This document shows positions 1 through 64,000 of a stretch of DNA of 64,000 bases, piece after piece. Source of the stretch: Alphaproteobacteria bacterium (GTDB taxonomy: Bacteria > Pseudomonadota > Alphaproteobacteria > Caulobacterales > Maricaulaceae); assembly GCA_016124675.1 (NCBI GenBank), contig WGNG01000022.1:1-64000 (forward strand), given 5' to 3'. The position numbers and the translations under genes were made by a program. Under the pieces are notes generated by a model, which made no database searches, had not been told where the DNA came from, and saw nothing but the letters and a program-made list of their open reading frames with translations. Position 1 is the stretch's first letter. Every line of letters begins with the position of its first letter.

Positions 1-46
1 CCAGCTTCACCGCTCGAAGGCGAAGATCCTCGCTCAACGTTCTCAT
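1..46 (-). CDS. Partial gene start, possibly an IS630-type transposase N-terminus
   Basis: A reverse-strand ATG at 46 is preceded by a good ribosome site (GGAGGG, about 6 nt away) and opens a frame that runs off the window after 15 codons (MRTLSEDLRLRAVKL). The pattern 'LSEDLR-R-V' resembles, from memory, the first residues of IS630-family transposases, whose helix-turn-helix starts this way. Too little is visible to be sure, and it could be any small DNA-binding protein. A possible IS630 C-terminal remnant lies at 18107-18310. Confidence 0.35.
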   Translation of the reverse strand, partial: MRTLSEDLRLRAVKL

Positions 47-170
47 GGCCGCCCTCCCTGTACAGGCGACACCCCATGAATCACGCTTCGCCCCTAAACG
101 GAATCCCCAACCGAGTCAGACCCAGGCGAAAATGCTCTAGGCTGACGCTCCGGCCTGAGTGAGTCGCCCC

Positions 171-1754
171 ATGACCGAACCTGCCTCCAACGTGCATGAA
201 TACTCCGTCTCCGAGCTCGCCCGGTCGCTCAAGCGGACGGTGGAGGAGACCTATGGGCATGTGCGGGTTCGTGGTGAGCTGGGGCGGGTGATCAGCGCCA
301 AGTCCGGCCATGTGTATCTGGACATGAAGGATGAGAGCGCGGTCATCGATGCGGTGATGTGGAAGGGGGTCGCTGCGGCGCTGAGTTTCCGGCCCGAAGA
401 GGGGCTGGAGGTGATCGTGGAGGGGCGGCTGTCCACCTTCCCGGGGCGGTCGAAATACCAGCTGATCATCGAGCGCATGGAGCCGGCGGGCGCGGGCGCG
501 CTGATGGCGCTTTTGGAAGCGCGCAAGCGGGCGCTCGCCGCCGAGGGCCTGTTCGCGCCGGAGCGCAAGCGGCCCCTGCCCTATCTGCCGCGAGTGATCG
601 GCGTGGTCACCTCGCCCACCGGAGCGGTGATCCGCGACATCCTCCACCGGCTGGAGGACCGCTTTCCGGTCCATGTTCTGCTCTGGCCGGTGCTGGTGCA
701 GGGCGAGCAGGCCGCGGGCCAGATCGCGGCGGCGATTGAGGGCTTCAACGCGCTGGAACCTGGCGGGCGGGTCCCGGTCCCTGACGTGCTGATCGTGGCG
801 CGCGGCGGCGGGTCGGTGGAGGATCTCTGGGCGTTCAACGAGGAGATCGTGGTGCGCGCGGCGGCCGCCTCGCGCATTCCGCTGATCTCGGCGGTGGGGC
901 ACGAGACCGACACCACGCTGATCGATTATGCTTCGGACCGGCGCGCGCCGACGCCCACGGGCGCGGCCGAGATCGCCGTGCCGGTGCGCCGCGAGCTGGC
1001 CGAGCGCGCCAGCGCGCTGGGCGCACGCCTCACCCGGGCGCTGACCCGGCTGGTCGACCGCAAGGGCGCGGACCTTCGCTCGGCGGCGCGCGCCCTGCCC
1101 CGGCCGGATGCGCTGCTGGGCGAGGCGCGCCAGCGGCTCGATTATGTTTCAGGCCGGCTCGACAGCGCGGCGCGGCTGCGCATCGAGCGGGTGCGCGGGC
1201 GCCTCGACGGGCTGAGCGGGCGGCTGCGCCCCGCAGCGCTGACGCGCGACATCGCCGAGCGCAGCCGCCGCCTCGACAGCCTGCACATCCGCCTGGCCAA
1301 TGGCGCGCGCAAATCGGTGGACCGCGCGCGCATCCGGCTGGACGCCGCCGCCGGGCGCAGCCGCCCGGCCGGGCTGGCGCGCGACATGGCGGACCGGACC
1401 CGCCGCCTCGACGGCCTGGGCGCCCGGCTGGAGCCGGCGCACCGGCGCGCCCTCACCGCCCGCGAGCGCACGCTGGCGGGGCTCGGCGCCCGGTTCAATT
1501 CGGTGTCCCACGAAGGCGTGCTGGCGCGCGGCTTTGCGCTGGTCACCGACGCGAAGGGCAAGCTGGTGCGAACGGCGGCGGCGCTGCAGGACGGGCAGGC
1601 GGTCACGCTGACCCTGCAGGACGGTCAGCGTGGTGCGGTGATCGGCGGCGGCGAGCGCGCGCTGGCGCCCGCTCCGGGACCAGCCTCCCCTGTCCCGCGC
1701 AGGGCGAAGCCGAAACCCAAACCGCCCGGGCCGGGGCAAGGCGATTTGTTCTAG
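171..1754 (+). CDS. xseA: Exodeoxyribonuclease VII large subunit
   Basis: Catalytic subunit of ExoVII, which degrades single-stranded DNA to oligonucleotides and works in repair. It is 527 aa. The N-terminal OB fold (about residues 10-105) is followed by the catalytic domain with GVVTSPTGAVIRDI, RGGGSVEDLWAFNEE and SAVGHETDTTLIDYASD, all family hallmarks. A long Arg/Ala-rich helical region (about 285-450) with loosely repeated 'R-RLD-L--RL' units is the coiled stalk that binds XseB subunits, followed by the usual C-terminal 'HEGVLARGFALV' segment. The tail (PVPRRAKPKPKPPGPG) is basic and Pro-rich. I chose ATG 171; an in-frame GTG at 159 would add four residues. The small subunit xseB is not in this window. 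The stop lies 1 bp from the stop of the convergent carboxyltransferase gene. Confidence 0.95.
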   Translation: MTEPASNVHEYSVSELARSLKRTVEETYGHVRVRGELGRVISAKSGHVYLDMKDESAVIDAVMWKGVAAALSFRPEEGLEVIVEGRLSTFPGRSKYQLIIERMEPAGAGALMALLEARKRALAAEGLFAPERKRPLPYLPRVIGVVTSPTGAVIRDILHRLEDRFPVHVLLWPVLVQGEQAAGQIAAAIEGFNALEPGGRVPVPDVLIVARGGGSVEDLWAFNEEIVVRAAAASRIPLISAVGHETDTTLIDYASDRRAPTPTGAAEIAVPVRRELAERASALGARLTRALTRLVDRKGADLRSAARALPRPDALLGEARQRLDYVSGRLDSAARLRIERVRGRLDGLSGRLRPAALTRDIAERSRRLDSLHIRLANGARKSVDRARIRLDAAAGRSRPAGLARDMADRTRRLDGLGARLEPAHRRALTARERTLAGLGARFNSVSHEGVLARGFALVTDAKGKLVRTAAALQDGQAVTLTLQDGQRGAVIGGGERALAPAPGPASPVPRRAKPKPKPPGPGQGDLF

Positions 1755-1755
1755 C

Positions 1756-3303
1756 TCACGGCCTGTAGCGCGTCTGCGGCGCGTCGCGCGTGCGCAGCGG
1801 CGCGGCGAGGCCGGCGAACTCGGTCAGGACGGCGCGGGTCTCGGCGGGGTCGATGATCTCCTCGATCCAGAAGCGCTCGGCGGTGCGGAAGGGCGAGGCG
1901 AGCTCGCGCATGCGCCTCGACAGGTCCGCCTTCATCGCGGCGGGGTCGCCGGACTGTTCCAGCGCAGCCTTGAAGGCGGCCTCCACCCCGCCTTCCAGCG
2001 GCAGCGAGCCCCAGTCGCCCGACGGCCAGGCATAGCGGTAGCGAAAGCGGGTATGGTCCATCATGGCGGCGCCCGCCACGCCGAACGCCTTGCGGATCAA
2101 TAGGGTGCACCAGGGCACGCTGGCCTGATAAATCGCCGACAAGGCGCGTGCGCCATGGCGGATCGTGCCTGCACGCTCGGCGCGCGTGCCGATGACGAAG
2201 CCCGGAATGTCCACGAAATGAGCGACCGGCAGGCGGAAGGTTTCGGCCAGATCGACAAAACGCGTGACCTTCTGGGCGGCTTCCGCCGTCCAGCCGCCGC
2301 CATAGACATTGGGATTGCTGGCCAGCACCGCCACGGGCCAGCCATCGAGCCGGGCAAGGGCGGTGATGACGCTGGACCCGAAATGGCGGCCCATTTCGAA
2401 CACGCTGGACCCGTCGCATACCGATTTCAGGATCGCGCGCATGTCATAGCCATAGCGCCGGTCGCGCGGGATGATGGCGCGCAGGGAAGGATCGGCGCGG
2501 GCGGGGTCGTCATTGACGGACCCTCGCGGCGCGGCCTCTCCGGCGCGGTCGGGCAGATAGGACAGGAACCAGCGCGCCGCCTCCATGGCGTCGGCCTCGC
2601 TGGCATAGGCGTCGTCGGCGGCCCCGGCGGCGAGCTGGATATCGGCGCCGCCGAGCTCTTCCTTGGTGACTGTTTCGCCGATCCCGGCCACCACGGGCGG
2701 GCCGGCGATGAACATCTGGGACTGGCCTTTGACCATCACGCAGTAATGGCTGGACACCGCCCGCGCGGCCCCCAGCCCCGCCACCGGCCCCAGCGCCAGC
2801 GACACCACCGGCACGCGTTCAAGATTGGCCGTCACCTGATCCCAGCCCGGATTGAACGGCACATAGCTGGCGCCCATGTCCAGGATGGATTTCACCGACC
2901 CGCCCCCGCCCGTGCCCTCGATCAGGCGGATCAGCGGCAGGCCGAGCTCGCCCGCCATGGTTTCAGCCTGGATCTGTTTTTCGATGATCGCCGCATCCGC
3001 TGCGCCGCCGCGCACGGTGAAGTCGTCGGCCACCACCGCGACGGTGCGCCCGCCAATCCGCCCGCGCCCGAAAATGCAATTGGCGGGCGTGAAGCCGGTA
3101 AGCGCGCCGTCCTCTCCCGTCTGCGCCGTGCCGGTGACGGAGCCGATCTCGCGGAAACTGCCTGCATCGAGCAGGAGATCGAGGCGTTCGCGCACATTGA
3201 GCCGGCCCGCCGCCTTCTGGCGCGCCAGCTTGTCCGGCCCGCCCATGGCCCGCGCCAGCGCCTGACGCTTGCGCAGCTCGCTGATTTCGTCTTCCCAACT
3301 CAT
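1756..3303 (-). CDS. Acyl-CoA carboxylase, carboxyltransferase (beta) subunit
   Basis: Biotin-dependent carboxyltransferase subunit that moves CO2 from carboxybiotin to an acyl-CoA (propionyl- or methylcrotonyl-CoA type). It is 515 aa, normal for PccB/MccB. The crotonase-fold N half has the Gly-rich [11 protein letters not shown] segment and '[16 protein letters not shown]'; the C half has '[30 protein letters not shown]' split around the acyl-CoA site, then '[11 protein letters not shown]' and '[20 protein letters not shown]'. Start ATG 3303 gives the expected [17 protein letters not shown]; longer upstream reading is unsupported. No biotin carboxylase/BCCP subunit is nearby, so the partner and exact substrate are open. 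It is divergent from tgt with 36 bp between start codons. Confidence 0.9.
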
Positions 3304-3339
3304 TGGCCAATCTCCCCGCGGCCTGCTAACCGGACGCTC

Positions 3340-4461
3340 ATGACCCGTTTCCCCTTCAAACTCCACGCCGTCGATGGCGGCGCCCGCACCGGGGTGTTGA
3401 AAACCCCCCGCGGCGATATCCGCACGCCGGCCTTCATGCCGGTGGGCACGGCGGCGACTGTCAAGGCGCTCTACCCGGACCAGGTGCGCGGCGCGGGCGC
3501 GGACATCATTCTTGGCAACACCTATCACCTGATGCTGCGCCCGGGCGCGGAGCGTGTGAAGCGCCTGGGCGGTCTGCACGCCTTCATGCGCTGGGACGGG
3601 CCGATCCTGACCGATTCCGGCGGCTTCCAGGTCTGGTCGCTGTCGGGCCTGCGCAAGCTGGTGGAGGAAGGCGTCACCTTCAAAAGCCATATTGACGGGT
3701 CATCGCATCACCTCACCCCGGAACGCTCCATCGCGATCCAGGCTGATCTCCTGGGCGCCGACATCTCCATGCAGCTTGATGAGTGCACGCCCTATCCGTG
3801 CGAGCGGGACGCGGCGGCGCGGTCGATGGAGCTGTCGCTGCGCTGGGCGCAGCGCTCGCGCGACGCGTTTGGCGAGCGCAGGAGCCAGGCGATTTTCGGG
3901 ATCGTGCAGGGCTCGACCTATGACGATCTGCGCCGCGACAGCGCCGAGGGGCTCAAGCGCATCGGGTTTGACGGCTATGCCGTGGGCGGGCTGGCGGTGG
4001 GCGAAGGCTTCGAGATGATGTGCCGCGTGCTCGACGCCACCACGCTGTTCCTGCCCTCAGACCGGCCGCGTTATCTGATGGGCGTGGGCAAGCCGGTGGA
4101 TCTGGTGGAGGCGGTGGCGCGCGGGATCGACATGTTCGACTGCGTGCTGCCCACACGCTCAGGCCGCCACGGTCAGGCCTGGAGCGATAACGGCCCGGTC
4201 AATCTGAAAAACGCCCGCTTCGCCGAAGACCCCCGCCCGCTGGACGAAAATTCCGACTGTCCGGCGAGCCGGGACTATTCGCGCGCCTATCTGCATCATC
4301 TGGTGAAGGCGAACGAGTATCTGGGGTCGATGCTCCTGTCCTGGCACAACACGGCGTATTTCCAGTCGCTGACGGCGCGCATGCGCGCCGCCATCGAGGA
4401 ACACCGCTTCGAAGCGTTCCGGCGTGAGTTTCACAACAAGCTGGCGCAGGATTTCGACTAG
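3340..4461 (+). CDS. tgt: tRNA-guanine transglycosylase (queuosine), with altered zinc site
   Basis: Exchanges the wobble guanine of tRNAs with GUN anticodons for preQ1 in queuosine synthesis. The 373-aa protein has normal length and a TIM-barrel layout: [10 protein letters not shown] (nucleophile region), '[19 protein letters not shown]', '[12 protein letters not shown]', and '[14 protein letters not shown]' for tRNA binding. The structural zinc site is unusual. Bacterial Tgt normally has C-x-C-x2-C plus a His; here residues 305-310 read S-D-C-P-A-S, so only Cys307 and His336 remain of the four ligands. Start is ATG 3340 (MTRFPFKLH). Two other queuosine genes, queE and queC, are at 36-37.5 kb. 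The stop is 3 bp from that of the convergent lysR gene. Confidence 0.95.
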
Positions 4462-4464
4462 GGT

Positions 4465-5373
4465 CTATTCGGCTTCGCGCGGGCAGAGCCCGCCCTTGAA
4501 CCAGTCAGCAAGGTGGTCGACGAACAGCCGCACCCGGTGCGCCAGATACCGGTTGGACGGGTAGACCGCCCACAGATCGCGCCCCTCCGGCGTCCAGCCT
4601 GGCATGAGCTGGCTCACCGCGCCCGTGTCGAGCGCCTCGCGCGCCGCCCATTCGGGCGTGCAGGCGAGACCCGCGCCAGCAGCTGCGGCGCTGACCGCCG
4701 CCTTGGCGCCGTTGAGCGACAGCCGGCCGGTGATCTTCACCTCCGCCGGTGCGCCGTCGCGGTGGAAGCGCCAGAGCATGGGCGCAGGCCGGTTGCGGTC
4801 GATGATGCAGTCATGGCGGGCGAGGTCAGCGGGATGGGCGGGCGCGCCGGCGCCGCCGAGATAGGCCGGGCTGCCCACCAGCACCATGGGCGCATGGGCG
4901 AGGCGGCGGGCGATCAGGCTGGAATCGGTCAGATGCCCGATGCGCACCGCCAGATCATAGCCCTCGTCCACCAGATCGACCATGCGATCGGTCATGTCGA
5001 GGCGCACCTCCACCCCCGGCCAGCGATTCATGAAGGCGGTGACCGGCTCGACCAGGCGCTGGGCGCCAAAATCCACCGGCGCCGAGACCCGCAGCACGCC
5101 GACGGCCGCGGCATGCTCGTGGGCGAGGCCGGATTCCAGCTCCTCGTATTCCTTCAGCCAGGGCCGCACCCGGTCGAGCAGGGCGCGCCCGGCGTCGGTC
5201 AGGCGCACCGAGCGCGTGGTGCGCTCCAGAAGGCGCGCCTGCATGCGTTCTTCCAGAGCGGAGATCTGCTTGGACGCCGCGCCCGGCGTCAGGCCCAGCC
5301 GTTCGGCGGCGCGGGTGAAGCTTTCCAGCTCCGCCACGGCGGAGAACAGGCGCAGGGCGTCTATGCGGTCCAT
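4465..5373 (-). CDS. LysR-family transcriptional regulator
   Basis: 302-aa DNA-binding regulator. The N-terminal winged helix-turn-helix (about residues 3-62) is typical: RLFSAVAELESFTRAAERLG, then 'GAASKQISALEERMQARLLERTTRSVRLTDAG'. The rest (about 88-295) is the periplasmic-binding-like effector domain of the CrgA-like/'D-S-L-IARRLA' subgroup. ATG 5373 was chosen; a TTG at 5385 would add MEPE. The target is unknown: its upstream neighbour is the serine hydrolase gene on the same strand rather than a divergent gene, so there is no obvious regulated partner. Confidence 0.9.
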   Translation of the reverse strand: MDRIDALRLFSAVAELESFTRAAERLGLTPGAASKQISALEERMQARLLERTTRSVRLTDAGRALLDRVRPWLKEYEELESGLAHEHAAAVGVLRVSAPVDFGAQRLVEPVTAFMNRWPGVEVRLDMTDRMVDLVDEGYDLAVRIGHLTDSSLIARRLAHAPMVLVGSPAYLGGAGAPAHPADLARHDCIIDRNRPAPMLWRFHRDGAPAEVKITGRLSLNGAKAAVSAAAAGAGLACTPEWAAREALDTGAVSQLMPGWTPEGRDLWAVYPSNRYLAHRVRLFVDHLADWFKGGLCPREAE

Positions 5374-5461
5374 CTCGGGTTCCAAACGGCGCGAGTGCGG
5401 CCGGGGGGCCGGTCATATCTGCGGCTCTGCTGACTGTCACGCGAATTGACTGCACGCCGCC

Positions 5462-6766
5462 TCAGGGGCGGGCGCTGTCATGCGCCTCCAGCCAGTCGAG
5501 CGCGAGCGCGAACAGGGCGGTCTCGCCCGCCGTCAGCCCGGTGACCGGGTCATAGGGCTTGGGCTCGTCCGGGTCCTCACCCGTGACAAAATAGGCGATG
5601 GAGGCATTAAGCTGCGGCACGTGCCAGGCGCCGCCATACAGGCCCCAGGCCTGGCCGGGGTGACCGATGGCGGTGAGGCCGGGGCGGCCGGGGATCTGGC
5701 CGGGCTCCAGGATCTGGGGACCCGATGCCCAGGCGCGCAGGCCCGGGCCGGCGTCGCCCCGCCAGACCGGTACGGCCAGCGCTTCGCCCGGCCCGCCCGG
5801 AGCAAAGGCCGCGGCCAGCCGGGCAAGCTCGATCACATTGGCGCGCAAGCCCCCCTGGGGCGACATCAGCGATCCGTTGGCGCCGGGCTGGTAATCGGCG
5901 AGCGCCTGGCCGGGCCGGGCGAGCACGACCGGCCCCTCGCCCGCGAGCATGGCGGCGCTGTCGATCTGCACCCGCCAGGCGCCGTCGGACCAGCGGTGCA
6001 GCGCACCGCCGCTGTCGCGCACGCCGCGCTCCACGCCCGACCAGTTGAAGCCCGCGCCGGGCAGGCCCGCCGGGATCAGGGCGCGGGTGCGCGCCAGGCG
6101 GTCGAAGCGTTCGCCGGCGGCCGCCTCCAGAACGCCCGCAGCCAGCGCATAGCCGAGATTGGAATAGGTGAACGCCGCGCCCGGCGCATGGGCGCACCAG
6201 GCCTCCGGCGCGTCAAACAACGCAAAAAAATCCTCGCCGAGCTCGGCCCAGTAGCGCGCCGGATCGCAAATGCCCGAGGTGTGGGACAAAAGCTGACGCA
6301 AGGTGATGGGTGCGTCCGGCGCCAGCGGATGGCGCGGCGCGCGGGGCAGCACGGCGTCAATCGGGGCGTCAAGATCGACCCCGCCCGCCGCCGCCAGCGA
6401 GCCGGCCGTAAGCGCGACCGCGAGCTTTGACATGGAGGCGGCGCGCACCGGCGTGGAAGCCTCCAGCGGCCGCACCGGGGTCAGACCCGACGCGTCGAAG
6501 CCCGCCGCCCCCGCCGCCGAAGCCCACAGCACCTGGCCATCACGCACGATGGCCACCGCCGCGCCGGGCGCGCGCGCGCCGGCGGCGTCAAGTTGCGCCG
6601 CGAGGCGCTCCTGCCAGGACTCGTCCATGGATTCGGCCTCCATCGCGCAGGACGCGAGCGCCAGGCCGCCGATAATCCCACCGGCCAGCCTGGCGGCCCC
6701 CGCGAGGCCGGGCATGCGGACGTGGGGGAACAAGCCCTTCAAATATCTTTGCATTTGTCCGCTCAT
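5462..6766 (-). CDS. Serine hydrolase lipoprotein, class C beta-lactamase family
   Basis: 434-aa member of the beta-lactamase/PBP4-like serine hydrolase family (esterase, D-peptidase or lactamase; substrate unknown). The catalytic S-x-x-K is Ser111-Met-Ser-Lys114, the second motif is Tyr201-Ser-Asn203, and a 'GHPGQAWG' segment stands for the third (H-x-G). A lipoprotein signal ends in LASC (Cys40), so it is probably membrane-anchored in the periplasm. ATG 6766 is used; Met5 or Met18 could also serve and Met18 gives a more usual signal length. It is divergent from a TonB-dependent receptor across a 244-bp spacer with a perfect palindrome, which suggests uptake and processing of the same compound. 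Confidence 0.85.
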   Translation of the reverse strand: MSGQMQRYLKGLFPHVRMPGLAGAARLAGGIIGGLALASCAMEAESMDESWQERLAAQLDAAGARAPGAAVAIVRDGQVLWASAAGAAGFDASGLTPVRPLEASTPVRAASMSKLAVALTAGSLAAAGGVDLDAPIDAVLPRAPRHPLAPDAPITLRQLLSHTSGICDPARYWAELGEDFFALFDAPEAWCAHAPGAAFTYSNLGYALAAGVLEAAAGERFDRLARTRALIPAGLPGAGFNWSGVERGVRDSGGALHRWSDGAWRVQIDSAAMLAGEGPVVLARPGQALADYQPGANGSLMSPQGGLRANVIELARLAAAFAPGGPGEALAVPVWRGDAGPGLRAWASGPQILEPGQIPGRPGLTAIGHPGQAWGLYGGAWHVPQLNASIAYFVTGEDPDEPKPYDPVTGLTAGETALFALALDWLEAHDSARP

Positions 6767-6812
6767 GATGACGAGATCATCTGTCCTGCCTGGCGATCCG
6801 CCAGCCCGCTGT

Positions 6813-6828
6813 GTAGCAAATTTGCTAC
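6813..6828. promoter_or_regulatory. Perfect 16-bp palindrome, candidate operator
   Basis: GTAGCAAATTTGCTAC is an exact palindrome in the 244-bp spacer between the divergent serine hydrolase (starts 6766) and TonB receptor (starts 7011) genes. It sits 46 bp before the hydrolase start. A TTGACA hexamer lies nearby at 6846-6851 on the plus strand, but no matching -10 box was found at the usual distance. The site has the size and symmetry of a dimeric repressor operator. The regulator is not identified. Confidence 0.5.
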
Positions 6829-7010
6829 GCTTTCAATGCAATTTGTTGACAGACCACAAAATCCCGCTCGAAGGGGGGCGTCAAACCCATACAGTTTTGT
6901 AATCTCGCTCATGGTGCAGCGCAACACGAATGGGGCGCGGCGATACCATGACAGGGCGAACAGGGCTGGGCGTTTCGTTTCCGGGCGACAGCAGCACAAG
7001 GGGATTGGGT

Positions 7011-10000
7011 ATGTTTCATCGATTCAGACATGTTTCACGGCTGCTGACCAGCGGGTCCGGCCTGGCGCTCGCTTTGGCCGCCGCGCCGGGTCTTGCCCTG
7101 GCGCAGGAGGCGGAGGACGCCGCGCCGCAGGCGCGCGAGTCCGACGTGGTGGTGATCACCGGGTCGCGCATCGCCCGCGACCCCAACCTCGCCTCGCCCG
7201 TCCCGGTCCAGTCGCTCGACGCCGAGGCCTTGCAGCTCTCGGGCGAGGTGAGCCTGGCCGACGTGGTCAATCGCATCCCGGCGCTTTTGGCCTCCACCAC
7301 GGCCGAACAAAGCCTCAACGGCGCCAATGCGCTCAACCTGCGCGGCCTTGGCAGCGTGCGCACGCTGACCCTGGTCAATGGCCGCCGCCACGTGGCGGGC
7401 TTCGAAGGCGACCAGGCGGTGGATATCGGCTCGATCCCGCGCGGCCTGGTGGAGCGCGTGGAAGTGCTCACCGGCGGCGCTTCGGCGATCTACGGGTCGG
7501 ACGCGGTCACGGGCGTGGTGAACTTCATCCTGCGCGACGATTTCGAAGGCCAGAGCTATGATGTTCGGGGCGGCATCTCCAGCCGCGGCGACGCGGAGAA
7601 CGCCTCGCTTCAGGCGCTGTGGGGCCGAAACTTCCACGAGGGGCGTGGCAATGTCACGTTCGCGCTCGATTACACCTATGATTCGCTCCTGCAGTTTGGC
7701 GATCGCCCCTGGTCGGCGGATAACGGGCTGTCGCGCTCCCTGCCCAACCCGGCGCTGCGCTTCCAGCGCGGCGATATCGGCGCCTCGACGCCGCTGTTCG
7801 CCAATTTCTACAATTTCGCGCAGACCGGCCGCTATCCGTATGGCCTGTCGATACCGACCTCGGCCCAGGCCTTCATCAATTCCTATAACGCCACGTTCGG
7901 GACAAGCCTGACCGTGAGCGCGCTCAGCGCGGCTGAGCTGGCGCTGATCGAGCGGCGCAACACCTCGCCCTCGCGCGCCATCCTGCCCCAGCCGACCTTC
8001 TCGATCTCCTCGCGGCGCGGCGTGATCTCGCCGGGCAATTTCGGCCTTGCGCCGGGCGTCGACACCAATGGAAACGGGATTGACGATTGCGTTGAATCCT
8101 TTGTCGGCTGGAACAACTCGCTTGACGGCACCGGCTCGTTCGGTTTCGCCGGCGGCTGCTGGGTGGTCAATGACAACGGCTCGGTGCGCCCGTATCGCGA
8201 CGGCCTGGTGGCGGCCAACTTCAACCAGTTCGGCGGCGACGGGATCGAGGACGTTTTCGACGCGACCTATCTGATCCCGCAGACCGAGCGGATCACGGCC
8301 AATCTCAATGCCCGCTATGACCTGACGCCGAGCACGCGGGCCTTCTTCGAGTTCAAGGCGTCCCAGTCCGTGACCCAGCGCGGCACGCCGCTCAACACGT
8401 TCTACGACCTCCTGTACGGGGCGCCCGACAACCCCTTCCTGCCCGCCGAGCTGCAGGGCCTGGCGCTGGCCACCGGCGGCCTGTACATCACGCGCGACCC
8501 GACCGATCTGGGACCCAATGTCGACCAGTTCACCCGCGACACCTATCGGGTGGTGGCCGGGCTGACGGGCGAACTGCCCAATGGCTGGAGCTGGGAGGTT
8601 GCCGGTAATTTCGGTCAGTTCACCAACACGATCAAGGACCGCAACGCCGTGCTTCTGGACCGGTTCTTCGCGGCCATCGACGTGGTCAGCGGACCGGGCG
8701 GCGCGCCGGTTTGCCGCTCCGATCTCGATCCGACCGCCGTCCCGCCGACGACCATTTTCGACATCCCGTTCTTTGACCCGGGCTTCTACACCTTCACGCC
8801 CGGCGATGGTCAGTGCCGTCCGGCCGATATCTGGGGCGGGCCCAACGCCATCAGCGACGACGCGGTGGACTTCATCACCACAACGTCGATCGACGAGCTG
8901 CGCCTCGAACAGACCGTGCTGAGCGGCTTGCTGACCGGCGACTTCAGCAACTGGTTCAGCCTGCCCGCCGGCCCGGTGAGCTTCGCGACCGGCTTCGAAT
9001 ACCGCCGGGAAACCAGCCGCCTCAACCGCAACAATGTCGATCTCGGCATTCTGCCCGCCGGCTCTCCTTTCGGCGAAGGCACGCCGATCTCCGACGTGTC
9101 GGCCAACGGATCGCTGGGTTTCTCTGCCGACAGCCAGTTCTTCAACTCTTCGGGCAAGTTTGATGTCACCGACGCCTTCGTCGAACTCTCCGTGCCGATT
9201 CTGGCCGACCTGCCGCTGGCCCAGGAGCTGACGCTGGACGGCGCCTATCGCTACGCCGAGTACTCGACCGTGGGCGGCACCGAGACCTGGAAGCTGGGCC
9301 TGTTGTGGACGCCGATCGAGGACATCTCGTTCCGCGGCACGATTTCACAGGCCAACCGGGCGCCGAATATCGATGAGCTGTTCCGTCCCGATAACCCCGC
9401 CTTCTTCCGCCCGGTCGACCCCTGCGATGCGACCGAGATCGGCAATGCGGCCGATCCGGCCTTGCGCGCGGCCAACTGCCAGGCCGGCGGCAATGGTCTT
9501 CCCGCTCTGCCTGCCACTTACTCCGATCCGCTTTCGGCCCGGTTCCCGGGCGTGGCGGGCGGCAACGCCAACCTGAGCGAGGAAACCGCCGACACCGTCA
9601 CCCTGGGCCTGGTGTTCACCCCGCGCATCGCGCCCGGGTTCAATCTCACGCTGGATTACTGGAATGTGGAGATCCAGGACGGCATCGGCTTTGTGACCGC
9701 CCAGCAGATCGTCGATGGCTGCTATGACTCCACCGACTTCCCCAATAACGGGTTCTGCACCCTGTTCACCCGCGAAACCAATACGGCCTCGCCGCAGTTC
9801 GGGGGTTTCCGGTTCCTGCGTCAGTCCTTCGTGAACTTCGCCTCCATCGAGGCCGAAGGTTACGATTTCGCCGCCAATTACAGCTTCTCGTGGCGGGAGA
9901 TGGACTTCCGTCTGGGACTGAGCGGCACGCGGCAGGAGCAGCTCGACTTCTTCAACAACCCGCTGGACGCCACCGATGTGAACACGGCGCTTGAGGAAAT

Positions 10001-10322
10001 CCGGCGTCCGATCTGGGCGGGGAACGCCAATCTCGGCGTGACGCGCGGGGAATTGTCGCTCGGCTGGAACACGCAGTATGTCGGCCGCCAGGCCCTCGGC
10101 GGCGTGGAGGTCGAGACGATCGACGCCCTGTTTGGCGAGGCGGGCTGGGCGCCGGAAATGTACATCCACAACTTCAACGCCGCCTACCGCCTGAGTGAAA
10201 CCCTTCGCGTCTATGGCGGTGTCAATAACGTGTTCGACGAATTCCCCTACGTGACCGAGCGGGCCTGGCCCACCGGCCCGCGCGGGCGGTTCTTCTTCGT
10301 CGGCGTGGAAGCGAACTTCTAG
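7011..10322 (+). CDS. TonB-dependent outer-membrane receptor
   Basis: 1103-aa outer-membrane active transporter that uses TonB/ExbBD energy to import a large or scarce ligand. A signal peptide ends near ALAQ (residues 29-32). The plug domain follows, with VVVITGSRIARDPNL, 'ANALNLRGLGSVRTLTLVNGRR', 'VERVEVLTGGASAIYGSDAV' and 'GVVNFILRDDFEGQ', all typical. The remainder is the 22-strand barrel with the common 'ISFRGTISQANRAPNIDELF' and 'TVTLGLVFTPRIAPGFNLTLDYWNVEI' blocks, ending in the terminal Phe of outer-membrane proteins. ATG 7011 has an AAGGGG ribosome site; upstream in-frame starts lack a signal peptide. The ligand is not deducible. A strong terminator follows. Confidence 0.95.
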   Translation: MFHRFRHVSRLLTSGSGLALALAAAPGLALAQEAEDAAPQARESDVVVITGSRIARDPNLASPVPVQSLDAEALQLSGEVSLADVVNRIPALLASTTAEQSLNGANALNLRGLGSVRTLTLVNGRRHVAGFEGDQAVDIGSIPRGLVERVEVLTGGASAIYGSDAVTGVVNFILRDDFEGQSYDVRGGISSRGDAENASLQALWGRNFHEGRGNVTFALDYTYDSLLQFGDRPWSADNGLSRSLPNPALRFQRGDIGASTPLFANFYNFAQTGRYPYGLSIPTSAQAFINSYNATFGTSLTVSALSAAELALIERRNTSPSRAILPQPTFSISSRRGVISPGNFGLAPGVDTNGNGIDDCVESFVGWNNSLDGTGSFGFAGGCWVVNDNGSVRPYRDGLVAANFNQFGGDGIEDVFDATYLIPQTERITANLNARYDLTPSTRAFFEFKASQSVTQRGTPLNTFYDLLYGAPDNPFLPAELQGLALATGGLYITRDPTDLGPNVDQFTRDTYRVVAGLTGELPNGWSWEVAGNFGQFTNTIKDRNAVLLDRFFAAIDVVSGPGGAPVCRSDLDPTAVPPTTIFDIPFFDPGFYTFTPGDGQCRPADIWGGPNAISDDAVDFITTTSIDELRLEQTVLSGLLTGDFSNWFSLPAGPVSFATGFEYRRETSRLNRNNVDLGILPAGSPFGEGTPISDVSANGSLGFSADSQFFNSSGKFDVTDAFVELSVPILADLPLAQELTLDGAYRYAEYSTVGGTETWKLGLLWTPIEDISFRGTISQANRAPNIDELFRPDNPAFFRPVDPCDATEIGNAADPALRAANCQAGGNGLPALPATYSDPLSARFPGVAGGNANLSEETADTVTLGLVFTPRIAPGFNLTLDYWNVEIQDGIGFVTAQQIVDGCYDSTDFPNNGFCTLFTRETNTASPQFGGFRFLRQSFVNFASIEAEGYDFAANYSFSWREMDFRLGLSGTRQEQLDFFNNPLDATDVNTALEEIRRPIWAGNANLGVTRGELSLGWNTQYVGRQALGGVEVETIDALFGEAGWAPEMYIHNFNAAYRLSETLRVYGGVNNVFDEFPYVTERAWPTGPRGRFFFVGVEANF

Positions 10323-10345
10323 TCCGCGTCTCACGGCGCCTGAGG

Positions 10346-10378
10346 AAAGGGCCGGAGCGGCGACGCTCCGGCCCTTTT
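10346..10378 (+). terminator. Rho-independent terminator after the TonB receptor gene
   Basis: An 11-bp perfect GC-rich stem (GGGCCGGAGCG, 10349-10359, with its complement at 10364-10374), loop GCGA, then TTTT. AAA before the stem extends the pairing, so it could also work on the other strand. Confidence 0.9.
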
Positions 10379-10483
10379 CATGTGTCAGCGCGATTATCCG
10401 CCGCGCACACCGCGCACGGGTTGCAGCCCGGCCATGGCGCGCCCATGTTGGGAGACCGTATCTCAACACCGGAGGCGACGCCC

Positions 10484-11605
10484 ATGCTGCATATCGACCT
10501 GCCCACGCGCGGCGATCTTGACACCCTCCTGCACGTGCGTGCCGATGCCTGTGTGTCCATCTATCTGCCGACCACGCCGCTAAGCCAGCAAAGCGATGAA
10601 GCGCGCATCGCGCTGTCGAACGCCGCCAAGGAGGCGCGCCATCAACTTGAAGGCGCCGGGTTTGACAAGCGCCGCCTGGCTGGCCTGATGGAATTGTTCG
10701 ACGACCTCGGCCAGGATGAAGACTTCTGGCGCCTGCAGGCCAATTCGCTCGCGGTGTTCGCCACGCCCGACCGCATCCGCACATACCGGCTGGCCAACAC
10801 GCTGACGGCGCAGACCGAGGTGTCGGACCGGTTCTTCCTCAAGCCCATGCTGCGCGCGGTGACCTTCCCCCACGCCGCCTTTGTGCTCGCCCTGTCGGAG
10901 AACGCGGTGCGGCTGGTGGAAGTGTTCGCGGAGCTGGGTCCGCGCGAAGTGCGCGGCGTGGACCTGCCGAAAGACGCGGCAGCCTCTGTGGGCAAGTCCA
11001 CGCTGAACGATCGCGGCGCATCGGGCCGCATACACGGGTCCGAGGGCCAGAATGTGCGCTTGCGCCAGTATGCCCGCCAGGTCGATGCGGCGTTGCGCCC
11101 CGTTCTGAGCGGGCGTGACATCCCGCTGATCCTCGCCGCGACGGGGCGTCTCGCCTCGATCTTCCGCACAGTGAACACCTATCCCCATCTGGCAGCTGAC
11201 ACGATCGAGGAAAGTCCCGACCGGCTGAGCGAGGCGGAATTGTCCCAGCGCGCGCGCCCGGTGCTCGACGCGGCCTACGCGCTGGAGCTGTCAAACCTCC
11301 GGCGCCTGTATGACACCCGCACCGGCCAGAACCGCACCACCACTGACCTGGCTGACGCCGCCCACGCCGCCACGTTCGGGCGGATCGAGGCGCTCATGGT
11401 GGATATCGACACAGTCGTGCCCGGGCGCATTGACGAGGAGACCGGCAAGCTGACGCTGGCCAAGGAAGCCGGCCCCGGCAGCTATGGCGTGGTCGACGAG
11501 ATCGCCGGGCGGACCCTCGCCATGGGAGGGCGGGTGCTGGGCGTGCGCCGCGAGGACATACCGGGCGGCGGCGAGCTGGCGGCGATATTGCGCTACGCGG
11601 TCTAG
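10484..11605 (+). CDS. baeRF-like (bacterial release-factor-fold) protein
   Basis: 373-aa soluble protein that I recognise as one of the bacterial homologues of archaeo-eukaryotic release factors (baeRF group, probably family 11). The start 'VSIYLPTTPLSQQSDEARIAL', the 'FATPDRIRTYRLANTL' block, 'FLKPMLRAVTFPHAAFVLAL' and 'IPLILAATGRLASIFRTVN' followed by 'TFGRIEALMVDIDTVVPGR' match that family in memory. Such proteins are predicted from comparative genomics to act on ribosome-bound or tRNA-linked substrates; no catalytic GGQ is visible. ATG 10484 has GGAGGCG 7 nt upstream. It sits 2 bp before the nitrilase-like gene and is likely co-transcribed with it. Function inferred only at family level. 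Confidence 0.7.
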   Translation: MLHIDLPTRGDLDTLLHVRADACVSIYLPTTPLSQQSDEARIALSNAAKEARHQLEGAGFDKRRLAGLMELFDDLGQDEDFWRLQANSLAVFATPDRIRTYRLANTLTAQTEVSDRFFLKPMLRAVTFPHAAFVLALSENAVRLVEVFAELGPREVRGVDLPKDAAASVGKSTLNDRGASGRIHGSEGQNVRLRQYARQVDAALRPVLSGRDIPLILAATGRLASIFRTVNTYPHLAADTIEESPDRLSEAELSQRARPVLDAAYALELSNLRRLYDTRTGQNRTTTDLADAAHAATFGRIEALMVDIDTVVPGRIDEETGKLTLAKEAGPGSYGVVDEIAGRTLAMGGRVLGVRREDIPGGGELAAILRYAV

Positions 11606-11607
11606 CC

Positions 11608-12738
11608 ATGCGGGTGGCGGCGGCCGGGCTGGCGTTGCTCGTTGCGCTCGGCGCGCTGTGGGCCGTGTGGCGCCTGGCGCCGCACAGACCGTCGCCAGAG
11701 CCCGCGGCAATCAGCCTGGCTCAGTTCGGGACGCCCGGACCGCGCGCCCTGATCGCCATCGAGCCGGCCCTCACGCCCGCCGACTACCGCAGCGCCGCAG
11801 CCCTTGAGGCGGCGATGGCGCGCTATCTCGACATGGCGCAAGGCGCCGGGGCGCTGGACGGCGCAGCCGTGGCGGTGTTTCCCGAGCACGCCGGAACCTG
11901 GCTGGTGGCGGCGCAGGCACAGGCCGGCGTCTATCACGCGCAGACTGTCGAAGGGGCCATGACAGGCCTCGCCCTCACCCGGCCCGTGCGCACGCTGGCG
12001 GCGCTCGCCCGCAGCGGCGAGGCGGACCGCGTGGCCGCCGCGCTGTTCCGGTCGCGCGCCCCCGCCATGGCGCGCGATTACCAGCAGATATTCTCCAGCC
12101 TCGCGCGCCGCTATGGCGTCACCCTTGTGGCGGGCTCCATCGTGCTGCCCGATCCGCGCGTGGAGGGCGGCGCGATCACGGTGAATGCGACGGGTCCCCT
12201 GTACAATGTCTCCGCCGTCTTCGCGCCGGACGGATCGGTGCAGGAGACGCTGGTGCGCAAGGTCTATCCCATCCCGTCCGAAGCCGGGTTCACGGCCTCC
12301 GCGCCCGCCTTGCCCCAACCCGTGTTCGACACGCCCGCCGGCGCGCTGGGCGTGCTGATCTGCGCCGATTCCTGGCATGGCGATGTCTATGACGGCCTGG
12401 CGCGCGCGCCCGACCTGATCGCCGTGCCGGCCTATCTTCAGCCTGCCGGCGTGTGGGACGCGCCCTGGGGCGGCTATGTCACGCCCTGGCCCGATGACGC
12501 CCCGCGCGAGGACGCCGGCACGCTCACCGAAGGCGAGGCCTGGATCGCCCATTCGCTGCCCCGCCGCCTGACCGCGGCGGGCGCGCAGGCGGGCATGACC
12601 GCCTTCGCGCGCGGATCGCTGTGGGACATGGGCGCCGACGGCCAGGCCCTGGCCGCCACACGCGACGGGGTACGCCTGGGTCCACGCACCGATGACGGCG
12701 CCGTGGTGGTGCTGTGGCTGGAGGGGGTTAGGGGCTGA
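11608..12738 (+). CDS. Membrane-anchored nitrilase-superfamily hydrolase
   Basis: 376-aa carbon-nitrogen hydrolase. One N-terminal transmembrane segment (residues 4-22) would anchor it with the enzyme in the periplasm. The catalytic triad is in place: Glu93 (VFPEH), Lys218 (LVRKVYP) and Cys252 (LICADSW). It resembles the hydrolase half of apolipoprotein N-acyltransferase but lacks Lnt's several membrane helices, so it is not Lnt. Amide or nitrile substrates are unknown. Starts 2 bp after the baeRF-like gene. After it comes the toxin-antitoxin promoter region. Confidence 0.8.
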   Translation: MRVAAAGLALLVALGALWAVWRLAPHRPSPEPAAISLAQFGTPGPRALIAIEPALTPADYRSAAALEAAMARYLDMAQGAGALDGAAVAVFPEHAGTWLVAAQAQAGVYHAQTVEGAMTGLALTRPVRTLAALARSGEADRVAAALFRSRAPAMARDYQQIFSSLARRYGVTLVAGSIVLPDPRVEGGAITVNATGPLYNVSAVFAPDGSVQETLVRKVYPIPSEAGFTASAPALPQPVFDTPAGALGVLICADSWHGDVYDGLARAPDLIAVPAYLQPAGVWDAPWGGYVTPWPDDAPREDAGTLTEGEAWIAHSLPRRLTAAGAQAGMTAFARGSLWDMGADGQALAATRDGVRLGPRTDDGAVVVLWLEGVRG

Positions 12739-12746
12739 GCGCCTGC

Positions 12747-12776
12747 TTGCCCGGTTATAGCGGAACGACTATAACG
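12747..12776 (+). promoter_or_regulatory. Promoter/operator of the toxin-antitoxin operon
   Basis: A 7-bp inverted repeat GTTATAG (12754-12760) / CTATAAC (12769-12775) directly precedes the toxin start. The same segment contains TTGCCC (12747-12752), a 17-bp spacer and TATAAC (12770-12775), a good sigma-70-type match. The repeat would let the HigA-like antitoxin cover the promoter, as toxin-antitoxin operons usually do. One problem: a start point about 7 nt after this -10 falls inside the toxin's first codons, so the true transcription start or translation start may differ. Confidence 0.5.
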
Positions 12777-13154
12777 ATGCCAGACAGCGAGGTCCGGCCC
12801 TGCTTTTTCATCGGCGCCAGCCTTGATGATCTCAGATCGTTTCCCGAACCGGTCCGTCAAACCGTCGGGTTAGCTCTATACGAAGCCCAACGCGGCCTGA
12901 AATCACGCGGCGCCAAACAGCTCAAGGGGTTCGGCGGCGCGGGCGTGCTGGAGGTGATGGACGATTTCGATGGCGACACGTGGCGCGCCGTCTACACGGT
13001 GCAACTTGCCGGGGCAGTCTATGTGCTCCACTGCTTCCAGAAGAAATCAAAGCACGGGGTCGCCACGCCGCCGCGCGACCTGGCTCTGATACGCGGCCGT
13101 TTGGAGGCAGCGCGCGACCATCATGACCGCTTGACCAAGGACAACACCCCATGA
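12777..13154 (+). CDS. HigB/RelE-type toxin (phage Gp49-like family)
   Basis: 125-aa protein of the RelE/HigB superfamily, Gp49-like branch: 'FFIGASLDDLRSFPEPVRQT', then 'LYEAQRGLKSRGAKQLKGFG', 'VLEVMDDFDGDTWRAVYTVQ', and 'VYVLHCFQKKSKHGVATPP'. Family members are ribosome-dependent or free mRNA endonucleases; the C-terminal 'FQKKSK' with conserved Lys residues is typical. ATG 12777 is chosen over a TTG at 12747. The stop overlaps the antitoxin start by 4 bp (ATGA), giving the toxin-first order seen in higBA systems. Confidence 0.85.
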   Translation: MPDSEVRPCFFIGASLDDLRSFPEPVRQTVGLALYEAQRGLKSRGAKQLKGFGGAGVLEVMDDFDGDTWRAVYTVQLAGAVYVLHCFQKKSKHGVATPPRDLALIRGRLEAARDHHDRLTKDNTP

Positions 13155-13474
13155 CCGAAGCCATCCATGAAAGCCGCAATCTCTTTGCCGATATCGGGCT
13201 TCCCGACGCCGCCGATCATCAGCTCAAGGCCGACATCGTCATCGAGATCAAGCGGGTGCTTGAGGTGCGCGGGCTGACGCAGACGGCAGCGGCCAGTCTA
13301 GCTGGGCTGGCCCAGCCGGACTTGTCGAACATTCTGCGCGGACGGATAAAAGGGTTTTCGGTCGAGCGCCTGCTGCGCGTGCTCACAGCCCTCGATCAGG
13401 ATGTGGAGATTGTCGTGCGTCCGCGCAGCCGTGACGATCTGCCCGCGAAGGTGACGGTCATTTCGGCGGGTTGA
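13151..13474 (+). CDS. HigA-type XRE-family antitoxin
   Basis: 107-aa helix-turn-helix protein: 'ADIVIEIKRVLEVRGLTQTAAASLAGLAQPDLSNILRGRIKGFSVERLLRVLTALDQDVEIVVR', the compact XRE domain found beside Gp49-like toxins. It should neutralise the upstream toxin and repress the operon through the inverted repeat at 12754-12775. Its last 17 bp overlap the end of the convergent amine oxidase gene, so the two messages are antisense to each other there. Confidence 0.85.
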   Translation: MTEAIHESRNLFADIGLPDAADHQLKADIVIEIKRVLEVRGLTQTAAASLAGLAQPDLSNILRGRIKGFSVERLLRVLTALDQDVEIVVRPRSRDDLPAKVTVISAG

Positions 13475-14813
13475 GCGCCGCCCTCACCTCGTCCGCCGCC
13501 CGCTCGGCGGCTTCAAGCGCGCCTTCGAAATAGCCATAGCCGTCGCGGGCGGTTTCGGTTCCGGCCACATGGATCGGGCCGATCGGGTCGCGCAAGCGAG
13601 CGCCGAGGCTGGTCCACACGCCCGGCCCCATGATGGCGGCGTAGCAGCCGCGGGTGTAGGGCTCTGCCGTCCAGTCCTGATCGGCATAGTCCAGCGGATG
13701 GCGGGCGGCGTCGCCGAACACCGCCGCAAAGCTGTCCAGCACGGCGGCGCGGCGCTCCATAGGGTCACGCCCGGACCAGATGCGCGCCTCGTCGCCCTCG
13801 ATGAAACCGAGGAGCTGGCCGGCTTCGCGCCCGGCCTGCGTATTGTCGAAGGTGACGCGCACCGGCGCCGGACCGCCCACGGACTGACCTGACAATCCCG
13901 CCTCGCGCCAGAAGGGGCGGTCATACTGGGCGACGCACTTGATGCAGGCGCCCGCCGGCATGCGCCGCCAGAGGGCGTCGCGTGTGGGGGGCACAGGCGG
14001 ATCGAAGCGTATGCCCAGCGCCTGATTGGGCGGCAGGGCCAGGATGGCCCGGCGGGCGGTGAATGTGCCCGCAGGCGTTTGCGCGCTGACGCCCTCATCG
14101 CTCCAGCACAGGGCCTGCACCGGTGCGCCATAGATGACAGCGCCGCCAAGACCGTCCGCCATCGCACGCGCCAGCCCGCCCATATCGCCATGCACCCGGT
14201 CCTGCTGGGCGCCGCCCGTCACCGAGATCAGCGCCTCCAGCGAGCGGCCGGCGCGGGCATAGAACAGGGCGTGGAGAAGGGACAATTCATGCGGCTCGGC
14301 GCAGTACACCGCGCCGATGGCGATGGCGAACATCTCTCTGGCGCGGGCCGTGAAGCCGGTGCGCGCCATGAACTCGCCGACCGTCTGCCGGTCCCATTCT
14401 GTGGCCTTCGGATGCGCCCAGGGCCGGGCGGGGTCGAGCTGTTTCGCCATCGCCTCAAACCGCGCGAGCAGGCGGTTGAGATCGAGGAGGACATGGAGGG
14501 GCAGTGAGGGAATGGTCCCGCGATAGCGGCGCAGGCGTCCGCTGAACGCCACCAGATGATCGCCCTCATCCCAGAGCGGATAGGTGCGCGCGCCCAACGC
14601 CTTGATGAGGGCATAGAGCCGGTCCTGGCCCGGCCCCACCCACTGGCCGCCCAGATCCACCGTGTCGCCGTTGGCGAAGGCGTGAGACAGGGCGCGGCCT
14701 CCGGGGCGTTCACGCGCTTCCAGCACCCGCACGTCATAGGCATCGATCAGGAGCCCTGCGGCGTGGAGGCCGGACAATCCGGCGCCGATGATCAGGACAT
14801 CGCTGTGCGTCAT
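13458..14813 (-). CDS. FAD-dependent amine oxidase (flavin monoamine oxidase family)
   Basis: 451-aa flavoprotein. The N-terminal Rossmann motif is VLIIGAGLSGLHAAGLL followed by 'VLEARERPGGRA', the family's FAD-binding signature; 'VDLGGQWVGPGQDRL' is the second conserved block; the C-terminal 'HVAGTETARDGYGYFEGALEAAERAADEV' closes the FAD site. The whole resembles monoamine oxidases that oxidise primary amines to aldehyde, ammonia and peroxide. There is no signal peptide. Substrate not deducible. It is followed on the same strand, beyond the antitoxin overlap, by no further gene. Confidence 0.9.
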   Translation of the reverse strand: MTHSDVLIIGAGLSGLHAAGLLIDAYDVRVLEARERPGGRALSHAFANGDTVDLGGQWVGPGQDRLYALIKALGARTYPLWDEGDHLVAFSGRLRRYRGTIPSLPLHVLLDLNRLLARFEAMAKQLDPARPWAHPKATEWDRQTVGEFMARTGFTARAREMFAIAIGAVYCAEPHELSLLHALFYARAGRSLEALISVTGGAQQDRVHGDMGGLARAMADGLGGAVIYGAPVQALCWSDEGVSAQTPAGTFTARRAILALPPNQALGIRFDPPVPPTRDALWRRMPAGACIKCVAQYDRPFWREAGLSGQSVGGPAPVRVTFDNTQAGREAGQLLGFIEGDEARIWSGRDPMERRAAVLDSFAAVFGDAARHPLDYADQDWTAEPYTRGCYAAIMGPGVWTSLGARLRDPIGPIHVAGTETARDGYGYFEGALEAAERAADEVRAALNPPK

Positions 14814-14850
14814 GCACCCTTCCTTCGCCCTTCCCCCGCACGGCGCGCTG

Positions 14851-15378
14851 TCAGCCCACCGGTTTCAGATCGCGGGCATAGCGCGCGGCGTTTTCCACAT
14901 AATGATCGGCGCTGGCTTTCAGGAGCTCGGCCACGCCGTCCGCGATCGGTTTGACCACCTTGCCCGGCGCGCCCATCACCACAGAGCCGTCCGGGATTTC
15001 CTTGCCTTCGGTGATCAGGGCGTGGGCGCCGATAATGCAGTGCTTGCCGATCCTGGCGCCATTGAGCACCGTCGCGCCGATGCCGATCAGCGAATAATCG
15101 CCCACCGTGCAGCCGTGGAGCATGGCGTTATGACCCACCGTCACCCCGCGCCCCAGCGTCAGGGGAAAGCCCATATCGGTGTGCAGCACGGCGCCGTCCT
15201 GGACATTGGCCTCCTCCCCGAGGGTGATGAGTTCGTTGTCGCCGCGCAGCACGGCGCCGAACCAGACCGAGGCGCGGGCCATCAGCAACACCTTGCCGAT
15301 GAGCGCAGCGTCCGGGGCCGCCCAGGCGCCGTCGGGACTGATCTGGGGCGCATCGGCGCCAAGCGCGTAAAGGGTCAT
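14851..15378 (-). CDS. Gamma-carbonic-anhydrase-like hexapeptide-repeat protein
   Basis: 175-aa left-handed beta-helix protein of the gamma-CA/PaaY/YrdA family. Hexapeptide repeats run through residues 15-140 ('[21 protein letters not shown]', '[10 protein letters not shown]', '[31 protein letters not shown]'). Metal-ligand histidines are visible in 'LHTD', 'VGHNAMLHG'. Members bind zinc or iron; many lack proven anhydrase activity, so the function is given only by family. It lies 37 bp upstream of the amine oxidase gene on the same strand and may be co-transcribed with it. Confidence 0.85.
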
Positions 15379-15552
15379 GAGGGTCTCCTGGCTGTGGCCG
15401 CGGCGCCGCAGATTTGCGACATGTCAGTGACGCGGTGACTCATACTTCATTCACTGTCCTAGGATGAGACTGTGAGTGCGATTCGCGATCAAGGGCGCGG
15501 ATCGCATCGCGCGCAGGAGAACCTTGCGCCGGGATGCTGGAAAGGAGGGCCC

Positions 15553-15690
15553 ATGCCGTCCGCACCACCAAATCGGGTCGCTCCGCCGCCGTTCGGCGCG
15601 CCGGCTTCGGCCCGCACCCTTGAATCTGCAGCATGCATCACCCCCTCCGCAGCCGCGCGAGGGGTTTTTTCTTGCCAAGTGGAGGCCTGA
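15553..15690 (+). CDS. Possible 45-aa leader peptide upstream of phoH
   Basis: ATG 15553 follows AAAGGAGGG by 4 nt, one of the best ribosome sites in the window. The frame (begins MPSAPPNRVAPPPFG, ends RGVFSCQVEA) stops 2 bp before the phoH ATG. It is Ala/Pro-rich with no recognisable domain. Its 3' part runs through an intrinsic terminator, so translation would oppose hairpin formation. It may equally be a chance frame over a small RNA; only the ribosome site and position support it. Confidence 0.3.
   Translation: MPSAPPNRVAPPPFGAPASARTLESAACITPSAAARGVFSCQVEA
15641..15671 (+). terminator. Intrinsic terminator upstream of phoH
   Basis: CCCCTC (15642-15647) pairs with GAGGGG (15659-15664) around an 11-nt GC-rich loop and is followed by TTTTTT. 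It lies 22 bp before the phoH start codon and after the gamma-CA gene, which points away. It therefore has no upstream plus-strand gene to end, other than the leader transcript itself. Confidence 0.75.
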
Positions 15691-15692
15691 AA

Positions 15693-16445
15693 ATGGGCAA
15701 GCGAGCCGTCAAGCGCCGTCAGGGCGGGTTCAACGCAGAAGCCTATGAAGAGGAGAAAGTCCGCGCGCTCTTCCCCGGTGCGGGATGGAGCCCGGACGAG
15801 ACCGATCCGATGCGCGACCAGCGCTATATCAAGTCGGTCAAACCCCGCTCGGAAGGCCAGGCGGTCCTGATGGACGCGATTGACGCGCATAACCTGGTGC
15901 TCGCCCTTGGCCCGGCCGGCACGGGCAAGACCTATCTCGCCGTGGCCAAGGCGGTGGAAGCGCTGGAATCGGGCGAGATCGGGCGCATCGTCCTGTCGCG
16001 CCCGGCTGTGGAGGCGGGCGAATCCATCGGCTTCCTGCCCGGCGCCATGGAGGAAAAGCTCGCCCCCTATCTGCGCCCGCTCTATGACGCCCTGTCCGAC
16101 CGGCTCAGCCCCAAGCGCCTCAAATCGCTGATGGCCGAGGGGCTTATCGAGATCGCCCCCATCGGATACATGCGCGGGCGCACGCTGAACAACGCCTTCG
16201 TGGTGGTGGACGAGGCGCAGAACTGCACCTACGCCCAGCTCAAAATGCTGCTCACGCGCCTGGGCTGGAACTCCACCATGGTGGTGACCGGCGACCCCGC
16301 CCAGACCGACCTCCTGCCGGAACTCTCCGGCCTGAAACCCATCTCCGAACGCCTCGCGGACGTGGACGATATCGCCGTCGTGCATCTCAAGCCCGAAGAC
16401 ATCGTGCGCCACCCGCTGGTCGCCTCGATGCTCGAAGTGCTCTGA
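15693..16445 (+). CDS. phoH: PhoH family ATPase
   Basis: 250-aa P-loop ATPase of the PhoH family, related to the helicase-like domain of RecBCD-type proteins and often linked to phosphate starvation or RNA metabolism. Walker A is GPAGTGKT (residues 73-80), Walker B FVVVDEAQN (169-177), and sensor 'VVTGDPAQTDLL' follows. It is the short E. coli PhoH-like form with no KH domain, distinct from the ybeZ gene that goes with ybeY. ATG 15693 has GGAGG 8 nt upstream. A strong terminator follows at 16516-16550. Its leader is unusual. Confidence 0.9.
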   Translation: MGKRAVKRRQGGFNAEAYEEEKVRALFPGAGWSPDETDPMRDQRYIKSVKPRSEGQAVLMDAIDAHNLVLALGPAGTGKTYLAVAKAVEALESGEIGRIVLSRPAVEAGESIGFLPGAMEEKLAPYLRPLYDALSDRLSPKRLKSLMAEGLIEIAPIGYMRGRTLNNAFVVVDEAQNCTYAQLKMLLTRLGWNSTMVVTGDPAQTDLLPELSGLKPISERLADVDDIAVVHLKPEDIVRHPLVASMLEVL

Positions 16446-16515
16446 AAGCGGGTGGTTTGAACGCGGCGGCCGCGCGCCCTGCCAGCGCTGATACAAAACG
16501 GTCGCCACTTCATGC

Positions 16516-16550
16516 AAGGCTCTTCCGGACAGTTTCCGGGAGAGCCTTTT
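16516..16550 (+). terminator. Terminator after phoH that also holds the next gene's ribosome site
   Basis: AAGGCTCTTCCGG (16516-16528) pairs over 13 bp, with one G-T wobble, with CCGGGAGAGCCTT (16536-16548), followed by T residues. The downstream ATG is at 16553, so GGGAGAG, the only plausible ribosome site for that gene, lies in the 3' arm of the stem. Confidence 0.85.
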
Positions 16551-16552
16551 TC

Positions 16553-17227
16553 ATGATCCGCACCCTCGCCGCCCTCGCCAGCCTGGCCGCCAGCGCCGCA
16601 GCGCCTGCCGGCGCCCAGTTTCCCTCCGGCACGCCCGCGAGCGATCCCGGCGCCTTTGTGCTGGCCATCATCGATGTGGAGACCACAGGGCTTGAGCCCG
16701 GCCATCACGAGATGATCGATCTGGGCGCGATCTATACCGATCTGGAGGGGGCCGAGCTCGGCCGCTTCTTCGTGCGCATCCACCCTGATCACCCTGAGCG
16801 TGCCGGCGAGATCGCCCGGTCCATCAATGGCTATGATGAGGCGCGCTGGCAGGCGCTGGGCGCGGTGGACAGGGCGCAGGCCGCGTCCGCCTTTCTCGCC
16901 TTCCATCAGGAGATGACCGGCGGGCGCACCGCAATCTTCACCGCCTACAACGCCTATTTCGACCGCGCCTTTCTGGACGTGTTTCTCAAAGACACCGGCC
17001 ATGACGGCTTTCGCGCGCTGTTCACCTATTTCCTGCTGGACCTGCCCTCCATGGCGTATGGCGCGGGCGTCGAGGATCTGGCCAATGCGTCCGTCGCCGC
17101 TCGGCTCGGCCTGCCTGCGGAGACCGATGATCCGCTGGAGCACACGGGCCTGTCGGGCGTTGAGTGGAATCTGGCGCTGTACCGGGCGCTGCGGGAGCGC
17201 GTGCAGGCGGAGGGCGACGGCGGTTAG
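16553..17227 (+). CDS. Exported DnaQ-like (DEDDh-fold) exonuclease homologue
   Basis: 224-aa protein with an N-terminal signal peptide (MIRTLAALASLAASAAAPAGAQ, cleavage after about residue 21) and a DnaQ-type 3'-5' exonuclease domain. Exo I is intact (IIDVETTGLE, Asp41/Glu43), Exo II is intact (NAYFDRAFL, Asp137) and the Exo III His is present (His197). At the Asp normally five residues after that His there is Gly202. It may therefore be inactive or use a shifted acid such as Glu204. A longer reading from 16457 is possible, but ATG 16553 yields a clean signal peptide. An exported member of this usually cytoplasmic family is unusual. Confidence 0.75.
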   Translation: MIRTLAALASLAASAAAPAGAQFPSGTPASDPGAFVLAIIDVETTGLEPGHHEMIDLGAIYTDLEGAELGRFFVRIHPDHPERAGEIARSINGYDEARWQALGAVDRAQAASAFLAFHQEMTGGRTAIFTAYNAYFDRAFLDVFLKDTGHDGFRALFTYFLLDLPSMAYGAGVEDLANASVAARLGLPAETDDPLEHTGLSGVEWNLALYRALRERVQAEGDGG

Positions 17228-17274
17228 GCGCACGCCGGCCAAGGCCCGCTCTCCTGGCAAGGCGGAGATTCTCA

Positions 17275-17308
17275 TTGACGAGAAGCCCTTTGCGTGAGAT
17301 TGTATAAA
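17275..17308 (+). promoter_or_regulatory. Possible promoter of the Cys-rich protein gene
   Basis: TTGACG (17275-17280) and TATAAA (17303-17308) stand out in a locally AT-rich stretch just before the gene. The 22-bp spacing is longer than the sigma-70 optimum, so only the TATAAATA box is a convincing element. A ribosome site CGGGAG follows at about 17319. Confidence 0.4.
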
Positions 17309-17330
17309 TACGCTCCTCGGGAGAATTCCT

Positions 17331-18047
17331 ATGCTCCGGCATTTTGTCTTTGTGCTGTCTGTCGTGAGCATATGCTTGGGGTCAATGACGGCCTCCGCCC
17401 GGGAAGACCTGCCCATACCGGGCCGCGTATTTGCCGTTTCGGCTATCGTGTACGAGAACGGCGAAATATTGGGTACGCCGAGCTTTACGGTACGCGAAGG
17501 GCAAGCTGCGAGTGTCGCAACCCATAGCGGGCTCCAATACGCTCTCGAAGTGCGCATCGACGCCGCTGCGCCGACTGAGCTGGCCGAGCTTGGCAATCCG
17601 AACGGCGATTATCTGAGCGTGGCCTCACGTGTTTTTGTGCCGGACCTGGGTCGTGATGAATGGCGGCTTATCGCCGAACCGGCCTTCATAATGCGGGAAG
17701 GGCAACAAGCTCGCGCTGAGGTCGATACATCAAGACAAAACTACCGTCGCCAAGATGCGCACGAATACAGCGATCAAATTCGTGTTGATGTCATCGTTTC
17801 GCAAGTCGATGAAAGATGGTTTTTGGACCCGGGACACGAGAAATCCTTAGCCAGTTGTGCGATCGAGTCTTATCCCGGATCCAAGAGCATGGCGGCCATT
17901 GCTGTCCTCGCCGCATCTCAAGCGGGTGGATTCCCGACACTTGGCGATGGCGACAATTGTTGCTCGACTGGCTGCCTGACGTGCTGCGGCTCGGGTGCTT
18001 GTTGCAGCGACCCGGCAAATTGCCCATCTGGCTGCTGCGTGCGGTAG
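17331..18047 (+). CDS. Secreted protein of unknown function with a ten-cysteine C-terminal tail
   Basis: 238 aa, not recognised. Residues 1-23 are a signal peptide (MLRHFVFVLSVVSICLGSMT, then ASA). The middle looks like a beta-rich domain ('RVFAVSAIVYENGEILGTPS', 'YALEVRIDAA', 'WRLIAEPAFIMREGQQARAEVD') that may resemble the export-associated domains of secretin-like or adaptor proteins, but no family is named with confidence. The last 31 residues (208-238) contain ten cysteines, mostly as CC pairs spaced by Gly/Ser (C210 C211, C215, C218 C219, C224 C225, C231, C235 C236). Base composition is less GC-rich than in neighbours, which fits recent acquisition. A transposase-like remnant follows directly. 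Confidence 0.75.
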   Translation: MLRHFVFVLSVVSICLGSMTASAREDLPIPGRVFAVSAIVYENGEILGTPSFTVREGQAASVATHSGLQYALEVRIDAAAPTELAELGNPNGDYLSVASRVFVPDLGRDEWRLIAEPAFIMREGQQARAEVDTSRQNYRRQDAHEYSDQIRVDVIVSQVDERWFLDPGHEKSLASCAIESYPGSKSMAAIAVLAASQAGGFPTLGDGDNCCSTGCLTCCGSGACCSDPANCPSGCCVR

Positions 18048-18106
18048 TGCGTTGCGCTCAAAGCGCCAGCAAGGCGCGGAGATGAGCGCCGGGTGCTGCC
18101 GGATAG

Positions 18107-18310
18107 AACTGTTTTGAACCAAACGGGCGGCGTCGTAGCGGATTTGTACGGGAAGCCCGGTCAGAAATCATGCGCGACAACATCCGTGACGCCATCACCG
18201 GCGCCGAATGCGCCAACGATTTCAAAGCCGGCGGATATAAGCCGCAATTGAGCCAAATGGCTCCAGACACCTACTCCAGATCAATATCCAGGATGGTCAT
18301 CTCGAACGAG
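18107..18310 (+). pseudogene. Probable IS630-family transposase C-terminal remnant
   Basis: An open frame without its own start begins after a stop at 18104-18106 and ends at a TAG at 18308-18310. It contains IRDAITGAECANDFKAGGY, which resembles from memory the 'ECxNFFxxAGY' end of IS630-type transposases. The rest of the element is missing upstream, and the tail overlaps the end of the DUF3126 gene on the other strand. It fits a decayed insertion beside the low-GC Cys-rich gene. Assignment rests on one short motif. Confidence 0.35.
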
Positions 18311-18492
18311 TAGGAGGTTTCGCCCTCTTCCACATTCTTGGAGACGACGCCCAGGCATTCCTTGCCGATATAGATTTCCGCGCATTCGTCGGGCCGGTTG
18401 CGGATCTGCACCTTGAGCTCCGGGTTCAGCCGGCCGCGCAGGAAGGCCTGGACCTTGGAGGCTTCGGACTGGGTGAAAACGGGCGCGGGCAT
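18271..18492 (-). CDS. DUF3126 family protein
   Basis: 73-aa protein (MPAPVFTQSEASKVQAFLRG, ending 'SYSFEMTILDIDLE') of the DUF3126 family, a small acidic alphaproteobacterial protein of unknown function. It is commonly found next to cysE, as here (85 bp downstream of it). The conserved core 'RNRPDECAEIYIGKECLGVV' with two cysteines is intact. ATG 18492 is used since the upstream extension has no family match. Confidence 0.85.
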   Translation of the reverse strand: MPAPVFTQSEASKVQAFLRGRLNPELKVQIRNRPDECAEIYIGKECLGVVSKNVEEGETSYSFEMTILDIDLE

Positions 18493-18577
18493 GGGGTGTC
18501 TCCGGTCAGTGCAGGGAATGTTCGGGTGATTTGCGCGCACCCTAGCCGGATCGGCGCGCGGCGCAATACCGGGGCGC

Positions 18578-19429
18578 TCAGTCTTCGTGCGTGAAGGTCT
18601 GGTCCATGGTGCGCGAGGGTTCGGCGCAGGCGCCGCCCACCGGCCGGGCGGGCACGCCCGCGACGGTGCAGCGCGCGGGCACGTCCTGCAGCACCACCGA
18701 GCCGGCGGCGATGCGCGCGGCCTCGCCCACCTTGATATTGCCCAGCACCTTGGCCCCGGCGCCGATGAGGACGCCGCGCCCGATCTTGGGATGGCGGTCG
18801 CCGGTCTCGGCGCCCGTGCCGCCCAGCGTCACCTCGTGCAGGATGGACACGTCATCGCCCACCACCGCCGTCTCGCCGATCACTACCGAGGTGGCGTGGT
18901 CGATCATGAGGCCACTGCCAAGATGCGCGGCCGGGTGGATATCGACGCCAAAGCGCTCTGACATGCGGCTTTGCAGGTGGAAGGCCAGCGTCTCGCGCCC
19001 CTCGCGCCACAGCCAGTGGGCGACGCGGTAGCATAACAGGGCGTGGAAGCCCTTGAAATACAGGAAAGGCTGCAGGAGAGAGCGCACCGCCGGGTCGCGC
19101 TCGTCCACCGCCAGCATGTCGCGCGCGGCGTCGGCGGCGATGTGCGGCGCCGCGGCGAAGGCGGCGCGGGCGACATGATGCATCTGAAGCGCGTCGAGCT
19201 GGGCGTCAGCCATCTTTTCCGCCACCCGGTGAGCCAGAGCTTCGGAGAAGCTGTCATGGCGCAGCACTGCGGCGTTGAGCATGCTGGCCAGCATCGGCTC
19301 CCCGGCGGCGGCCGACGCCGCGTCAAAGCGCAGGCGCGACCAGACCTGCCCCATGCCCGACGGGATCGGGCGCACATTGCCGGAGGCGGGGGCGGAGGCA
19401 GGCGCGGTCTGCGAGGTGTCGGCGGCCAT
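18578..19429 (-). CDS. cysE: Serine O-acetyltransferase
   Basis: First step of cysteine synthesis: L-serine plus acetyl-CoA gives O-acetylserine. The 283-aa protein has the helical N-terminal domain (about 30-150) and a left-handed beta-helix (about 155-250) with 'GVDIHPAAHLGSGLMIDHATSVVIGETAVVGDDVSILHEVTLGG', including the catalytic Asp and His residues. The C-terminal tail (SRTMDQTFTHED) ends without the usual Ile of many CysE enzymes that bind CysK or feedback cysteine. It lies 5 bp after the NUDIX gene on the same strand and is probably in one operon with it. Confidence 0.93.
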   Translation of the reverse strand: MAADTSQTAPASAPASGNVRPIPSGMGQVWSRLRFDAASAAAGEPMLASMLNAAVLRHDSFSEALAHRVAEKMADAQLDALQMHHVARAAFAAAPHIAADAARDMLAVDERDPAVRSLLQPFLYFKGFHALLCYRVAHWLWREGRETLAFHLQSRMSERFGVDIHPAAHLGSGLMIDHATSVVIGETAVVGDDVSILHEVTLGGTGAETGDRHPKIGRGVLIGAGAKVLGNIKVGEAARIAAGSVVLQDVPARCTVAGVPARPVGGACAEPSRTMDQTFTHED

Positions 19430-19434
19430 GACGC

Positions 19435-20052
19435 TTACGCCCCTTTCGGCGCTGTGGATCCGGTCAGGATGGCGCGCGCCAGCTCCGGCTCCAGCTGGCC
19501 ATGGCGCGCGGCATAGTCGGCGGCGGCGAGCAGCGTCAGGGTGAAGCCGTCGCGAATCTCGCCTGACATGGCCATGGCGAGGGCGTCCTGCAAGCCTACC
19601 CGTTTCATTTGCATGTCGGCCTCCGCGCCTTCGCGGTCCGGCTCGCCCGCCTCCAGATCCCAGGCGATGAAGCCGATGGCGCGCTCGGTGGTGACGGAAT
19701 TGGAGACGTCATAATCGATCAGGAAATGCCAGCGCCGCGCGGTGAGGCCGGTCTCTTCCTTCAGCTCGCGCCGGGCCGACACCAGCGGATCGACGTCGCG
19801 CGGCCCGCCGCCTTCGGGCAATTCCCAGCTCCAGGCGTCCAGCGCGAAGCGGTGCTGGCCCACCAGCATGATCGTGCCGTCGGGGAAGACCGGAACGATC
19901 CCGATGGCGAGATTGCGCGGCTCGAACACGCCATAGACGCTGGGCGCGCCATCGGGCTGGCGCACCTCGTAATGGCGCAGCTGCACCCAGGCATTTTCAT
20001 AGGCGAGGCGCTCGGACGTGATGGTCCACAGGCCGCGGCGGCGTTCAGTCAT
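19435..20052 (-). CDS. NUDIX hydrolase, ADP-ribose pyrophosphatase type
   Basis: 205-aa NUDIX enzyme. The Nudix box is G-x5-E-x7-REUxEExGU, present in 'GGGPRDVDPLVSARRELKEETGL'. N-terminal 'SERLAYENAWVQLRHYEV' and 'GVFEPRNLAIGIVPVFPDGTIMLVGQHR' match the ADP-ribose/nucleoside-sugar diphosphatase branch (NudF-like). It probably clears ADP-ribose or a related sugar nucleotide in the cytoplasm. It follows the RND permease gene by 15 bp and precedes cysE by 5 bp. Confidence 0.88.
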   Translation of the reverse strand: MTERRRGLWTITSERLAYENAWVQLRHYEVRQPDGAPSVYGVFEPRNLAIGIVPVFPDGTIMLVGQHRFALDAWSWELPEGGGPRDVDPLVSARRELKEETGLTARRWHFLIDYDVSNSVTTERAIGFIAWDLEAGEPDREGAEADMQMKRVGLQDALAMAMSGEIRDGFTLTLLAAADYAARHGQLEPELARAILTGSTAPKGA

Positions 20053-20067
20053 CAGCGTCTCCGGGCG

Positions 20068-23000
20068 TCAGGCAATGGCCGGCGCAGGCTGGCGCGCGCG
20101 CAGCTTGCGGTCAAACCGCACCAGCAGCACGAAGGCGGCGGGCGCGAAGATCAGCGCCAGCACGGCCGAGCCCGCCACCCCGCCCGCCACCGCCGCCGCA
20201 AACGGCAGCCAGAAGGAATCGCCTTCGATCAGAAGCGGCGCGAACCCGCCGATCGTGGTCAGCGTGGTGGCGATGATGTGCCGCGTGGCGTCGACGACGG
20301 TCTCACGGATGGCGGCCGGATCGCCCGACAGCGCCTGAGGACTGGACTTGAGGGCGGAGAGCACCACGATCGATCCGTTGATCGACAGGCCCACCAGGCC
20401 CAGCGAACCGACGATGGCGTTGAAGCCCAGCGGCGTGCCGAACATCCACACCCCGAACATGGCCAGGCCCACCGACAGGAAGCCAACGGTGAAGATGATC
20501 CCGGCATAGCGGAAGGAATTGAAGGCCAGCACCACCGAGGCGACGATCAGGATGAGCAGCGGGATGGCGGTGGACATGAGGTCGGCCATCGCCTCGCCCT
20601 GGCTTTCCGCCTCGCCGCCAATGATGATGCGATAGCCAGGCGGCAGGGCTATGCCCTCTTCAGCGAAACGGCGCTGAAACTCGGCCAGCACCGGGGCGGG
20701 CAGGACATAGGGCTCCAGATAGGCGAAGATCGGATTGGTGCGCTCGCCGTCAAGCCGCTGGATGGACGCCGTCACGGGCGCCAGGGTAAACTGGCCCAGC
20801 GCCGACAGGCCCGCCAGCTCGCCGCCCGGACCGCGGCCCGGCAGCGGGGTTGCGCCCAGACCCTCGATAGCGTCTCGCCGGACATCCGGGGCGATCACCC
20901 GCACCGGCAATTCCTCCACCCCTTCCAGCACCGACCCGCCCGGCACGCCGTCGATATCGGCGCGCAGGCGACCGGCGAGATCGGTAAGGCGCAAGCCTGC
21001 GAGGCCTGCTTCGGCCTCGTCCGCATCCAGGCGGGCCACCGGCTGGCCGAGCTCCAGATTGGCCTGCGTATAGGTGACGCCCGGCACGCCGGCCAGGATG
21101 CGCCTGATGTCGGCGCCGATCCGGTCGAGCACCGCAAAGTCCGGCCCGACAACGGACAATTCCACCGGCGCCTGGGTGGGCGGGCCCTGCTCGAACGGCA
21201 GGGCGAGCACCTGCGCGTCGGGGAAGGCAAGGATGGCGTCGCGCTGGAAGGCGGTGACGATCCGCTCGGAGGCGGCCTTCGAGCGCGCGCGCACGTAACC
21301 GGAGGCGAAGTTGGGCCGGCCCTGCACCATGTTCATCATGTTGTAGTAGACGCGCGGCGAACCGGCGCCGGCGACCCAGACCACATCCTCCACCCCGTCA
21401 TAGGTGTAGAGCATGTCGGTGGCCTGCTCGATGCGCGCGCGGGTCTGCTCGATGGAGAAGGAGGCCGGCAGGACGAGGCGCACCTGGAACATGTCGCGCT
21501 CGGTGGGCGGAAAGAACTGGCTGGGCAGGGTCGTGGCCGCGGCGAACCCCGCCACCGGCAGGATCAGGCTGAGCGCGATGCCGAGCGCTGGCTGGGCGGT
21601 GACGGCGTCCAGCACCTTGCGGTAGGCGAAGGCCAGAGGCCGCGAGCGCAGCCCGTCGCGCAGGAAGCCGCGATGGACCCCTTCGGGCGCGGCATCGTCG
21701 AACAGGGCGGCCAGGCCCAGGATGACGGTGAAGGCGAGCACGAAGCTCGCGCCGACGGCGAAGATCACCGACACGCCGATCATGGAGATGAATTCACCCG
21801 CCGCGCCGGGCATCAGGGCGATGGGCGCAAAGGCGAAGATGGTGGTCAGGGTGGACGCCAGGAGCGGCCCGAACAAAGTGCGCGCCGCCTTGTCCACCGC
21901 CGCCGAGCGATCCATGCCGCGTGAGCGCAACAGCCGGTAATCGTCCACCACGACGATGGCGTTATCGATCAGGAGCCCCAGAGCCACGACCAGGCCCGTC
22001 ACCGACATCTGGTGCAGCGGCGAGCCGTAGACATTGATGAGCACCATCACCAGCAGCACGGTGAGCGGCAGGGCCGAGCCGACGATCAGGGCGCTGCGCC
22101 AGCCCATCAGCAGGAACAGGACGCCAAAGACGATCAGCGCCGAGAAGCCGAGATTGGTGGCGAGGCCCGCAAGCCGGTCCACCACATAGTCGGCCTGGGC
22201 GAAGATGATCTCGGTCTCGACGCCCGGATTGGCCTGTGCAAACGTGCGCACGACGGCTTGGGCGCGGGCATCCCAGGCATCCACCTGGAGACCGGGCTCC
22301 AGATAGGCGGCCACGAAGATGGCGCGCTCGTTATTGCGCAAGGCCAGCGTCGCCGCCGGTTCGCGCACGCCGCGTTCGATGCGGGCGATGTCGGCGAGCT
22401 GGAGGAACCCGCCCGGCCCGGCGGCCACGGGCACGGCGCGCAGCCGGTCAAGATCATCAAAGGCGCCCGCCACCTCCACCGTCACGTCGAGGGATTGGCC
22501 TGCAAGGCGCCCGGCGGGGGCCTTGGAATCGGAGCGGGCGAGGATGCCGGCGATGTCAGCGGCGTTGAGCCCCAGCGAGGCGGCCGATTCGGGGTCGAGA
22601 ATGACGCGCACCTCTTCCTCGGGCGCGCCGAACACCTCGGTCTGCTTGGTGCCGGCCGTGTTGCGCAGATTGTCTTCGAGATCCCGCGCCAGCCGGCCGA
22701 GCGAACCCAGCGAGGCTTCCGATCCGTCCGGCCAGCGCAGCGCCACGACCAGCGTGGCCGCGCCCATATACTGGCGGCGCACCTCAATGCTCTGCACGCC
22801 TTCAGGCAAGGACGGGCGCACGGACGAAACGCGGTCGCGGATCAGCGACCAGGCCTGCTCCACCCGTGTCGGGTCAAGGTCCTCGCGAATGGAGATGCCG
22901 AGCTGGGAGACGTTGGCGCGGGTGGTGGAGCGCACCTCGTCCAGCTCCACCAGCTCCAGCAGGGCCGCCTCCATGGGCCGGGTCACGAGCGCCTCCATGC

Positions 23001-23166
23001 GCGTCGCGTCGGCGCCGGGCAGGATGATGGTGATGGACCCGAAGCGTTCGGTGAGCGAGGGGTCTTCCTGACGGCCCAGCACGCCCAGCGCGGCGAGGCC
23101 GGCTGCGCATACCAGAAAGATCGACAGGACGATCAGGCGCGGAAAGCGCACGAACAGGGTGATCAT
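20068..23166 (-). CDS. RND efflux transporter permease
   Basis: 1032-aa inner-membrane pump of the RND superfamily, proton-driven efflux through a tripartite complex. The N-terminal helix (FPRLIVLSIFLVCAAGLAAL) and large periplasmic loops are present, and 'MSVTGLVVALGLLIDNAIVVVDDY' carries the acidic TM4 proton-relay residues. 'NSFRYAGIIFTVGFLSVGLAMFGVW' and 'LVGLSINGSIVVLSAL' mark the second membrane half. It resembles the divergent HAE1-like pumps paired with a TetR regulator. Its ATG overlaps the adaptor stop by 4 bp. No outer-membrane factor (TolC-like) gene is in the window. Confidence 0.93.
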   Translation of the reverse strand: MITLFVRFPRLIVLSIFLVCAAGLAALGVLGRQEDPSLTERFGSITIILPGADATRMEALVTRPMEAALLELVELDEVRSTTRANVSQLGISIREDLDPTRVEQAWSLIRDRVSSVRPSLPEGVQSIEVRRQYMGAATLVVALRWPDGSEASLGSLGRLARDLEDNLRNTAGTKQTEVFGAPEEEVRVILDPESAASLGLNAADIAGILARSDSKAPAGRLAGQSLDVTVEVAGAFDDLDRLRAVPVAAGPGGFLQLADIARIERGVREPAATLALRNNERAIFVAAYLEPGLQVDAWDARAQAVVRTFAQANPGVETEIIFAQADYVVDRLAGLATNLGFSALIVFGVLFLLMGWRSALIVGSALPLTVLLVMVLINVYGSPLHQMSVTGLVVALGLLIDNAIVVVDDYRLLRSRGMDRSAAVDKAARTLFGPLLASTLTTIFAFAPIALMPGAAGEFISMIGVSVIFAVGASFVLAFTVILGLAALFDDAAPEGVHRGFLRDGLRSRPLAFAYRKVLDAVTAQPALGIALSLILPVAGFAAATTLPSQFFPPTERDMFQVRLVLPASFSIEQTRARIEQATDMLYTYDGVEDVVWVAGAGSPRVYYNMMNMVQGRPNFASGYVRARSKAASERIVTAFQRDAILAFPDAQVLALPFEQGPPTQAPVELSVVGPDFAVLDRIGADIRRILAGVPGVTYTQANLELGQPVARLDADEAEAGLAGLRLTDLAGRLRADIDGVPGGSVLEGVEELPVRVIAPDVRRDAIEGLGATPLPGRGPGGELAGLSALGQFTLAPVTASIQRLDGERTNPIFAYLEPYVLPAPVLAEFQRRFAEEGIALPPGYRIIIGGEAESQGEAMADLMSTAIPLLILIVASVVLAFNSFRYAGIIFTVGFLSVGLAMFGVWMFGTPLGFNAIVGSLGLVGLSINGSIVVLSALKSSPQALSGDPAAIRETVVDATRHIIATTLTTIGGFAPLLIEGDSFWLPFAAAVAGGVAGSAVLALIFAPAAFVLLVRFDRKLRARQPAPAIA

Positions 23167-24308
23167 GACGCGGCGCCTTCAGGACGCACGCGCTGACCCG
23201 GCGCCACGCGGCTGACGCCGGCGGCCAGCACCACATCGCCGTCATTGACCGCGCCGCGCACATAGACCGTGTCGCCTTCGGCGTGCAGTACCTCCACGGG
23301 GCGCGGCTCGAGGCGGAAGGCGCCGTTCTCCGGGGCGAGCACATACATCGACCACAGGCCGCGCCGGCCCTCGGCCAGCGCCGTCACCGGCGCCCAGAAG
23401 CCGCGCTCGGCAAGATCGGTGCTGACCAGGATCCGCCCCACCGCGCCGCTGACCGCGCCATTGCCTGCCTCCAGGTCGAAGATGACGGTGACGGCGCGCT
23501 GCTCGCGCTCGATCACGCCGGTGACCGCGCGCAGGCGCGCCTGAGCCTGGCCTTGCGCAAACTCCACAGGGACGCTCTGGCCGGGCTCCAGCCGGGCGGC
23601 TTCCTCGGCAGGGATGGAGACGCGCATTTCAAGGCGCGCATCTTCCACCAGCGTCACCACCGGCGCGCCGGGCGGGGCGATGGCGCCCTCGTCGAGATGA
23701 CGCGCGGTGATGACGCCATCAAACGGCGCGGTCAGGGCGGCGAGCTCCAGCCGGACGGCCAGGGCCTGGGCGCTGGCGCGCGCGGCGGCGGCGCCCGACT
23801 GGGCGGCGCGCTGGTTGGCGGCGGCTTCATCAAGGCGCTGGGCGGAGATATGGCCGCGATCAACCAGCACCTGCTGGCGCTCCAGCGTCACCGCCGCGAG
23901 GCCGGCGCGGGTGTCGGCGGCGGCGGCTTCGGCGCGGGCGGCGGCGAGCTGGGCTTCCAGCGTGCGCGTGTCGAGCGTGGCCAGAACATCGCCAGCGGCG
24001 ACCCGGTCGCCGACGCGCACGTTGACCGTCTCGATCCGGCCGCCGGACTCAAATCCCAGCGCACTGGTGCGCCAGGCGGAGACCAGGCCCGGATAGCGCG
24101 TCTCCATGGCGGCGTGCGACTGATAGCGTGCGGAGAACGTCTCGACCGGCAGCGCCTCGGCGACGACCACCGAGCGCGGTCCCGCGCCGGCCGCACGCAA
24201 GGCGCTGACGCCGATCACCGCCACGACGACCAGCGCCGCCACAGTCAGGACGGTGAGTGCGAAGCGGCTGGCCCCGCCCCTGAAAATGCCTGTCACTCCA
24301 CCCGCCAT
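23163..24308 (-). CDS. RND efflux periplasmic adaptor (membrane fusion protein)
   Basis: 381-aa adaptor that links the pump to an outer-membrane channel. One N-terminal transmembrane segment (about residues 14-36) is followed by the lipoyl half-motifs ('SGGRIETVNVRVGDRVAAGDVLATLDT' and 'LTAPFDGVITARHLDEGAIAPPGAPVVTLV'), a helical hairpin between them ('AAARAEAAAADTRAGLAAVTLERQQVLVDRG') and beta-barrel plus membrane-proximal domains. I chose ATG 24308 with GGGAGCGGG upstream; a GTG at 24332 would lie at the predicted transcription start. Overlaps the permease gene by 4 bp. Confidence 0.92.
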   Translation of the reverse strand: MAGGVTGIFRGGASRFALTVLTVAALVVVAVIGVSALRAAGAGPRSVVVAEALPVETFSARYQSHAAMETRYPGLVSAWRTSALGFESGGRIETVNVRVGDRVAAGDVLATLDTRTLEAQLAAARAEAAAADTRAGLAAVTLERQQVLVDRGHISAQRLDEAAANQRAAQSGAAAARASAQALAVRLELAALTAPFDGVITARHLDEGAIAPPGAPVVTLVEDARLEMRVSIPAEEAARLEPGQSVPVEFAQGQAQARLRAVTGVIEREQRAVTVIFDLEAGNGAVSGAVGRILVSTDLAERGFWAPVTALAEGRRGLWSMYVLAPENGAFRLEPRPVEVLHAEGDTVYVRGAVNDGDVVLAAGVSRVAPGQRVRPEGAAS

Positions 24309-24336
24309 GACGCCCGCTCCCGCAATGATCACGGGG

Positions 24337-24377
24337 AATATATATCAGCGAACAGCGTTGGCAAAGTGAACAGCGTT
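24337..24377 (-). promoter_or_regulatory. Promoter with tandem operator-like repeats for the RND operon
   Basis: On the minus strand TTGCCA (24364-24359) and TATATT (24342-24337) are separated by 16 bp, a good promoter. GAACAGCGTT occurs twice on the plus strand, at 24350-24359 and 24368-24377, exactly 18 bp apart. Each copy contains AAC-N3-GTT, a small palindrome, one between -35 and -10 and one just upstream of -35. The pattern fits two bound dimers of the adjacent TetR-type repressor. Confidence 0.6.
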
Positions 24378-24400
24378 AAATATTTTCAAGGTTCGGCGGA

Positions 24401-25078
24401 TCAGAAGCTCTGGCCGGCTTCCATCAGCTCGATCAGCTTCCTCGACCCCAGGCCGCGCAGCATCATGTCGCTGTGAAACGCGATCAGCTCGTCAAGCTCC
24501 AGCTGCCGGCGGCCTGGCTTCTCGCGCGGGAAATCGGGGATCGTCACCGCCAGTATGGTGAGCCCATGGGCGGACGACCAGACGCTGGTGGCCGCCAGAT
24601 CGAGATCGGATGGCCGGAACCAGCCCGCCTCCATGCTCTCCTGGATCATCAGGCGCAGATGTTCGTTGGCAGCGAAGGCGTAGGTGTCCTCGGCCACATC
24701 GCTGTCACCGCTGAAACCGGCGAAGGCCAGGCGGTAATGATCCGGTTGCTCCAGGCCCGTCTCCACATAGGCGCGCAGGCAGCGCGTGCACAGCATGGGC
24801 CCGGACTCGATGGAGGCGCAGACATCCTGCATGCGCTTGAGGAGGCGCTCGAAGAAACCCTCGCGGATTTCCTTGAACAGGGCTTCCTTGGAATTGAAAT
24901 ACTTGTAGAGCGCGGCGGGCGAGTAATCGATGCGCTCGGCGATGCGGCGCATGGACAGGCCCGCCTCGCCCTCTTCAGCGAAAATCTCTTCGGCGGCGAC
25001 AATAATCGCGTCGCGCACACGCCGCCGGCGCCGTTCGGCGGGGCTGAGGTCCTCGTGCGTGACGGAGTCTGCTGGCAT
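24401..25078 (-). CDS. TetR/AcrR-family transcriptional repressor
   Basis: 225-aa regulator. The N-terminal helix-turn-helix (about residues 17-63) reads 'AIIVAAEEIFAEEGEAGLSMRRIAERIDYSPAALYKYFNSKEALFKEI', a clear TetR domain; the C-terminal part is a ligand pocket of the TetR_C type. It lies directly upstream of the RND operon on the same strand with a 92-bp gap containing the tandem repeats, and most likely represses that operon and perhaps itself. An AT-rich segment (25101-25120) ahead of its start contains TATATA/TATAAT sequences usable by both divergent genes. Confidence 0.92.
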   Translation of the reverse strand: MPADSVTHEDLSPAERRRRRVRDAIIVAAEEIFAEEGEAGLSMRRIAERIDYSPAALYKYFNSKEALFKEIREGFFERLLKRMQDVCASIESGPMLCTRCLRAYVETGLEQPDHYRLAFAGFSGDSDVAEDTYAFAANEHLRLMIQESMEAGWFRPSDLDLAATSVWSSAHGLTILAVTIPDFPREKPGRRQLELDELIAFHSDMMLRGLGSRKLIELMEAGQSF

Positions 25079-25205
25079 GGTCCATCCTCTGAGTGCGCAA
25101 ACTATATATGGATATAATCCTCAAGCATGATCATGAACCGGGCCATTGCGCAAGTTCGCCCTCACCCGCCACACTGGCCTGCCCGTACCCCAAGCCGGAA
25201 AGCCG

Positions 25206-25838
25206 ATGCCCATGACACGCCTTCTCCCGCCGCCCGCACCGGGCGCTGACGCCGCCCTGCCCGCCGCGACGCCCAGCGCGCAGACGCTGACGCTGCTGGC
25301 CCAGCGCCGGTCCACAACGGCGCGCCTGATGACGGGTCCGGGACCGGACGCGCAGCAGCGCGACGCGCTGCTGCGCCTGGCGGCGCGCACGCCGGACCAT
25401 GGCAAGCTGTTTCCCTGGCGCTTCATCACATTCGAGGGCGAGGCGCGCGCCCGCTTCGGCGATATCCTGGAGGCGCGCCTGCGCGATCTGGAGCCGGAAG
25501 CGCCGCCCGAGCGCTTCGAGCTGGAGCGCAATCGCTTCACCCGCGCGCCGCTGGTGATCGCGGTGATTTCCGACGTCACCGAGAATCACAAGATTCCTGA
25601 ATGGGAGCAGATCCTGTCGGCCGGCGCGGTGTGCCAGACCCTGCTGGTCGCCGCCAGCGCCATGGGCTTCGCGGCGCAATGGCTGACCGAGTGGTATGCC
25701 TATGACCGCATCGCCCGCGCCGCGCTGGGCCTGGCCAGTGGCGAGCGGGTGGCGGGATTCATCTATATCGGCACGGCGGCCGAAAACCCCGCCGAGCGCC
25801 CCCGCAAACCCCCGCGCGTCAGCGCCTGGGGCGGGTAA
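25206..25838 (+). CDS. Nitroreductase family protein
   Basis: 210-aa FMN-dependent oxidoreductase. 'LLAQRRSTTARLMTGPGPDA' and 'LLRLAARTPDHGKLFPWRFI' form the FMN-binding N part; 'AGAVCQTLLVAASAMGFAAQWLTEWYAYD' and 'LASGERVAGFIYIGTAAENPAERPRKP' close the site. It resembles the YdjA-type short nitroreductases. ATG 25206 is used (GGAAAG 4 nt before it); ATG 25212 is nearly equal. It is divergent from tetR with a 127-bp AT-rich spacer, so it might belong to the same drug-response circuit, though no operator repeat was seen here. Confidence 0.88.
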   Translation: MPMTRLLPPPAPGADAALPAATPSAQTLTLLAQRRSTTARLMTGPGPDAQQRDALLRLAARTPDHGKLFPWRFITFEGEARARFGDILEARLRDLEPEAPPERFELERNRFTRAPLVIAVISDVTENHKIPEWEQILSAGAVCQTLLVAASAMGFAAQWLTEWYAYDRIARAALGLASGERVAGFIYIGTAAENPAERPRKPPRVSAWGG

Positions 25839-25963
25839 CCCCACCCGAACAGTCCGGAAGCGCTTGCGCTGGTGCGCGATTTAAATGATATACCATTTGG
25901 ATCGAGCAGGGTGATCACGCCGCCGCGCCGGCGCCCCTGCCCTCACGGGACGGGGAGGCGTCG

Positions 25964-26656
25964 ATGTTGGAATTCTGGACCCAGTACGAGCTGGAGATCC
26001 TGCGCTGGCTGCACATTCTGGCCATGGTGTACTGGCTGGGCGGGGAGTGGGGCGTGTTCCAGACCAGCTACAAGGTGGTCAATCCGCGCCTGTCCTTTGA
26101 CGAGCGCATGCGCCACATGGACACCGCCTACCGCATCGACATCCTGGCGCGCACCGGCATCATCACCCTGCTGCCGCTGGGCCTGCACATGGGCTATCTG
26201 TGGAATGTCCAGCCGCTGGGCGGCGGATGGCTGATCGCCATGTGGATCGTCTGGGCGGTGTGGATGGGCGTCACCTACGGCGCGTTCTTCACGCGCGGCA
26301 AGCCGATCTGGAAAACGCTCAACTTCATCGAGGACTGCACGCGCTATGTGCTGATCCCCGCCCTGATCATCTCCGCCATCACCTCCTTCATGGGGATGGG
26401 CCCGTTCGAGGCCGGCGCGGGCCAGGGCTGGTACGCCGCCAAGGTGCTGACCTATGGCCTGGCGCTGATCATCGGCGTGATCCTGCGCTGGGTGATGCAT
26501 GAATGGCAGGACAAGTTCCGCATCCTGGCCGCCGGCCCCGACGCCGCCGTGGAGGCCAAGCTGAACCGCTCCATCTCGATCGGGCGGGGCGTCGCCTATG
26601 TCTACTGGGTGCTGATCGCGATGACCTGCTTCTTCGCGGCGGTGAAGCCGTTCTGA
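25964..26656 (+). CDS. Integral membrane protein of unknown function (six helices)
   Basis: 230 aa with about six hydrophobic helices (near residues 12-32, 62-80, 88-110, 128-146, 156-176 and 206-228). 'LRWLHILAMVYWLGGEWGVFQTSY' at the start, with a His in the first helix, and a later 'GLHMGYLW' resemble the CopD/urate-oxidase-N-terminal (PuuD) and DUF2269 class of heme-binding-like membrane proteins. I do not assign a function. GGGGAGG lies upstream of ATG 25964. A small inverted repeat AAATG/CATTT (25883-25898) lies in the promoter region. A terminator at 26686-26721 ends it. Confidence 0.75.
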   Translation: MLEFWTQYELEILRWLHILAMVYWLGGEWGVFQTSYKVVNPRLSFDERMRHMDTAYRIDILARTGIITLLPLGLHMGYLWNVQPLGGGWLIAMWIVWAVWMGVTYGAFFTRGKPIWKTLNFIEDCTRYVLIPALIISAITSFMGMGPFEAGAGQGWYAAKVLTYGLALIIGVILRWVMHEWQDKFRILAAGPDAAVEAKLNRSISIGRGVAYVYWVLIAMTCFFAAVKPF

Positions 26657-26685
26657 TCTGAATGCTCCGAGCGATCACCGGACAG

Positions 26686-26721
26686 AAAAAGGCCGGGCGG
26701 ATTGTCTCTGCCCGGCCTTTT
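26686..26721. terminator. Bidirectional terminator between convergent genes
   Basis: AAAAGGCCGGGC (26687-26698) pairs perfectly with GCCCGGCCTTTT (26710-26721) across an 11-nt loop. A and T runs flank the stem, so it can end both the membrane protein gene (+) and the M28 peptidase gene (-). Confidence 0.9.
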
Positions 26722-26740
26722 CGTGCGCGCAAGCTTGCGC

Positions 26741-28498
26741 CTACTCCATCATCGCGTCGCGAAGGGCGCGGAACTCGTTGCCCTCATACCAGTTGGGCCA
26801 GTCTTCGGACTGCGCCAGGCGGCGCGACAGGCCGTAGAACAGCTCGCCGTCCTGGACGAAACCGGACAGGTCCCAGCTGTCATCATACTCGTCGGACGGC
26901 TGGTGATAGTGCAGCGTGCGGTAGGCCTGCGCGATGGCGGCGCCATGGGCCTCGCCATGCTCGACATGGACGGTGCCGCCCTTGGCATAGAGCATGGGCA
27001 CGCCGCGCCGGCCGAGCGAGATATGGTCGGAGCGGTAGAAATAGCCCGCCTCCGGCGTGGGATCGGGGCTGAGATAGCGGCCCTGGGCCTGCGCATCCTC
27101 GCGCAGCATGTCCTCCAGCTGCGAGGCCCCATAGCCGATCACCACCACATTCTCGGTCTCGCCCACGGGCTGGATGGCGTCGAAGTTGAAGCCGCCTACG
27201 GTCTGATTGAGCGGCACGAGCGGGTTCTGCGCGTAATAGGCCGAGCCCAGCAGGCCCTGTTCTTCGGCGGTGACCGCCACGAAGATCAGCGAGCGGGCGG
27301 GCGGCTCCTCCGCCGCGAAGGCTTCAGCCAGCTCCAGGATGAAGGCGGTCCCGGTCGCGTTGTCGACGGCGCCGTTATAGATATTGTCCTCGCTGGCGAA
27401 GTTGAGCCGTTCGCCCAGATGGTCCCAGTGGGCCATGAACAGGACGTGCTCGTCCGGCCGCTCCGATCCGCGCACCATGCCGGCAACATTGCGTGAGCTG
27501 AGCTCACGCAGGCCGTTATGGAGCGTGGCGGTCATCTGCGCGCCTTGCAGCGGCACGGGCGTGAAGCCCGGCTCGGCGGCGGCTTCGGCCATTTCGGCGA
27601 AGTTCAGCCCGGCCGCTTCAAACAATTGCTCGGCGATTTCCAGCTGGATCCAGCCTTCCACGTCGACAAACGGCTCGTCAGCGGCAGAGGCGAGGATGAA
27701 TTGCGGGCCGGACCAGGAATTGCGCACGGTCGCCCAGCCATAGCTGGCCGGCTCGGTCTGGTGGACGATGATCGCGCCCGCAGCGCCCTGGCGGGCGGCT
27801 TCTTCATACTTGTAGGTCCAGCGCCCGTAATAGGTCATGGCCGAACCGTTGAACAAACCGCTGCCGGGCCGGGCATAGCCGGGATCATTGACCAGGATCA
27901 CCACCGTCTTGCCGGTGACGTCGAGGCCGTCATAGTCGTTCCAGCCAAATTCCGGCGCCACGACGCCATAGCCGACAAACACGAGGTCGGACGGCTCGAT
28001 CGCGACCGACTCCACCGGCTGCTGGGTCCAGAACACCACGTCCTGACCCATGCGCAGGCCCATGGGCTCGCCATTCACGCTGATCTCCAGATCGGAGCGC
28101 GCCTCGTCGAGGGTGGACTCAATCAGCGGCACGTTCTGGAACCAGCCGCCATCCTCGCCTGCGGGCTCCAGCCCGGCGCGGCGCATCTCCTCGGCGATCC
28201 AGTCGGCCGCCGTCTCGCCCACCTCATGACCCGGCGCGCGGCCCATGAACCGGTCATCGGCGAGCGTCGAGATCCGGTAGGCGAAATCGGCCTCGGTGAT
28301 CGCGGGGCTGGTGTCCTGATGGTAGGGCCAGTCGCCGCCCGCGGCGGCGGTCTGTCCCGCCTCGGGGGCGGGTGCATCCGATTGGGCGGCCTCCGGCGCG
28401 GCGGCTTCGGTTGCATCTGCCGGCGGCTGCCCCGCCGGTTGCCCACACGCCGCCAGCGCCATCAGCGCCGCCCCCGCCAGTCCCGCAAAACGTAACAT
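26741..28498 (-). CDS. M28-family zinc aminopeptidase lipoprotein with PA domain
   Basis: 585-aa exported peptidase. The lipobox LAAC puts the lipid-modified Cys at residue 18, followed by an Ala/Pro/Glu-rich linker (about 20-55). A protease-associated domain (about 140-290, 'FVGYGVVAPEFGWNDYDGLDVTGKTVVILVNDPG', 'AARQGAAGAIIVHQ') is inserted before the M28 core. Zinc and catalytic motifs: 'FMAHWDHLG', 'GAVDNATGTAFILELA', 'VAVTAEEQGLLGS', 'HYHQPSDEYD'. It should trim peptides in the periplasm or at the outer membrane. It is divergent from the symporter gene. Confidence 0.92.
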   Translation of the reverse strand: MLRFAGLAGAALMALAACGQPAGQPPADATEAAAPEAAQSDAPAPEAGQTAAAGGDWPYHQDTSPAITEADFAYRISTLADDRFMGRAPGHEVGETAADWIAEEMRRAGLEPAGEDGGWFQNVPLIESTLDEARSDLEISVNGEPMGLRMGQDVVFWTQQPVESVAIEPSDLVFVGYGVVAPEFGWNDYDGLDVTGKTVVILVNDPGYARPGSGLFNGSAMTYYGRWTYKYEEAARQGAAGAIIVHQTEPASYGWATVRNSWSGPQFILASAADEPFVDVEGWIQLEIAEQLFEAAGLNFAEMAEAAAEPGFTPVPLQGAQMTATLHNGLRELSSRNVAGMVRGSERPDEHVLFMAHWDHLGERLNFASEDNIYNGAVDNATGTAFILELAEAFAAEEPPARSLIFVAVTAEEQGLLGSAYYAQNPLVPLNQTVGGFNFDAIQPVGETENVVVIGYGASQLEDMLREDAQAQGRYLSPDPTPEAGYFYRSDHISLGRRGVPMLYAKGGTVHVEHGEAHGAAIAQAYRTLHYHQPSDEYDDSWDLSGFVQDGELFYGLSRRLAQSEDWPNWYEGNEFRALRDAMME

Positions 28499-28687
28499 TA
28501 TAACGCCCCTTCAATGGTTTAGCTTCCACGCCATGGTGGGGTCATCCGCGCCGGCGCGCAAGCTTCGGTCCGCCGCCCCCTCGACAAGGCCGGTCTCGCC
28601 CGGTCATGGTGTGCGGTGAACCGCGTTCACCGCCCGCCGCCAGACGCGGGCCGGACACGGGCAGAAGACGGCCGGGAGGAGATCACC

Positions 28688-29623
28688 ATGGACGCCGCTG
28701 CGCTGGACGCTGCGCGCATCGAGCTGGCCCCGGGCGGGGACTGGATCCTGCCTTTGATCCTGGCGGTGATCATGTTTTCCGTGGCGCTGAGCCTGAGGCC
28801 GCGCGATTTCCTGTTCCTCATGGCCGAGCCCGGCAAATTCGCCGGCGCGGCGGCGGCGCAGATCGTCGCCCTGCCCGCAATGACGCTGGGGCTGATCTAT
28901 CTGATCAATCCCGTCCCCTCCATCGCGCTGGGCATGATCGTGGTGGCGTGCTGCCCCGGCGGCAATGTGTCGAACTTCTTCACCCAGCTGGGGCGCGGCG
29001 ACACGGCCCTGTCGGTGGCGCTGACCGGCACGTCGAGCCTGGCCGCCGCCCTGCTCACCCCCGTCTCCATCCTGTTCTGGACCAGTCTTTACGCCCCGAC
29101 CGCCATCCTCGTGGACGAAATCGCGGTGAGCCCATGGGCCTTCGTGATCCAGACCACGCTCATCCTGGCGATCCCGCTGGCGCTGGGCATGGCGTTCGCG
29201 TTCCGGTATCCGGCGATGGCGGCGCGCATCCGCCCGGCTTTGATGATCGCGGCGCTTGCGGGCATTCTGGCGATGGTGTTCGGCGGGCTGGCGGCCAACT
29301 GGGCGCTGCTGACCGCGACGGCGGGCGCGGTGCTGGCGATCGTCATCGCGCACAATGGCCTCGCCTTCGCGACCGGCGCAGCGGCGGGGCGGCTTTTGCG
29401 CTATAATGCGCCGCGCCGGCGCGCGCTGACCTTTGAGGTTGGCATCCAGAATGCGGGGCTCGGCCTGGTGATCCTGCTCTCGCAGTTCGACGGGCTGGGC
29501 GGCGCGGCGGCGGTGGTCGGCGTATGGTCGATCTGGCATTTGTTCGCGGGGCTGGGCCTGGCGGGCGCCTTGCGCCTCTACGATGCGCGCTGGCCCACGG
29601 CGGAAGCGGAGCCTGCGGAATGA
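28688..29623 (+). CDS. Bile acid:sodium symporter family transporter
   Basis: 311-aa inner-membrane protein of the BASS/SBF family, with nine to ten hydrophobic helices from residue 15 onward. 'CCPGGNVSNFFTQLGRGDTALSVALTGTSSLAA' and 'TFEVGIQNAGLGLVIL' are the two broken-helix, sodium-binding signatures. Bacterial members carry organic acids or sterol-like solutes; the substrate is not inferable. ATG 28688 has GGGAGGAG 6 nt upstream, far better than a GTG at 28616. Followed by a repeat-rich spacer before the amidohydrolase gene. Confidence 0.9.
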   Translation: MDAAALDAARIELAPGGDWILPLILAVIMFSVALSLRPRDFLFLMAEPGKFAGAAAAQIVALPAMTLGLIYLINPVPSIALGMIVVACCPGGNVSNFFTQLGRGDTALSVALTGTSSLAAALLTPVSILFWTSLYAPTAILVDEIAVSPWAFVIQTTLILAIPLALGMAFAFRYPAMAARIRPALMIAALAGILAMVFGGLAANWALLTATAGAVLAIVIAHNGLAFATGAAAGRLLRYNAPRRRALTFEVGIQNAGLGLVILLSQFDGLGGAAAVVGVWSIWHLFAGLGLAGALRLYDARWPTAEAEPAE

Positions 29624-29900
29624 GGAAGGCGCTGACATCTTTGTCTTTTCCCGCTTGCGGGAGTGAGCAATCGCATATGGGCCGCAAGCTCCGGGCTCGG
29701 CTGAAGACGGCGCGGGCCGCTCTCCCTCCCCCACCGGGGGAGGGCCGGGGTGGGGGGCATGCAGCTTCAGCCAAAGGCCCGTCACCCGTCACCGCCTCAC
29801 ACCCCACCCCAACCCTCCCCTCAAGGGGAGGGAGGAAACGTGCTTGCCCCAAAAGCGATAGCCTTGGTTTGCGGGAGCAGGATAAGGATTGGAGCACCCC
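29624..29900. repeat. Intergenic spacer with dispersed repeat, copy C1 (about 29721-29831)
   Basis: The 277-bp spacer holds back-to-back G/C-rich hairpins: CTCCCCC/GGGGGAG near 29726-29742 and CCTCCCC/GGGGAGG near 29814-29832. Between them lies a roughly 70-bp segment (29759-29811) that recurs in inverted orientation at about 44525-44585 ('CAGCCAAAGGCCCGTCACCC', 'GTCACCGCCTCACACCCC' on the plus strand here). It has no coding frame and is a member of a short dispersed repeat family. Confidence 0.7.
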
Positions 29901-31682
29901 ATGACCCATGATCTGAAAATCACTGGCGGCCTGATCCATGACGGCTCGGGGTCGGCCCCCTTCAAAGCGGACATTGCCATCGCAAACGGCCGCATCGTGG
30001 CGGTGGGCGAGGCGCCCGGCCCCGCGCGCGAGACGATCGACGCGGCGGGCTGCATCGTCACGCCGGGCTTTATTGATGCGCACACCCATTATGACGGGCA
30101 GGCGACCTGGGATGACCGGCTGGAGCCCTCCATCCGCCATGGCGTGACCACGGCGGTGATGGGCAATTGCGGGGTCGGCTTCGCGCCGGTGCGCGCCAGC
30201 GATCATGACCGGCTGATCCGGCTGATGGAGGGGGTGGAGGATATTCCCGGCACGGCGCTCGCTGAAGGACTGCCCTGGAACTGGGAGAGCTTTCCCGACT
30301 ATATGGACGCGCTGGACGCGACGCCGCGCACCATGGACATCGCCGCCATGGTCGGCCACGACCCGCTGCGCGTCTATGTCATGAACGAACGCGCCAGCTT
30401 CGACGCCCAGGCCAGCGCGGACGAGATTGCCCGCATGCGCGATCTGGTGGGCGAGGCGCTGGATGCCGGCGCCATCGGCTTTTCCACCGGGCGGTCAGAC
30501 CTGCACCGCACCGCCGACGGCGAATGGACCCCGGCCTCGGAAGCCACGGCCAGGGAGCTCGCCGGCATCGCCAGCGCCTTCAGGGGCCGCGATCACGGCG
30601 TCATCCAGGCGGTGTCGGATTTCGATCTGCAGCGTGATCCGGACAGCTTCCCCGCCGAATGGTCGGTGATCGAGGCCTATGTGAAGGCGGCGGGCGGGCG
30701 GCCCTTCTCCATCTCGGTGATGCAGCGCGATTTCGCCCCGGACCAGTGGCGCCAGATCCTCAAAGGCCTCGAAGCCCTCGACGCGGAAGGCTACCGCGTG
30801 CGCGCCCAGGTCGCGCCGCGCGCCATCGGCGTGTTTCTGGGGCTGCAATGCACCTTCCACCCCTTCATGGGCTATCCCGCCTACAAGGCCATCGCCCATC
30901 TGCCGCTGGACGCGCGGGTTCGCGAAATGGCGAGGCCTGAGTTCAAGGCGCAGCTCCTCTCCGAAAAATCCGACACGCTCGCCGGCCCCGGCTCATCCGT
31001 CCCGCCCATTGCCGACATGCTGATCGAGCACATGGAGTTCGTCGCCTCCAAGCTGTTCACCCTGACCGATGATCCCGATTACGAGCAGCCTCTCGACCGC
31101 TCCATCGGGGCGCGGGCGCAGGCACGCGGGGTCAGCGTTTGGGAGGCGCTCTATGACACGGTGATCGCGCGCGAGGGGCGCGAGCTGATCTACATGCCGA
31201 TCTATAACTATACCGAAGGCGATTACGCCAATGTCCACGCCATGCTGACCCATCGCCTGGCCATTCCCGGCCTGTCCGATGGCGGCGCCCATGTGGGCAC
31301 GGTGTGTGATGCGAGCTTTCCCACCTACCTCCTGAGCTATTGGACGCGCGACCGCACCCGGGGACCCCGGATCGAAATGGCGCGCGCGGTGCAGATGCTC
31401 ACCGGCGATGTGGCCGATTATCTGGGCCTGGCCGACCGGGGCCGGATCAGGCCGGGCCTGAAAGCCGACCTCAACATCATCGACCCGAACCGCTTGCGCG
31501 TGCACGCGCCCTATCTGGTCCAGGACCTGCCCGCCGGCGGCCAGCGCCTGCTGCAGAAGGCCGAAGGCTATCGCGCGACGATCGTGTCGGGGCAGGTGGT
31601 GGTGCGCGAGGACGAGGTGACGGACGCGCGGCCGGGGCGGCTGGTGCGGTCGGGGCAGGTGATGGCGCTGGCGGCGGAGTAG
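29901..31682 (+). CDS. Amidohydrolase, D-aminoacylase (N-acyl-D-amino-acid deacylase) family
   Basis: 593-aa metal-dependent hydrolase. 'VTPGFIDAHTHYDGQATWDD' is the H-x-H metal site, followed by 'GVTTAVMGNCGVGFAPV', typical of the D-aminoacylase branch. Later conserved blocks include 'AIGFSTGRSD', 'YNYTEGDYANVHAMLTHRLA', 'GLSDGGAHVGTVCDASFPTYLLSYW' and the C-terminal 'GRIRPGLKADLNIIDP' that rebuilds the small beta domain. It may remove acyl groups from D-amino acids or act on a related amide. ATG 29901 has AAGGATTGGAG upstream. A palindromic repeat element lies 14 bp after the stop. Confidence 0.88.
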   Translation: MTHDLKITGGLIHDGSGSAPFKADIAIANGRIVAVGEAPGPARETIDAAGCIVTPGFIDAHTHYDGQATWDDRLEPSIRHGVTTAVMGNCGVGFAPVRASDHDRLIRLMEGVEDIPGTALAEGLPWNWESFPDYMDALDATPRTMDIAAMVGHDPLRVYVMNERASFDAQASADEIARMRDLVGEALDAGAIGFSTGRSDLHRTADGEWTPASEATARELAGIASAFRGRDHGVIQAVSDFDLQRDPDSFPAEWSVIEAYVKAAGGRPFSISVMQRDFAPDQWRQILKGLEALDAEGYRVRAQVAPRAIGVFLGLQCTFHPFMGYPAYKAIAHLPLDARVREMARPEFKAQLLSEKSDTLAGPGSSVPPIADMLIEHMEFVASKLFTLTDDPDYEQPLDRSIGARAQARGVSVWEALYDTVIAREGRELIYMPIYNYTEGDYANVHAMLTHRLAIPGLSDGGAHVGTVCDASFPTYLLSYWTRDRTRGPRIEMARAVQMLTGDVADYLGLADRGRIRPGLKADLNIIDPNRLRVHAPYLVQDLPAGGQRLLQKAEGYRATIVSGQVVVREDEVTDARPGRLVRSGQVMALAAE

Positions 31683-31696
31683 GTCAGCGCCTCCAC

Positions 31697-31847
31697 CCCT
31701 CACCTTACCTCTCCCCTTCATGAGGGGAGAGGAGGCTTTGACGCTGTGTGGGTCTCAGGAAAGCCAAGCGCCTGGCCCCACCGATATAATGCGCAGCGTG
31801 GAGGCCCCCTCTCCCCCATGATAATGGGGGAGAGGTAAGGTGAGGGG
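31697..31847. repeat. 151-bp palindromic repeat element, copy A (MITE-like)
   Basis: Bounded by perfect 21-bp inverted terminal repeats (31697-31717, beginning CCCCTCACCTTACCTC, and 31827-31847). Each end also forms its own hairpin: CCTCTCCCC/GGGGAGAGG and CTCTCCCCCAT/ATGGGGGAGAG. The interior shares 'AGGCTTTGACGCTG' and 'GCGCCTGGCCC' with copy B at 35970-36119, while the rest differs. No coding frame. It lies between convergent genes, so it could also end transcription in both directions. Confidence 0.85.
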
Positions 31848-31889
31848 GCGAGGCGAAGCCGGCCATTCGAGAGCGCCCGAGGTGCGGTT

Positions 31890-31937
31890 CCCCCCTCCGT
31901 CCGCTTCGCGGACACCTCCCCCGCAAGCGGGGGAGGA
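31890..31937. repeat. Pair of GC-rich intergenic hairpins
   Basis: GTCCGC-TTC-GCGGAC (31899-31913) and CCTCCCCCGC-AA-GCGGGGGAGG (31915-31936) stand side by side between copy A of the palindromic element and the end of the convergent msrC gene. The second hairpin resembles the CCCCCGAAGCGGGGG hairpin near 44271-44285, so it probably belongs to another short dispersed repeat. Confidence 0.6.
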
Positions 31938-31948
31938 TAAACCTGCCA

Positions 31949-32446
31949 CTACCCCAACAACGCCCCGCAAATCGCTTCCAGCCCGGCGCGGTCCGTCTCG
32001 TCAAACGCGTCAGGCTCTGTCGAATCCACATCCAGCACCGCGGCCAGCGAACCGTCGGGCGCAAACACCGGCACGACGATTTCGGAGCGGGAGCGGCTGT
32101 CGCAGGCGATATGGCCGGGGAAGGCGTGCACATCGGGGACGATCAGCGTCTCGCCCGACGCTGCCACCGCCCCGCACACGCCCTTGCCGAAGGGGATGCG
32201 CAGGCAGCCCAGCGTGCCCTGATAGGGGCCGACCACCAGCTCACCGGGTTTTAGAGGATCGACCACATAGAAGCCGGTCCAGAAAAAGCGCGGCGCAAAC
32301 GCGTGCGCCAGGAGACAGGCCGCCGTGGCGTAGCGCGCGGTGGCGCTGGTTTCGCCGGCGACGACGGACGCGATTTCGCGGGCGAGGCGCTGATAGGCTT
32401 CGCTGCGGGTTTCGCCCTCGGGCGCGGTGCTCATGGCTTCGGCCAT
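31949..32446 (-). CDS. msrC: Free methionine-(R)-sulfoxide reductase (GAF domain)
   Basis: 165-aa single GAF-domain enzyme that reduces free L-methionine-(R)-sulfoxide, using three cysteines. 'GPYQGTLGCLRIPFGKGVCGAVAASGETLIVPDVHAFPGHIACDSRSRSEIVVPVF' matches fRMsr closely, with Cys81, Cys91 and Cys115 in the positions of the E. coli catalytic and resolving cysteines. ATG 32446 has AGGAGA 6 nt upstream; ATG 32434 (MSTAPEG) is the alternative. It is divergent from the YHS-domain gene across 183 bp. Confidence 0.92.
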   Translation of the reverse strand: MAEAMSTAPEGETRSEAYQRLAREIASVVAGETSATARYATAACLLAHAFAPRFFWTGFYVVDPLKPGELVVGPYQGTLGCLRIPFGKGVCGAVAASGETLIVPDVHAFPGHIACDSRSRSEIVVPVFAPDGSLAAVLDVDSTEPDAFDETDRAGLEAICGALLG

Positions 32447-32629
32447 TGAATGTCTCCTGGTGTGCCGCAGCGCACTAGATAGGCGGATGCGCGCCCGTGC
32501 GCAGCCCCCCGGGTGATCACGAACCGCATCACACAAACGTGGCCGGCGCGCGCCCGAGCGTGACGATGTCTTTGCACGGCGCCGCGCTATAGCTGGCGGC
32601 GTCAAGCAGGCGGAGCGCCTGCGCTTACC

Positions 32630-33118
32630 ATGAGCAAGGCCAGACCCATGACGCCGAAACTTCTCTTGATGTGCATCAGCCTCGTTTGGTCGGGTCTGGC
32701 GCTCGCGCCCTCGGCGCACGCCGAAGACCCGCCCGCCATGCCGATCTATACAGGCCTGTTCGCCAATCTGGGCGCGGGCGGATATGACGTCGTCGCCTAT
32801 CACACGCAAGGCGAGGCGGTGCGCGGCGTGCGCGCCTTCACCACACGCTGGCAAGGCGCGGACTGGCGCTTTTCCAGCCAGGCCCATCTCGACCTGTTCC
32901 TGGCCGATCCGCCGGCCTATGCGCCGCAATATGGCGGCCATTGCGCCTGGGCGATGGCGCAAGGCTATGGCGCCAAGGGCGATCCTCAAATCTGGCAGAT
33001 CGTGGACGGGCGGCTGTATCTCAATTTCGACCGGGCCATCCATGCGCGCTGGCAGGCCGACATAACCGGCCATATCGCCCGCGCCGACGCCAACTATCCA
33101 CAAGTTCTGGAGCGCTGA
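32630..33118 (+). CDS. Exported YHS-domain protein
   Basis: 162 aa with a signal peptide (cleavage after SAHA, about residue 31) and a YHS-like domain: 'GGYDVVAYHTQGEAVRG', 'FTTRWQGADWRFSSQAHLDLFLADPPAYAPQYGGHCAWAMAQGYGA', 'DGRLYLNFDRAIHARWQADI'. YHS domains are often metal-associated; the Cys in 'GGHCAWA' and nearby His could bind a metal. Two ATGs (32630 and 32648) both give a workable signal peptide. It is 2 bp ahead of a small membrane protein gene and probably forms a two-gene operon with it. Confidence 0.82.
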   Translation: MSKARPMTPKLLLMCISLVWSGLALAPSAHAEDPPAMPIYTGLFANLGAGGYDVVAYHTQGEAVRGVRAFTTRWQGADWRFSSQAHLDLFLADPPAYAPQYGGHCAWAMAQGYGAKGDPQIWQIVDGRLYLNFDRAIHARWQADITGHIARADANYPQVLER

Positions 33119-33120
33119 TC

Positions 33121-33618
33121 ATGCGTATCTCGCGTTTTGCCCCCTATGCCGTCATCGCCCTGGGCCTGTTCATAGCGGCGATCTTTCTGGACTCCCTGCG
33201 GTTCAAGTTCACTGGCCACCCGACGCCGCAGCACATCTTTGAGACCTTGCGCGACTGGTCAGGCATTGATCTGTTCTATCCCGTGGGCCCATGGGTGATC
33301 GGTTTGGCGGAGCTCGCCTCGGCGCTGCTGCTGCTCACCGTGCCGGTGCTGGCCCTGTTCATCCGGCGGCTGAAGGGCCTTGGCGCGCTGTCGGCGGTGG
33401 CTGGCGCACTCATTGCGCTGGCGGTCATGTCCGGCGCGATCGGCTTTCACATGTTCACCCCGCTTGGGATCGAGACCCCGGTAGCGTGGGAGGACGGGCG
33501 GCCCGCTGAGACCAGCCCGGCCCTGTTTTACGCAGCCTGCCTGACCTGGATGGCGGCGTTTGCCATCGTGCTTCTGCAGGGTGGCGCCGCGCTGCGCGCC
33601 CTGCGCCGCGAGGGATGA
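33121..33618 (+). CDS. Small four-helix membrane protein, DoxX-like
   Basis: 165 aa with four predicted helices (about residues 7-25, 55-80, 85-108 and 135-160). The layout 'VIALGLFIAAIFLDSLRFKFTGHP' followed by 'WVIGLAELASALLLLTVP' and 'GALIALAVMSGAIGFHMFTPLG' resembles DoxX-type quinone-linked membrane proteins. Function is not assigned. It starts 2 bp after the YHS-domain gene, so the pair may act together, perhaps in metal or redox handling at the membrane (inference). Confidence 0.7.
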   Translation: MRISRFAPYAVIALGLFIAAIFLDSLRFKFTGHPTPQHIFETLRDWSGIDLFYPVGPWVIGLAELASALLLLTVPVLALFIRRLKGLGALSAVAGALIALAVMSGAIGFHMFTPLGIETPVAWEDGRPAETSPALFYAACLTWMAAFAIVLLQGGAALRALRREG

Positions 33619-33731
33619 CCAGGACCGCGGGCGGCATCGCAGGGATTGTGCTTTGGCCCTTGTATGACTAGACCTAGGGACAATCCCCACATGGCCGCGT
33701 GAACGCGGCGTTCAACGCTTGAGGCCCCTCC

Positions 33732-35939
33732 ATGAAGACGCATCTTTATCTTGGCGCCGCTGCCGCAGCCATTGCCCTCGCGGCCTGCGAGCCCAATGAC
33801 CCCACGCCTCCGGCGCCGCCCGAGACGGCCCAGGCCGAAACCGATGCCCAACAGGACGCCAACGGCATGGACGCAGCGAACGCGGCTGACGAGACGGCGC
33901 AGGCCAACCCGCTGCTGGCCGAGTGGAACACGCCGCACGGCGCCCCGCCCTTCAGCCAGATTCAGCCTGACCACTTCATCCCGGCTTTCGAAGCCGCGAT
34001 GGAGACCCATCGCGCCGAGATCGACGCGATCGCCACGAACCCCGAGGCGCCGACCTTCGAGAACACCATGCTGGCGCTGGAGAACGCCGGCGCCGATCTG
34101 GGCCGGATCAGCCGCGTGTTCGGCAATCTGACGAGCTCGGCGTCCAATGACGCGCTCGACGCCATCCAGGCGGAGATGAGCCCGCGCCTGGCGCGTCACA
34201 GCTCGGCCATCACGCTGAACGCCGATCTGTTCGCCCGCATCGACACCCTGCGCCAGCGCAGCGATGAGCTTGACCTGACGCCCGAGCAGTCGCGCCTCAT
34301 CGAGGTCTATCACGAGAATTACGTGCGCGCCGGCGCCCAGCTGGAAGGCGAGGACCGCGAGCGCTTCGCCGAAATCCGCGCCGAGCTGGCGAGCCTCTAC
34401 ACCGAGTTCTCCCAGAACGAGCGCCGCGACAGCGAGCTGTGGACCCTGCCGCTGAGCGAGGATGATCTGGCCGGGCTGCCGTCCAGCCTCGCCTCGGCCG
34501 CGCGCGCGGCGGGCGAAACGCGGGGTCTCGACACGCCGGTCATCACGCTGCAGCGCTCCATGGTGGAGCCCTTCCTGCAGCGCTCGCCCAACCGCGCCCA
34601 GCGCGAAGCGGTGTGGACCGCCTTCTACAATCGCGGCAATAATGACAATGAGTTCGACAACAAGGACAATGTCCGGCGCATCCTGGAACTGCGCCTGGAG
34701 CTGGCCAACCTGCTGGGCTTTGAGACCTTCGCCCACTTCCGCACCGCCGGCACCATGGCCGGCACGCCCGAAGCAGCCCAGGGGCTGATGGAGCAGGTCT
34801 GGGCGCCCGCCCGCGCGCGCGCGCTCGAAGAACAGGCCGATATTGAAACCCTGATGGCCCGCGACGGCATTGAGGACGACGTGATGGGCTGGGACTGGCG
34901 CTATTACACCGAGCAGGTGCGCGCCGAGCGCTTCGACCTCGATGAGAACCAGGTCAAGGCATATATCGATCTCGAGAACATGATCGCCGCCCAGTTCTAC
35001 GTCGCCGAGCGGCTGTTCGGCGTGCGCTTCACCGAGCGCACCGATATCGAGGCCTATCACGAGGACGTGCGCGTATGGGAGGTCACCCGCGCCGACAATG
35101 GCGAGGTGGTCGGCCTGTTCTACGGCGATTACTTCGCCCGCCCGGGCAAGCGCTCGGGCGCCTGGATGAGCTCGTTCCGTCCGCAGAACGGCATCACCGG
35201 CGAGACCCCGATCATCATCAACAACTGCAATTACAACCGTCCTGCCGAGGGCGAGCCGGCGCTGATCTCGTTTACCGACGCCACCACCCTGTTCCACGAG
35301 CTGGGCCACGGCCTGCACGGCCTGCTGTCGAACACGCAGTATCCGTCCCTGGCGGGCACGTCGGTCGACCGCGACTTTGTGGAGTTCCCCGCCCAGGTGC
35401 TCGAGCACTGGTTCACCGAGCCGGAAGTGCTCGAGCGTTTCGCCCTGCACTACGAGACCGGCGAGCCGATGCCGCGCGAGCTGCTCGACAGGGTGCTGGC
35501 GGCGCAGAACTTCAACCAGGGCTTCAGCACGGTGGAGTTCCTCAACTCCGGCCTGGTGGACATGGCCTATCACCGCAACACCGACCCCGCCGCCATCGAT
35601 GTGGGCGCGTTCGAGACCGAGATCCTGACGCGCTATGGCAGCCCGCAGGCCATCCCGATGCGCCACCGCTCGACGCACTTCCTGCATGTCTTCGCCGGCG
35701 AGGGCTATGCGTCGGGCTATTACAGCTATCTTTGGGCCGGCGTGCTGGACAATGACGGCTTCGACGCCTTCGTGGAAGCGGGCGACATCTTCGATCCGCA
35801 GACCGCCGCGCGCCTGCGCGCAGTGTTCTCCTCGGGCAATACCATCCCGGCGATGGAGAATTTCGTCAATTTCCGCGGCCGCGAACCTTCGGTGGACCCG
35901 CTGCTGCGCAGCCGCGGCTTTATCGAAGCGGAGGGGTGA
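33732..35939 (+). CDS. M3-family oligopeptidase lipoprotein (dipeptidyl carboxypeptidase type)
   Basis: 735-aa zinc metallopeptidase of the thimet oligopeptidase/Dcp family. The HExxH motif is in TTLFHELGHGLHGLL, and 'GTSVDRDFVEFPAQVLEHW' contains the downstream Glu ligand. 'FRPQNGITGETPIIINNCNYNRPA' and 'MRHRSTHFLHVFAGEGYASGYYSYLWA' are conserved M3 blocks. A lipobox (LAAC, Cys19) and a Pro/Ala/Glu linker of about 40 residues show that it is exported, unlike cytoplasmic Dcp paralogues of some bacteria. It likely degrades periplasmic oligopeptides. A copy of the palindromic element lies 30 bp after the stop. Confidence 0.93.
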   Translation: MKTHLYLGAAAAAIALAACEPNDPTPPAPPETAQAETDAQQDANGMDAANAADETAQANPLLAEWNTPHGAPPFSQIQPDHFIPAFEAAMETHRAEIDAIATNPEAPTFENTMLALENAGADLGRISRVFGNLTSSASNDALDAIQAEMSPRLARHSSAITLNADLFARIDTLRQRSDELDLTPEQSRLIEVYHENYVRAGAQLEGEDRERFAEIRAELASLYTEFSQNERRDSELWTLPLSEDDLAGLPSSLASAARAAGETRGLDTPVITLQRSMVEPFLQRSPNRAQREAVWTAFYNRGNNDNEFDNKDNVRRILELRLELANLLGFETFAHFRTAGTMAGTPEAAQGLMEQVWAPARARALEEQADIETLMARDGIEDDVMGWDWRYYTEQVRAERFDLDENQVKAYIDLENMIAAQFYVAERLFGVRFTERTDIEAYHEDVRVWEVTRADNGEVVGLFYGDYFARPGKRSGAWMSSFRPQNGITGETPIIINNCNYNRPAEGEPALISFTDATTLFHELGHGLHGLLSNTQYPSLAGTSVDRDFVEFPAQVLEHWFTEPEVLERFALHYETGEPMPRELLDRVLAAQNFNQGFSTVEFLNSGLVDMAYHRNTDPAAIDVGAFETEILTRYGSPQAIPMRHRSTHFLHVFAGEGYASGYYSYLWAGVLDNDGFDAFVEAGDIFDPQTAARLRAVFSSGNTIPAMENFVNFRGREPSVDPLLRSRGFIEAEG

Positions 35940-35969
35940 GACTCAGTGCGCTCCCGAAAGGGAGCCGTA

Positions 35970-36119
35970 CCCCTCACCTTACCTCTCCCCTCTGAAGAGG
36001 GGAGAGGAGGCTTTGACGCTGCTTTTCTTCCGGAAATGCAGGCGCCTGGCCCAACCCGTAACCACGCAACATCAAATGTCTCCTCTCCCCCATTTATGGG
36101 GGAGAGGTAAGGTGAGGGG
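35970..36119. repeat. 150-bp palindromic repeat element, copy B (MITE-like)
   Basis: Same 21-bp inverted terminal repeats as copy A (35970-35990 and 36099-36119), the same end hairpins and the shared 'AGGCTTTGACGCTG' and 'GCGCCTGGCCC' blocks; the remaining interior has diverged. It sits between the convergent M3 peptidase and queE genes, 4.3 kb from copy A. Conserved ends with a variable centre fit a non-autonomous, transposase-mobilised or structure-selected element. Confidence 0.85.
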
Positions 36120-36151
36120 GCCGCGCAAGCGCTTGCTGGGACCAGCCCCCC

Positions 36152-36781
36152 CTACGGCGCCCCGATCCATTTATGGGTCTGCAGGCTCAGCCGCCATTGG
36201 GGATGCTTCAGGCAGTATTCATACGCCGCCTGGGCGTTGGCCATCTGGTCGGGGCCGTCCATGGGCTGCAGGCGGAACTCCTGGAAATCCAGATGGGCGT
36301 AGAGCTCGGGCATGGCGTCGGGCTGGGGGTAGACGAGTTTGAGCTCGTGGCCGGATGTCTGTTTCAGGGGCGCGGTGGATTTCGGGCTGACGCAGATCCA
36401 GTCAATGCCGTCGGGCGCTGCGAGGGTCCCATTGGTCTCCACAGCGATTTCGAAACCGGCATCGTGCAGGGCGTCTATCAGGGCGCGGTCCAGCTGCAAC
36501 AGAGGCTCGCCGCCGGTGCACACGACGTAAGGCGCGCCCCCGCCCGGCCACAGCGAGGCGACCTTGTCAGCCAGCGCCTGCGCGGTGGCGAACTTGGCGC
36601 CGTTGACGCCATCGGTTCCGATGAAGTCGGTATCGCAGAACCGGCACACGGCGGTTGCACGATCACGCTCCAGCCCGCTCCACAGATTGCATCCTGCAAA
36701 GCGCAGGAACACGGCCGGGCGCCCGGTCTGGCCGCCCTCGCCCTGGACGGTGAGGAAGATTTCCTTGACCGCGTAGCTCAT
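36152..36781 (-). CDS. queE: 7-carboxy-7-deazaguanine synthase
   Basis: Radical-SAM enzyme that converts 6-carboxytetrahydropterin to CDG, the precursor of preQ0 and queuosine. In the 209-aa protein, the [4Fe-4S] cysteines are Cys31, Cys46 and Cys49, spaced C-x14-C-x2-C, the enlarged loop seen in one QueE class. '[32 protein letters not shown]', '[13 protein letters not shown]' and '[21 protein letters not shown]' are family marks. Its ATG overlaps the queC stop by 4 bp. Confidence 0.95.
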
Positions 36782-37479
36782 GCGCCGCGCCAGTCGCGCC
36801 AGCCTTTGGCGCGCAGCTCACAGGCCGGGCAGGCGCCGCAGCCATAACCCCAGTCATGGCGCTCATCGCGCACGCCGCGATAACAGGTATGGCTGTGCTC
36901 CACGATCAGGTCCACCAGAGCGTCCCCGCCCAGCTCGTGGGCCAGCGCCCAGGTTTCACCCTTGGTCAGATGCATCAGCGGCGTCTCGATGGTCACCGGC
37001 GCATCAAGGCCCAGCGACAGGGCGCGCGCCTGGGCGTCGATGGTGTCCTGCCGGCAGTCGGGATAGCCTGAGTAATCGGTCTGGCAGACGCCGGTGATGA
37101 TGTGCGACAGCCCCCGGCGCCAGGCATGGGCGCCCGCCACGGTGAGGAAAACCAGATTGCGCCCGGGCACGAAGGTGTTGGGCAGGCCGCGCGCGCCCAT
37201 CTCGAACGCCACATCGCGCGTCAGCGCGCTTTCAGCCAGCGCGCCGTAGCCGGCCAGATCCACCACCCTGTCCTCGCCCAGCCGCGCGCCCCACTCGGGG
37301 AAGCGCCCGGCGATCTGTTCACGCACGCGCTGGCGCGCCTCCATCTCGACGCTGTGGCGTTGGCCATAGGTGAAGCCGATCGTCTCCACATGCCCGTAGC
37401 GCGCCAGCGCCCACGCCAGGCACGCGGCCGAATCCTGTCCGCCGGACAGGAGCACCAGTGCGCGTGCGCCGTGATCCAT
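36778..37479 (-). CDS. queC: 7-cyano-7-deazaguanine synthase
   Basis: ATP-dependent conversion of CDG to preQ0. The 233-aa protein has the PP-loop SGGQDS at residues 12-17, '[26 protein letters not shown]', '[21 protein letters not shown]', and a C-terminal zinc site '[16 protein letters not shown]' plus 'SHTCYRG' upstream. ATG 37479 has GGAGG 5 nt upstream; an ATG at 37491 is possible. It forms a two-gene operon with queE; queD and queF are not in the window. tgt is 33 kb away. Confidence 0.95.
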
Positions 37480-37541
37480 CGCATCCTCCATGAGGGGCGT
37501 GTATATCTGTCGCCAGGCCGGGTTCTGCAAGGATAAGCGTC

Positions 37542-37883
37542 ATGACCGACACTGCGATGGGTCTGCTCTACACCACCTGGCCGGACATGGAGAGCGCCGA
37601 AAGCGCCGCCGAGGCTGTGCTGGCCGAGGGATTGTGCGCCTGCGCCAACATTCTGGGCGAGAGCCGCTCGCTTTTCCGGTGGGAGGGCGAGATGCGGCGC
37701 GAGCGCGAGATCATCGCCCTGTTCAAGACGTCCGCAGGCAAGGCGGCGGCGCTGAGCGATCGTCTGGCGCGCCTTCACCCGTATGACGAGCCGTGCGTCA
37801 TCGCGATCCATGTCGATGAAGCCGGCAGCGCGCCGGGCTTCCTGGCCTGGGTGCGCGGCGAGCCGGGCGCAAGGCCCGGCTGA
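37542..37883 (+). CDS. cutA: CutA-like divalent-cation tolerance protein
   Basis: 113-aa trimeric alpha/beta protein of the CutA1 family: 'LYTTWPDMESAESAAEAVLAEGLCACANILGESRSLFRWEGEMRREREIIALFKTS', 'LARLHPYDEPCVIAIHVD', 'GFLAWVRGEP'. CutA was linked to copper tolerance but its molecular role is unsettled. It is divergent from queC with 62 bp between starts, and its stop is 4 bp from the stop of the convergent kinase gene. Confidence 0.93.
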   Translation: MTDTAMGLLYTTWPDMESAESAAEAVLAEGLCACANILGESRSLFRWEGEMRREREIIALFKTSAGKAAALSDRLARLHPYDEPCVIAIHVDEAGSAPGFLAWVRGEPGARPG

Positions 37884-37887
37884 CGCA

Positions 37888-39735
37888 TCAGGCGGTGCGG
37901 CGCAGCGTCGCCGAGGCGGCCAGATCGCCGGCGAGCGCTTCGACCAGCGCAGCCTTGAGATTGTCAGCAGAGACCGGCGCACGCACCAGGGTTTCGGTTG
38001 CGCCCGCCATCACCGGGGCTTCCAGATCGCGCACCAGCCGCACGACGGGCGTCATCGCGGCGGTGGAGGGCAGGGAGCGCACATCGTCGCAGGCCTCTTC
38101 GGGCTCGCAGTCCTCAAGGCTGAGACCCACCACCGCTGCGTCATAGGCCGCCGCGCCCAGCACCGACACCAGCTCGGCGCTCGATCCCACGCATGTCACC
38201 ACGCAGTTGAAGGATTTGAGATAGCCCAACAGCACCGAGCGGCGCGCCGCATCTCGCTCAGCCACCAGCATGCGCAGGCGCCGCGTGGTCAGGCTGAAGG
38301 TTTCGCCATCGGCGTAGCGGTCGGCCTTGCACGACACAGGCAAGGTGACTTCAAACCAAAAGACGGAGCCTTCCTGCGCGGGGCCCGGCTCATACCCGAC
38401 GCGGCCCTGCATCAGGCCCGCCAGGCGCTTGGCGAGGTGCAGGCCCAGCCCGGCCCCATTGGCGCGGATATAGGGATCGACGCTGTCCTGGGAGAGGGAA
38501 TCAAACAGCCGGTTGCGGGCGCTCTCGGGCACGCCTTCGCCCGTATCGCGCACCGTCACGCGCAGGCGCGCCGCGCCCGCCGCGTCGAGCTGGGTGCACA
38601 ATGTGATGTCGAGACCGCCCTCGCTGGTCGTGCGCAGTGCCTGGGAGACGAAAATCTGGGCGATGTGGAACAGGCGTCCGGCGTCGGCGCGAAGGGCGCG
38701 GTCTGACTCGCCGGCGAAACCGACAGTCAGGGCGAGCCCCTTCTGCGCAGCGTCCGTCTCGGCAGCGCGGCGAATGCGTTCGCCCAGCGCCCGCGCCGTC
38801 ATGTCCTCAATATTGAGCTCCACATGACCGGCTTCGATGCGCGCCACGTCCACCACATCGCCCAGCATGCGCGCCAGCGCCTGGCCGCTATCGCGCACGC
38901 GCGCGGCCATGCGGGCCGGCTCGCCTTCGAGCCCGGCCTCTTCCAGCAGGTGCGCCATGCCGAGAATCCCGTTGAGCGGCGTGCGCAACTCGTGGCTCAT
39001 ATTGGCCAGCACCGCGGCGTTGGCCCGCGCCTGCTCTTCTGCGCGGCGCGCGGCAAGGTCATTGTGTTCGGCCAGACGCGTCATGACGGCGGCCTGCGCC
39101 TCGGTCTGGCGGCGGGCTTCCTCCAGATCGAAATTGCTGCGCACAGCGTCGGTGAGCGTTGCCGAGAAGGTCCGCGCCAGCTTGAATGTCACCACCAGGA
39201 ACAGGATCAGCACGCCGGAGAAGAGGAAGCCGAAGAACCCGCCCGTACAGGCCAGGTTGGCCGCGCTGATGAGGATTGCCGGCGCATTGTAGGCAAGCAC
39301 CGCAGACGGCGCCGCCGCCGAGGTCAGGGCGGAACCGGCGGTCATGCCGGCGATGAACACCAGCGCCGCCGTGAGCGCGTGTGGCGACGCCCCTTCGCCC
39401 ACCATCCAGGGCGCTGCGCCCCACAGCGCGCCCATGGCGCACGACAGGACGATGAACATGGCCATCATGCGCGGGCTCAGCGCACGGCCGGGCTTGCGCG
39501 CAGGCAGCAGGACCGCCACGCGGACGGCCGAGATCACGGTGATCGCCACCAGCCACGCGCCCAGTATCCAGGGGCTGATCCCGCCTGCGAGGAACACGGC
39601 CAGCAGACCGGCGTTGAGGACGTTCATGGGTCCGGAGGTGAGCCCGCTTCGGGCGATCAGCCGAAGCCGCGCCTCGCGCACCCTCAGGGAAATGTCATCC
39701 TTGCGCACTGCAGCGCGTTCTGCCTTGCCACCCAT
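37888..39735 (-). CDS. Membrane hybrid histidine kinase with degenerate N-box and pseudo-receiver
   Basis: 615 aa. About six helices (residues 35-190) with no large periplasmic domain, a short coiled linker (205-240), then HisKA with the phospho-acceptor His248 (ANMSHELRTPLNG). The ATPase domain keeps G1 (DTGEG, 397-401) and G2 (GAGLGLHLAKRL), but the N-box reads 'RLFHIAQIFVSQALRTT' with Gln365 where the Mg-binding Asn belongs. The C-terminal receiver (487-605) has Gly537 at the phosphorylated Asp and lacks the usual Lys. It may be a phosphatase, a scaffold or an atypical kinase. ATG 39735 is preceded by GGAAGGG. Target unknown. Confidence 0.88.
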   Translation of the reverse strand: MGGKAERAAVRKDDISLRVREARLRLIARSGLTSGPMNVLNAGLLAVFLAGGISPWILGAWLVAITVISAVRVAVLLPARKPGRALSPRMMAMFIVLSCAMGALWGAAPWMVGEGASPHALTAALVFIAGMTAGSALTSAAAPSAVLAYNAPAILISAANLACTGGFFGFLFSGVLILFLVVTFKLARTFSATLTDAVRSNFDLEEARRQTEAQAAVMTRLAEHNDLAARRAEEQARANAAVLANMSHELRTPLNGILGMAHLLEEAGLEGEPARMAARVRDSGQALARMLGDVVDVARIEAGHVELNIEDMTARALGERIRRAAETDAAQKGLALTVGFAGESDRALRADAGRLFHIAQIFVSQALRTTSEGGLDITLCTQLDAAGAARLRVTVRDTGEGVPESARNRLFDSLSQDSVDPYIRANGAGLGLHLAKRLAGLMQGRVGYEPGPAQEGSVFWFEVTLPVSCKADRYADGETFSLTTRRLRMLVAERDAARRSVLLGYLKSFNCVVTCVGSSAELVSVLGAAAYDAAVVGLSLEDCEPEEACDDVRSLPSTAAMTPVVRLVRDLEAPVMAGATETLVRAPVSADNLKAALVEALAGDLAASATLRRTA

Positions 39736-39878
39736 CCAGCAACCCTTCCTGCGACCGCCTCTGTGTGCGATTTTGAGGCGACAATCATCCCTCAGAGGTC
39801 TTAAAACCCGGTGCATGGCGCGTTCATCATCTGGAAATCCGCCCCCGCCCCCCTTGCGCCGCCTTGGAGCCTGACGCC

Positions 39879-40460
39879 ATGATCCGGGCCTTGCTCGCCG
39901 CCGCCGTCCTGTTTGCGCTGCCCGCCGCCGGGTGCAGCGAGGGCGTGGGCGATGATAACGAAGCGCTGTCGAACCTGGTTCCCGTGGACCCCGACGCGCC
40001 GGCCGAAGTGCTGAGCTGGCCCGATCTCATGCCGGAAGAGGAAATGGAAGCCTGGCAGGCGCTCAACGAGGGCCGGCGCGACCCGTCCCTGATGAGCCGC
40101 TTTCTGGCAGACGATCTGGTGGAAGGCCAGGTCGGCTCGTTCAATGTGGTGGAGGATCTCGACGGGCTGATCGTACGCATGCCCGGCTATCTGTTGCCGC
40201 TGGATTACGTCGAGCGCGGGTCGGCGCGCGAGTTTCTGCTGCTGCCCTATCACGGCGCCTGTATTCATTCGCCGGCGCCGCCGCCCAACCAGATCGTCTA
40301 TCTGCGCTCCATCGAACCCATCGAGTTCAATGCCTTATGGGATCCGGTCTGGGTGGAGGGACGCATGCAGGTCGAGCGTGTGGACACGGAGCTCGCCGCC
40401 ATCGCCTATTCCATGACCGCGCGCTCGGTGGAGCCCTATCGCGGCGGCCGCCCGCGCTGA
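39879..40460 (+). CDS. DUF3299 lipoprotein
   Basis: 193 aa with a lipoprotein signal ending in PAAGC and a DUF3299-type domain: 'VLSWPDLMPEEE', 'VRMPGYLLPLDY', 'REFLLLPYHGACIHSPAPPPNQIVYLR'. The Cys/His pair in 'YHGACIHSPAPP' is the invariant core. Family function is unknown; members often sit near ABC lipoprotein export or metal genes, not seen here. ATG 39879 was preferred to a TTG at 39864. A strong terminator follows. Confidence 0.83.
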   Translation: MIRALLAAAVLFALPAAGCSEGVGDDNEALSNLVPVDPDAPAEVLSWPDLMPEEEMEAWQALNEGRRDPSLMSRFLADDLVEGQVGSFNVVEDLDGLIVRMPGYLLPLDYVERGSAREFLLLPYHGACIHSPAPPPNQIVYLRSIEPIEFNALWDPVWVEGRMQVERVDTELAAIAYSMTARSVEPYRGGRPR

Positions 40461-40464
40461 CGCG

Positions 40465-40495
40465 AAAACCCCCGGCGCAGCGCGCCGGGGGTTTG
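40465..40495. terminator. Bidirectional terminator between convergent genes
   Basis: AAACCCCCGGCGC (40466-40478) pairs perfectly over 13 bp with 40482-40494 across the 3-nt loop AGC, with A and T runs on the two sides. It separates the DUF3299 gene (+) from the lipoprotein gene (-) that ends at 40518. Confidence 0.9.
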
Positions 40496-40517
40496 GTCAG
40501 GCCCGATCTGAGAAAAC

Positions 40518-41240
40518 CTAGTCTTCCCAGCCCCACGGGGTGGGCGGGGTGTCGACCGGCCGGGTGAGGTCGAAGGTCACTTCAAAGAAGCGGTCCTCCC
40601 GGGTCAGGCGGTAATAGAACGCCGTATCGGTCAGCTCCATGATCCAGACATTGGTGACGGACACCGCGCGGTCTTCGCGCAGGAACAGCTCCTGGCTGAA
40701 CGTGTCCACGGCGAACTCGGCGCGCGCGCCTTGAGGCGGCGCGGCCGTCTCGCCGCCATACTGGGTGAGCACGTCTTGCGAGCCGTCGCTGTGGCGGTGA
40801 TCATGCTTGAGGCGCAGACGCCCGTCCTCCAGGCGGGTGATCAGCCAGGTGCGCGAATGGTCATCGCCCACATGGAAGGGGGCGCGCACCTCATTGTCGA
40901 AGCACTCGCGCACATGCATGACCAGGTCGCGCCCGGCGAAGTCTGCATCCAGTGCAACGGGCGGGCTGGTGATGGTTCCGGCGAAGGACTGGCCGCACAG
41001 GGCGGTGAGCCCCTCAATCAGACCGGATGGCGCCGCATCGTCCGGCTCCATCGCCGCCTCGATCACGCCGCCGGCATCGTCCATGGCGCCGTCGAGCGCG
41101 TCCAGCGCGTCTGCGCCGGCCTCCTGGACCTCTTCGACCGCGGCCGCGGCCGCTTCTTGGACCTCTTCGCGCTCCGGCGCATTGTCGCAAGCCGCCAGCG
41201 CCAGCGCACACACGCCGGACGTCAAAAGCAGATATCTCAT
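40518..41240 (-). CDS. Lipoprotein of unknown function
   Basis: 240 aa. A lipobox LAAC (Cys18) is followed by an Ala/Glu-rich, probably helical segment (about 20-65, 'EREEVQEAAAAAVEEVQEAG'), then a domain with 'LIEGLTALCGQSFAGTITSPP', 'GRDLVMHVRECFDNEVRAPFHVGDDHSRTWLITRLEDGRLRLKHDHRHSDG'. The two cysteines could form a disulphide. It resembles uncharacterised exported proteins of Caulobacter-like bacteria, but no function is known to me. It starts 2 bp after the stop of def and may be co-transcribed. Confidence 0.75.
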   Translation of the reverse strand: MRYLLLTSGVCALALAACDNAPEREEVQEAAAAAVEEVQEAGADALDALDGAMDDAGGVIEAAMEPDDAAPSGLIEGLTALCGQSFAGTITSPPVALDADFAGRDLVMHVRECFDNEVRAPFHVGDDHSRTWLITRLEDGRLRLKHDHRHSDGSQDVLTQYGGETAAPPQGARAEFAVDTFSQELFLREDRAVSVTNVWIMELTDTAFYYRLTREDRFFEVTFDLTRPVDTPPTPWGWED

Positions 41241-41241
41241 A

Positions 41242-41757
41242 TCAGGCGGCTTCCCCTTTGGACTTTACGAGCTTCTGAACGCGCCGGACAGCCCGGTCGC
41301 GCTTCAGCCGTGACAGATAATCGATAAAGACAATACCTTCGAGATGATCCATCTCGTGCTGGATGCAGACGGCGAACAGGTCCTCGGCGATCTCCTCGCG
41401 CGGCGCGCCGCCATAATCGAGATAGCTGATCTTCACCCGCGCCGGGCGTTCGACCTCGTCATAAATCTCCGGCACGGACAGACACCCCTCAGAATAGGGT
41501 TTGAGCTCGTCTGTCAGCGGGGTGACCACAGGATTGACGAAATAGCGCGGCCGGTCGCGGGTGTCGGACAGGTCCATGACGATAACGCGCTTGTCCACGC
41601 CGATCTGGATCGCCGCCAGGCCAATGCCCTCGGCGTCGTACATGGTCTCCACCATGTCATCCATCAGGGCGCGCAAGTCATCATCAACGCCCGCCACCGG
41701 CTTTGACACCAGTTTGAGGCGCGGATCGGGAACGGTGAGGATCGCACGTACGGTCAT
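41242..41757 (-). CDS. def: Peptide deformylase
   Basis: Removes the formyl group from nascent N-terminal methionine. The 171-aa metalloenzyme has all three motifs: [23 protein letters not shown] (metal-binding Cys) and [14 protein letters not shown] (HExxH equivalent). It keeps the usual C-terminal helix. ATG 41757 gives the family start [14 protein letters not shown]; a TTG at 41775 is unlikely. fmt does not follow as it does in many genomes. It is divergent from the acyltransferase gene. Confidence 0.95.
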
Positions 41758-41843
41758 GAGATACAGGTAAGACAAGCGCCGCGCGCGTTCAAGCGGCGCA
41801 CCCCTTGCAGGACAGGGCGCAGGACCACCTTGGGAGGCCTGTC

Positions 41844-42980
41844 ATGCGTCTGTTTGAGACACCGCTGACCCGGTTGAGCGCACGGGACCGTAATGCGTGG
41901 CGGGCGCTGGCCCAGTGCCAGGGCAAGCTCATCAGCCCCTATCTCATGCCCGAATTCGCCGAGATGATCGACGCAGAGCGGGGCGATGTGCGTGTGGTGA
42001 TCGCCGGGGAGCACGGCGCGCCGGCAGGGTTTTTCGCCTGTCATGTGGGCGGCGACGGCGTGCTGCGTCCTGCTGGCGCGCCGCTGTCGGATTATCAGGG
42101 ATTCGCCGGCCGTGCAGGCCTGCGCGTGGATGTTGACGCGCTGCTGGATACGTTGAACGCGCGCAGCCTGGTGTATGAAAACTGGCTTGGGCCGGCGCCG
42201 GGCAAGGTCAGCGCCCGCGGCGGTTCTGCGGTCATTGATATGTCGGGCGGCGCAGCTGACTGGTTCGCGGCGCGCCGCGCCCAGCACCGCGCGCATTTCA
42301 GGAAGATGGACCAGCGCTGGCGCAAGGCCGAGCGCGAGTTCGGGCCGGTTCGCGTGGTGTTCGGCGATCCTTCCGGCGAGCGGTTCGCCGCCCTCAAGGC
42401 CTGGAAGAGCGCTCAGTACCGCGCCTCGGGCTTGCTCGATCTGTTCGACGTCGGCTGGATCGATACGGTGCTGACGCGCATCGCGGCGCGCGCCTTCGGG
42501 CCGTTCCGGGGCGTCGTGGCCTCGCTTTATCTGGGGGATGAGCTGGCGGCGGTGGAGATGGGCATGGCCGCCGTTGGCGTCTATCATTCCTGGTTCCCGG
42601 CTTATGATCCGCGCTTTGCGGCCGTGTCTCCGGGCCTGCTGCTGCTGCATGGCGTGCTGGAGAACGCCGCCTCGCTCGGCGTCGCGCGCATCGACCTTGG
42701 CCGGGGCGAACAGGCCTACAAGGCCTATTACACCGATTACGAAATCCCGCTCAGCACCGGGCGCGCCCTGCGTCCGGGCGTGGCGGCGGCCGGGGCCGGC
42801 CTGTGGGCCATGGCTGAATCGATGAGCGCCATCCTGCCCGAGCCGCTGGCCAGCGCCCCGGTGCGCCTGCGCCGGCGCTGGTCGCATACCGCCGCCATCG
42901 AGCCGGACCTGACCGGCCGGATCCGGCGCATGGCCGGCGCTTTCGCCAGCGCACCGCGCCGCCTGGCGGCGGCAGGCTGA
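41844..42980 (+). CDS. GNAT/FemAB-like acyltransferase (CelD/BcsL type)
   Basis: 378 aa with the double acyltransferase layout of the GNAT_6/CelD group: 'LSPYLMPEFAEMI' type start ('KLISPYLMPEFAEMIDAERG'), 'RAHFRKMDQRWRKAEREFGPV', 'LYLGDELAAVEMGMAAVGVYHSWFPAYDPRFAAVSPGLLLLHGVLENAASLGVARIDLGRGEQAYKAYYTDYE'. Members act in cellulose or capsule pathways or modify lipids and sugars. There is no polysaccharide cluster nearby, so the substrate is open. ATG 41844 has GGGAGG 6 nt upstream. Confidence 0.82.
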   Translation: MRLFETPLTRLSARDRNAWRALAQCQGKLISPYLMPEFAEMIDAERGDVRVVIAGEHGAPAGFFACHVGGDGVLRPAGAPLSDYQGFAGRAGLRVDVDALLDTLNARSLVYENWLGPAPGKVSARGGSAVIDMSGGAADWFAARRAQHRAHFRKMDQRWRKAEREFGPVRVVFGDPSGERFAALKAWKSAQYRASGLLDLFDVGWIDTVLTRIAARAFGPFRGVVASLYLGDELAAVEMGMAAVGVYHSWFPAYDPRFAAVSPGLLLLHGVLENAASLGVARIDLGRGEQAYKAYYTDYEIPLSTGRALRPGVAAAGAGLWAMAESMSAILPEPLASAPVRLRRRWSHTAAIEPDLTGRIRRMAGAFASAPRRLAAAG

Positions 42981-42992
42981 GACGGCCGCGTT

Positions 42993-43043
42993 CTGACGCA
43001 AACGTCAGTTCCCTTTCGCGGGCCAGCCCCTATTTTTAGGGGC
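42993..43043 (+). promoter_or_regulatory. Two inverted repeats upstream of the sugar dehydrogenase gene
   Basis: CTGACG-CAAA-CGTCAG (42993-43008) is a perfect 6-bp palindrome resembling the TGACGT-type sites of MerR-like LiuR regulators. GCCCCTA-TTTT-TAGGGGC (43026-43043) is a 7-bp hairpin with an all-T loop. They could be an operator and a weak terminator for the upstream gene. Neither role is proved by the sequence. Confidence 0.35.
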
Positions 43044-43073
43044 GAACCTGTTTGCAGCCGAAGGGAGACCTCC

Positions 43074-44198
43074 TTGCGCCATCTCGCCACAGCCACCGCC
43101 ATCGCCCTCATCCTCGCCGCGCCGGCGCCCGGCGCCGACACGCACGAGACCGAGCAGGCGGTCTTCACCGTGGAGACGGTCGCCTCAGGGCTGGAGTTTC
43201 CCTGGTCCATCGATTTTCTGCCCGACGGGTCCAGGCTGGTGACCGAGCGCGAGGGCCGGCTGCGCGTCATCGGGGCGGACGGCGCGTTGCGCGCCGCGCC
43301 GGTCACAGGTCTGCCCGATGATTTGATCGCCATCCGCCAGGGCGGCCTGATGGATGTGCGCGTGGCGCCGGACTTCGAAACCACCCGCCACGTCTATTTC
43401 ACCTATGCGCAAGGCACTGAAAGCGCCAACGGCACGGCGCTGGCGCGCGGCGTGCTAAGCGCCGACATGAGCGCGCTGGAGGACCTGCAGGTGCTGTTCC
43501 GCGCCAATATCGACAAGGCCTCCGGCTTCCATTTCGGCGGGCGCATCCTGTTCAATGAGGACGGGACGCTCTTTCTGACATTGGGTGATGGCGGCCGCAC
43601 CCCGCAAGAAGCGCAGGACCCGGCCAACCATCTGGGCACGGTGGTGCGCCTCCATCTCGACGGCTCGATCCCCGCCGACAATCCGCAGGTCGAAAACGCA
43701 GCGCAGGGCGTGTTCAGCTTCGGCCACCGCAATGTGCAGGGCATTGACCGCAATCCGGCCACCGGATCGGTCTGGACGACCGAACACGGGCCGCGCGGCG
43801 GCGACGAGATCAACATCCTGGCGCCGGGCGTGAATTTCGGCTGGCCGACCGTGACCTATGGCATCAATTATAACGGTACGATCATCACCGAGGAGCGTGA
43901 GCGGCCGGAGTTCGAGCCGCCGATCTGGTACTGGACCCCGTCCATCGCGCCGGCCGGCATGGCCTTCTACACCGGCAGCGCCTTCGAACACTGGCAGGGC
44001 GATCTGTTCCACGCCGCGCTGGCGGGCATGACCCTGCAGCGCATGGAAATCAGCGGCGACCGGGTGATCGGGGTGGAGAACCTGCTCACCGGCCGCAACG
44101 AGCGCTACCGCGATGTGCGCGTTGGCCCGGACGGCGCGATCTATCTCCTCGTCGATGACAGCGACGGCGCGGTGATCCGCCTGGTCCCGGCGCAGTAG
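43074..44198 (+). CDS. Exported PQQ-dependent sugar dehydrogenase (GSDH/sorbosone dehydrogenase family)
   Basis: 374-aa six-blade beta-propeller enzyme with a signal peptide (cleavage near APGA, residue 21). Hallmarks: 'LEFPWSIDFLPDGSRLVTEREGRLRVI', 'GLMDVRVAPDFETTRHVYFTYA', 'FHFGGRILFNEDGTLFLTLGDGGRTPQEAQDPANHLGTVVRLHLDG', 'FSFGHRNVQGIDRNPATGSVWTTEHGPRGGDEINIL', 'GPDGAIYLLVDDSDGAVIRLVP'. These match the Yli/Asd family, a periplasmic aldose oxidase with PQQ and Ca. The start is TTG 43074, supported by AAGGGAGA 7 nt upstream and by the signal peptide. The convergent spacer behind it is repeat-rich. Confidence 0.9.
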   Translation: MRHLATATAIALILAAPAPGADTHETEQAVFTVETVASGLEFPWSIDFLPDGSRLVTEREGRLRVIGADGALRAAPVTGLPDDLIAIRQGGLMDVRVAPDFETTRHVYFTYAQGTESANGTALARGVLSADMSALEDLQVLFRANIDKASGFHFGGRILFNEDGTLFLTLGDGGRTPQEAQDPANHLGTVVRLHLDGSIPADNPQVENAAQGVFSFGHRNVQGIDRNPATGSVWTTEHGPRGGDEINILAPGVNFGWPTVTYGINYNGTIITEERERPEFEPPIWYWTPSIAPAGMAFYTGSAFEHWQGDLFHAALAGMTLQRMEISGDRVIGVENLLTGRNERYRDVRVGPDGAIYLLVDDSDGAVIRLVPAQ

Positions 44199-44585
44199 CG
44201 TCAGACGCAGCCCCTCTCGTTGTGATCAGCCAATGGGTTGAAGGACGAGGAGGGCGCCAGTCTTCTCCCTCCCCCGAAGCGGGGGTGAGGCCGCCAAGTC
44301 TGGTCCGGGGGACCAGACGCCCGGCCGTGCGGGCTGAGGGTAGCGAAGCCGGGTTGGGGCGCCGCCGAAGGCGGCAACTCAAAATCCTGCAACGGGCGGC
44401 GCCTCACCCCACCCGAGCCGGGGCTGAACCCCGGCCCACCCTCCCCATCAAGGGGAGGGAAATCGCATTTGAGCCTTGAGTACTTGTTCCCTCCCCTTGA
44501 GGGGGTCAGACGCTGAAGGCGTTTGACGGGGGTGGGGTGTGAGGCGGTGACGGGTGGCGGGCCGTTGGCTGAGACTGCGTGCCCC
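44199..44585. repeat. 387-bp repeat-rich spacer without genes; contains repeat copy C2 (about 44487-44585)
   Basis: No supported coding frame. It carries a chain of hairpins: CCCCCG-AAG-CGGGGG near 44271-44285, TCTGGTCC-GGG-GGACCAGA (44299-44317), GCCGGGG-CTGAA-CCCCGGC near 44417-44435 and CCTCCCC-ATCA-GGGGAGG near 44440-44458. The segment 44525-44585 is an inverted, roughly 85% similar copy of the C1 segment at 29759-29811, and a 24-bp insert with the palindrome-like 'CAGACGCTGAAGGCG' distinguishes it. It lies between convergent genes, so it could act as a terminator. Confidence 0.7.
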
Positions 44586-45146
44586 CTACCCCGACGGCTC
44601 AACGACGAACCGTGTGAGCTCGTCACGGGCGAGCGCAAAGCCCGGATCGGCCTCCAGCGCAGCGCGCAGATCGTGATAGGCGCCGGCGAGGTCGCCCGTC
44701 TGTTCGCGCGACAGGGCGCGGTTGTAAAGCGCATGGGCGGGGCGGTCGAAACCAAGCTCCAGCGCACGGGTGAAGTGCGTTATGGCGTCGGGAAAGTCCT
44801 GTGCGCCCATCAGCGCGACGCCGCGATTATGCCAGAAGGCGCCATGCCCCGAATCGATGGCCAGCGCGCGGTCAAACTGGCCGAGCGCTTGCTGCGAACG
44901 CCCGGCGCGATGCAGCAGGATGCCCAGATTATTGTGCGTGGCCGCCCGGTCGCGCTGGGTCAGGCGCTGGTCGTCAAAGGCGTCCTCACAGCGCGCGATC
45001 GTCGCTGCGCGCCCTTGATCGCCCGCCTCGACAGCCCTGTAGCACGCCTCGGCGAGGCTGGAGCCCATGACGATCTGCGCCAGCGCCTTGGGCGCGGCGG
45101 CGGCGGCCAGCAGGCAGGCCAGCGGGATGGCGAGGGCGTGTTTCAT
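44586..45146 (-). CDS. Exported TPR-repeat protein
   Basis: 186 aa with a signal peptide (cleavage after ALA, about residue 23) and three to four tetratricopeptide repeats: 'AATHNNLGILLHRAGRSQQALGQFDRALAIDSGHG', 'AFWHNRGVALMGAQDFPDAITHFTRALELGFDR', 'ALYNRALSREQTGDLAGAYHDLRAALEADPG'. TPR units make protein-binding surfaces; the partner is unknown. It is downstream of ctrA on the same strand but separated by a terminator at 45194-45224. Confidence 0.85.
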   Translation of the reverse strand: MKHALAIPLACLLAAAAAPKALAQIVMGSSLAEACYRAVEAGDQGRAATIARCEDAFDDQRLTQRDRAATHNNLGILLHRAGRSQQALGQFDRALAIDSGHGAFWHNRGVALMGAQDFPDAITHFTRALELGFDRPAHALYNRALSREQTGDLAGAYHDLRAALEADPGFALARDELTRFVVEPSG

Positions 45147-45193
45147 GGCGAAGGATTATAGCGCACGCGCGGGCGCCGGGCGAGGGCGATACG

Positions 45194-45224
45194 AAAAAGC
45201 CCCGGCGCTGAGCCGGGGCCTTTT
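45194..45224. terminator. Bidirectional-looking terminator after ctrA
   Basis: GCCCCGGC (45199-45206) pairs with GCCGGGGC (45212-45219) across GCTGA, flanked by AAAAA and TTTT. On the minus strand the A run becomes a T run after the stem, so it ends the ctrA message. Confidence 0.85.
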
Positions 45225-45250
45225 GCGATGCGGATGGCGCCCGACAGGCG

Positions 45251-45952
45251 TCAGGCGCTGGCGGCGCGCGGTTCGGCGACGGGATCGCGCAGCACATAGC
45301 CGCGGCCCCAGACGGTTTCGATGTGGCTCTCGCCGCCCGTGGCCGCCGAGAGCTTCTTGCGCAGCTTGCAGATGAAGACGTCGATGATCTTGAGCTCCGG
45401 CTCGTCCATGCCGCCATAGAGATGATTGAGGAACATCTCCTTGGTCAGGGTGGTGCCTTTGCGCAGGGAGAGCAGCTCGAGCATCTGGTATTCCTTGCCG
45501 GTCAGGTGGACGCGCTGATTGGCGACCTCCACCGTCTTGGCGTCCAGATTCACCGCGATGTCGCCGGTGCGGATGATCGACTGGGAATGACCCTTGGAGC
45601 GGCGCACCACGGCGTGGATGCGCGCAATCATTTCTTCCTTGTGGAAGGGCTTGGTCATGTAGTCGTCGGCGCCCGAACCCAGACCGCGCACCTTGTTGTC
45701 GATGTCGGCATTGCCCGACAGGATCAGGATGGGCGTGTCCACTTTGGCCACGCGCAGGGTCTTGAGCACGTCAAACCCCGGCATGTCCGGCAGGTTCAGG
45801 TCCAGAAGGATGATGTCGTAATCGTACAGCTTGCCGAGATCGACGCCCTCTTCGCCCAGATCGGTCACATAGATGTTGAAGCCTTCCGACTTCAGCATCA
45901 GCTCGATCCCCTGCGCCGTGGCGCGATCGTCTTCAATAAGCAGAACCCGCAT
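45251..45952 (-). CDS. ctrA: Cell-cycle response regulator CtrA
   Basis: Master cell-cycle transcription factor of alphaproteobacteria (OmpR/PhoB type). The 233-aa protein has a receiver domain with phospho-acceptor Asp51 ([15 protein letters not shown]), acidic pocket Asp8/Asp9, Lys101 (MTKPF), and a winged-helix DNA-binding domain ending '[22 protein letters not shown]'. '[53 protein letters not shown]' is near-invariant in CtrA. It activates flagellar and division genes and blocks replication initiation when phosphorylated through the CckA-ChpT relay. ATG 45952 has GGAGGGG 6 nt upstream. The promoter region has many GANTC sites. Confidence 0.97.
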
Positions 45953-46367
45953 CGGTTCCCCCTCCAAAGGAAGCCAGGGCGAATCAAGCCCCCGCCGGAC
46001 GTCAAAAGCGTTAACCCTGTTCGCACTGTGAGGCGAGAAGTCCTTAAAGGAAGTTAACGCACGTTTGACTCCCAAGGCCGAATCGAGTCCGCGAGAGGCC
46101 GGATTCGCGACGGACAAGGAGTCTCAAGGGGTTAATTGACCCATGATTCTGCAGCGTTCAACAGCGCCGGCGCGAAGGCACACTGCATCCGCCGCCGTTT
46201 ATCCTCAGGCCGGCGCACAGGCCCGGCGTGGAGGATGCGGGTTCTCATCGCGGTGATTGCAGAATGCATCGGTCCCGTACAGCGCGTTTACGTGGCTGAA
46301 ACCGCGATGGGGTTAAGACGATAGTCGATACGGCGCAAAACGCGCTGAAGAACAGGCGGAACGCCCT
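45953..46367. promoter_or_regulatory. ctrA-fliI divergent regulatory region with clustered GANTC methylation sites
   Basis: 415 bp without a gene. GANTC, the CcrM methylation motif, occurs seven times: 45981, 46067, 46080, 46085, 46102, 46119 and 46145 (first base of each), six of them within 83 bp. Two GTTAAC and one GTTAATT sequence (46010, 46053, 46131) are CtrA half-site-like; a TTAA-N6-TTAA pair at 46044-46057 misses the usual 7-bp spacing. The arrangement fits methylation-controlled (GcrA/CcrM) and autoregulated ctrA transcription as in Caulobacter. The rest (46150-46367) up to fliI shows nothing else clear. Confidence 0.7.
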
Positions 46368-47693
46368 GTGCAAAGTCTGATCGACAGAGTTGAACGGCTG
46401 GAGACCCGCACGTTCAGGGGCCGCGTCACCGCGGTCAACGGTCTGTTGATCGAGGCCGAAGGTCCGGCCGCCGCGCTGCGCCTGGGCGCGCACGCCACGC
46501 TCGACGCATCGCCGGGCGGCGAGCCGACCACATGCGAAGTGGTCGGGTTCCGCGGCGAAACCGCTTTGATGATGGCGTATGGCGATCTCGCCGGCGTGCG
46601 GCCCGGCGCCCGCGCCGTGATCGATCCTGATGGCGGCGCCATCCGGCCAAGCCGCGCCTGGCTGGGCCGCGTGCTCGACAGCTTCGCGCGCCCGCGCGAC
46701 GGGCAGGGCGCCCTGCCCGACGGTCCCGCCGACTATCCGCTCAAGGGCCGCCCGCCCTGCGCCCATGGCCGCGCCCGGCTGGGCGCGCGGCTGGAGCTGG
46801 GGGTGCGGGCGCTGAACATCTTCACGCCGATGCGTCTGGGCCAGCGCCTGGGGGTGTTCGCCGGATCGGGCGTGGGCAAGTCGGTGCTGATGAGCATGCT
46901 GGCGCGCGGCTCCGGCGCCGATGTGATCGTCATCGGCCTGATCGGCGAGCGCGGCCGCGAGGCGCGTGAATTTGTCGAGGACGTGCTGGGCCCGGACGGG
47001 CGCGCGCGGTCGGTGGTGATCACCGAAACCTCCGACGCCCCGGCCCTGGCGCGCCGCCGCGCAGCCTATGTGACCATGGCGACAGCCGAGTTTTTCCGCG
47101 ATCAGGGCCTCAATGTCCTGTGCCTGATGGACTCGGTCACGCGCTTTGCGCTGGCCCAGCGCGAGATCGGGCTGGCGGCGGGCGAACCGCCCACCACGCG
47201 CGGCTATACCCCGTCGGTCTTCGCCGAACTGCCAGGCCTTCTGGAGCGCGCCGGCCCCGGCGCGGAAGGCTCGGGCACCATTACCGGCCTGTTCACCGTG
47301 CTGGTGGATGGCGACGATCATAACGAACCGATCGCCGACGCCGTGCGCGGCATTCTGGACGGTCATGTGGTGATGAGCCGGGCGATCGCCGAGCGCGGCC
47401 GCTTCCCGGCCATCGATGTACTGAGATCCATGTCGCGCACAGCGCCAGAGGTTTACGCGCCCCATGAGGCGCCCCTGGCGATCGAGGCGCGCAGGCTCCT
47501 GGCGGCCTATGCCGACATGGAGGAACTGATCCGGCTGGGCGCCTATGCCCGCGGGACAAACCCGGAGGTGGACCGGGCGATTGCGGTCAACGAACCGCTT
47601 GAAGCCTTGCTGGCGCAGACAAAAGACGAGGCGGCCTCGATCGGGGACAGCTTCGCGCAGCTGGCGGGCATTGTGGTGGAACAGGAGGGATAG
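46368..47693 (+). CDS. fliI: Flagellar export ATPase FliI
   Basis: Cytoplasmic ATPase of the flagellar type III export apparatus. The 441-aa protein has Walker A AGSGVGKS (residues 165-172), '[22 protein letters not shown]', '[47 protein letters not shown]' and '[38 protein letters not shown]', all typical. Start is GTG 46368 with AGGCGGA 7 nt upstream. It is divergent from ctrA, whose product controls flagellar genes in related bacteria, and is followed by fliJ after 3 bp. Confidence 0.96.
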
Positions 47694-47696
47694 ACT

Positions 47697-48116
47697 ATGG
47701 CGGTGCGATCTCATGCGCCCCTGATCCGGCTGGCCCGGTTCAAGGTGGAAGAGTTGCAAAAACAGATGGCCGAGATCGAGCGCATCCGCGCCTCGATCCA
47801 CGAACAGATCAACCGGCTGGAAGAAAGCGTGCCAGAAGAGCAGAGCGTGGCGGTTGAATCGCGCGACGGCTATCTGGCCTATGGCAGCTATGCCCGCTCG
47901 GTGATCCAGCGCAAGGACAAGCTGCGCGCCTCGCTCACCGATGTGGACATGGAGGCCGACGGGCTGCGCGCCCGGCTGGAGCAGGCCTTTGGCGATCTCA
48001 AGAAGTACGAGCTGCTTGAGGAACGCCGGCTGAGCCGTCTGCAGGACGCAGTGCGCATGGCCGAACAGGCCGAAATGGACGAAATCGCCGGCCAGCGCCT
48101 GCGCCGCGCGCACTGA
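47697..48116 (+). CDS. fliJ: Flagellar export protein FliJ
   Basis: 139-aa, almost fully coiled-coil protein (residues 15-135: 'ARFKVEELQKQMAEIERIRASIHEQINRLEE', 'KDKLRASLTDVDMEADGLRARLEQAFGDLKKYELLEERR'), the chaperone-escort stalk that works with FliI at the export gate. Sequence identity in FliJ is low, so the assignment leans on position right after fliI and on size. ATG 47697 follows the fliI stop by 3 bp with AGGAGGG in the fliI end as ribosome site. No flagellar gene follows. Confidence 0.88.
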   Translation: MAVRSHAPLIRLARFKVEELQKQMAEIERIRASIHEQINRLEESVPEEQSVAVESRDGYLAYGSYARSVIQRKDKLRASLTDVDMEADGLRARLEQAFGDLKKYELLEERRLSRLQDAVRMAEQAEMDEIAGQRLRRAH

Positions 48117-48302
48117 GCGCGGACAGCTGGAACGGACCTGTCAGGACCCCGGCGCGGCGCGCCGGGGGGGCTGGCGTTAAACCCGCCACAAACCGGCCCT
48201 GATCACGCCACGCTCGCGCGCGAACGTGGCTGCGCCCGATTCATTCTAGGCGCATGGCGCGGTGTTGTGTTAACCTTCGAGCGACAGGCGGGAGGGGAAG
48301 CC
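48117..48302. other. Spacer after fliJ
   Basis: A GC hairpin CCCCGGCGC-GGC-GCGCCGGGG (about 48147-48167) lacks a T tract and is a weak terminator candidate. GGGAGGGGAAG at about 48289-48299 is the ribosome site of the next gene. No further feature is supported. Confidence 0.4.
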
Positions 48303-49115
48303 ATGGCGCAGCCGCGCAGCCACCGGACATGTCTGGCTGTTATCGGCGCATGGGCGTTGCTTGTGACAGGCACGGCCATCGCCACCCCGGCGCTGGCGCA
48401 ACAGCAAGAGCCGGCTGCGCCCCCCGTCCAGCGTGAGCCGCTGCGGCCGGTCCTGGAACGCTTTGACATAGAACGCTTCCGTCAGCTTGATGTGATCCGC
48501 CGCGGCGCCGGACTGGAGGCCCAGGACATACCGGCCGAGCCGCCGGCGCGCGAACGCGACCCGCGCCTGGCCGATATCGACTGGGCCGCCGCCCGCCAGG
48601 ATCACGAGCGCCAGCTGGCCGACTTCCGTCAGCGCACGCAGACCACAGTCACAAGAGTGGTGACCACCGAGAGCTACACGCCGTTCATCGCACCGCACCT
48701 CATTGACCGGCTGGAGCCGGTCCATATGCCGGTTTTGTTGCCGCAGGTAAACGGAGCGGTTGCAATCCGGCCTGGCGGCGAGCCCGGGCTGATGCTGCGT
48801 ACGCGCGCCAACTTCTACGACGCCTCATTTTATCAGAACGGGCTGAGCGTGGCGATTTCGGGCACGCGCCTCATCAATCACCGCATCAACGCACCGGAAC
48901 TGCGCCGGCGCCTGGATATCGGCCGCGGCGCGGACGGCGTGCAGGTCCAGGCCGACGAGAGCGGCGGCTATACCGCCAATTTCTCGCGCTATGGTGCGGC
49001 CTACACCGTGACGATCGAATGTGGGACGGCGCGCGATCCGCGCTGCCAGTCCGAGGACACCATTCGCGCCATCGTCGGAAGGCTCGTGATCGCCGGTGGC
49101 AATCCGGAGGAGTGA
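48303..49115 (+). CDS. Exported protein of unknown function
   Basis: 270 aa with a signal peptide (AIATPALA, cleavage near residue 34). A charged, probably helical segment (about 40-115, 'RERDPRLADIDWAAARQDHERQLADFRQRTQTTV') is followed by a beta-rich domain ('HLIDRLEPVHMPVLLPQVNG', 'LMLRTRANFYDASFYQNGLSVAISGTRLINHRI', 'SGGYTANFSRYGAAYTVTIECGTARDPRCQSEDTIRAIVGRLVIAGG') with two Cys likely paired. I do not recognise the family. ATG 48303 has a strong ribosome site. It lies between fliJ and the M23 gene, all on the same strand. Confidence 0.75.
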   Translation: MAQPRSHRTCLAVIGAWALLVTGTAIATPALAQQQEPAAPPVQREPLRPVLERFDIERFRQLDVIRRGAGLEAQDIPAEPPARERDPRLADIDWAAARQDHERQLADFRQRTQTTVTRVVTTESYTPFIAPHLIDRLEPVHMPVLLPQVNGAVAIRPGGEPGLMLRTRANFYDASFYQNGLSVAISGTRLINHRINAPELRRRLDIGRGADGVQVQADESGGYTANFSRYGAAYTVTIECGTARDPRCQSEDTIRAIVGRLVIAGGNPEE

Positions 49116-49154
49116 GCGCCTCGGGATGGCCTGATATGAGGGGAGGATTGGTTC

Positions 49155-50291
49155 ATGCGTGACTATGTGCTGGCGGCGATCGTGGCCGTGGCCGGAGGCG
49201 CGGCGCTGGTCTTCTATCCCCACGACACGCTCCCGCCCGCGCCGCCGGGACCCGAAGCGCCTGAGCCCGAACAGCCCGCTCCCGAAGCACCCGCGCCTGA
49301 AGAGCCCGCGCCTGAGGAGCCCGCGCCCGAAGCACCCGCGCCTGAGGAGCCTGCCCCTGAAGAGCCTGCCCCTGAAGAGCCTGAAGCGCCGGAGCCTGAA
49401 GCGCCCGGACCCGGGCCGCTGGACCCGGACGGGGATGTGTTCACTTATGGCGCGCCGGGCGCCCTGCCCACGTTCGACTACCGCAATAATGTCGACATGG
49501 CCGGCCGCTCCGGGTCCGGCTGGGCGGGCTCGGGCGATCTGTCGAGCCAGTACGTGTTCGCGCCGGAGCTGGCATGGCCCATCGACGGCGCCGGCTATGC
49601 CAACACCCAGGTCTACCGCCCCGGCGGTAACGGTGCCGGCGTCGGCGGCCCCGGCGGATCGGGCGAGTGCGACGCGCGCAATTTCGACTATCCGTTCGAG
49701 GATAATTTCTGCGAGATCCGCAGCTCTTCCACGCGCAGCCTGTTCTGTCCCGATGACAGCACCGGCCACCATGTGGGCCAGGATATCCGCCCCGAAGTCT
49801 GCACCCGCAATTTCGACCTGGAGGACCGCCAGATGGCCGTGGCCGTGGCTGACGGCTACATCTTGGAAATCGCCTCCATGACGGTGAAGCTGCGCGGCAA
49901 TGACGGGCGCATTTACTGGTATCTGCACCTGGAGCACTGGGAGGATTGCGATCTTTCCCAGCTGGACGAGGCCCGGTGCACCGCCTCCAACCTGCCCAGT
50001 GTGTGCACCCGCTCGGCGCTGGAGGTGGAGCCCGGCGATGATGTGCGCGCGGGCGATCCCATCGGCCGGGTGTCGAACTGGTTCGGCATTGGCTGGCGCG
50101 GCGGGTCCTGCCAGCGCTCCATGACCACCGACCATCTCCATTTCGAGATTCGCGACACCATCGATCCTGACGGCAGCCTCACCGCCAGCTCGATCCCCGT
50201 GCCGCCCTATTCCTCGCTGGTGATGTCGTATCTGCGCCATATCGGCGCGGACGAGGACGATATGCCCGACTGGGAGGAAGCGCAGTTCTGA
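49155..50291 (+). CDS. M23-family endopeptidase-like protein with Pro/Glu repeats and many cysteines
   Basis: 378 aa. One N-terminal membrane segment (residues 4-21) and a low-complexity stretch (about 30-88) of 5-residue APEEP-type repeats precede a LytM/M23-like domain. The zinc-site pattern is complete: HVGQD (H-x3-D), YLHLE and DHLHFE (H-x-H). Eight cysteines ('SGECDARNFDYPFEDNFCE', 'LFCPDD', 'EVCTRNFD', 'WEDCDLS', 'ARCTASNLPSVCTRS', 'GSCQRS') suggest disulphides in an exported protein. Probable peptidoglycan endopeptidase or a regulator of one. Its stop is 4 bp from the end of the convergent ftsA. Confidence 0.82.
   Translation: MRDYVLAAIVAVAGGAALVFYPHDTLPPAPPGPEAPEPEQPAPEAPAPEEPAPEEPAPEAPAPEEPAPEEPAPEEPEAPEPEAPGPGPLDPDGDVFTYGAPGALPTFDYRNNVDMAGRSGSGWAGSGDLSSQYVFAPELAWPIDGAGYANTQVYRPGGNGAGVGGPGGSGECDARNFDYPFEDNFCEIRSSSTRSLFCPDDSTGHHVGQDIRPEVCTRNFDLEDRQMAVAVADGYILEIASMTVKLRGNDGRIYWYLHLEHWEDCDLSQLDEARCTASNLPSVCTRSALEVEPGDDVRAGDPIGRVSNWFGIGWRGGSCQRSMTTDHLHFEIRDTIDPDGSLTASSIPVPPYSSLVMSYLRHIGADEDDMPDWEEAQF
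49252..49410 (+). repeat. Tandem coding repeat (about 15-bp units) in the M23 gene
   Basis: Degenerate 15-bp units encode Ala-Pro-Glu-Glu/Ala-Pro, about ten in a row, with CCTGAAGAGCC and CCCGAAGCACC variants. Such arrays change length by slippage, so the linker between membrane anchor and enzyme domain may vary between strains. Confidence 0.75.
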
Positions 50292-50295
50292 GGGC

Positions 50296-51624
50296 CTAGA
50301 AACTCTCCGCGAACCAGCGCCAGACCGCCGCCGGGCCGCGTTCGCCGGGTGCGTGAACGCGGCGCTGGCGGTCGGCGGGGGTGAGGATGCGCGGCAGGCC
50401 GGCCAGCGCCTCGCCCGGCCCGTGGACGGCGCGCTGGATGAGGCCGGCGCAGGCGCTGAAAGCCGGACCGCTGACCGCATCGCCCAGGCCATTGAGCGTC
50501 TCGGGGCGGCCCAGGCGCACCTGCTTGCTCATCACGCGCCCGGCAAGCTGGGCGATCCCTGGCATTTGCGCCGCGCCGCCGGTCAGCACCAGGCCGCGCC
50601 CGGCGGCGGCGGCGGCGTCGGCGGACTGCACCCGGTCGCGGGCCATCTCGAACATCTCCTCCAGGCGCGGGCGGATGATGGCGTTGAGCATGGCGCGCGG
50701 ATGCTGGGTCATGGTCGAGGCCGGGCCGCCCGACAGAGGCGGCGCCTCTATCATCACCCGGTCGTCCTCGGGACTGTCCAGCGCGCTGCCATTGAGCGCC
50801 TTGATGCGCTCGGCCGCCGACATCGGCGTGGCAAGCCCGCGCGCGATATCGCTGGTGACATGGGCGCCGCCCACCGGGATGGCGTCCACATGCTGCAGCA
50901 CGCCTTCGGCGAACACCGCCACCGAGGTCATCTGGGCCCCCAGATCGAGCACCATGACGCCGAGCTCCAGCTCGTCGCGCGTCAGCGCGGCCAGACCCGA
51001 CACGTACGGCGTCGCCGCCACGCCCGCCACCGAATAGCCCGCCTTCTCCACGCAAGCGGCGAGATTGTGCAGGGGATCAGCCGCGCAGCTGACCAGATGC
51101 AGGTCCACGCCCAGCACCTCGCCGACCATGGCGCGTGGATCGCGCACGCCGCGATGGCCGTCCACCCGCCAGGACAGGGCAAGCGCATGCAGGATGGTTC
51201 GGCCAGGCTCGTCGAACACGCCGGCGGCCTCATGAATGATCCGGCGCAAATCGCGGTCGCGCACCTGGCGTTGATCGAGCTCCATGTCCACCGCGATGCG
51301 CGTGCTCGACAGCCCGCCGCACGCGGCCGATACGAAGAGCTCGCTCACGGTGTGCCCGGCCATGCGCTCGGCATTGTCCACCGCGGCGCGGATCGAGGCG
51401 GCCGCAGCCTCCATGTCCACCACGGCGCCCGCGCGCACGCCTTTCGTCGACACATGGCCGACGCCAATCACCCGCGGACGCAGGCCCGCCAGGGTCGGCT
51501 CGGTGCGTGCGATGAAGCACACGGTCTTGGCCGCGCCCAGATCGAGGGCTGCATAGATTGCGGGCTTGCGCGCTGCGGCGGCCTCTCCCGGATTTGTGCG
51601 AAACAGGTCAAGCACGCTCATCAT
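50296..51624 (-). CDS. ftsA: Cell-division protein FtsA
   Basis: Actin-like ATPase that tethers FtsZ to the membrane and recruits the divisome. The 442-aa protein has 'AIYAALDLGAAKTVCFIARTE' (phosphate 1), 'VMVLDLGAQMTSVAVFAEGVL' (phosphate 2), the FtsA-specific 1C subdomain (about 95-170, 'SELFVSAACGGLSSTRIAVDMEL'), 'GRGLVLTGGAAQMPGI' (adenosine) and a C-terminal amphipathic helix (AAVWRWFAESF). Its ATG overlaps the ftsQ stop (ATGA). It is the last gene of the cluster; ftsZ, normally next, is absent here, and the M23 gene lies convergent 4 bp away. Confidence 0.95.
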   Translation of the reverse strand: MMSVLDLFRTNPGEAAAARKPAIYAALDLGAAKTVCFIARTEPTLAGLRPRVIGVGHVSTKGVRAGAVVDMEAAAASIRAAVDNAERMAGHTVSELFVSAACGGLSSTRIAVDMELDQRQVRDRDLRRIIHEAAGVFDEPGRTILHALALSWRVDGHRGVRDPRAMVGEVLGVDLHLVSCAADPLHNLAACVEKAGYSVAGVAATPYVSGLAALTRDELELGVMVLDLGAQMTSVAVFAEGVLQHVDAIPVGGAHVTSDIARGLATPMSAAERIKALNGSALDSPEDDRVMIEAPPLSGGPASTMTQHPRAMLNAIIRPRLEEMFEMARDRVQSADAAAAAGRGLVLTGGAAQMPGIAQLAGRVMSKQVRLGRPETLNGLGDAVSGPAFSACAGLIQRAVHGPGEALAGLPRILTPADRQRRVHAPGERGPAAVWRWFAESF

Positions 51625-52535
51625 GCTCCCCGGCCCGGCTCTGCGTTCCGGTCAGGCCAGGGCCGCAGCACCATTTCCCCGTCCACCCGCAGATCGATGA
51701 TCTGCGCTTCGTAATCGAGCACGCCGCGTTCGGCGTGCATGGCCGCCAGTTGAGCCAGCGCGCCGCCGGGATCGCCCTCGGGCAGCAGCACCTCGCCGCC
51801 GCTGGCCAGGCGCAGCGACCAGCGCCGTGCACCCACGCGCACCCGGTGCGTCGTGCGCGCCGCGATTTCGGGGTGAAGGTCGAGAATGCCCGCCAGCATC
51901 GCGGCCTGCTGCGGGGCGCCCTCGCCGATGAAGATGGGCAATCGGGCGAACTCGGCGGCGTCGGCGGCCTCGATGACCACGCCGGAGCGGTCGATGACAT
52001 GATGGACCTGATTGTTCTGCCACAGCGCGAACGGCGTGCGCTCGGTCAGGATCACCGCCACCCGGTCGGGCCACAACCGGAGCACCTGCGCGCGCTCCAC
52101 CCAGCTCAAGGCTTCAAGGCGTGCGCGCGCTTCGCCCGGGTCGATCGTGGCCAGGCCCGCTCCGGGCGTGGCGCCGATGAGCTGCGCAATCTCGCTGGCG
52201 CTGATGCGCTGCGCACCCGCGACATCCACCCAGGCGACCACATAGCCCGCATCGCCAAGCCGCGCCTCGATCCAGCTTTCGAGCGCCGCGCCGGCATCGC
52301 CGAGCCGCCCGGTCGCGGCCATCAGGGAGAGCGCGCCGCAGGCGATGATGGCGGCGGTCATGAGGGCGAGGCGCAAGGCATAGCTCAACCTGCGGCGCGC
52401 GGCGCGCGCATGGGCAGCCAGCCAGTGCGACAGCTTCATGCGCCCGGCCGGCGACGTCCGGACCGGTGCGCGCTTGGGAGGACGGCACCGGCCCTGAGCG
52501 GGGTCGCTGGCCCTGACGCGCGTTACCTTGGGCAC
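51621..52535 (-). CDS. ftsQ: Cell-division protein FtsQ
   Basis: Bitopic divisome protein that bridges cytoplasmic and periplasmic components. The 304-aa protein has a long basic N-terminal tail, one transmembrane helix (about 57-80, [20 protein letters not shown]), a POTRA domain ('[65 protein letters not shown]') and the FtsQ beta domain. Start is GTG 52535, with GGAGG 7 nt upstream, which overlaps the ddl end by a few codons. ftsB and ftsL partners are not in the window. Confidence 0.92.
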
Positions 52536-53437
52536 GACGCATCCTCCGCCATCCACTCCACGAGATCGGAGAAACCGATCCCGCAATACGCCGCCTGTTC
52601 GGGCGCGAGTGATGTCGGAGTCATGCCCGGCTGGGTGTTAATTTCCAGTAACCACAGCCCGTTGGTCGCCGGGTCATACCGGAAATCGGTGCGCGTCAGG
52701 CCGCGGCAGCCCAGCGTGTTGTGTGCGGTGAGCGCGGCCGCCATCGCCTCGTCCGTCACGGCCTGCGGGATGTCGGCGGGCAGCTGGTGCACCGAGCCGC
52801 CATCGGCGTATTTAGCCTCGTAATCATAAAACGCGGTCTTGGGCACAATCTCGGTCACAGTGAGCGCCCGGCCGCCCAGCACCGCCACGGTCAGCTCGCG
52901 CCCGGGAATGAAGCGCTCGATCAGCACCTCGTCGCCATAGGGCCAGTCAGGCGAGGCCAGGACGGCGGGCGGACGGTTGGCGCCCTCGGGCACGATCACC
53001 ACGCCCACCGACGAGCCTTGCGCATTGGGCTTGGCCACATAGGGCGGCTTCATCAGATGATCGCGCGCGGCCTCGAACCGGTTGGCGATCAGCCCGTCCG
53101 GGCACCGCAGCCCCGCCGCGCCCAGCACCGCCTTGGCGCGCTGCTTGTCCATGGCCAGCGCCGACGCCAGCACGCCCGAATGGGTATAGGGCAGGCGCAT
53201 GTATTCCAACACGCCCTGAATGCGCCCGTCCTCGCCCCACTCGCCATGCAGGGCGTTGAAGGCGAGATCGGGGGCGAATTCTTTCAGTTTTTCAGGCCAG
53301 AAGGCTTCCGCCGGGTCGATCTCCATCACCTCATGTCCGCGCCCGCGCAGCGCTTTGGCGACCTGGGCGCCCGACACTCTGGACACCTCGCGCTCCGGGC
53401 TCAGCCCGCCGCAGAGGACGGCGATGCGCTTGCTCAT
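52523..53437 (-). CDS. ddl: D-alanine--D-alanine ligase
   Basis: ATP-grasp ligase that makes the D-Ala-D-Ala end of the peptidoglycan stem. The 304-aa protein has '[19 protein letters not shown]', '[39 protein letters not shown]', '[14 protein letters not shown]', '[22 protein letters not shown]', '[10 protein letters not shown]' and '[21 protein letters not shown]' (Mg/ATP site). ATG 53437 overlaps the murB stop by 4 bp. Normal length and complete motifs. Confidence 0.96.
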
Positions 53438-54348
53438 GATCTCTCCCCCACGCGCCGGACCTCCCATTCGAGTTCGACGCCGAACTGCGCCTTCACCTCG
53501 GCCCGCACGGTTTCGCCCAGCGTCTCAAGATCGTCCGCCGTCGCCGCGTCCTCATTGATCAGGAAATTGCAGTGCTGCGGCGAGAACATCGCCCCGCCCA
53601 GCCGGCGCCCGCGCCAGCCCGCGGCATCGATGAGCTGCCAGGCCGAACGCCCGCCCGACACCGCCGGGTCCGGGTTCTTGAAGGTGGAGCCGGAGGTCTT
53701 TTCCCGGATCGGCTGGGTGCTCTCGCGCCGGGCGGTGATGGCGTCCATGCGCTGCGTGATGGCGGCGGGATCATCAGCGCGGCCCTCGAACACGGCTTCG
53801 ACGAATATCCACTCATCCGGCGCCGCGCTGTGGCGATACGCATAGCCCAGCTCATCGCGCGGCGCGATGATCCGGCGTCCGCGCCGGTCGAGCGCCACGG
53901 CCTCCACCAGAACATCGCGGGTCTCGGCACTATAACAGCCGGCATTCATGCGCAGCGCGCCGCCGATCGTGCCCGGCACGCCAACGAAAAACTCAAGCCC
54001 GGCGATACCCGCCTTGGCTGCGGCTTTCGCCACTGCCTTGTCCAGCGCCGCCGCCCCGGCCCGCAGGCGCAGGCCGTCGGCCTTGATCTGCCCGAAGGCC
54101 GGAGTGAGCTTCACCGTCACGCCCGGCAATCCGCCATCGCGCACCAGCGTGTTGGACCCGGCGCCCAGCACCTGAACGGGAATGTCGCGCGGCGTCTCGG
54201 CCAGGAAGCGGGCCAGATCGGCCTCGTCGGCGGGCAGGAACAGCACCTGCGCCGGTCCGCCCACGCGCAGCCAGGTGATATCAGCCAGCGGCGCGCCTTC
54301 GATCAGCTTGCCGCGTACGGGCGGGAGGCGGTCAGCGAGCGCCGCCAT
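53434..54348 (-). CDS. murB: UDP-N-acetylenolpyruvoylglucosamine reductase
   Basis: FAD enzyme that makes UDP-MurNAc from the enolpyruvyl ether. The 304-aa type II MurB has '[17 protein letters not shown]', '[22 protein letters not shown]', '[28 protein letters not shown]', '[12 protein letters not shown]' (catalytic Ser), and a C-terminal Glu region '[11 protein letters not shown]'. ATG 54348 shares a base with the murC stop (TGATG). An upstream extension has no support. Confidence 0.95.
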
Positions 54349-55757
54349 CACTTCCCCGCTCCCAGCCGCTCTGGCAAGTCTGCCGCCCAGGCGGTGATGT
54401 CGCCCGCGCCCAGGCACACCACCAGATCGCCGGGCTGGAGGCGGGGCTTGAGGTCGGCGGCGAGCGTTTCGCGGGTCGTGGCCGACGCGTCGCGGTGGGA
54501 ATGGCGCTGCAGGCCGGCGACGAGGCTCTCCTGATCGGCGCCCTCGATGGGCGTCTCCCCGGCCGCGTAGACCGGAGCGACCAGCACACTGTCAGCGTCA
54601 TTGAAGCAGGTGCAGAATTCCTCGAACAGATCGTTCAGGCGCGTGTAGCGGTGCGGCTGGACCACGGCGATCACCCGGCCCTCGCCCACGCGCTGGCGCG
54701 CGGCCTTGAGGACGGCGGCGATCTCCACCGGATGGTGGCCATAATCATCGATCACCGCCACGCCGTCCACTTCGCCCACCAGGGTGAAGCGCCGCTTGAC
54801 GCCGGTGAAGCCCGCCAGCCCGTGGCGCGCCTCATCCTCGCCGGCGCCGAGCGCCTGCACCACCGCCAGCGCCGCAGCCGCGTTGAGCACGTTGTGCTCG
54901 CCCATCATCGGCAGGGCGAGCCCGGCCCAGACCGACGGCTCGGCCCCGCGCGCCTGGAAGCGCAGGTCAAAGCGCGCGCCGGCCTTGTCGCCGGCATGAT
55001 TGACAATGCGCACATCGGCCTGGGGCGAGAATCCGTACGTGATGACGCGCCGGTCCTCGATGCGGGCTGCCAGGGCCTGCACCTCGGGATGGTCCACGCA
55101 CAACACGGCGAAGCCATAGAAGGGCAGGTTCTCGACAAACTGGTGGAAGGCGCCGCGCAGCGCTTCGAAATCGCCGTAATGCTCCATGTGTTCAGGATCG
55201 ATATTGGTGATGATCCCCACCGTGCCGCGCAGTTTCAGGAAGGAGCCGTCGCTCTCGTCAGCCTCCACCACCATCCACTCGCCCGCGCCCATCTTGGCGT
55301 TGGAGCCATAGGCCGAGATGATGCCGCCATTGATCACGGTGGGATCAAACCCGGCCGCATCCATCAGCGCGGCCACCAGCGAGGTGGTGGTCGTCTTGCC
55401 ATGGGTGCCGGCCACCGCGACGCACTGCTTGAGGCGCATCAGCTCGGCGAGCATTTCCGCCCGGCGCACCACCGGAATGCGCCGCGCGCGCGCTTCGGCG
55501 AGCTCGGGATTATTGCGGCGCACCGCGCTCGACACCACCAGCGCGCCGGCGCCCATGACATTGCCGCCGTCATGGCCGATATGGATCACCGCGCCTTTCT
55601 TGCGCAGGCGCTGCACATTCGCGCTGTCGGCAATGTCGGAGCCGGAGACCTGATAGCCCAGATTGAGCATCACCTCGGCGATGCCGCTCATCCCGATCCC
55701 GCCAATGCCGACGAAATGGACCGGCGAGGCGGCGGCGGCGAGATCCTTGGGGGGCAT
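54348..55757 (-). CDS. murC: UDP-N-acetylmuramate--L-alanine ligase
   Basis: First Mur ligase, adds L-Ala to UDP-MurNAc. The 469-aa protein has '[18 protein letters not shown]', the ATP P-loop [10 protein letters not shown], '[11 protein letters not shown]', '[13 protein letters not shown]', '[14 protein letters not shown]', '[12 protein letters not shown]' and '[11 protein letters not shown]'. All catalytic motifs are intact, in contrast to the MurD-like gene in the same cluster. It is 6 bp downstream of murG. Confidence 0.96.
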
Positions 55758-55763
55758 GGGTCG

Positions 55764-56852
55764 CTACTCCGCAGCGCGTTCGATGAGACCGGCCAGCGCC
55801 TCATGCGCATCGGGCCGGCCGGCGGCGCGGGCGGCAGACGCGCGCGCGGCGAGAGCTTCGCCGTCCGCCAGCAGCGATTCAAGGCGCTGTGACAGGGTCT
55901 GCGGCGTGAAGTCAGCTTCGGCAATGGCGTCCGCCGCGCCGGCGCGCACCAGGCCCTGCGCATTGGCGCTCTGGTGATCATCCATGGCGATGGCCAGCGG
56001 CACGAGGAGGGAGGGCCGCCCTATGGCGGCAAGCTCGGCCACGGACGAGGCGCCCGCGCGCGAGATGACCAGATGCGCTGCGGCGTAGCGCGCGCCCATA
56101 TCATCGAAGAAGGGGGACAGCTCGGCGCGCACGCCGGCGGCGTCATAGGCGCTGCGGGCCGCGTCGAGGCTTTCATCGCGGGTCTGCTGCACGACGCTGA
56201 GCCGGGCTCGCAGGGATGCAGGCAGGCGCGCGATCGCGGCGGGCACGGTGTCGGACAGGATGCGCGCACCCAGGCTGCCGCCCAGCACCAGGAGGCGTAT
56301 CTCGCCATCGGCTTGCGGCGGCGCATAGGGTGTGTCACGCGCGGCCAGCACCGCGGCGCGCACCGGATTGCCGGTGACGGCATGGCGCGCCCTGCGCGGC
56401 AGGCGGTCCAGCCGCTCGAAGCCCGAGGCGACGGTGCGGGCGGATCTGGCGAACAGACGATTGACCCGTCCCAGCACGGCATTCTGCTCATGGATCACGA
56501 AGGGCAGGCCGGAGATGCGCGCGGCGGCCAGCAGCGCAAAGGCGGGATAACCGCCAAACCCGGCCACGGCGTCGGGCTCGAACGTCTTCACGATGGCGCG
56601 TGTGGCGCCCAGGCCGGCGGAGAGATCGGCCAGCGCGGCGGCGAGCCGGCGCGGGTCCGACTGGAAGGGGCTGGCGGCGCGAATGACGGTGACGCCTTCG
56701 CCCGGGAAGCCGTCTGTGTGGCGCGCGCCGCGCGCGTCCGTGACAAGGCGCACTCGCCAGCCGCGCGCGACCAGGGTTTCTGCGGTGGCGCGCGCCGGGA
56801 AGATGTGCCCGCCCGTGCCGCCCGCAGCCATGATGAGGCGCTTGCCGGTCAT
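55764..56852 (-). CDS. murG: Lipid II synthase MurG (GlcNAc transferase)
   Basis: Membrane-associated glycosyltransferase that adds GlcNAc to lipid I. The 362-aa GT28 protein has 'IMAAGGTGGHIFPARATAE', 'VAGFGGYPAFALLAAARI', 'FVIHEQNAVLGRVNRLFA', 'VLGGSLGARILSDTVP', 'SRAGASSVAELAAIGRPSLLVPLAIAMDDHQSANAQGLVRAGAA'. Its ATG overlaps the ftsW stop by 4 bp. Confidence 0.96.
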   Translation of the reverse strand: MTGKRLIMAAGGTGGHIFPARATAETLVARGWRVRLVTDARGARHTDGFPGEGVTVIRAASPFQSDPRRLAAALADLSAGLGATRAIVKTFEPDAVAGFGGYPAFALLAAARISGLPFVIHEQNAVLGRVNRLFARSARTVASGFERLDRLPRRARHAVTGNPVRAAVLAARDTPYAPPQADGEIRLLVLGGSLGARILSDTVPAAIARLPASLRARLSVVQQTRDESLDAARSAYDAAGVRAELSPFFDDMGARYAAAHLVISRAGASSVAELAAIGRPSLLVPLAIAMDDHQSANAQGLVRAGAADAIAEADFTPQTLSQRLESLLADGEALAARASAARAAGRPDAHEALAGLIERAAE

Positions 56853-57979
56853 GCCGCAGCGCCCGCAAGGCGCTGGCGCACGGGCTGATAGGCGCCGGGC
56901 CGGTGGCGGGTCAGGGCCAGCATCAGCCCGGCCGAGAAGGCGAGCGCCAGCATGGACGAGCCGCCATAGGACAGGAAGGGCAGCGTCATGCCGGTCGATG
57001 GCGCGAGATCAAGATTGACCGCGATATTGACCAGTGCCTGCAGCGCGAACAGCAGCGCCAGGCCTGCCGTCGCCAGCCTTGCGAACGGATCATTGAGCCC
57101 CATGGCCAGCGTCCAGGCGCGCAGGAAGAGCAGCGCATAGAGCGCGATGATGAGCAGCATGGCGAACGTGCCGAACTCCTCGCCCGCCACGGCGAAGATG
57201 TAGTCGTTATGGGCTTCGGGCAGGACATGCTTGATGCGTCCCTCGCCCGGCCCCACGCCCCACAGCCCGCCGCTGCCGATGGCGTCAAGGGCTATGTCGG
57301 TCTGGTTGCGCGCCCCGCCCCCGCCAGAGAGGAACTCTGCGACGCGGGTGCGGATATAGGGCACGAAGTGAAACGCCGCCGCGGCGCCCGCCGCGATTCC
57401 CGCCCCCAGCCCGAACGTCCAGCGCCAGGACAGGCCGCTGATCCACAGCATGCCGGCGAAGATGAAGGTGATCAGCGCGGTCTGGCCAATGTCCGGCTGC
57501 TGCGTCAGCAACAGCGCCGCAAGCGCATAGATCGCCAGCGCCAGAATGCGCCCCGGCGCCGGGGCGCCGCGGTCCTCCTCGCTGAACAACCAGGCGGTGA
57601 TGACGATGAAGGCCGGCTTGAATATCTCGCTGGGCTGCACGGAGAACCCGGGCAGGTGCAGCCAGCGCGTCGAGCCGTTGATGCTCTGGCCCACCGCCAG
57701 CACCACCACCAGCAGGATCAGGGACCCCACGAGCGCCAGTCCGGACATGCGCCGCACGCCCGTCAGCGAAAACGCGGCGGTCACCATGAGAATGACGACG
57801 CCTGCGGCCATGAACATCACCTGACGGCGCAGGTAGAAGAAGGGATCATCCACGCTCGACACCGCCGGACTGGCGGCGAACGCCAGCATCAGCCCCATGC
57901 CCAGGAGGAACAGGATGATGACCAGCAGGGGCGTGTCCAGCTCACGCAGGACCCGCGAATAGCGCCGCGTCAGGCTCAT
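56849..57979 (-). CDS. ftsW: Septal peptidoglycan glycosyltransferase FtsW
   Basis: SEDS-family polymerase of septal peptidoglycan. The 376-aa protein has about ten membrane helices. Conserved SEDS blocks: 'GFSVQPSEIFKPAFIV', 'LLTQQPDIGQTALI', 'DAIGSGGLWGVGPGEGRIKHVLPEAHNDYIFAVAGEEFG', 'STGMTLPFLSYGGSSMLAL'. The catalytic Asp lies in the long loop before 'GGAR'. ATG 57979 overlaps the stop of the MurD-like gene by 4 bp. Confidence 0.95.
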   Translation of the reverse strand: MSLTRRYSRVLRELDTPLLVIILFLLGMGLMLAFAASPAVSSVDDPFFYLRRQVMFMAAGVVILMVTAAFSLTGVRRMSGLALVGSLILLVVVLAVGQSINGSTRWLHLPGFSVQPSEIFKPAFIVITAWLFSEEDRGAPAPGRILALAIYALAALLLTQQPDIGQTALITFIFAGMLWISGLSWRWTFGLGAGIAAGAAAAFHFVPYIRTRVAEFLSGGGGARNQTDIALDAIGSGGLWGVGPGEGRIKHVLPEAHNDYIFAVAGEEFGTFAMLLIIALYALLFLRAWTLAMGLNDPFARLATAGLALLFALQALVNIAVNLDLAPSTGMTLPFLSYGGSSMLALAFSAGLMLALTRHRPGAYQPVRQRLAGAAA

Positions 57980-59325
57980 GCTGCATCTCCCCGGCGGATG
58001 CGGCCCGTCAGCCGCTCCAGCGCGTCCTTGAAGGTCTGGCTGCGCGCCAGCCTCTCCTCTGGCCCGCACAGGGTTGACGGAGCGTATAGAAGCCGCGCCG
58101 GACCGCCGCAAAGTGCAGCCGCGTGGAGGCCGCGCGCCAGGGCATCATCCAGACTGTCCGTCTGACGGCAGGGAATCCGGGCGCCGAGCCGCCGCGCCGC
58201 ACGCGCATCGCGCCCGCAGAGGATCACGCCGCGCAGGGTTTCGGGCCAGACCTCGGGCAGCGCGCCCGCGTCCACGCCCGGCGCGGCCACCCACCAGACG
58301 GGCGCGGCGCCGGACAGAGCCGCCAGAGCCGCCTGCGGACATTGCGCCCCCGCCCTGTCGATCACCTCGACCGGGCCCAGACGGGCGAGCGGCCTGCCCC
58401 ACCCGGCGGCGCCGGGGAAGGCGGCCAGCGCCGCCTCGACCATGTCGGGTTGGCCGCCCAGGGCGAGCGCCAGCGCCGCAGCGCCCGCTATCCGTGCCGC
58501 CGGCGAGGTCAGCAGGCCGGGCCCGGTTGCGCGCAGCGGGCGGCGCGGCGCGCCGGGCCGGGCATCATGCAGCCGTCCGCCCAGCACATAGACGCCGTCG
58601 CCCAGCGCCATGCGGCCCGAACACGCAATCAGGCGCGCGCGGTCCACCCCGCCCCGGCGCAACGCCGCAAGGCGCGCGGACGCTTCGGGCGCGTCCATGT
58701 CCACAAGGACGGGGCCCGATACGCGCGCCGCCAGGGCTTCCAGATCGCTGGCGCCAATCGGCGCGCCGGCCAGGAGCAGCATTGCGTCCACGGTTATGTC
58801 CGGCGCCGCGGCGCATTCGGCTGCGCTGGCGGCGATGAGGGTGATCGATCCGGCGCGCAGCGGCGGGGCGTCAAACAGGGCGATCCCGGCGCCGCCCCGG
58901 CGCACGTCCAGCCCGCAGCGGGAGAGGCACGCTTCCGCAAGCTCGGCCGCCGCGCCGGCATCATCCCCGCCGAGGATCAGCGCCGCGCGCGCGCCTTTGA
59001 CGCCGCCAAGCGCGCGGCCGAACAAGGCCAGTTCGGTCAGGACCGGCGTGCCGGTGACATGAGCGAGCGCGGCTGGGCCCGTCTCCGGTCCGGCGAGGCG
59101 GCTGACATCGTCGATCACCAGCGCAGACAGATCACCCCAGTCGCGCGAGGTGGGATCCTCGATCACCACGCCGGCGCGCGCGGCCGCATTACGCGCCTTC
59201 ACGTCGTCGTCCCAGCCCGACGCCGCCATGCCGCCAGCGGCCAGCGCCCGCGCCATCGCCCGCCCGCGCGCGCCCAGGCCGAGCACGGCGGCGCGGCCTT
59301 CGGCGCTGGCGCGAACGGGGATCAT
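57976..59325 (-). CDS. murD: Degenerate MurD homologue at the murD position (UDP-MurNAc-Ala D-glutamate ligase-like)
   Basis: 449 aa, intact frame between mraY and ftsW. The start MIPVRASAEGRAAVLGLGAR and 'AVLGLGARGRAMARALAAGG' match the MurD N-terminal domain. The Mur ligase core is eroded: where TGTNGKST is expected, residues 117-124 read I-L-G-G-D-D-A-G (P-loop Lys is Ala123); the NDSKATN motif is 'VIDRAGAQ' (Lys is Ala325); the HNxxN motif, 'PDHLDRH' and 'SSYQL' are absent. The C-terminal domain is recognisable ('LLYAPSTLCGPEERLARSQTFKDALERL'). It probably lacks ligase activity. Codon use and operon overlap (4 bp with ftsW) look native, which argues for a retained, non-catalytic role. It could also be a much diverged active enzyme. 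Confidence 0.75.
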   Translation of the reverse strand: MIPVRASAEGRAAVLGLGARGRAMARALAAGGMAASGWDDDVKARNAAARAGVVIEDPTSRDWGDLSALVIDDVSRLAGPETGPAALAHVTGTPVLTELALFGRALGGVKGARAALILGGDDAGAAAELAEACLSRCGLDVRRGGAGIALFDAPPLRAGSITLIAASAAECAAAPDITVDAMLLLAGAPIGASDLEALAARVSGPVLVDMDAPEASARLAALRRGGVDRARLIACSGRMALGDGVYVLGGRLHDARPGAPRRPLRATGPGLLTSPAARIAGAAALALALGGQPDMVEAALAAFPGAAGWGRPLARLGPVEVIDRAGAQCPQAALAALSGAAPVWWVAAPGVDAGALPEVWPETLRGVILCGRDARAARRLGARIPCRQTDSLDDALARGLHAAALCGGPARLLYAPSTLCGPEERLARSQTFKDALERLTGRIRRGDAA

Positions 59326-59338
59326 GGCGCCTCCTTGG

Positions 59339-60439
59339 CTAGCGCAGCTTCAGCGTGGACAGACCAATCAGGGCGAGGACGAAGGCGATGATCCAGAACC
59401 GCACCACGATGGTCGGCTCGGCCCAGCCCAGCTTCTCGAAATGGTGGTGGATGGGGGCCATGCGGAACACCCGCTTGCCGGTCAGCTTGAAGCTGGCCAC
59501 CTGGACCATCACCGAGACGGCCTCCAGCACGAACAGCCCGCCAATGATGACCAGCACGATCTCGTGCTTGACCGCCACGGCGATGGCGCCGATGGCGCCG
59601 CCCAGAGACAGCGAACCGGTATCGCCCATGAACACCATGGCCGGGGGCGCATTGTACCAGAGAAAGCCGAGCCCGGCCCCGATCATCGCGCCGCAGATCA
59701 CGGCGAGCTCGCCCGTGCCGGGGGTGAAGTTCAAGAACAGATAGTTGGAATAGACCGCCGAGCCGACCACGTAGGCGATGATGCCGAACGCGCCGGCCGC
59801 GATCATCACCGGCACGATGGCCAGCCCGTCGAGACCGTCCGTCAGGTTGACCGCGTTGGAGGCGCCGACAATCACCAGCACGCCGAAAACAAAGAACACC
59901 ATACCCAGCGGGATCAGCACGTCCTTGAAGAAGGGCACGGCGACAGAGGTGGCGAAATCATCCGGCGTGTTGGGCGCGCCATCGAGCAGCTGCACCATCC
60001 AGATCACCGCCACCAGCGCCACGGCGCCCTGCAGCACAAGCTTGCCCCTGGCGGACAGGCCGTGATGGGAGCGGCGCGTGACCTTGCGCCAGTCATCAAA
60101 GAAGCCGATCGCGCCATAGCCGGCGGTGACGAACATCACCACCCACAGATACTGGTTGGACAGATCGCCCCAGAGCAGGGTGCCGGTCAGAAGCCCGGTC
60201 AGGATGATGAAACCGCCCATGGTCGGCGTGCCGGCCTTGGTCAACACATGGCTTTCCGGCCCGTCATCTCGGATCGGCTGGGAGCCCTGACGCTTCAGCC
60301 AGCCGATGAAGGGCATGCCCACCACCAGCGCCACCACAAACGCCGTCATCAGCGCCGCGCCGGTGCGAAACGTGAGATAGTTGAGAACATTGAAAAGGGC
60401 GAACTGCTCGGCGAACGGGGACAGCAACAGGTACAGCAT
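59339..60439 (-). CDS. mraY: Phospho-MurNAc-pentapeptide translocase
   Basis: Makes lipid I on undecaprenyl phosphate. The 366-aa integral membrane protein has about ten helices and the MraY motifs '[11 protein letters not shown]', 'GFFDDWRKV' (DD), '[17 protein letters not shown]' (NxxxLTDGLDG), '[16 protein letters not shown]' and '[14 protein letters not shown]'. ATG 60439 lies 6 bp after the murF stop. Confidence 0.97.
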
Positions 60440-60445
60440 GGCGGA

Positions 60446-61861
60446 TCAGGCCTGTGTTGGGGCGCCGGCGTGCGCGGATTTGAGGGCGGCGGCGATCCTG
60501 TGAACGCCGGAGGCATTGGACCCCTTGATGAGCACAAGATCACCGTCGCGCGCCAGTGCGTGCAGCTGTTGTGCGCCAGCATTCCAGTCAACGGCGTGAA
60601 CGGCCTGCAATCCCGGCGGCAGTGCTTCCAGCAAGGCATGCATGCCGCGGCCCACGCCGATCACCGCCTCGACGCCGGCGTCGGCCAGCGGGCCGGCGAG
60701 GGCGGCGTGCAGGGCCGCGCTGTCCGGCCCCAGCTCCAGCATTTCGCCCAGCACCGCGATGCGCCGGGCGCCGCGCGGCGGGGTGCGGGCCGAAAGGCTT
60801 GCAAACGCGGCGCGCATCGAGGCCGGATTGGCGTTGTAACTGTCGTCGATCACGCTCAGGGCGCGCCCGTCTGGCAGATGCACGTCGAAGCGCGCGCCGC
60901 GGCCTGCCTGGGGCGCCAGCGTCTCCAGCACGTCCAGCGCCATTTGCGGATCAATGCCGGCGGCGAAGGCCGCCGCCGCAGCGCCGGCCGCATTCACCGC
61001 CTGGTGCGCGCCGGGCAGGTTGAGGCGGAAGGCCATGACCTTGCCCGCGACGTCCATCTCGCCCGATCCGCCCTCGCCATCAGCGTCCGGCGCATAGCTC
61101 AGCACGCGCACCGCTGCGCCGCGCGCCAGACCGAAATCGAACAGGAAGGCGGCGCGTGAGGCGTTCACCGCCAGCCTCAGGCGCGGCGCCAGCGCATCAT
61201 CGGCAGGGATCACCGCGACACCATCCATTTCAAGCCCTGAGAAAATCTCCGCCTTGGCGTCGGCGATGGCTTCAAGCGAGCCGAGATTCTCCAGATGCGC
61301 CGGCGCGATCCTGGTGATCAGCGCCACGTGCGGGCGGACCTGGGCGGTGAGCGCGGCGATCTCGCCGGCATGGTTCATGCCCATCTCGAACACCGCCGCG
61401 CGCGCCGCCTGCGGCAGGCGCGCCAGGGTGAGCGGCACGCCCCAGTGATTGTTGTAACTGGCCACGCTCCAGTGCGCCGGACCCGCTGCGCGCAGAACGG
61501 CCGCAATGGCTTCCTTCACGCTGGTCTTGCCCACCGAGCCGGTGACCCCGATGCGCCGGGCGCCCGAACGCAGACGTGCGCCCTGGCCCAGCGCGCGCAG
61601 CGCCTCCAGCGTATCGCCCACGACGAGGCGCGGGCCATCGCAGCTGTCAGCGCGCGAGATCAGAACGGCGCTGGCGCCCTTGGCCAGCGCGGCCTGCGCG
61701 AACTCGTGGCCGTCGCGTGCATCCTTCAAGGCGACAAACAGATCGCCCGGCTGCAGCGTGCGGGTGTCGATGGACACGCCCGTGGCGGCCCAGCCCTCCC
61801 CCATCAGTCGCCCGCCCGTGACGAGCGCAGCGTCGGCGGCGGTCCACAGCGGCGCGGTCAT
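60446..61861 (-). CDS. murF: UDP-MurNAc-tripeptide--D-Ala-D-Ala ligase
   Basis: Adds D-Ala-D-Ala, the last cytoplasmic stem step. The 471-aa Mur ligase has 'DTRTLQPGDLFVALKDARDGHEF', P-loop GVTGSVGKTSVKEAI, 'SYNNHWGVPLTLA', 'FEMGMNHAGEIAALT', 'IDDSYNANPASMRAAF' and 'VLGEMLELG'. All ATP and substrate motifs are complete. ATG 61861 overlaps the murE stop by 4 bp. Confidence 0.96.
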   Translation of the reverse strand: MTAPLWTAADAALVTGGRLMGEGWAATGVSIDTRTLQPGDLFVALKDARDGHEFAQAALAKGASAVLISRADSCDGPRLVVGDTLEALRALGQGARLRSGARRIGVTGSVGKTSVKEAIAAVLRAAGPAHWSVASYNNHWGVPLTLARLPQAARAAVFEMGMNHAGEIAALTAQVRPHVALITRIAPAHLENLGSLEAIADAKAEIFSGLEMDGVAVIPADDALAPRLRLAVNASRAAFLFDFGLARGAAVRVLSYAPDADGEGGSGEMDVAGKVMAFRLNLPGAHQAVNAAGAAAAAFAAGIDPQMALDVLETLAPQAGRGARFDVHLPDGRALSVIDDSYNANPASMRAAFASLSARTPPRGARRIAVLGEMLELGPDSAALHAALAGPLADAGVEAVIGVGRGMHALLEALPPGLQAVHAVDWNAGAQQLHALARDGDLVLIKGSNASGVHRIAAALKSAHAGAPTQA

Positions 61862-63315
61862 GAGGCGGTCTCCAGCTCTTGCAGCAGGCGCGTGACGATG
61901 GCGAGCTCGTCAAACGGAATGATGCGGTCGCCCACGATCTGCCCGGTCTCGTGGCCCTTGCCGGCGATCAGCAGCGTGTCGCCCGCCTCCAGCATGGCGA
62001 TGCCGGCGCGAATCGCGCTTTCGCGGTCGGCGATCTCCTGCGCGTGCGGGCAGGCCGACAGGATCGCGGCGCGGATGGCGCGCGGGTCCTCGCTGCGCGG
62101 ATTGTCGTCGGTGACGATGCAGGCGTCGGCCAGGCGCGCGGCCACCGCGCCCATCCTGGCGCGCTTGGTGGGATCGCGGTCGCCGCCCGCGCCGAACACC
62201 AGAATGACCCGCCCGCGCGTATGCGGCCGCGCGGCGCGCAACAGCTTGTCCAGCCCGTCGGGCGTATGGGCGTAATCGAGCAGGATCGGCGCGCCCTCGC
62301 GCGTGGCGCCCGCCTGCTGCAGGCGCCCGGCGACGCCGGTGAGATGCTCCAGCGCGCCAAACGCGGCGTCAGCCTCGACGCCTGAGGCGATCGCCATCAC
62401 CGCCGCGCCCAGCGCGTTGGCCGTCTGGAACTCGCCGATCAGCGGCAGGTCGATCAGGCGCTCCCCGCCCATCCAGCTGAATCGCACCAGCTGGCTGGCC
62501 GCGCGCGGCGTGATCTCGCGCACGGCCAGATCGCGCCCGCGCCAGCCCAGCGTCATCACCTCAAGCCCCGCCGCCAGCGCGGTCTGCTCCACGCGGGCGG
62601 ACCAGTCGGAATCCATGTTGATCACCACGCGCCCGCCTGACGGCGTGAGCGCGCTGAACAGGCGCATTTTGGATGCGAAGTAATCTTCAAAGTCCGGGTG
62701 GTAATCGAGATGGTCCTGGGTGAGGTTGGTGAACGCGCTCACCGCCACGTGCACGCCGTCCATGCGGCGCTGTTTGAGCCCGTGCGAGGACGCTTCCATC
62801 GCCAGATGCGTCACGCCCTCGCCTGCCAGCGCGTCGAGCGCGGCGTGCAGGGCGATGGCGTCGGGCGTGGTGTAGCCGACCTCCGTGCGTCCGGCGGCGC
62901 GGGTCACCCCCAGCGTGCCGAGCGCTGCGGCGCTGATGCCCGCCGACGCCCAGATCTGGCGCAGGAATTCCACGGTTGAGCTTTTGCCATTGGTGCCGGT
63001 GACGGCGGCGATGTGCCCAGGCTGGCGCGGATAGAAGCGCGCAGCGATGGCCGCCAGCGCGCTGGACGGGTCATCGGCTTCGATCACCGGAACCGGCGCA
63101 GTCGTCCCGCGCGGGGCGAGCACGCAGGCGGCGCCCTTCTCCACGGCGGCCGCAATGAAGGCCCGGCCGTCCACGCGCACGCCGGGCAGGGCAGCGAACA
63201 GATCGCCGGGCTTGACCTTGCGGCTGTCCAGCGCCAGGCCGCCGACAATCAGCCCCTCGGCGCCCTGGGGCGCCCGCAGACCCTCGGGCAGGAGATCGCA
63301 GAGGGGCCGGCTCAT
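61858..63315 (-). CDS. murE: UDP-MurNAc-tripeptide synthetase, meso-diaminopimelate-adding
   Basis: Adds the third stem residue. The 485-aa protein has 'LALDSRKVKPGDLFAALPG', P-loop TGTNGKSSTVEF, 'TTPDAIALHAALDALAGEGVTHLAMEASSHGLKQRR', 'FTNLTQDHLDYH', 'YAHTPDGLDKLLRA' and 'FGAGGDRDPTKRARMGAVAARLADACIVTDDNPRSEDP'. The DNPR motif marks the mesoDAP-adding type. Starts at ATG 63315, overlapping the ftsI stop by 4 bp. Confidence 0.96.
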   Translation of the reverse strand: MSRPLCDLLPEGLRAPQGAEGLIVGGLALDSRKVKPGDLFAALPGVRVDGRAFIAAAVEKGAACVLAPRGTTAPVPVIEADDPSSALAAIAARFYPRQPGHIAAVTGTNGKSSTVEFLRQIWASAGISAAALGTLGVTRAAGRTEVGYTTPDAIALHAALDALAGEGVTHLAMEASSHGLKQRRMDGVHVAVSAFTNLTQDHLDYHPDFEDYFASKMRLFSALTPSGGRVVINMDSDWSARVEQTALAAGLEVMTLGWRGRDLAVREITPRAASQLVRFSWMGGERLIDLPLIGEFQTANALGAAVMAIASGVEADAAFGALEHLTGVAGRLQQAGATREGAPILLDYAHTPDGLDKLLRAARPHTRGRVILVFGAGGDRDPTKRARMGAVAARLADACIVTDDNPRSEDPRAIRAAILSACPHAQEIADRESAIRAGIAMLEAGDTLLIAGKGHETGQIVGDRIIPFDELAIVTRLLQELETAS

Positions 63316-64000
63316 GGCTGCGGCTCCGCGGCCGTGAGACGCACCGGCTCTTCGGACGGCAGCACCGCGCGCGCGCGCGGCGCAAACAGGGCGGCGACCT
63401 GTTCGGCGCGGGCGGACGGATCGGCGTCGCGGCGGCGCAGCTCCAGAACGCCCGCCAGCTGGCGCAGGATATCCCCGGCAGCCGGCGCGGCATTCCAACC
63501 CGCCGTAGCGAAACCGTGCGTCTCGCGGCTGGGGCGCGGGCGGTCGAACGTCACGGTCAGCACGTATTGCGGGTCGTCAAAGGGGAACACCGCCACGAAT
63601 GTCGTCACCCGGTGATCGCGGTCATAACCGCCCGGTCCCGCCTGCAGGGCCGTGCCCGTCTTGCCCGCCACGGCGAGGCCTTCCACGTCCGGGCCGCCGG
63701 CCTGCGAGCGCGCCACGGTCTCGCGCATGACCGCCAGAACCTGGGCGGCGGTGCGCGCGCTCATCACCGGATCGCCGGCGATGATTTCGCCTGGCGCCAC
63801 CGGGCGAAGGGTCGGGGGCACATAGACCCCGCCATTGGCGAGCGCCGCATAGGCGGCGGTCAGCGACAGCGGCGTCACCGCCAGCCCGTGGCCGAATGCG
63901 GCGGTCATGGTTTCGGTGGGGCCCCAGTTGCGCGGCATGCGCGGATGCGCGCTTTCCGACAATTCCAGCGGCGGGCGCTCATGCAGGCGCAGCGCCTCGT
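63312..64000 (-). CDS. ftsI: Penicillin-binding protein 3 (FtsI), C-terminal part
   Basis: Septal peptidoglycan transpeptidase; 229 C-terminal codons are in the window and the gene continues past its end. The visible part has 'AAFGHGLAVTPLSLTAAYAALANGGVYVPPTL' and the third active-site motif VAGKTGTALQ (K-T-G). The nucleophile Ser and SxN motifs lie beyond the window. It is the upstream neighbour of murE with a 4-bp overlap, as in dcw clusters. Confidence 0.9.
   Translation of the reverse strand, partial: EALRLHERPPLELSESAHPRMPRNWGPTETMTAAFGHGLAVTPLSLTAAYAALANGGVYVPPTLRPVAPGEIIAGDPVMSARTAAQVLAVMRETVARSQAGGPDVEGLAVAGKTGTALQAGPGGYDRDHRVTTFVAVFPFDDPQYVLTVTFDRPRPSRETHGFATAGWNAAPAAGDILRQLAGVLELRRRDADPSARAEQVAALFAPRARAVLPSEEPVRLTAAEPQP

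Follow-up and report, generated by a model that had tools for sequence, protein, structure and literature searches.

Organization of the Locus

The window analyzed in this study was a stretch of 64,000 nucleotides from the genome of a bacterium of the family Maricaulaceae (assembly GCA_016124675.1, contig WGNG01000022.1). This genome is referred to as G000, and other G numbers denote comparison genomes. The dcw genes in the window are arranged in the order of murE-murF-mraY-[pseudoenzyme gene]-ftsW-murG-murC (Table 1). An earlier note on this DNA had placed an inactivated murD in the slot between mraY and ftsW, and the coordinates, strand and polypeptide length that it gave were all correct. 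Its further statements that the gene overlaps ftsW by ATGA and that MurC, MurE and MurF are intact were also borne out, the latter because each of the three proteins matched all three Mur domains in Pfam. The Shine-Dalgarno sequence of the slot gene is shorter in two relatives, with GGAG only in G005 and GAGG only in G008. An ORF of 422 amino acid residues (58123-59391) on the + strand runs across the pseudoenzyme gene.

Table 1. Features of the dcw region in the window and unlinked genes of G000 related to the MurD step.
Feature	Location	Strand	Remarks
murC, intact Mur ligase	54348-55757	-	All three Mur ligase Pfam domains
murG	55764-56852	-	Named by place and sequence; used as a tblastn query
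ftsW, downstream neighbor	56849-57979	-	376 aa counted from the ATGA start
ATGA stop/start overlap of pseudoenzyme gene and ftsW	57976-57979	-	ATGA in 11/11 gene-keeping genomes of the genus
MurD-derived pseudoenzyme gene, P0001	57976-59325	-	449 aa, ATG start
Shine-Dalgarno sequence AAGGAGG of pseudoenzyme gene	59330-59336	-	AGGAG or longer in 9/11 genomes with the gene
mraY, upstream neighbor	59339-60439	-	Match in 61/61 genomes
murF, intact Mur ligase	60446-61861	-	All three Mur ligase Pfam domains
murE, intact Mur ligase	61858-63318	-	All three Mur ligase Pfam domains; start chosen by the analyst
MurD2-type gene, unlinked	G000:C23:43160-44515		TGTKGKS; TIGR01087 258 bits, above the cut-off of 211.95
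MurL-type gene	G000:C20:102023-103378		NF041275 E 7.2e-75 over positions 10-442 of 447; 252 bits vs. cut-off of 700

Homology to MurD and Loss of the Mur Ligase Motifs

The profile of the 11 slot proteins from the genus of G000 was compared by hhalign with the profile of 12 canonical slot MurDs. The probability was 100% with an E value of 1.4e-48, and the 437 aligned columns were collinear over the whole length of the protein. The alignment to MurD, previously claimed for both ends, thus extends over the full protein, and no frameshift pair hides a core. A frameshift or assembly artifact was rejected, as one collinear frame is common to 11 genomes. No Mur domain was found by Pfam in the window protein, nor in any of the 11 genus proteins at E ≤ 0.01. 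The murD model TIGR01087 gave 23 bits for the window protein, below its curated cut-off of 211.95, and matched 9 of the 11 genus proteins at E ≤ 0.01, with a best E value of 5e-08.

Six motifs were tested at their alignment columns: the P-loop GxxGK[ST], SSYQ, DHxxRH, the carbamylated-Lys position, HNxxN and NDSKATN. Each was absent from all 11 genus proteins and present in all 40 canonical slot MurDs as well as in G023. The columns were placed, and E. coli numbering applied, without an aligned E. coli sequence. Some of the motif roles follow a published account (PMC4816537). The absence of HNxxN, DHLDRH and SSYQL from the window protein, as claimed before, was confirmed and was common to the whole group. 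The P-loop Lys, said to be Ala123, is indeed lost, although its column falls on Ala123 with one aligner and on Gly124 with another; the Lys of NDSKATN is lost as well, but its column corresponds to Gly326 rather than to Ala325. Only 3 Lys residues are found in the window protein. Moreover, 92 columns were near-invariant in the 40 canonical MurDs, of which 33 were kept by the window protein (9/16 N-terminal, 12/42 central and 12/34 C-terminal) and 55 by the MurD2-like protein of G000. The SPG stretch of the N-terminal domain was replaced.

These results confirmed that the gene between mraY and ftsW encodes a full-length MurD homolog without any tested Mur ligase motif. Similar to canonical slot MurD, it occupies the mraY-ftsW slot, has a similar length and shows collinear homology. 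Different from canonical slot MurD, it lacks all six motifs and a Pfam Mur domain. With neither an ATP loop nor a carbamylated-Lys position nor any of the remaining motifs, ligation by this protein, judged from its sequence, is very unlikely.

AlphaFold models of the pseudoenzymes were poor, with a mean pLDDT of 58 (4 sequences) or 52 (5 sequences), and could not be used for pocket analysis. The first model (pLDDT 58), built solely from pseudoenzyme sequences, served as the Foldseek query. It yielded 42 matches at E ≤ 0.001, all of which were chains of the Mur ligase family with MurD at the top; the model had low confidence and the TM-scores were only 0.23-0.31, and only the ranks were used. 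Since the models were poor, retention of the fold is argued mainly from the profiles. Chains of MurT/GatD, the lipid II amidotransferase whose MurT subunit is a Mur ligase homolog, were among the matches, and one listed entry was bound to AMPPNP. MurT keeps an ATP site. MurT likewise has the Mur ligase fold in another role, but with the ATP site retained, whereas the pseudoenzyme has no P-loop.

Genes That May Replace MurD

Five Mur ligase middle domains were found in G000: those of MurC, MurE, MurF, FolC and an unlinked MurD-like protein. The genome-wide search for a second murD-like gene, murI and MurL proposed in the earlier note returned this gene, which carries TGTKGKS, and a MurL-type gene (Table 1), but no murI match. 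The MurD2-type protein keeps GTKGKST, ELSSYQC, HNALN and the Lys position, while DHxxRH and NDSKATN appear as EHIPWH and DDSLATT, respectively. It has Glu at the column equated with E. coli D182 and Arg at that equated with K348, where columns were equated by motif without an aligned E. coli or X. oryzae sequence. Among 18 MurD2-like proteins, the K348-equated residue was Arg in all 18, and the D182-equated residue was split evenly between Glu (9) and Asp (9). Two sites decide the use of L-Glu in X. oryzae MurD2, and the residue at the K348 site is Arg, according to the excerpted part of a review (PMC8788868). By its sequence, the G000 gene fits the L-Glu-adding MurD2 type that had been named in the earlier note.

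All 15 genomes of the genus had a MurL match and 14 had a MurD2-like gene, while none matched TIGR00067 (MurI). TIGR00067 was found in 29 of the 61 genomes, and the 19 MurL genomes were all without it. Neither TIGR00067 nor PF01177 matched in G000, and a single marginal PF01177 match of 16 bits (G006) was found in the other 14 genus members. TIGR01121 had no match above 143 bits in G000 (cut-off 277) and reached 277 in none of the 61 genomes. At more than 185 bits, a line drawn afterwards at a visible gap, it matched 11 of the 13 genomes with neither MurI nor MurL and 0/19 MurL genomes; completeness is 90% for G016 and 89% for G029, the two of the 13 that did not match.

Similar to Xanthomonas oryzae with its MurD2/MurL pathway (XOO_1320/XOO_1319), G000 combines genes of the MurD2 and MurL types with the lack of a murI match. 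Two other genes appear to do the job of MurD in place of the slot protein, and what MurD2 and MurL catalyze in the genus is inferred from their sequences. The earlier suggestion that another enzyme serves the Glu step is supported by these two genes and by the lack of a recognized D-Glu supplier. Devosia, Pelagibacterium and Parvularcula are the alphaproteobacteria given for this pathway in the excerpted review text, and Maricaulaceae is not among them (PMC8788868).

Distribution of the Motif-Less Slot Proteins

The dcw slot was taken from 60 of the 61 genomes, with G033 left out. Canonical MurD with all motifs occupied 40 slots and also that of G023, despite the presence of MurD2 and MurL in the latter. 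In G024, the slot ORF was split, with the motifs kept in its first half. Within the genus, 11 of the 15 slots held a motif-less ORF of 425-453 codons (the start in G002 was shifted to the shared position), and the other four (G003, G006, G007 and G014) had no gene, as ftsW started 9-53 bases past the stop of mraY. The four empty-slot genomes formed one clade in a tree of MraY and FtsW (UFBoot 100; G003 was represented by a MraY fragment only) and the 11 gene-keepers formed another (95). On the question of whether the loss is clade-wide, motif loss was found in 11/11 gene-keepers, but the genus is not uniform, given that 4/15 lack the gene.

The ten relatives' proteins were 34-76% identical to the window protein. 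A named search with the window protein as the sole query gave no match. The comparison sequences included those of Oceanicaulis sp. MAGs (G013, JAIUMW010000117.1; G005, JAFIEB010000013.1) and of Alkalicaulis satelles G-192 (G008, NZ_VWOJ01000001.1), which keeps the pseudoenzyme gene. Both Oceanicaulis and Alkalicaulis belong to Maricaulaceae (NCBI taxonomy).

A second lineage was found in a genus of another family of the same order (G048, G056 and G060), which has MurL and MurD2 and no TIGR00067; G048 had a 69.5-bit match to PF01177, not to TIGR00067. Their slot proteins of 438-460 amino acid residues all kept the GxxGK loop and all lost SSYQ, DHxxRH, HNxxN and NDSKATN. Because their sisters in the tree, G040, G044 and G052, have intact MurD, the in-slot MurD of this lineage degenerated independently, as a second case. 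Among the 60 slots, motif-less proteins were found only in genomes with both MurD2 and MurL.

Of 137 genomes of the family searched, MurL was found in 16, namely the 15 of the genus and G023. In a class-wide sample, 17 of 385 genomes matched NF041275. Of the 16 matching genomes of this sample other than G000, 15 had ftsW after mraY with no murD between them; the remaining one, G145, had canonical murD in the slot, and its MurL match was only partial. A MurD-family match over the TIGR01087 cut-off was found in all 20 genomes comprising these 16, G023 and the second lineage.

Origin of the Slot Protein and of MurD2

All 11 pseudoenzymes matched canonical slot MurDs best, with E values from 2e-34 to 6e-47 and a best E value of 6e-34 or lower for each, and at E ≤ 10 none of them had a match among the 18 MurD2-like proteins. 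A tree combining slot with MurD2-like proteins placed five genus pseudoenzymes on long branches beside the MurD2-like clade (UFBoot 70), outside the canonical slot MurDs. Given the matches above, this placement is taken as long-branch attraction, and an origin of the pseudoenzyme from a MurD2 copy was rejected despite it. Relocation of the original murD as MurD2 was rejected too, as the MurD2-like genes form a clade (UFBoot 100) common to other MurL genomes.

Selection on the Slot Gene

A single uninterrupted frame ran across the slot in all 11 gene-keeping genomes. Maintenance had been concluded in the earlier note from a frame open over 449 codons. The frame is open and dN/dS points to maintenance, but the argument alone was weak, because the DNA is GC-rich and the + strand holds a long ORF across the same gene.

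The dN/dS values of the pseudoenzyme ranged from 0.14 to 0.59 over 11 pairs, where the pair at 0.14 has near-saturated synonymous sites. Four bootstrapped pairs gave 0.24, 0.28, 0.28 and 0.46, with 95% limits within 0.18-0.59 and upper limits of 0.32-0.59. In a neutral simulation (9 settings, 60 pairs each), the lowest dN/dS was 0.60, the mean number of stops was 5-17 per pair and 1 of 540 pairs was stop-free. When only stops were forbidden (6 settings, 200 pairs each; 1200 pairs), dN/dS was 0.61-1.44. Three pairs, G009-G010 (0.59), G000-G008 (0.51) and G005-G008 (0.46), lay near the lower edge of the neutral simulations. The pseudoenzyme range overlapped that of eight intact MurD pairs (0.03-0.42). 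That the values are below neutral expectation argues against decay or a mere spacer, and the constrained amino acids speak for a protein with a function. Relative to mraY, ftsW and murD2, its dN over the 11 pairs was higher by factors of 3.8-9.2, 1.8-5.2 and 1.4-3.0, respectively, which, like the three pairs near the neutral edge, speaks against maintenance. An antisense gene is an unlikely source of the apparent constraint, as all of the 33 antisense frames read across the 11 genes contained stops, except for one open frame in G009.

The constraint varied along the protein. Of the 48 residues invariant in all 11 pseudoenzymes, 22 were in positions 1-106, 11 in 107-303 and 15 in 304-449, and those of the N-terminal Rossmann domain included L17, G21, W38, D39, R61, D62 and W63. 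In seven pairs compared by domain, the C-terminal part was the least constrained in six and tied in one; the N-terminal domain was clearly the most constrained in three, level with the middle in two and slightly less constrained than the middle in two.

Proposed Role of the Slot Protein

The best reading of these results, toward which we lean slightly, is that the slot protein is a maintained MurD-derived pseudoenzyme left after replacement of MurD by MurD2 and MurL, most likely acting as a non-catalytic assembly partner. The scaffold role taken alone is inferred, and we hold it more tentatively, at a little short of an even chance. The other option of the earlier note, a scaffold or regulator of the cytoplasmic Mur steps, gains likelihood from the maintenance of the protein. 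One clade no longer has the gene between mraY and ftsW. In the other clade, including G000, the protein lost the ATP-binding, carbamylated-Lys and substrate motifs while keeping the full length, the ribosome-binding site and the ATGA coupling. Purifying selection still acts on it, least so on the C-terminal domain, and the invariant residues are concentrated in the N-terminal Rossmann domain. It may keep the old contacts of MurD with the membrane-side machinery, such as MurG, MraY, MurE/MurF and perhaps FtsW, contacts that the newcomer MurD2 would never have had. Binding of MurG to MurD has been reported for Thermotoga maritima, as has association of Mur ligases with MraY, MurG and MreB (PMC6420597). 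Given these reports and the N-terminal concentration of invariant residues, a structural job is judged the most likely. The N-terminal domain of Mur ligases also binds the UDP precursor (PMC4816537, excerpted text); for the pseudoenzyme such binding is doubtful from its sequence, because the SPG stretch is replaced. As the slot is empty in 4/15 genus members and in 15/16 other MurL genomes, the role would be dispensable on an evolutionary scale.

The conserved N-terminal Rossmann residues, kept while the central ATP site was lost, and the purifying selection would also suit a new and unrelated function, either as a neofunctionalized Rossmann-type protein or as a sensor of cell-wall precursors. 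This is unlikely, given that the operon place is unchanged in 11/11. Some members weakly match NAD-binding families, but canonical MurDs match such families too (12/12 match PF02826), so the matches are no sign of a new ligand, and neofunctionalization toward NAD binding is unsupported by them. Restriction of the motif-less proteins to genomes with both MurD2 and MurL could mean that the pseudoenzyme regulates or stabilizes the replacement pathway, for instance by forming hetero-oligomers with MurD2 or MurL. However, both gene types exist without the pseudoenzyme in three complete sister-clade genomes and in 15 other empty-slot genomes, and the excerpted review text mentions no such partner for Xanthomonas (PMC8788868), which makes a partner of this kind quite improbable.

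The ATGA overlap and the open frame, both found in 11/11, would be expected if the gene served only as a translational bridge that carries ribosomes to the coupled ftsW start, with its amino acids irrelevant. Such a bridge is very improbable, since forbidding stops alone did not bring dN/dS down to the 0.24-0.46 of the bootstrapped pairs, and the four near relatives with adjoining mraY and ftsW manage without it. Even less probable is a relic freed from function, in slow decay and heading for deletion. The empty slots of the sister clade and of most other surveyed MurL genomes, as well as the faster evolution of the gene than of its neighbors, would agree with a relic; however, ten relatives that have diverged to 34-76% identity keep an uninterrupted frame where neutral drift predicts several stops per pair, the Shine-Dalgarno sequence is mostly kept, and dN/dS is constrained to values overlapping those of intact MurD. 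Finally, full-length homology and the conserved place would fit a fast-evolving but active MurD, a possibility that is negligible given that none of the six motifs was found in any of the 11, that a complete alternative route appears to be present and that no D-Glu source was recognized.

Taking the assembly-partner reading further, a displaced ligase may have been retained on two independent occasions as a structural subunit, without catalysis, of the machinery for cell-wall precursors, and MurD would then have a second, catalysis-independent job in assembly or docking. We regard this broader proposal as possible and hold it with clearly less confidence.

Implications

The MurD2/MurL pathway itself is already published. 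No retained MurD pseudoenzyme is mentioned for the Xanthomonas pathway in the excerpted review text (PMC8788868). In the open-licence literature, no description of a retained MurD pseudoenzyme was found among the matches listed. The earlier note had stated that loss of the MurD P-loop in place is not known to have been described. Judged by sequence, the MurD2/MurL route now also covers Maricaulaceae and one genus from another family of the same order.

As essential enzymes, Mur ligases are targets for antibiotics, and they are suspected to operate within complexes linked to the membrane. Any structural role is difficult to tell apart from catalysis, since cells that lose the catalytic activity die. 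Evolution seems to have separated the two roles in this genus, with catalysis passed to MurD2/MurL and the inactive MurD retained by one clade and lost from its sister. The pseudoenzyme clade and the sister clade together thus form a natural system for testing a non-catalytic function of MurD.

Arrangement of MurD2 and MurL genes within the genus

The spacing between the MurD2-type ligase and MurL-type genes was judged from match coordinates in 14 genomes of the genus (loci L036–L049 and L075–L089). MurD2 adjoined MurL in eight of them (G001, G002, G004, G006, G007, G009, G010, and G014), and the two were separated or on different contigs in the other six (G000, G005, G008, G011, G012, and G013), which formed one clade in the MraY+FtsW tree.

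MurD and D-Glu supply in other genomes

Genome G023 possessed an intact MurD between mraY and ftsW (the slot) together with MurD2 and MurL. Profile searches of G023 returned no match to TIGR00067 (MurI) and nothing above 132 bits to TIGR01121 (D-amino-acid aminotransferase). Given this combination of genes, G023 looks like an intermediate stage in the replacement. The slot murD of G024 consisted of two open pieces, reflecting either a sequencing error or a real break; despite this split, G024 retained a murI match. G145, whose MurL-like match was partial, contained a canonical murD, and this match may represent a different protein with one domain in common.

Loci and match outside the genus
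Feature	Genome:contig:positions	Match
L114	G023:C1:140600-146244	
L071	G023:C3:1-14000	
L127, slot locus	G024:C78:13300-19012	
Partial MurL-like match	G145:C3:135838-136326	103 bits, profile 223-392

Eleven genomes (G019, G020, G022, G026, G027, G028, G035, G036, G040, G044, and G052) combined the lack of a MurI match with a TIGR01121 match above 185 bits, a line drawn afterwards at a visible gap and below the profile cut-off of 277 bits. These profile matches suggest that, within this order, a D-amino-acid aminotransferase would provide a third route to D-Glu.
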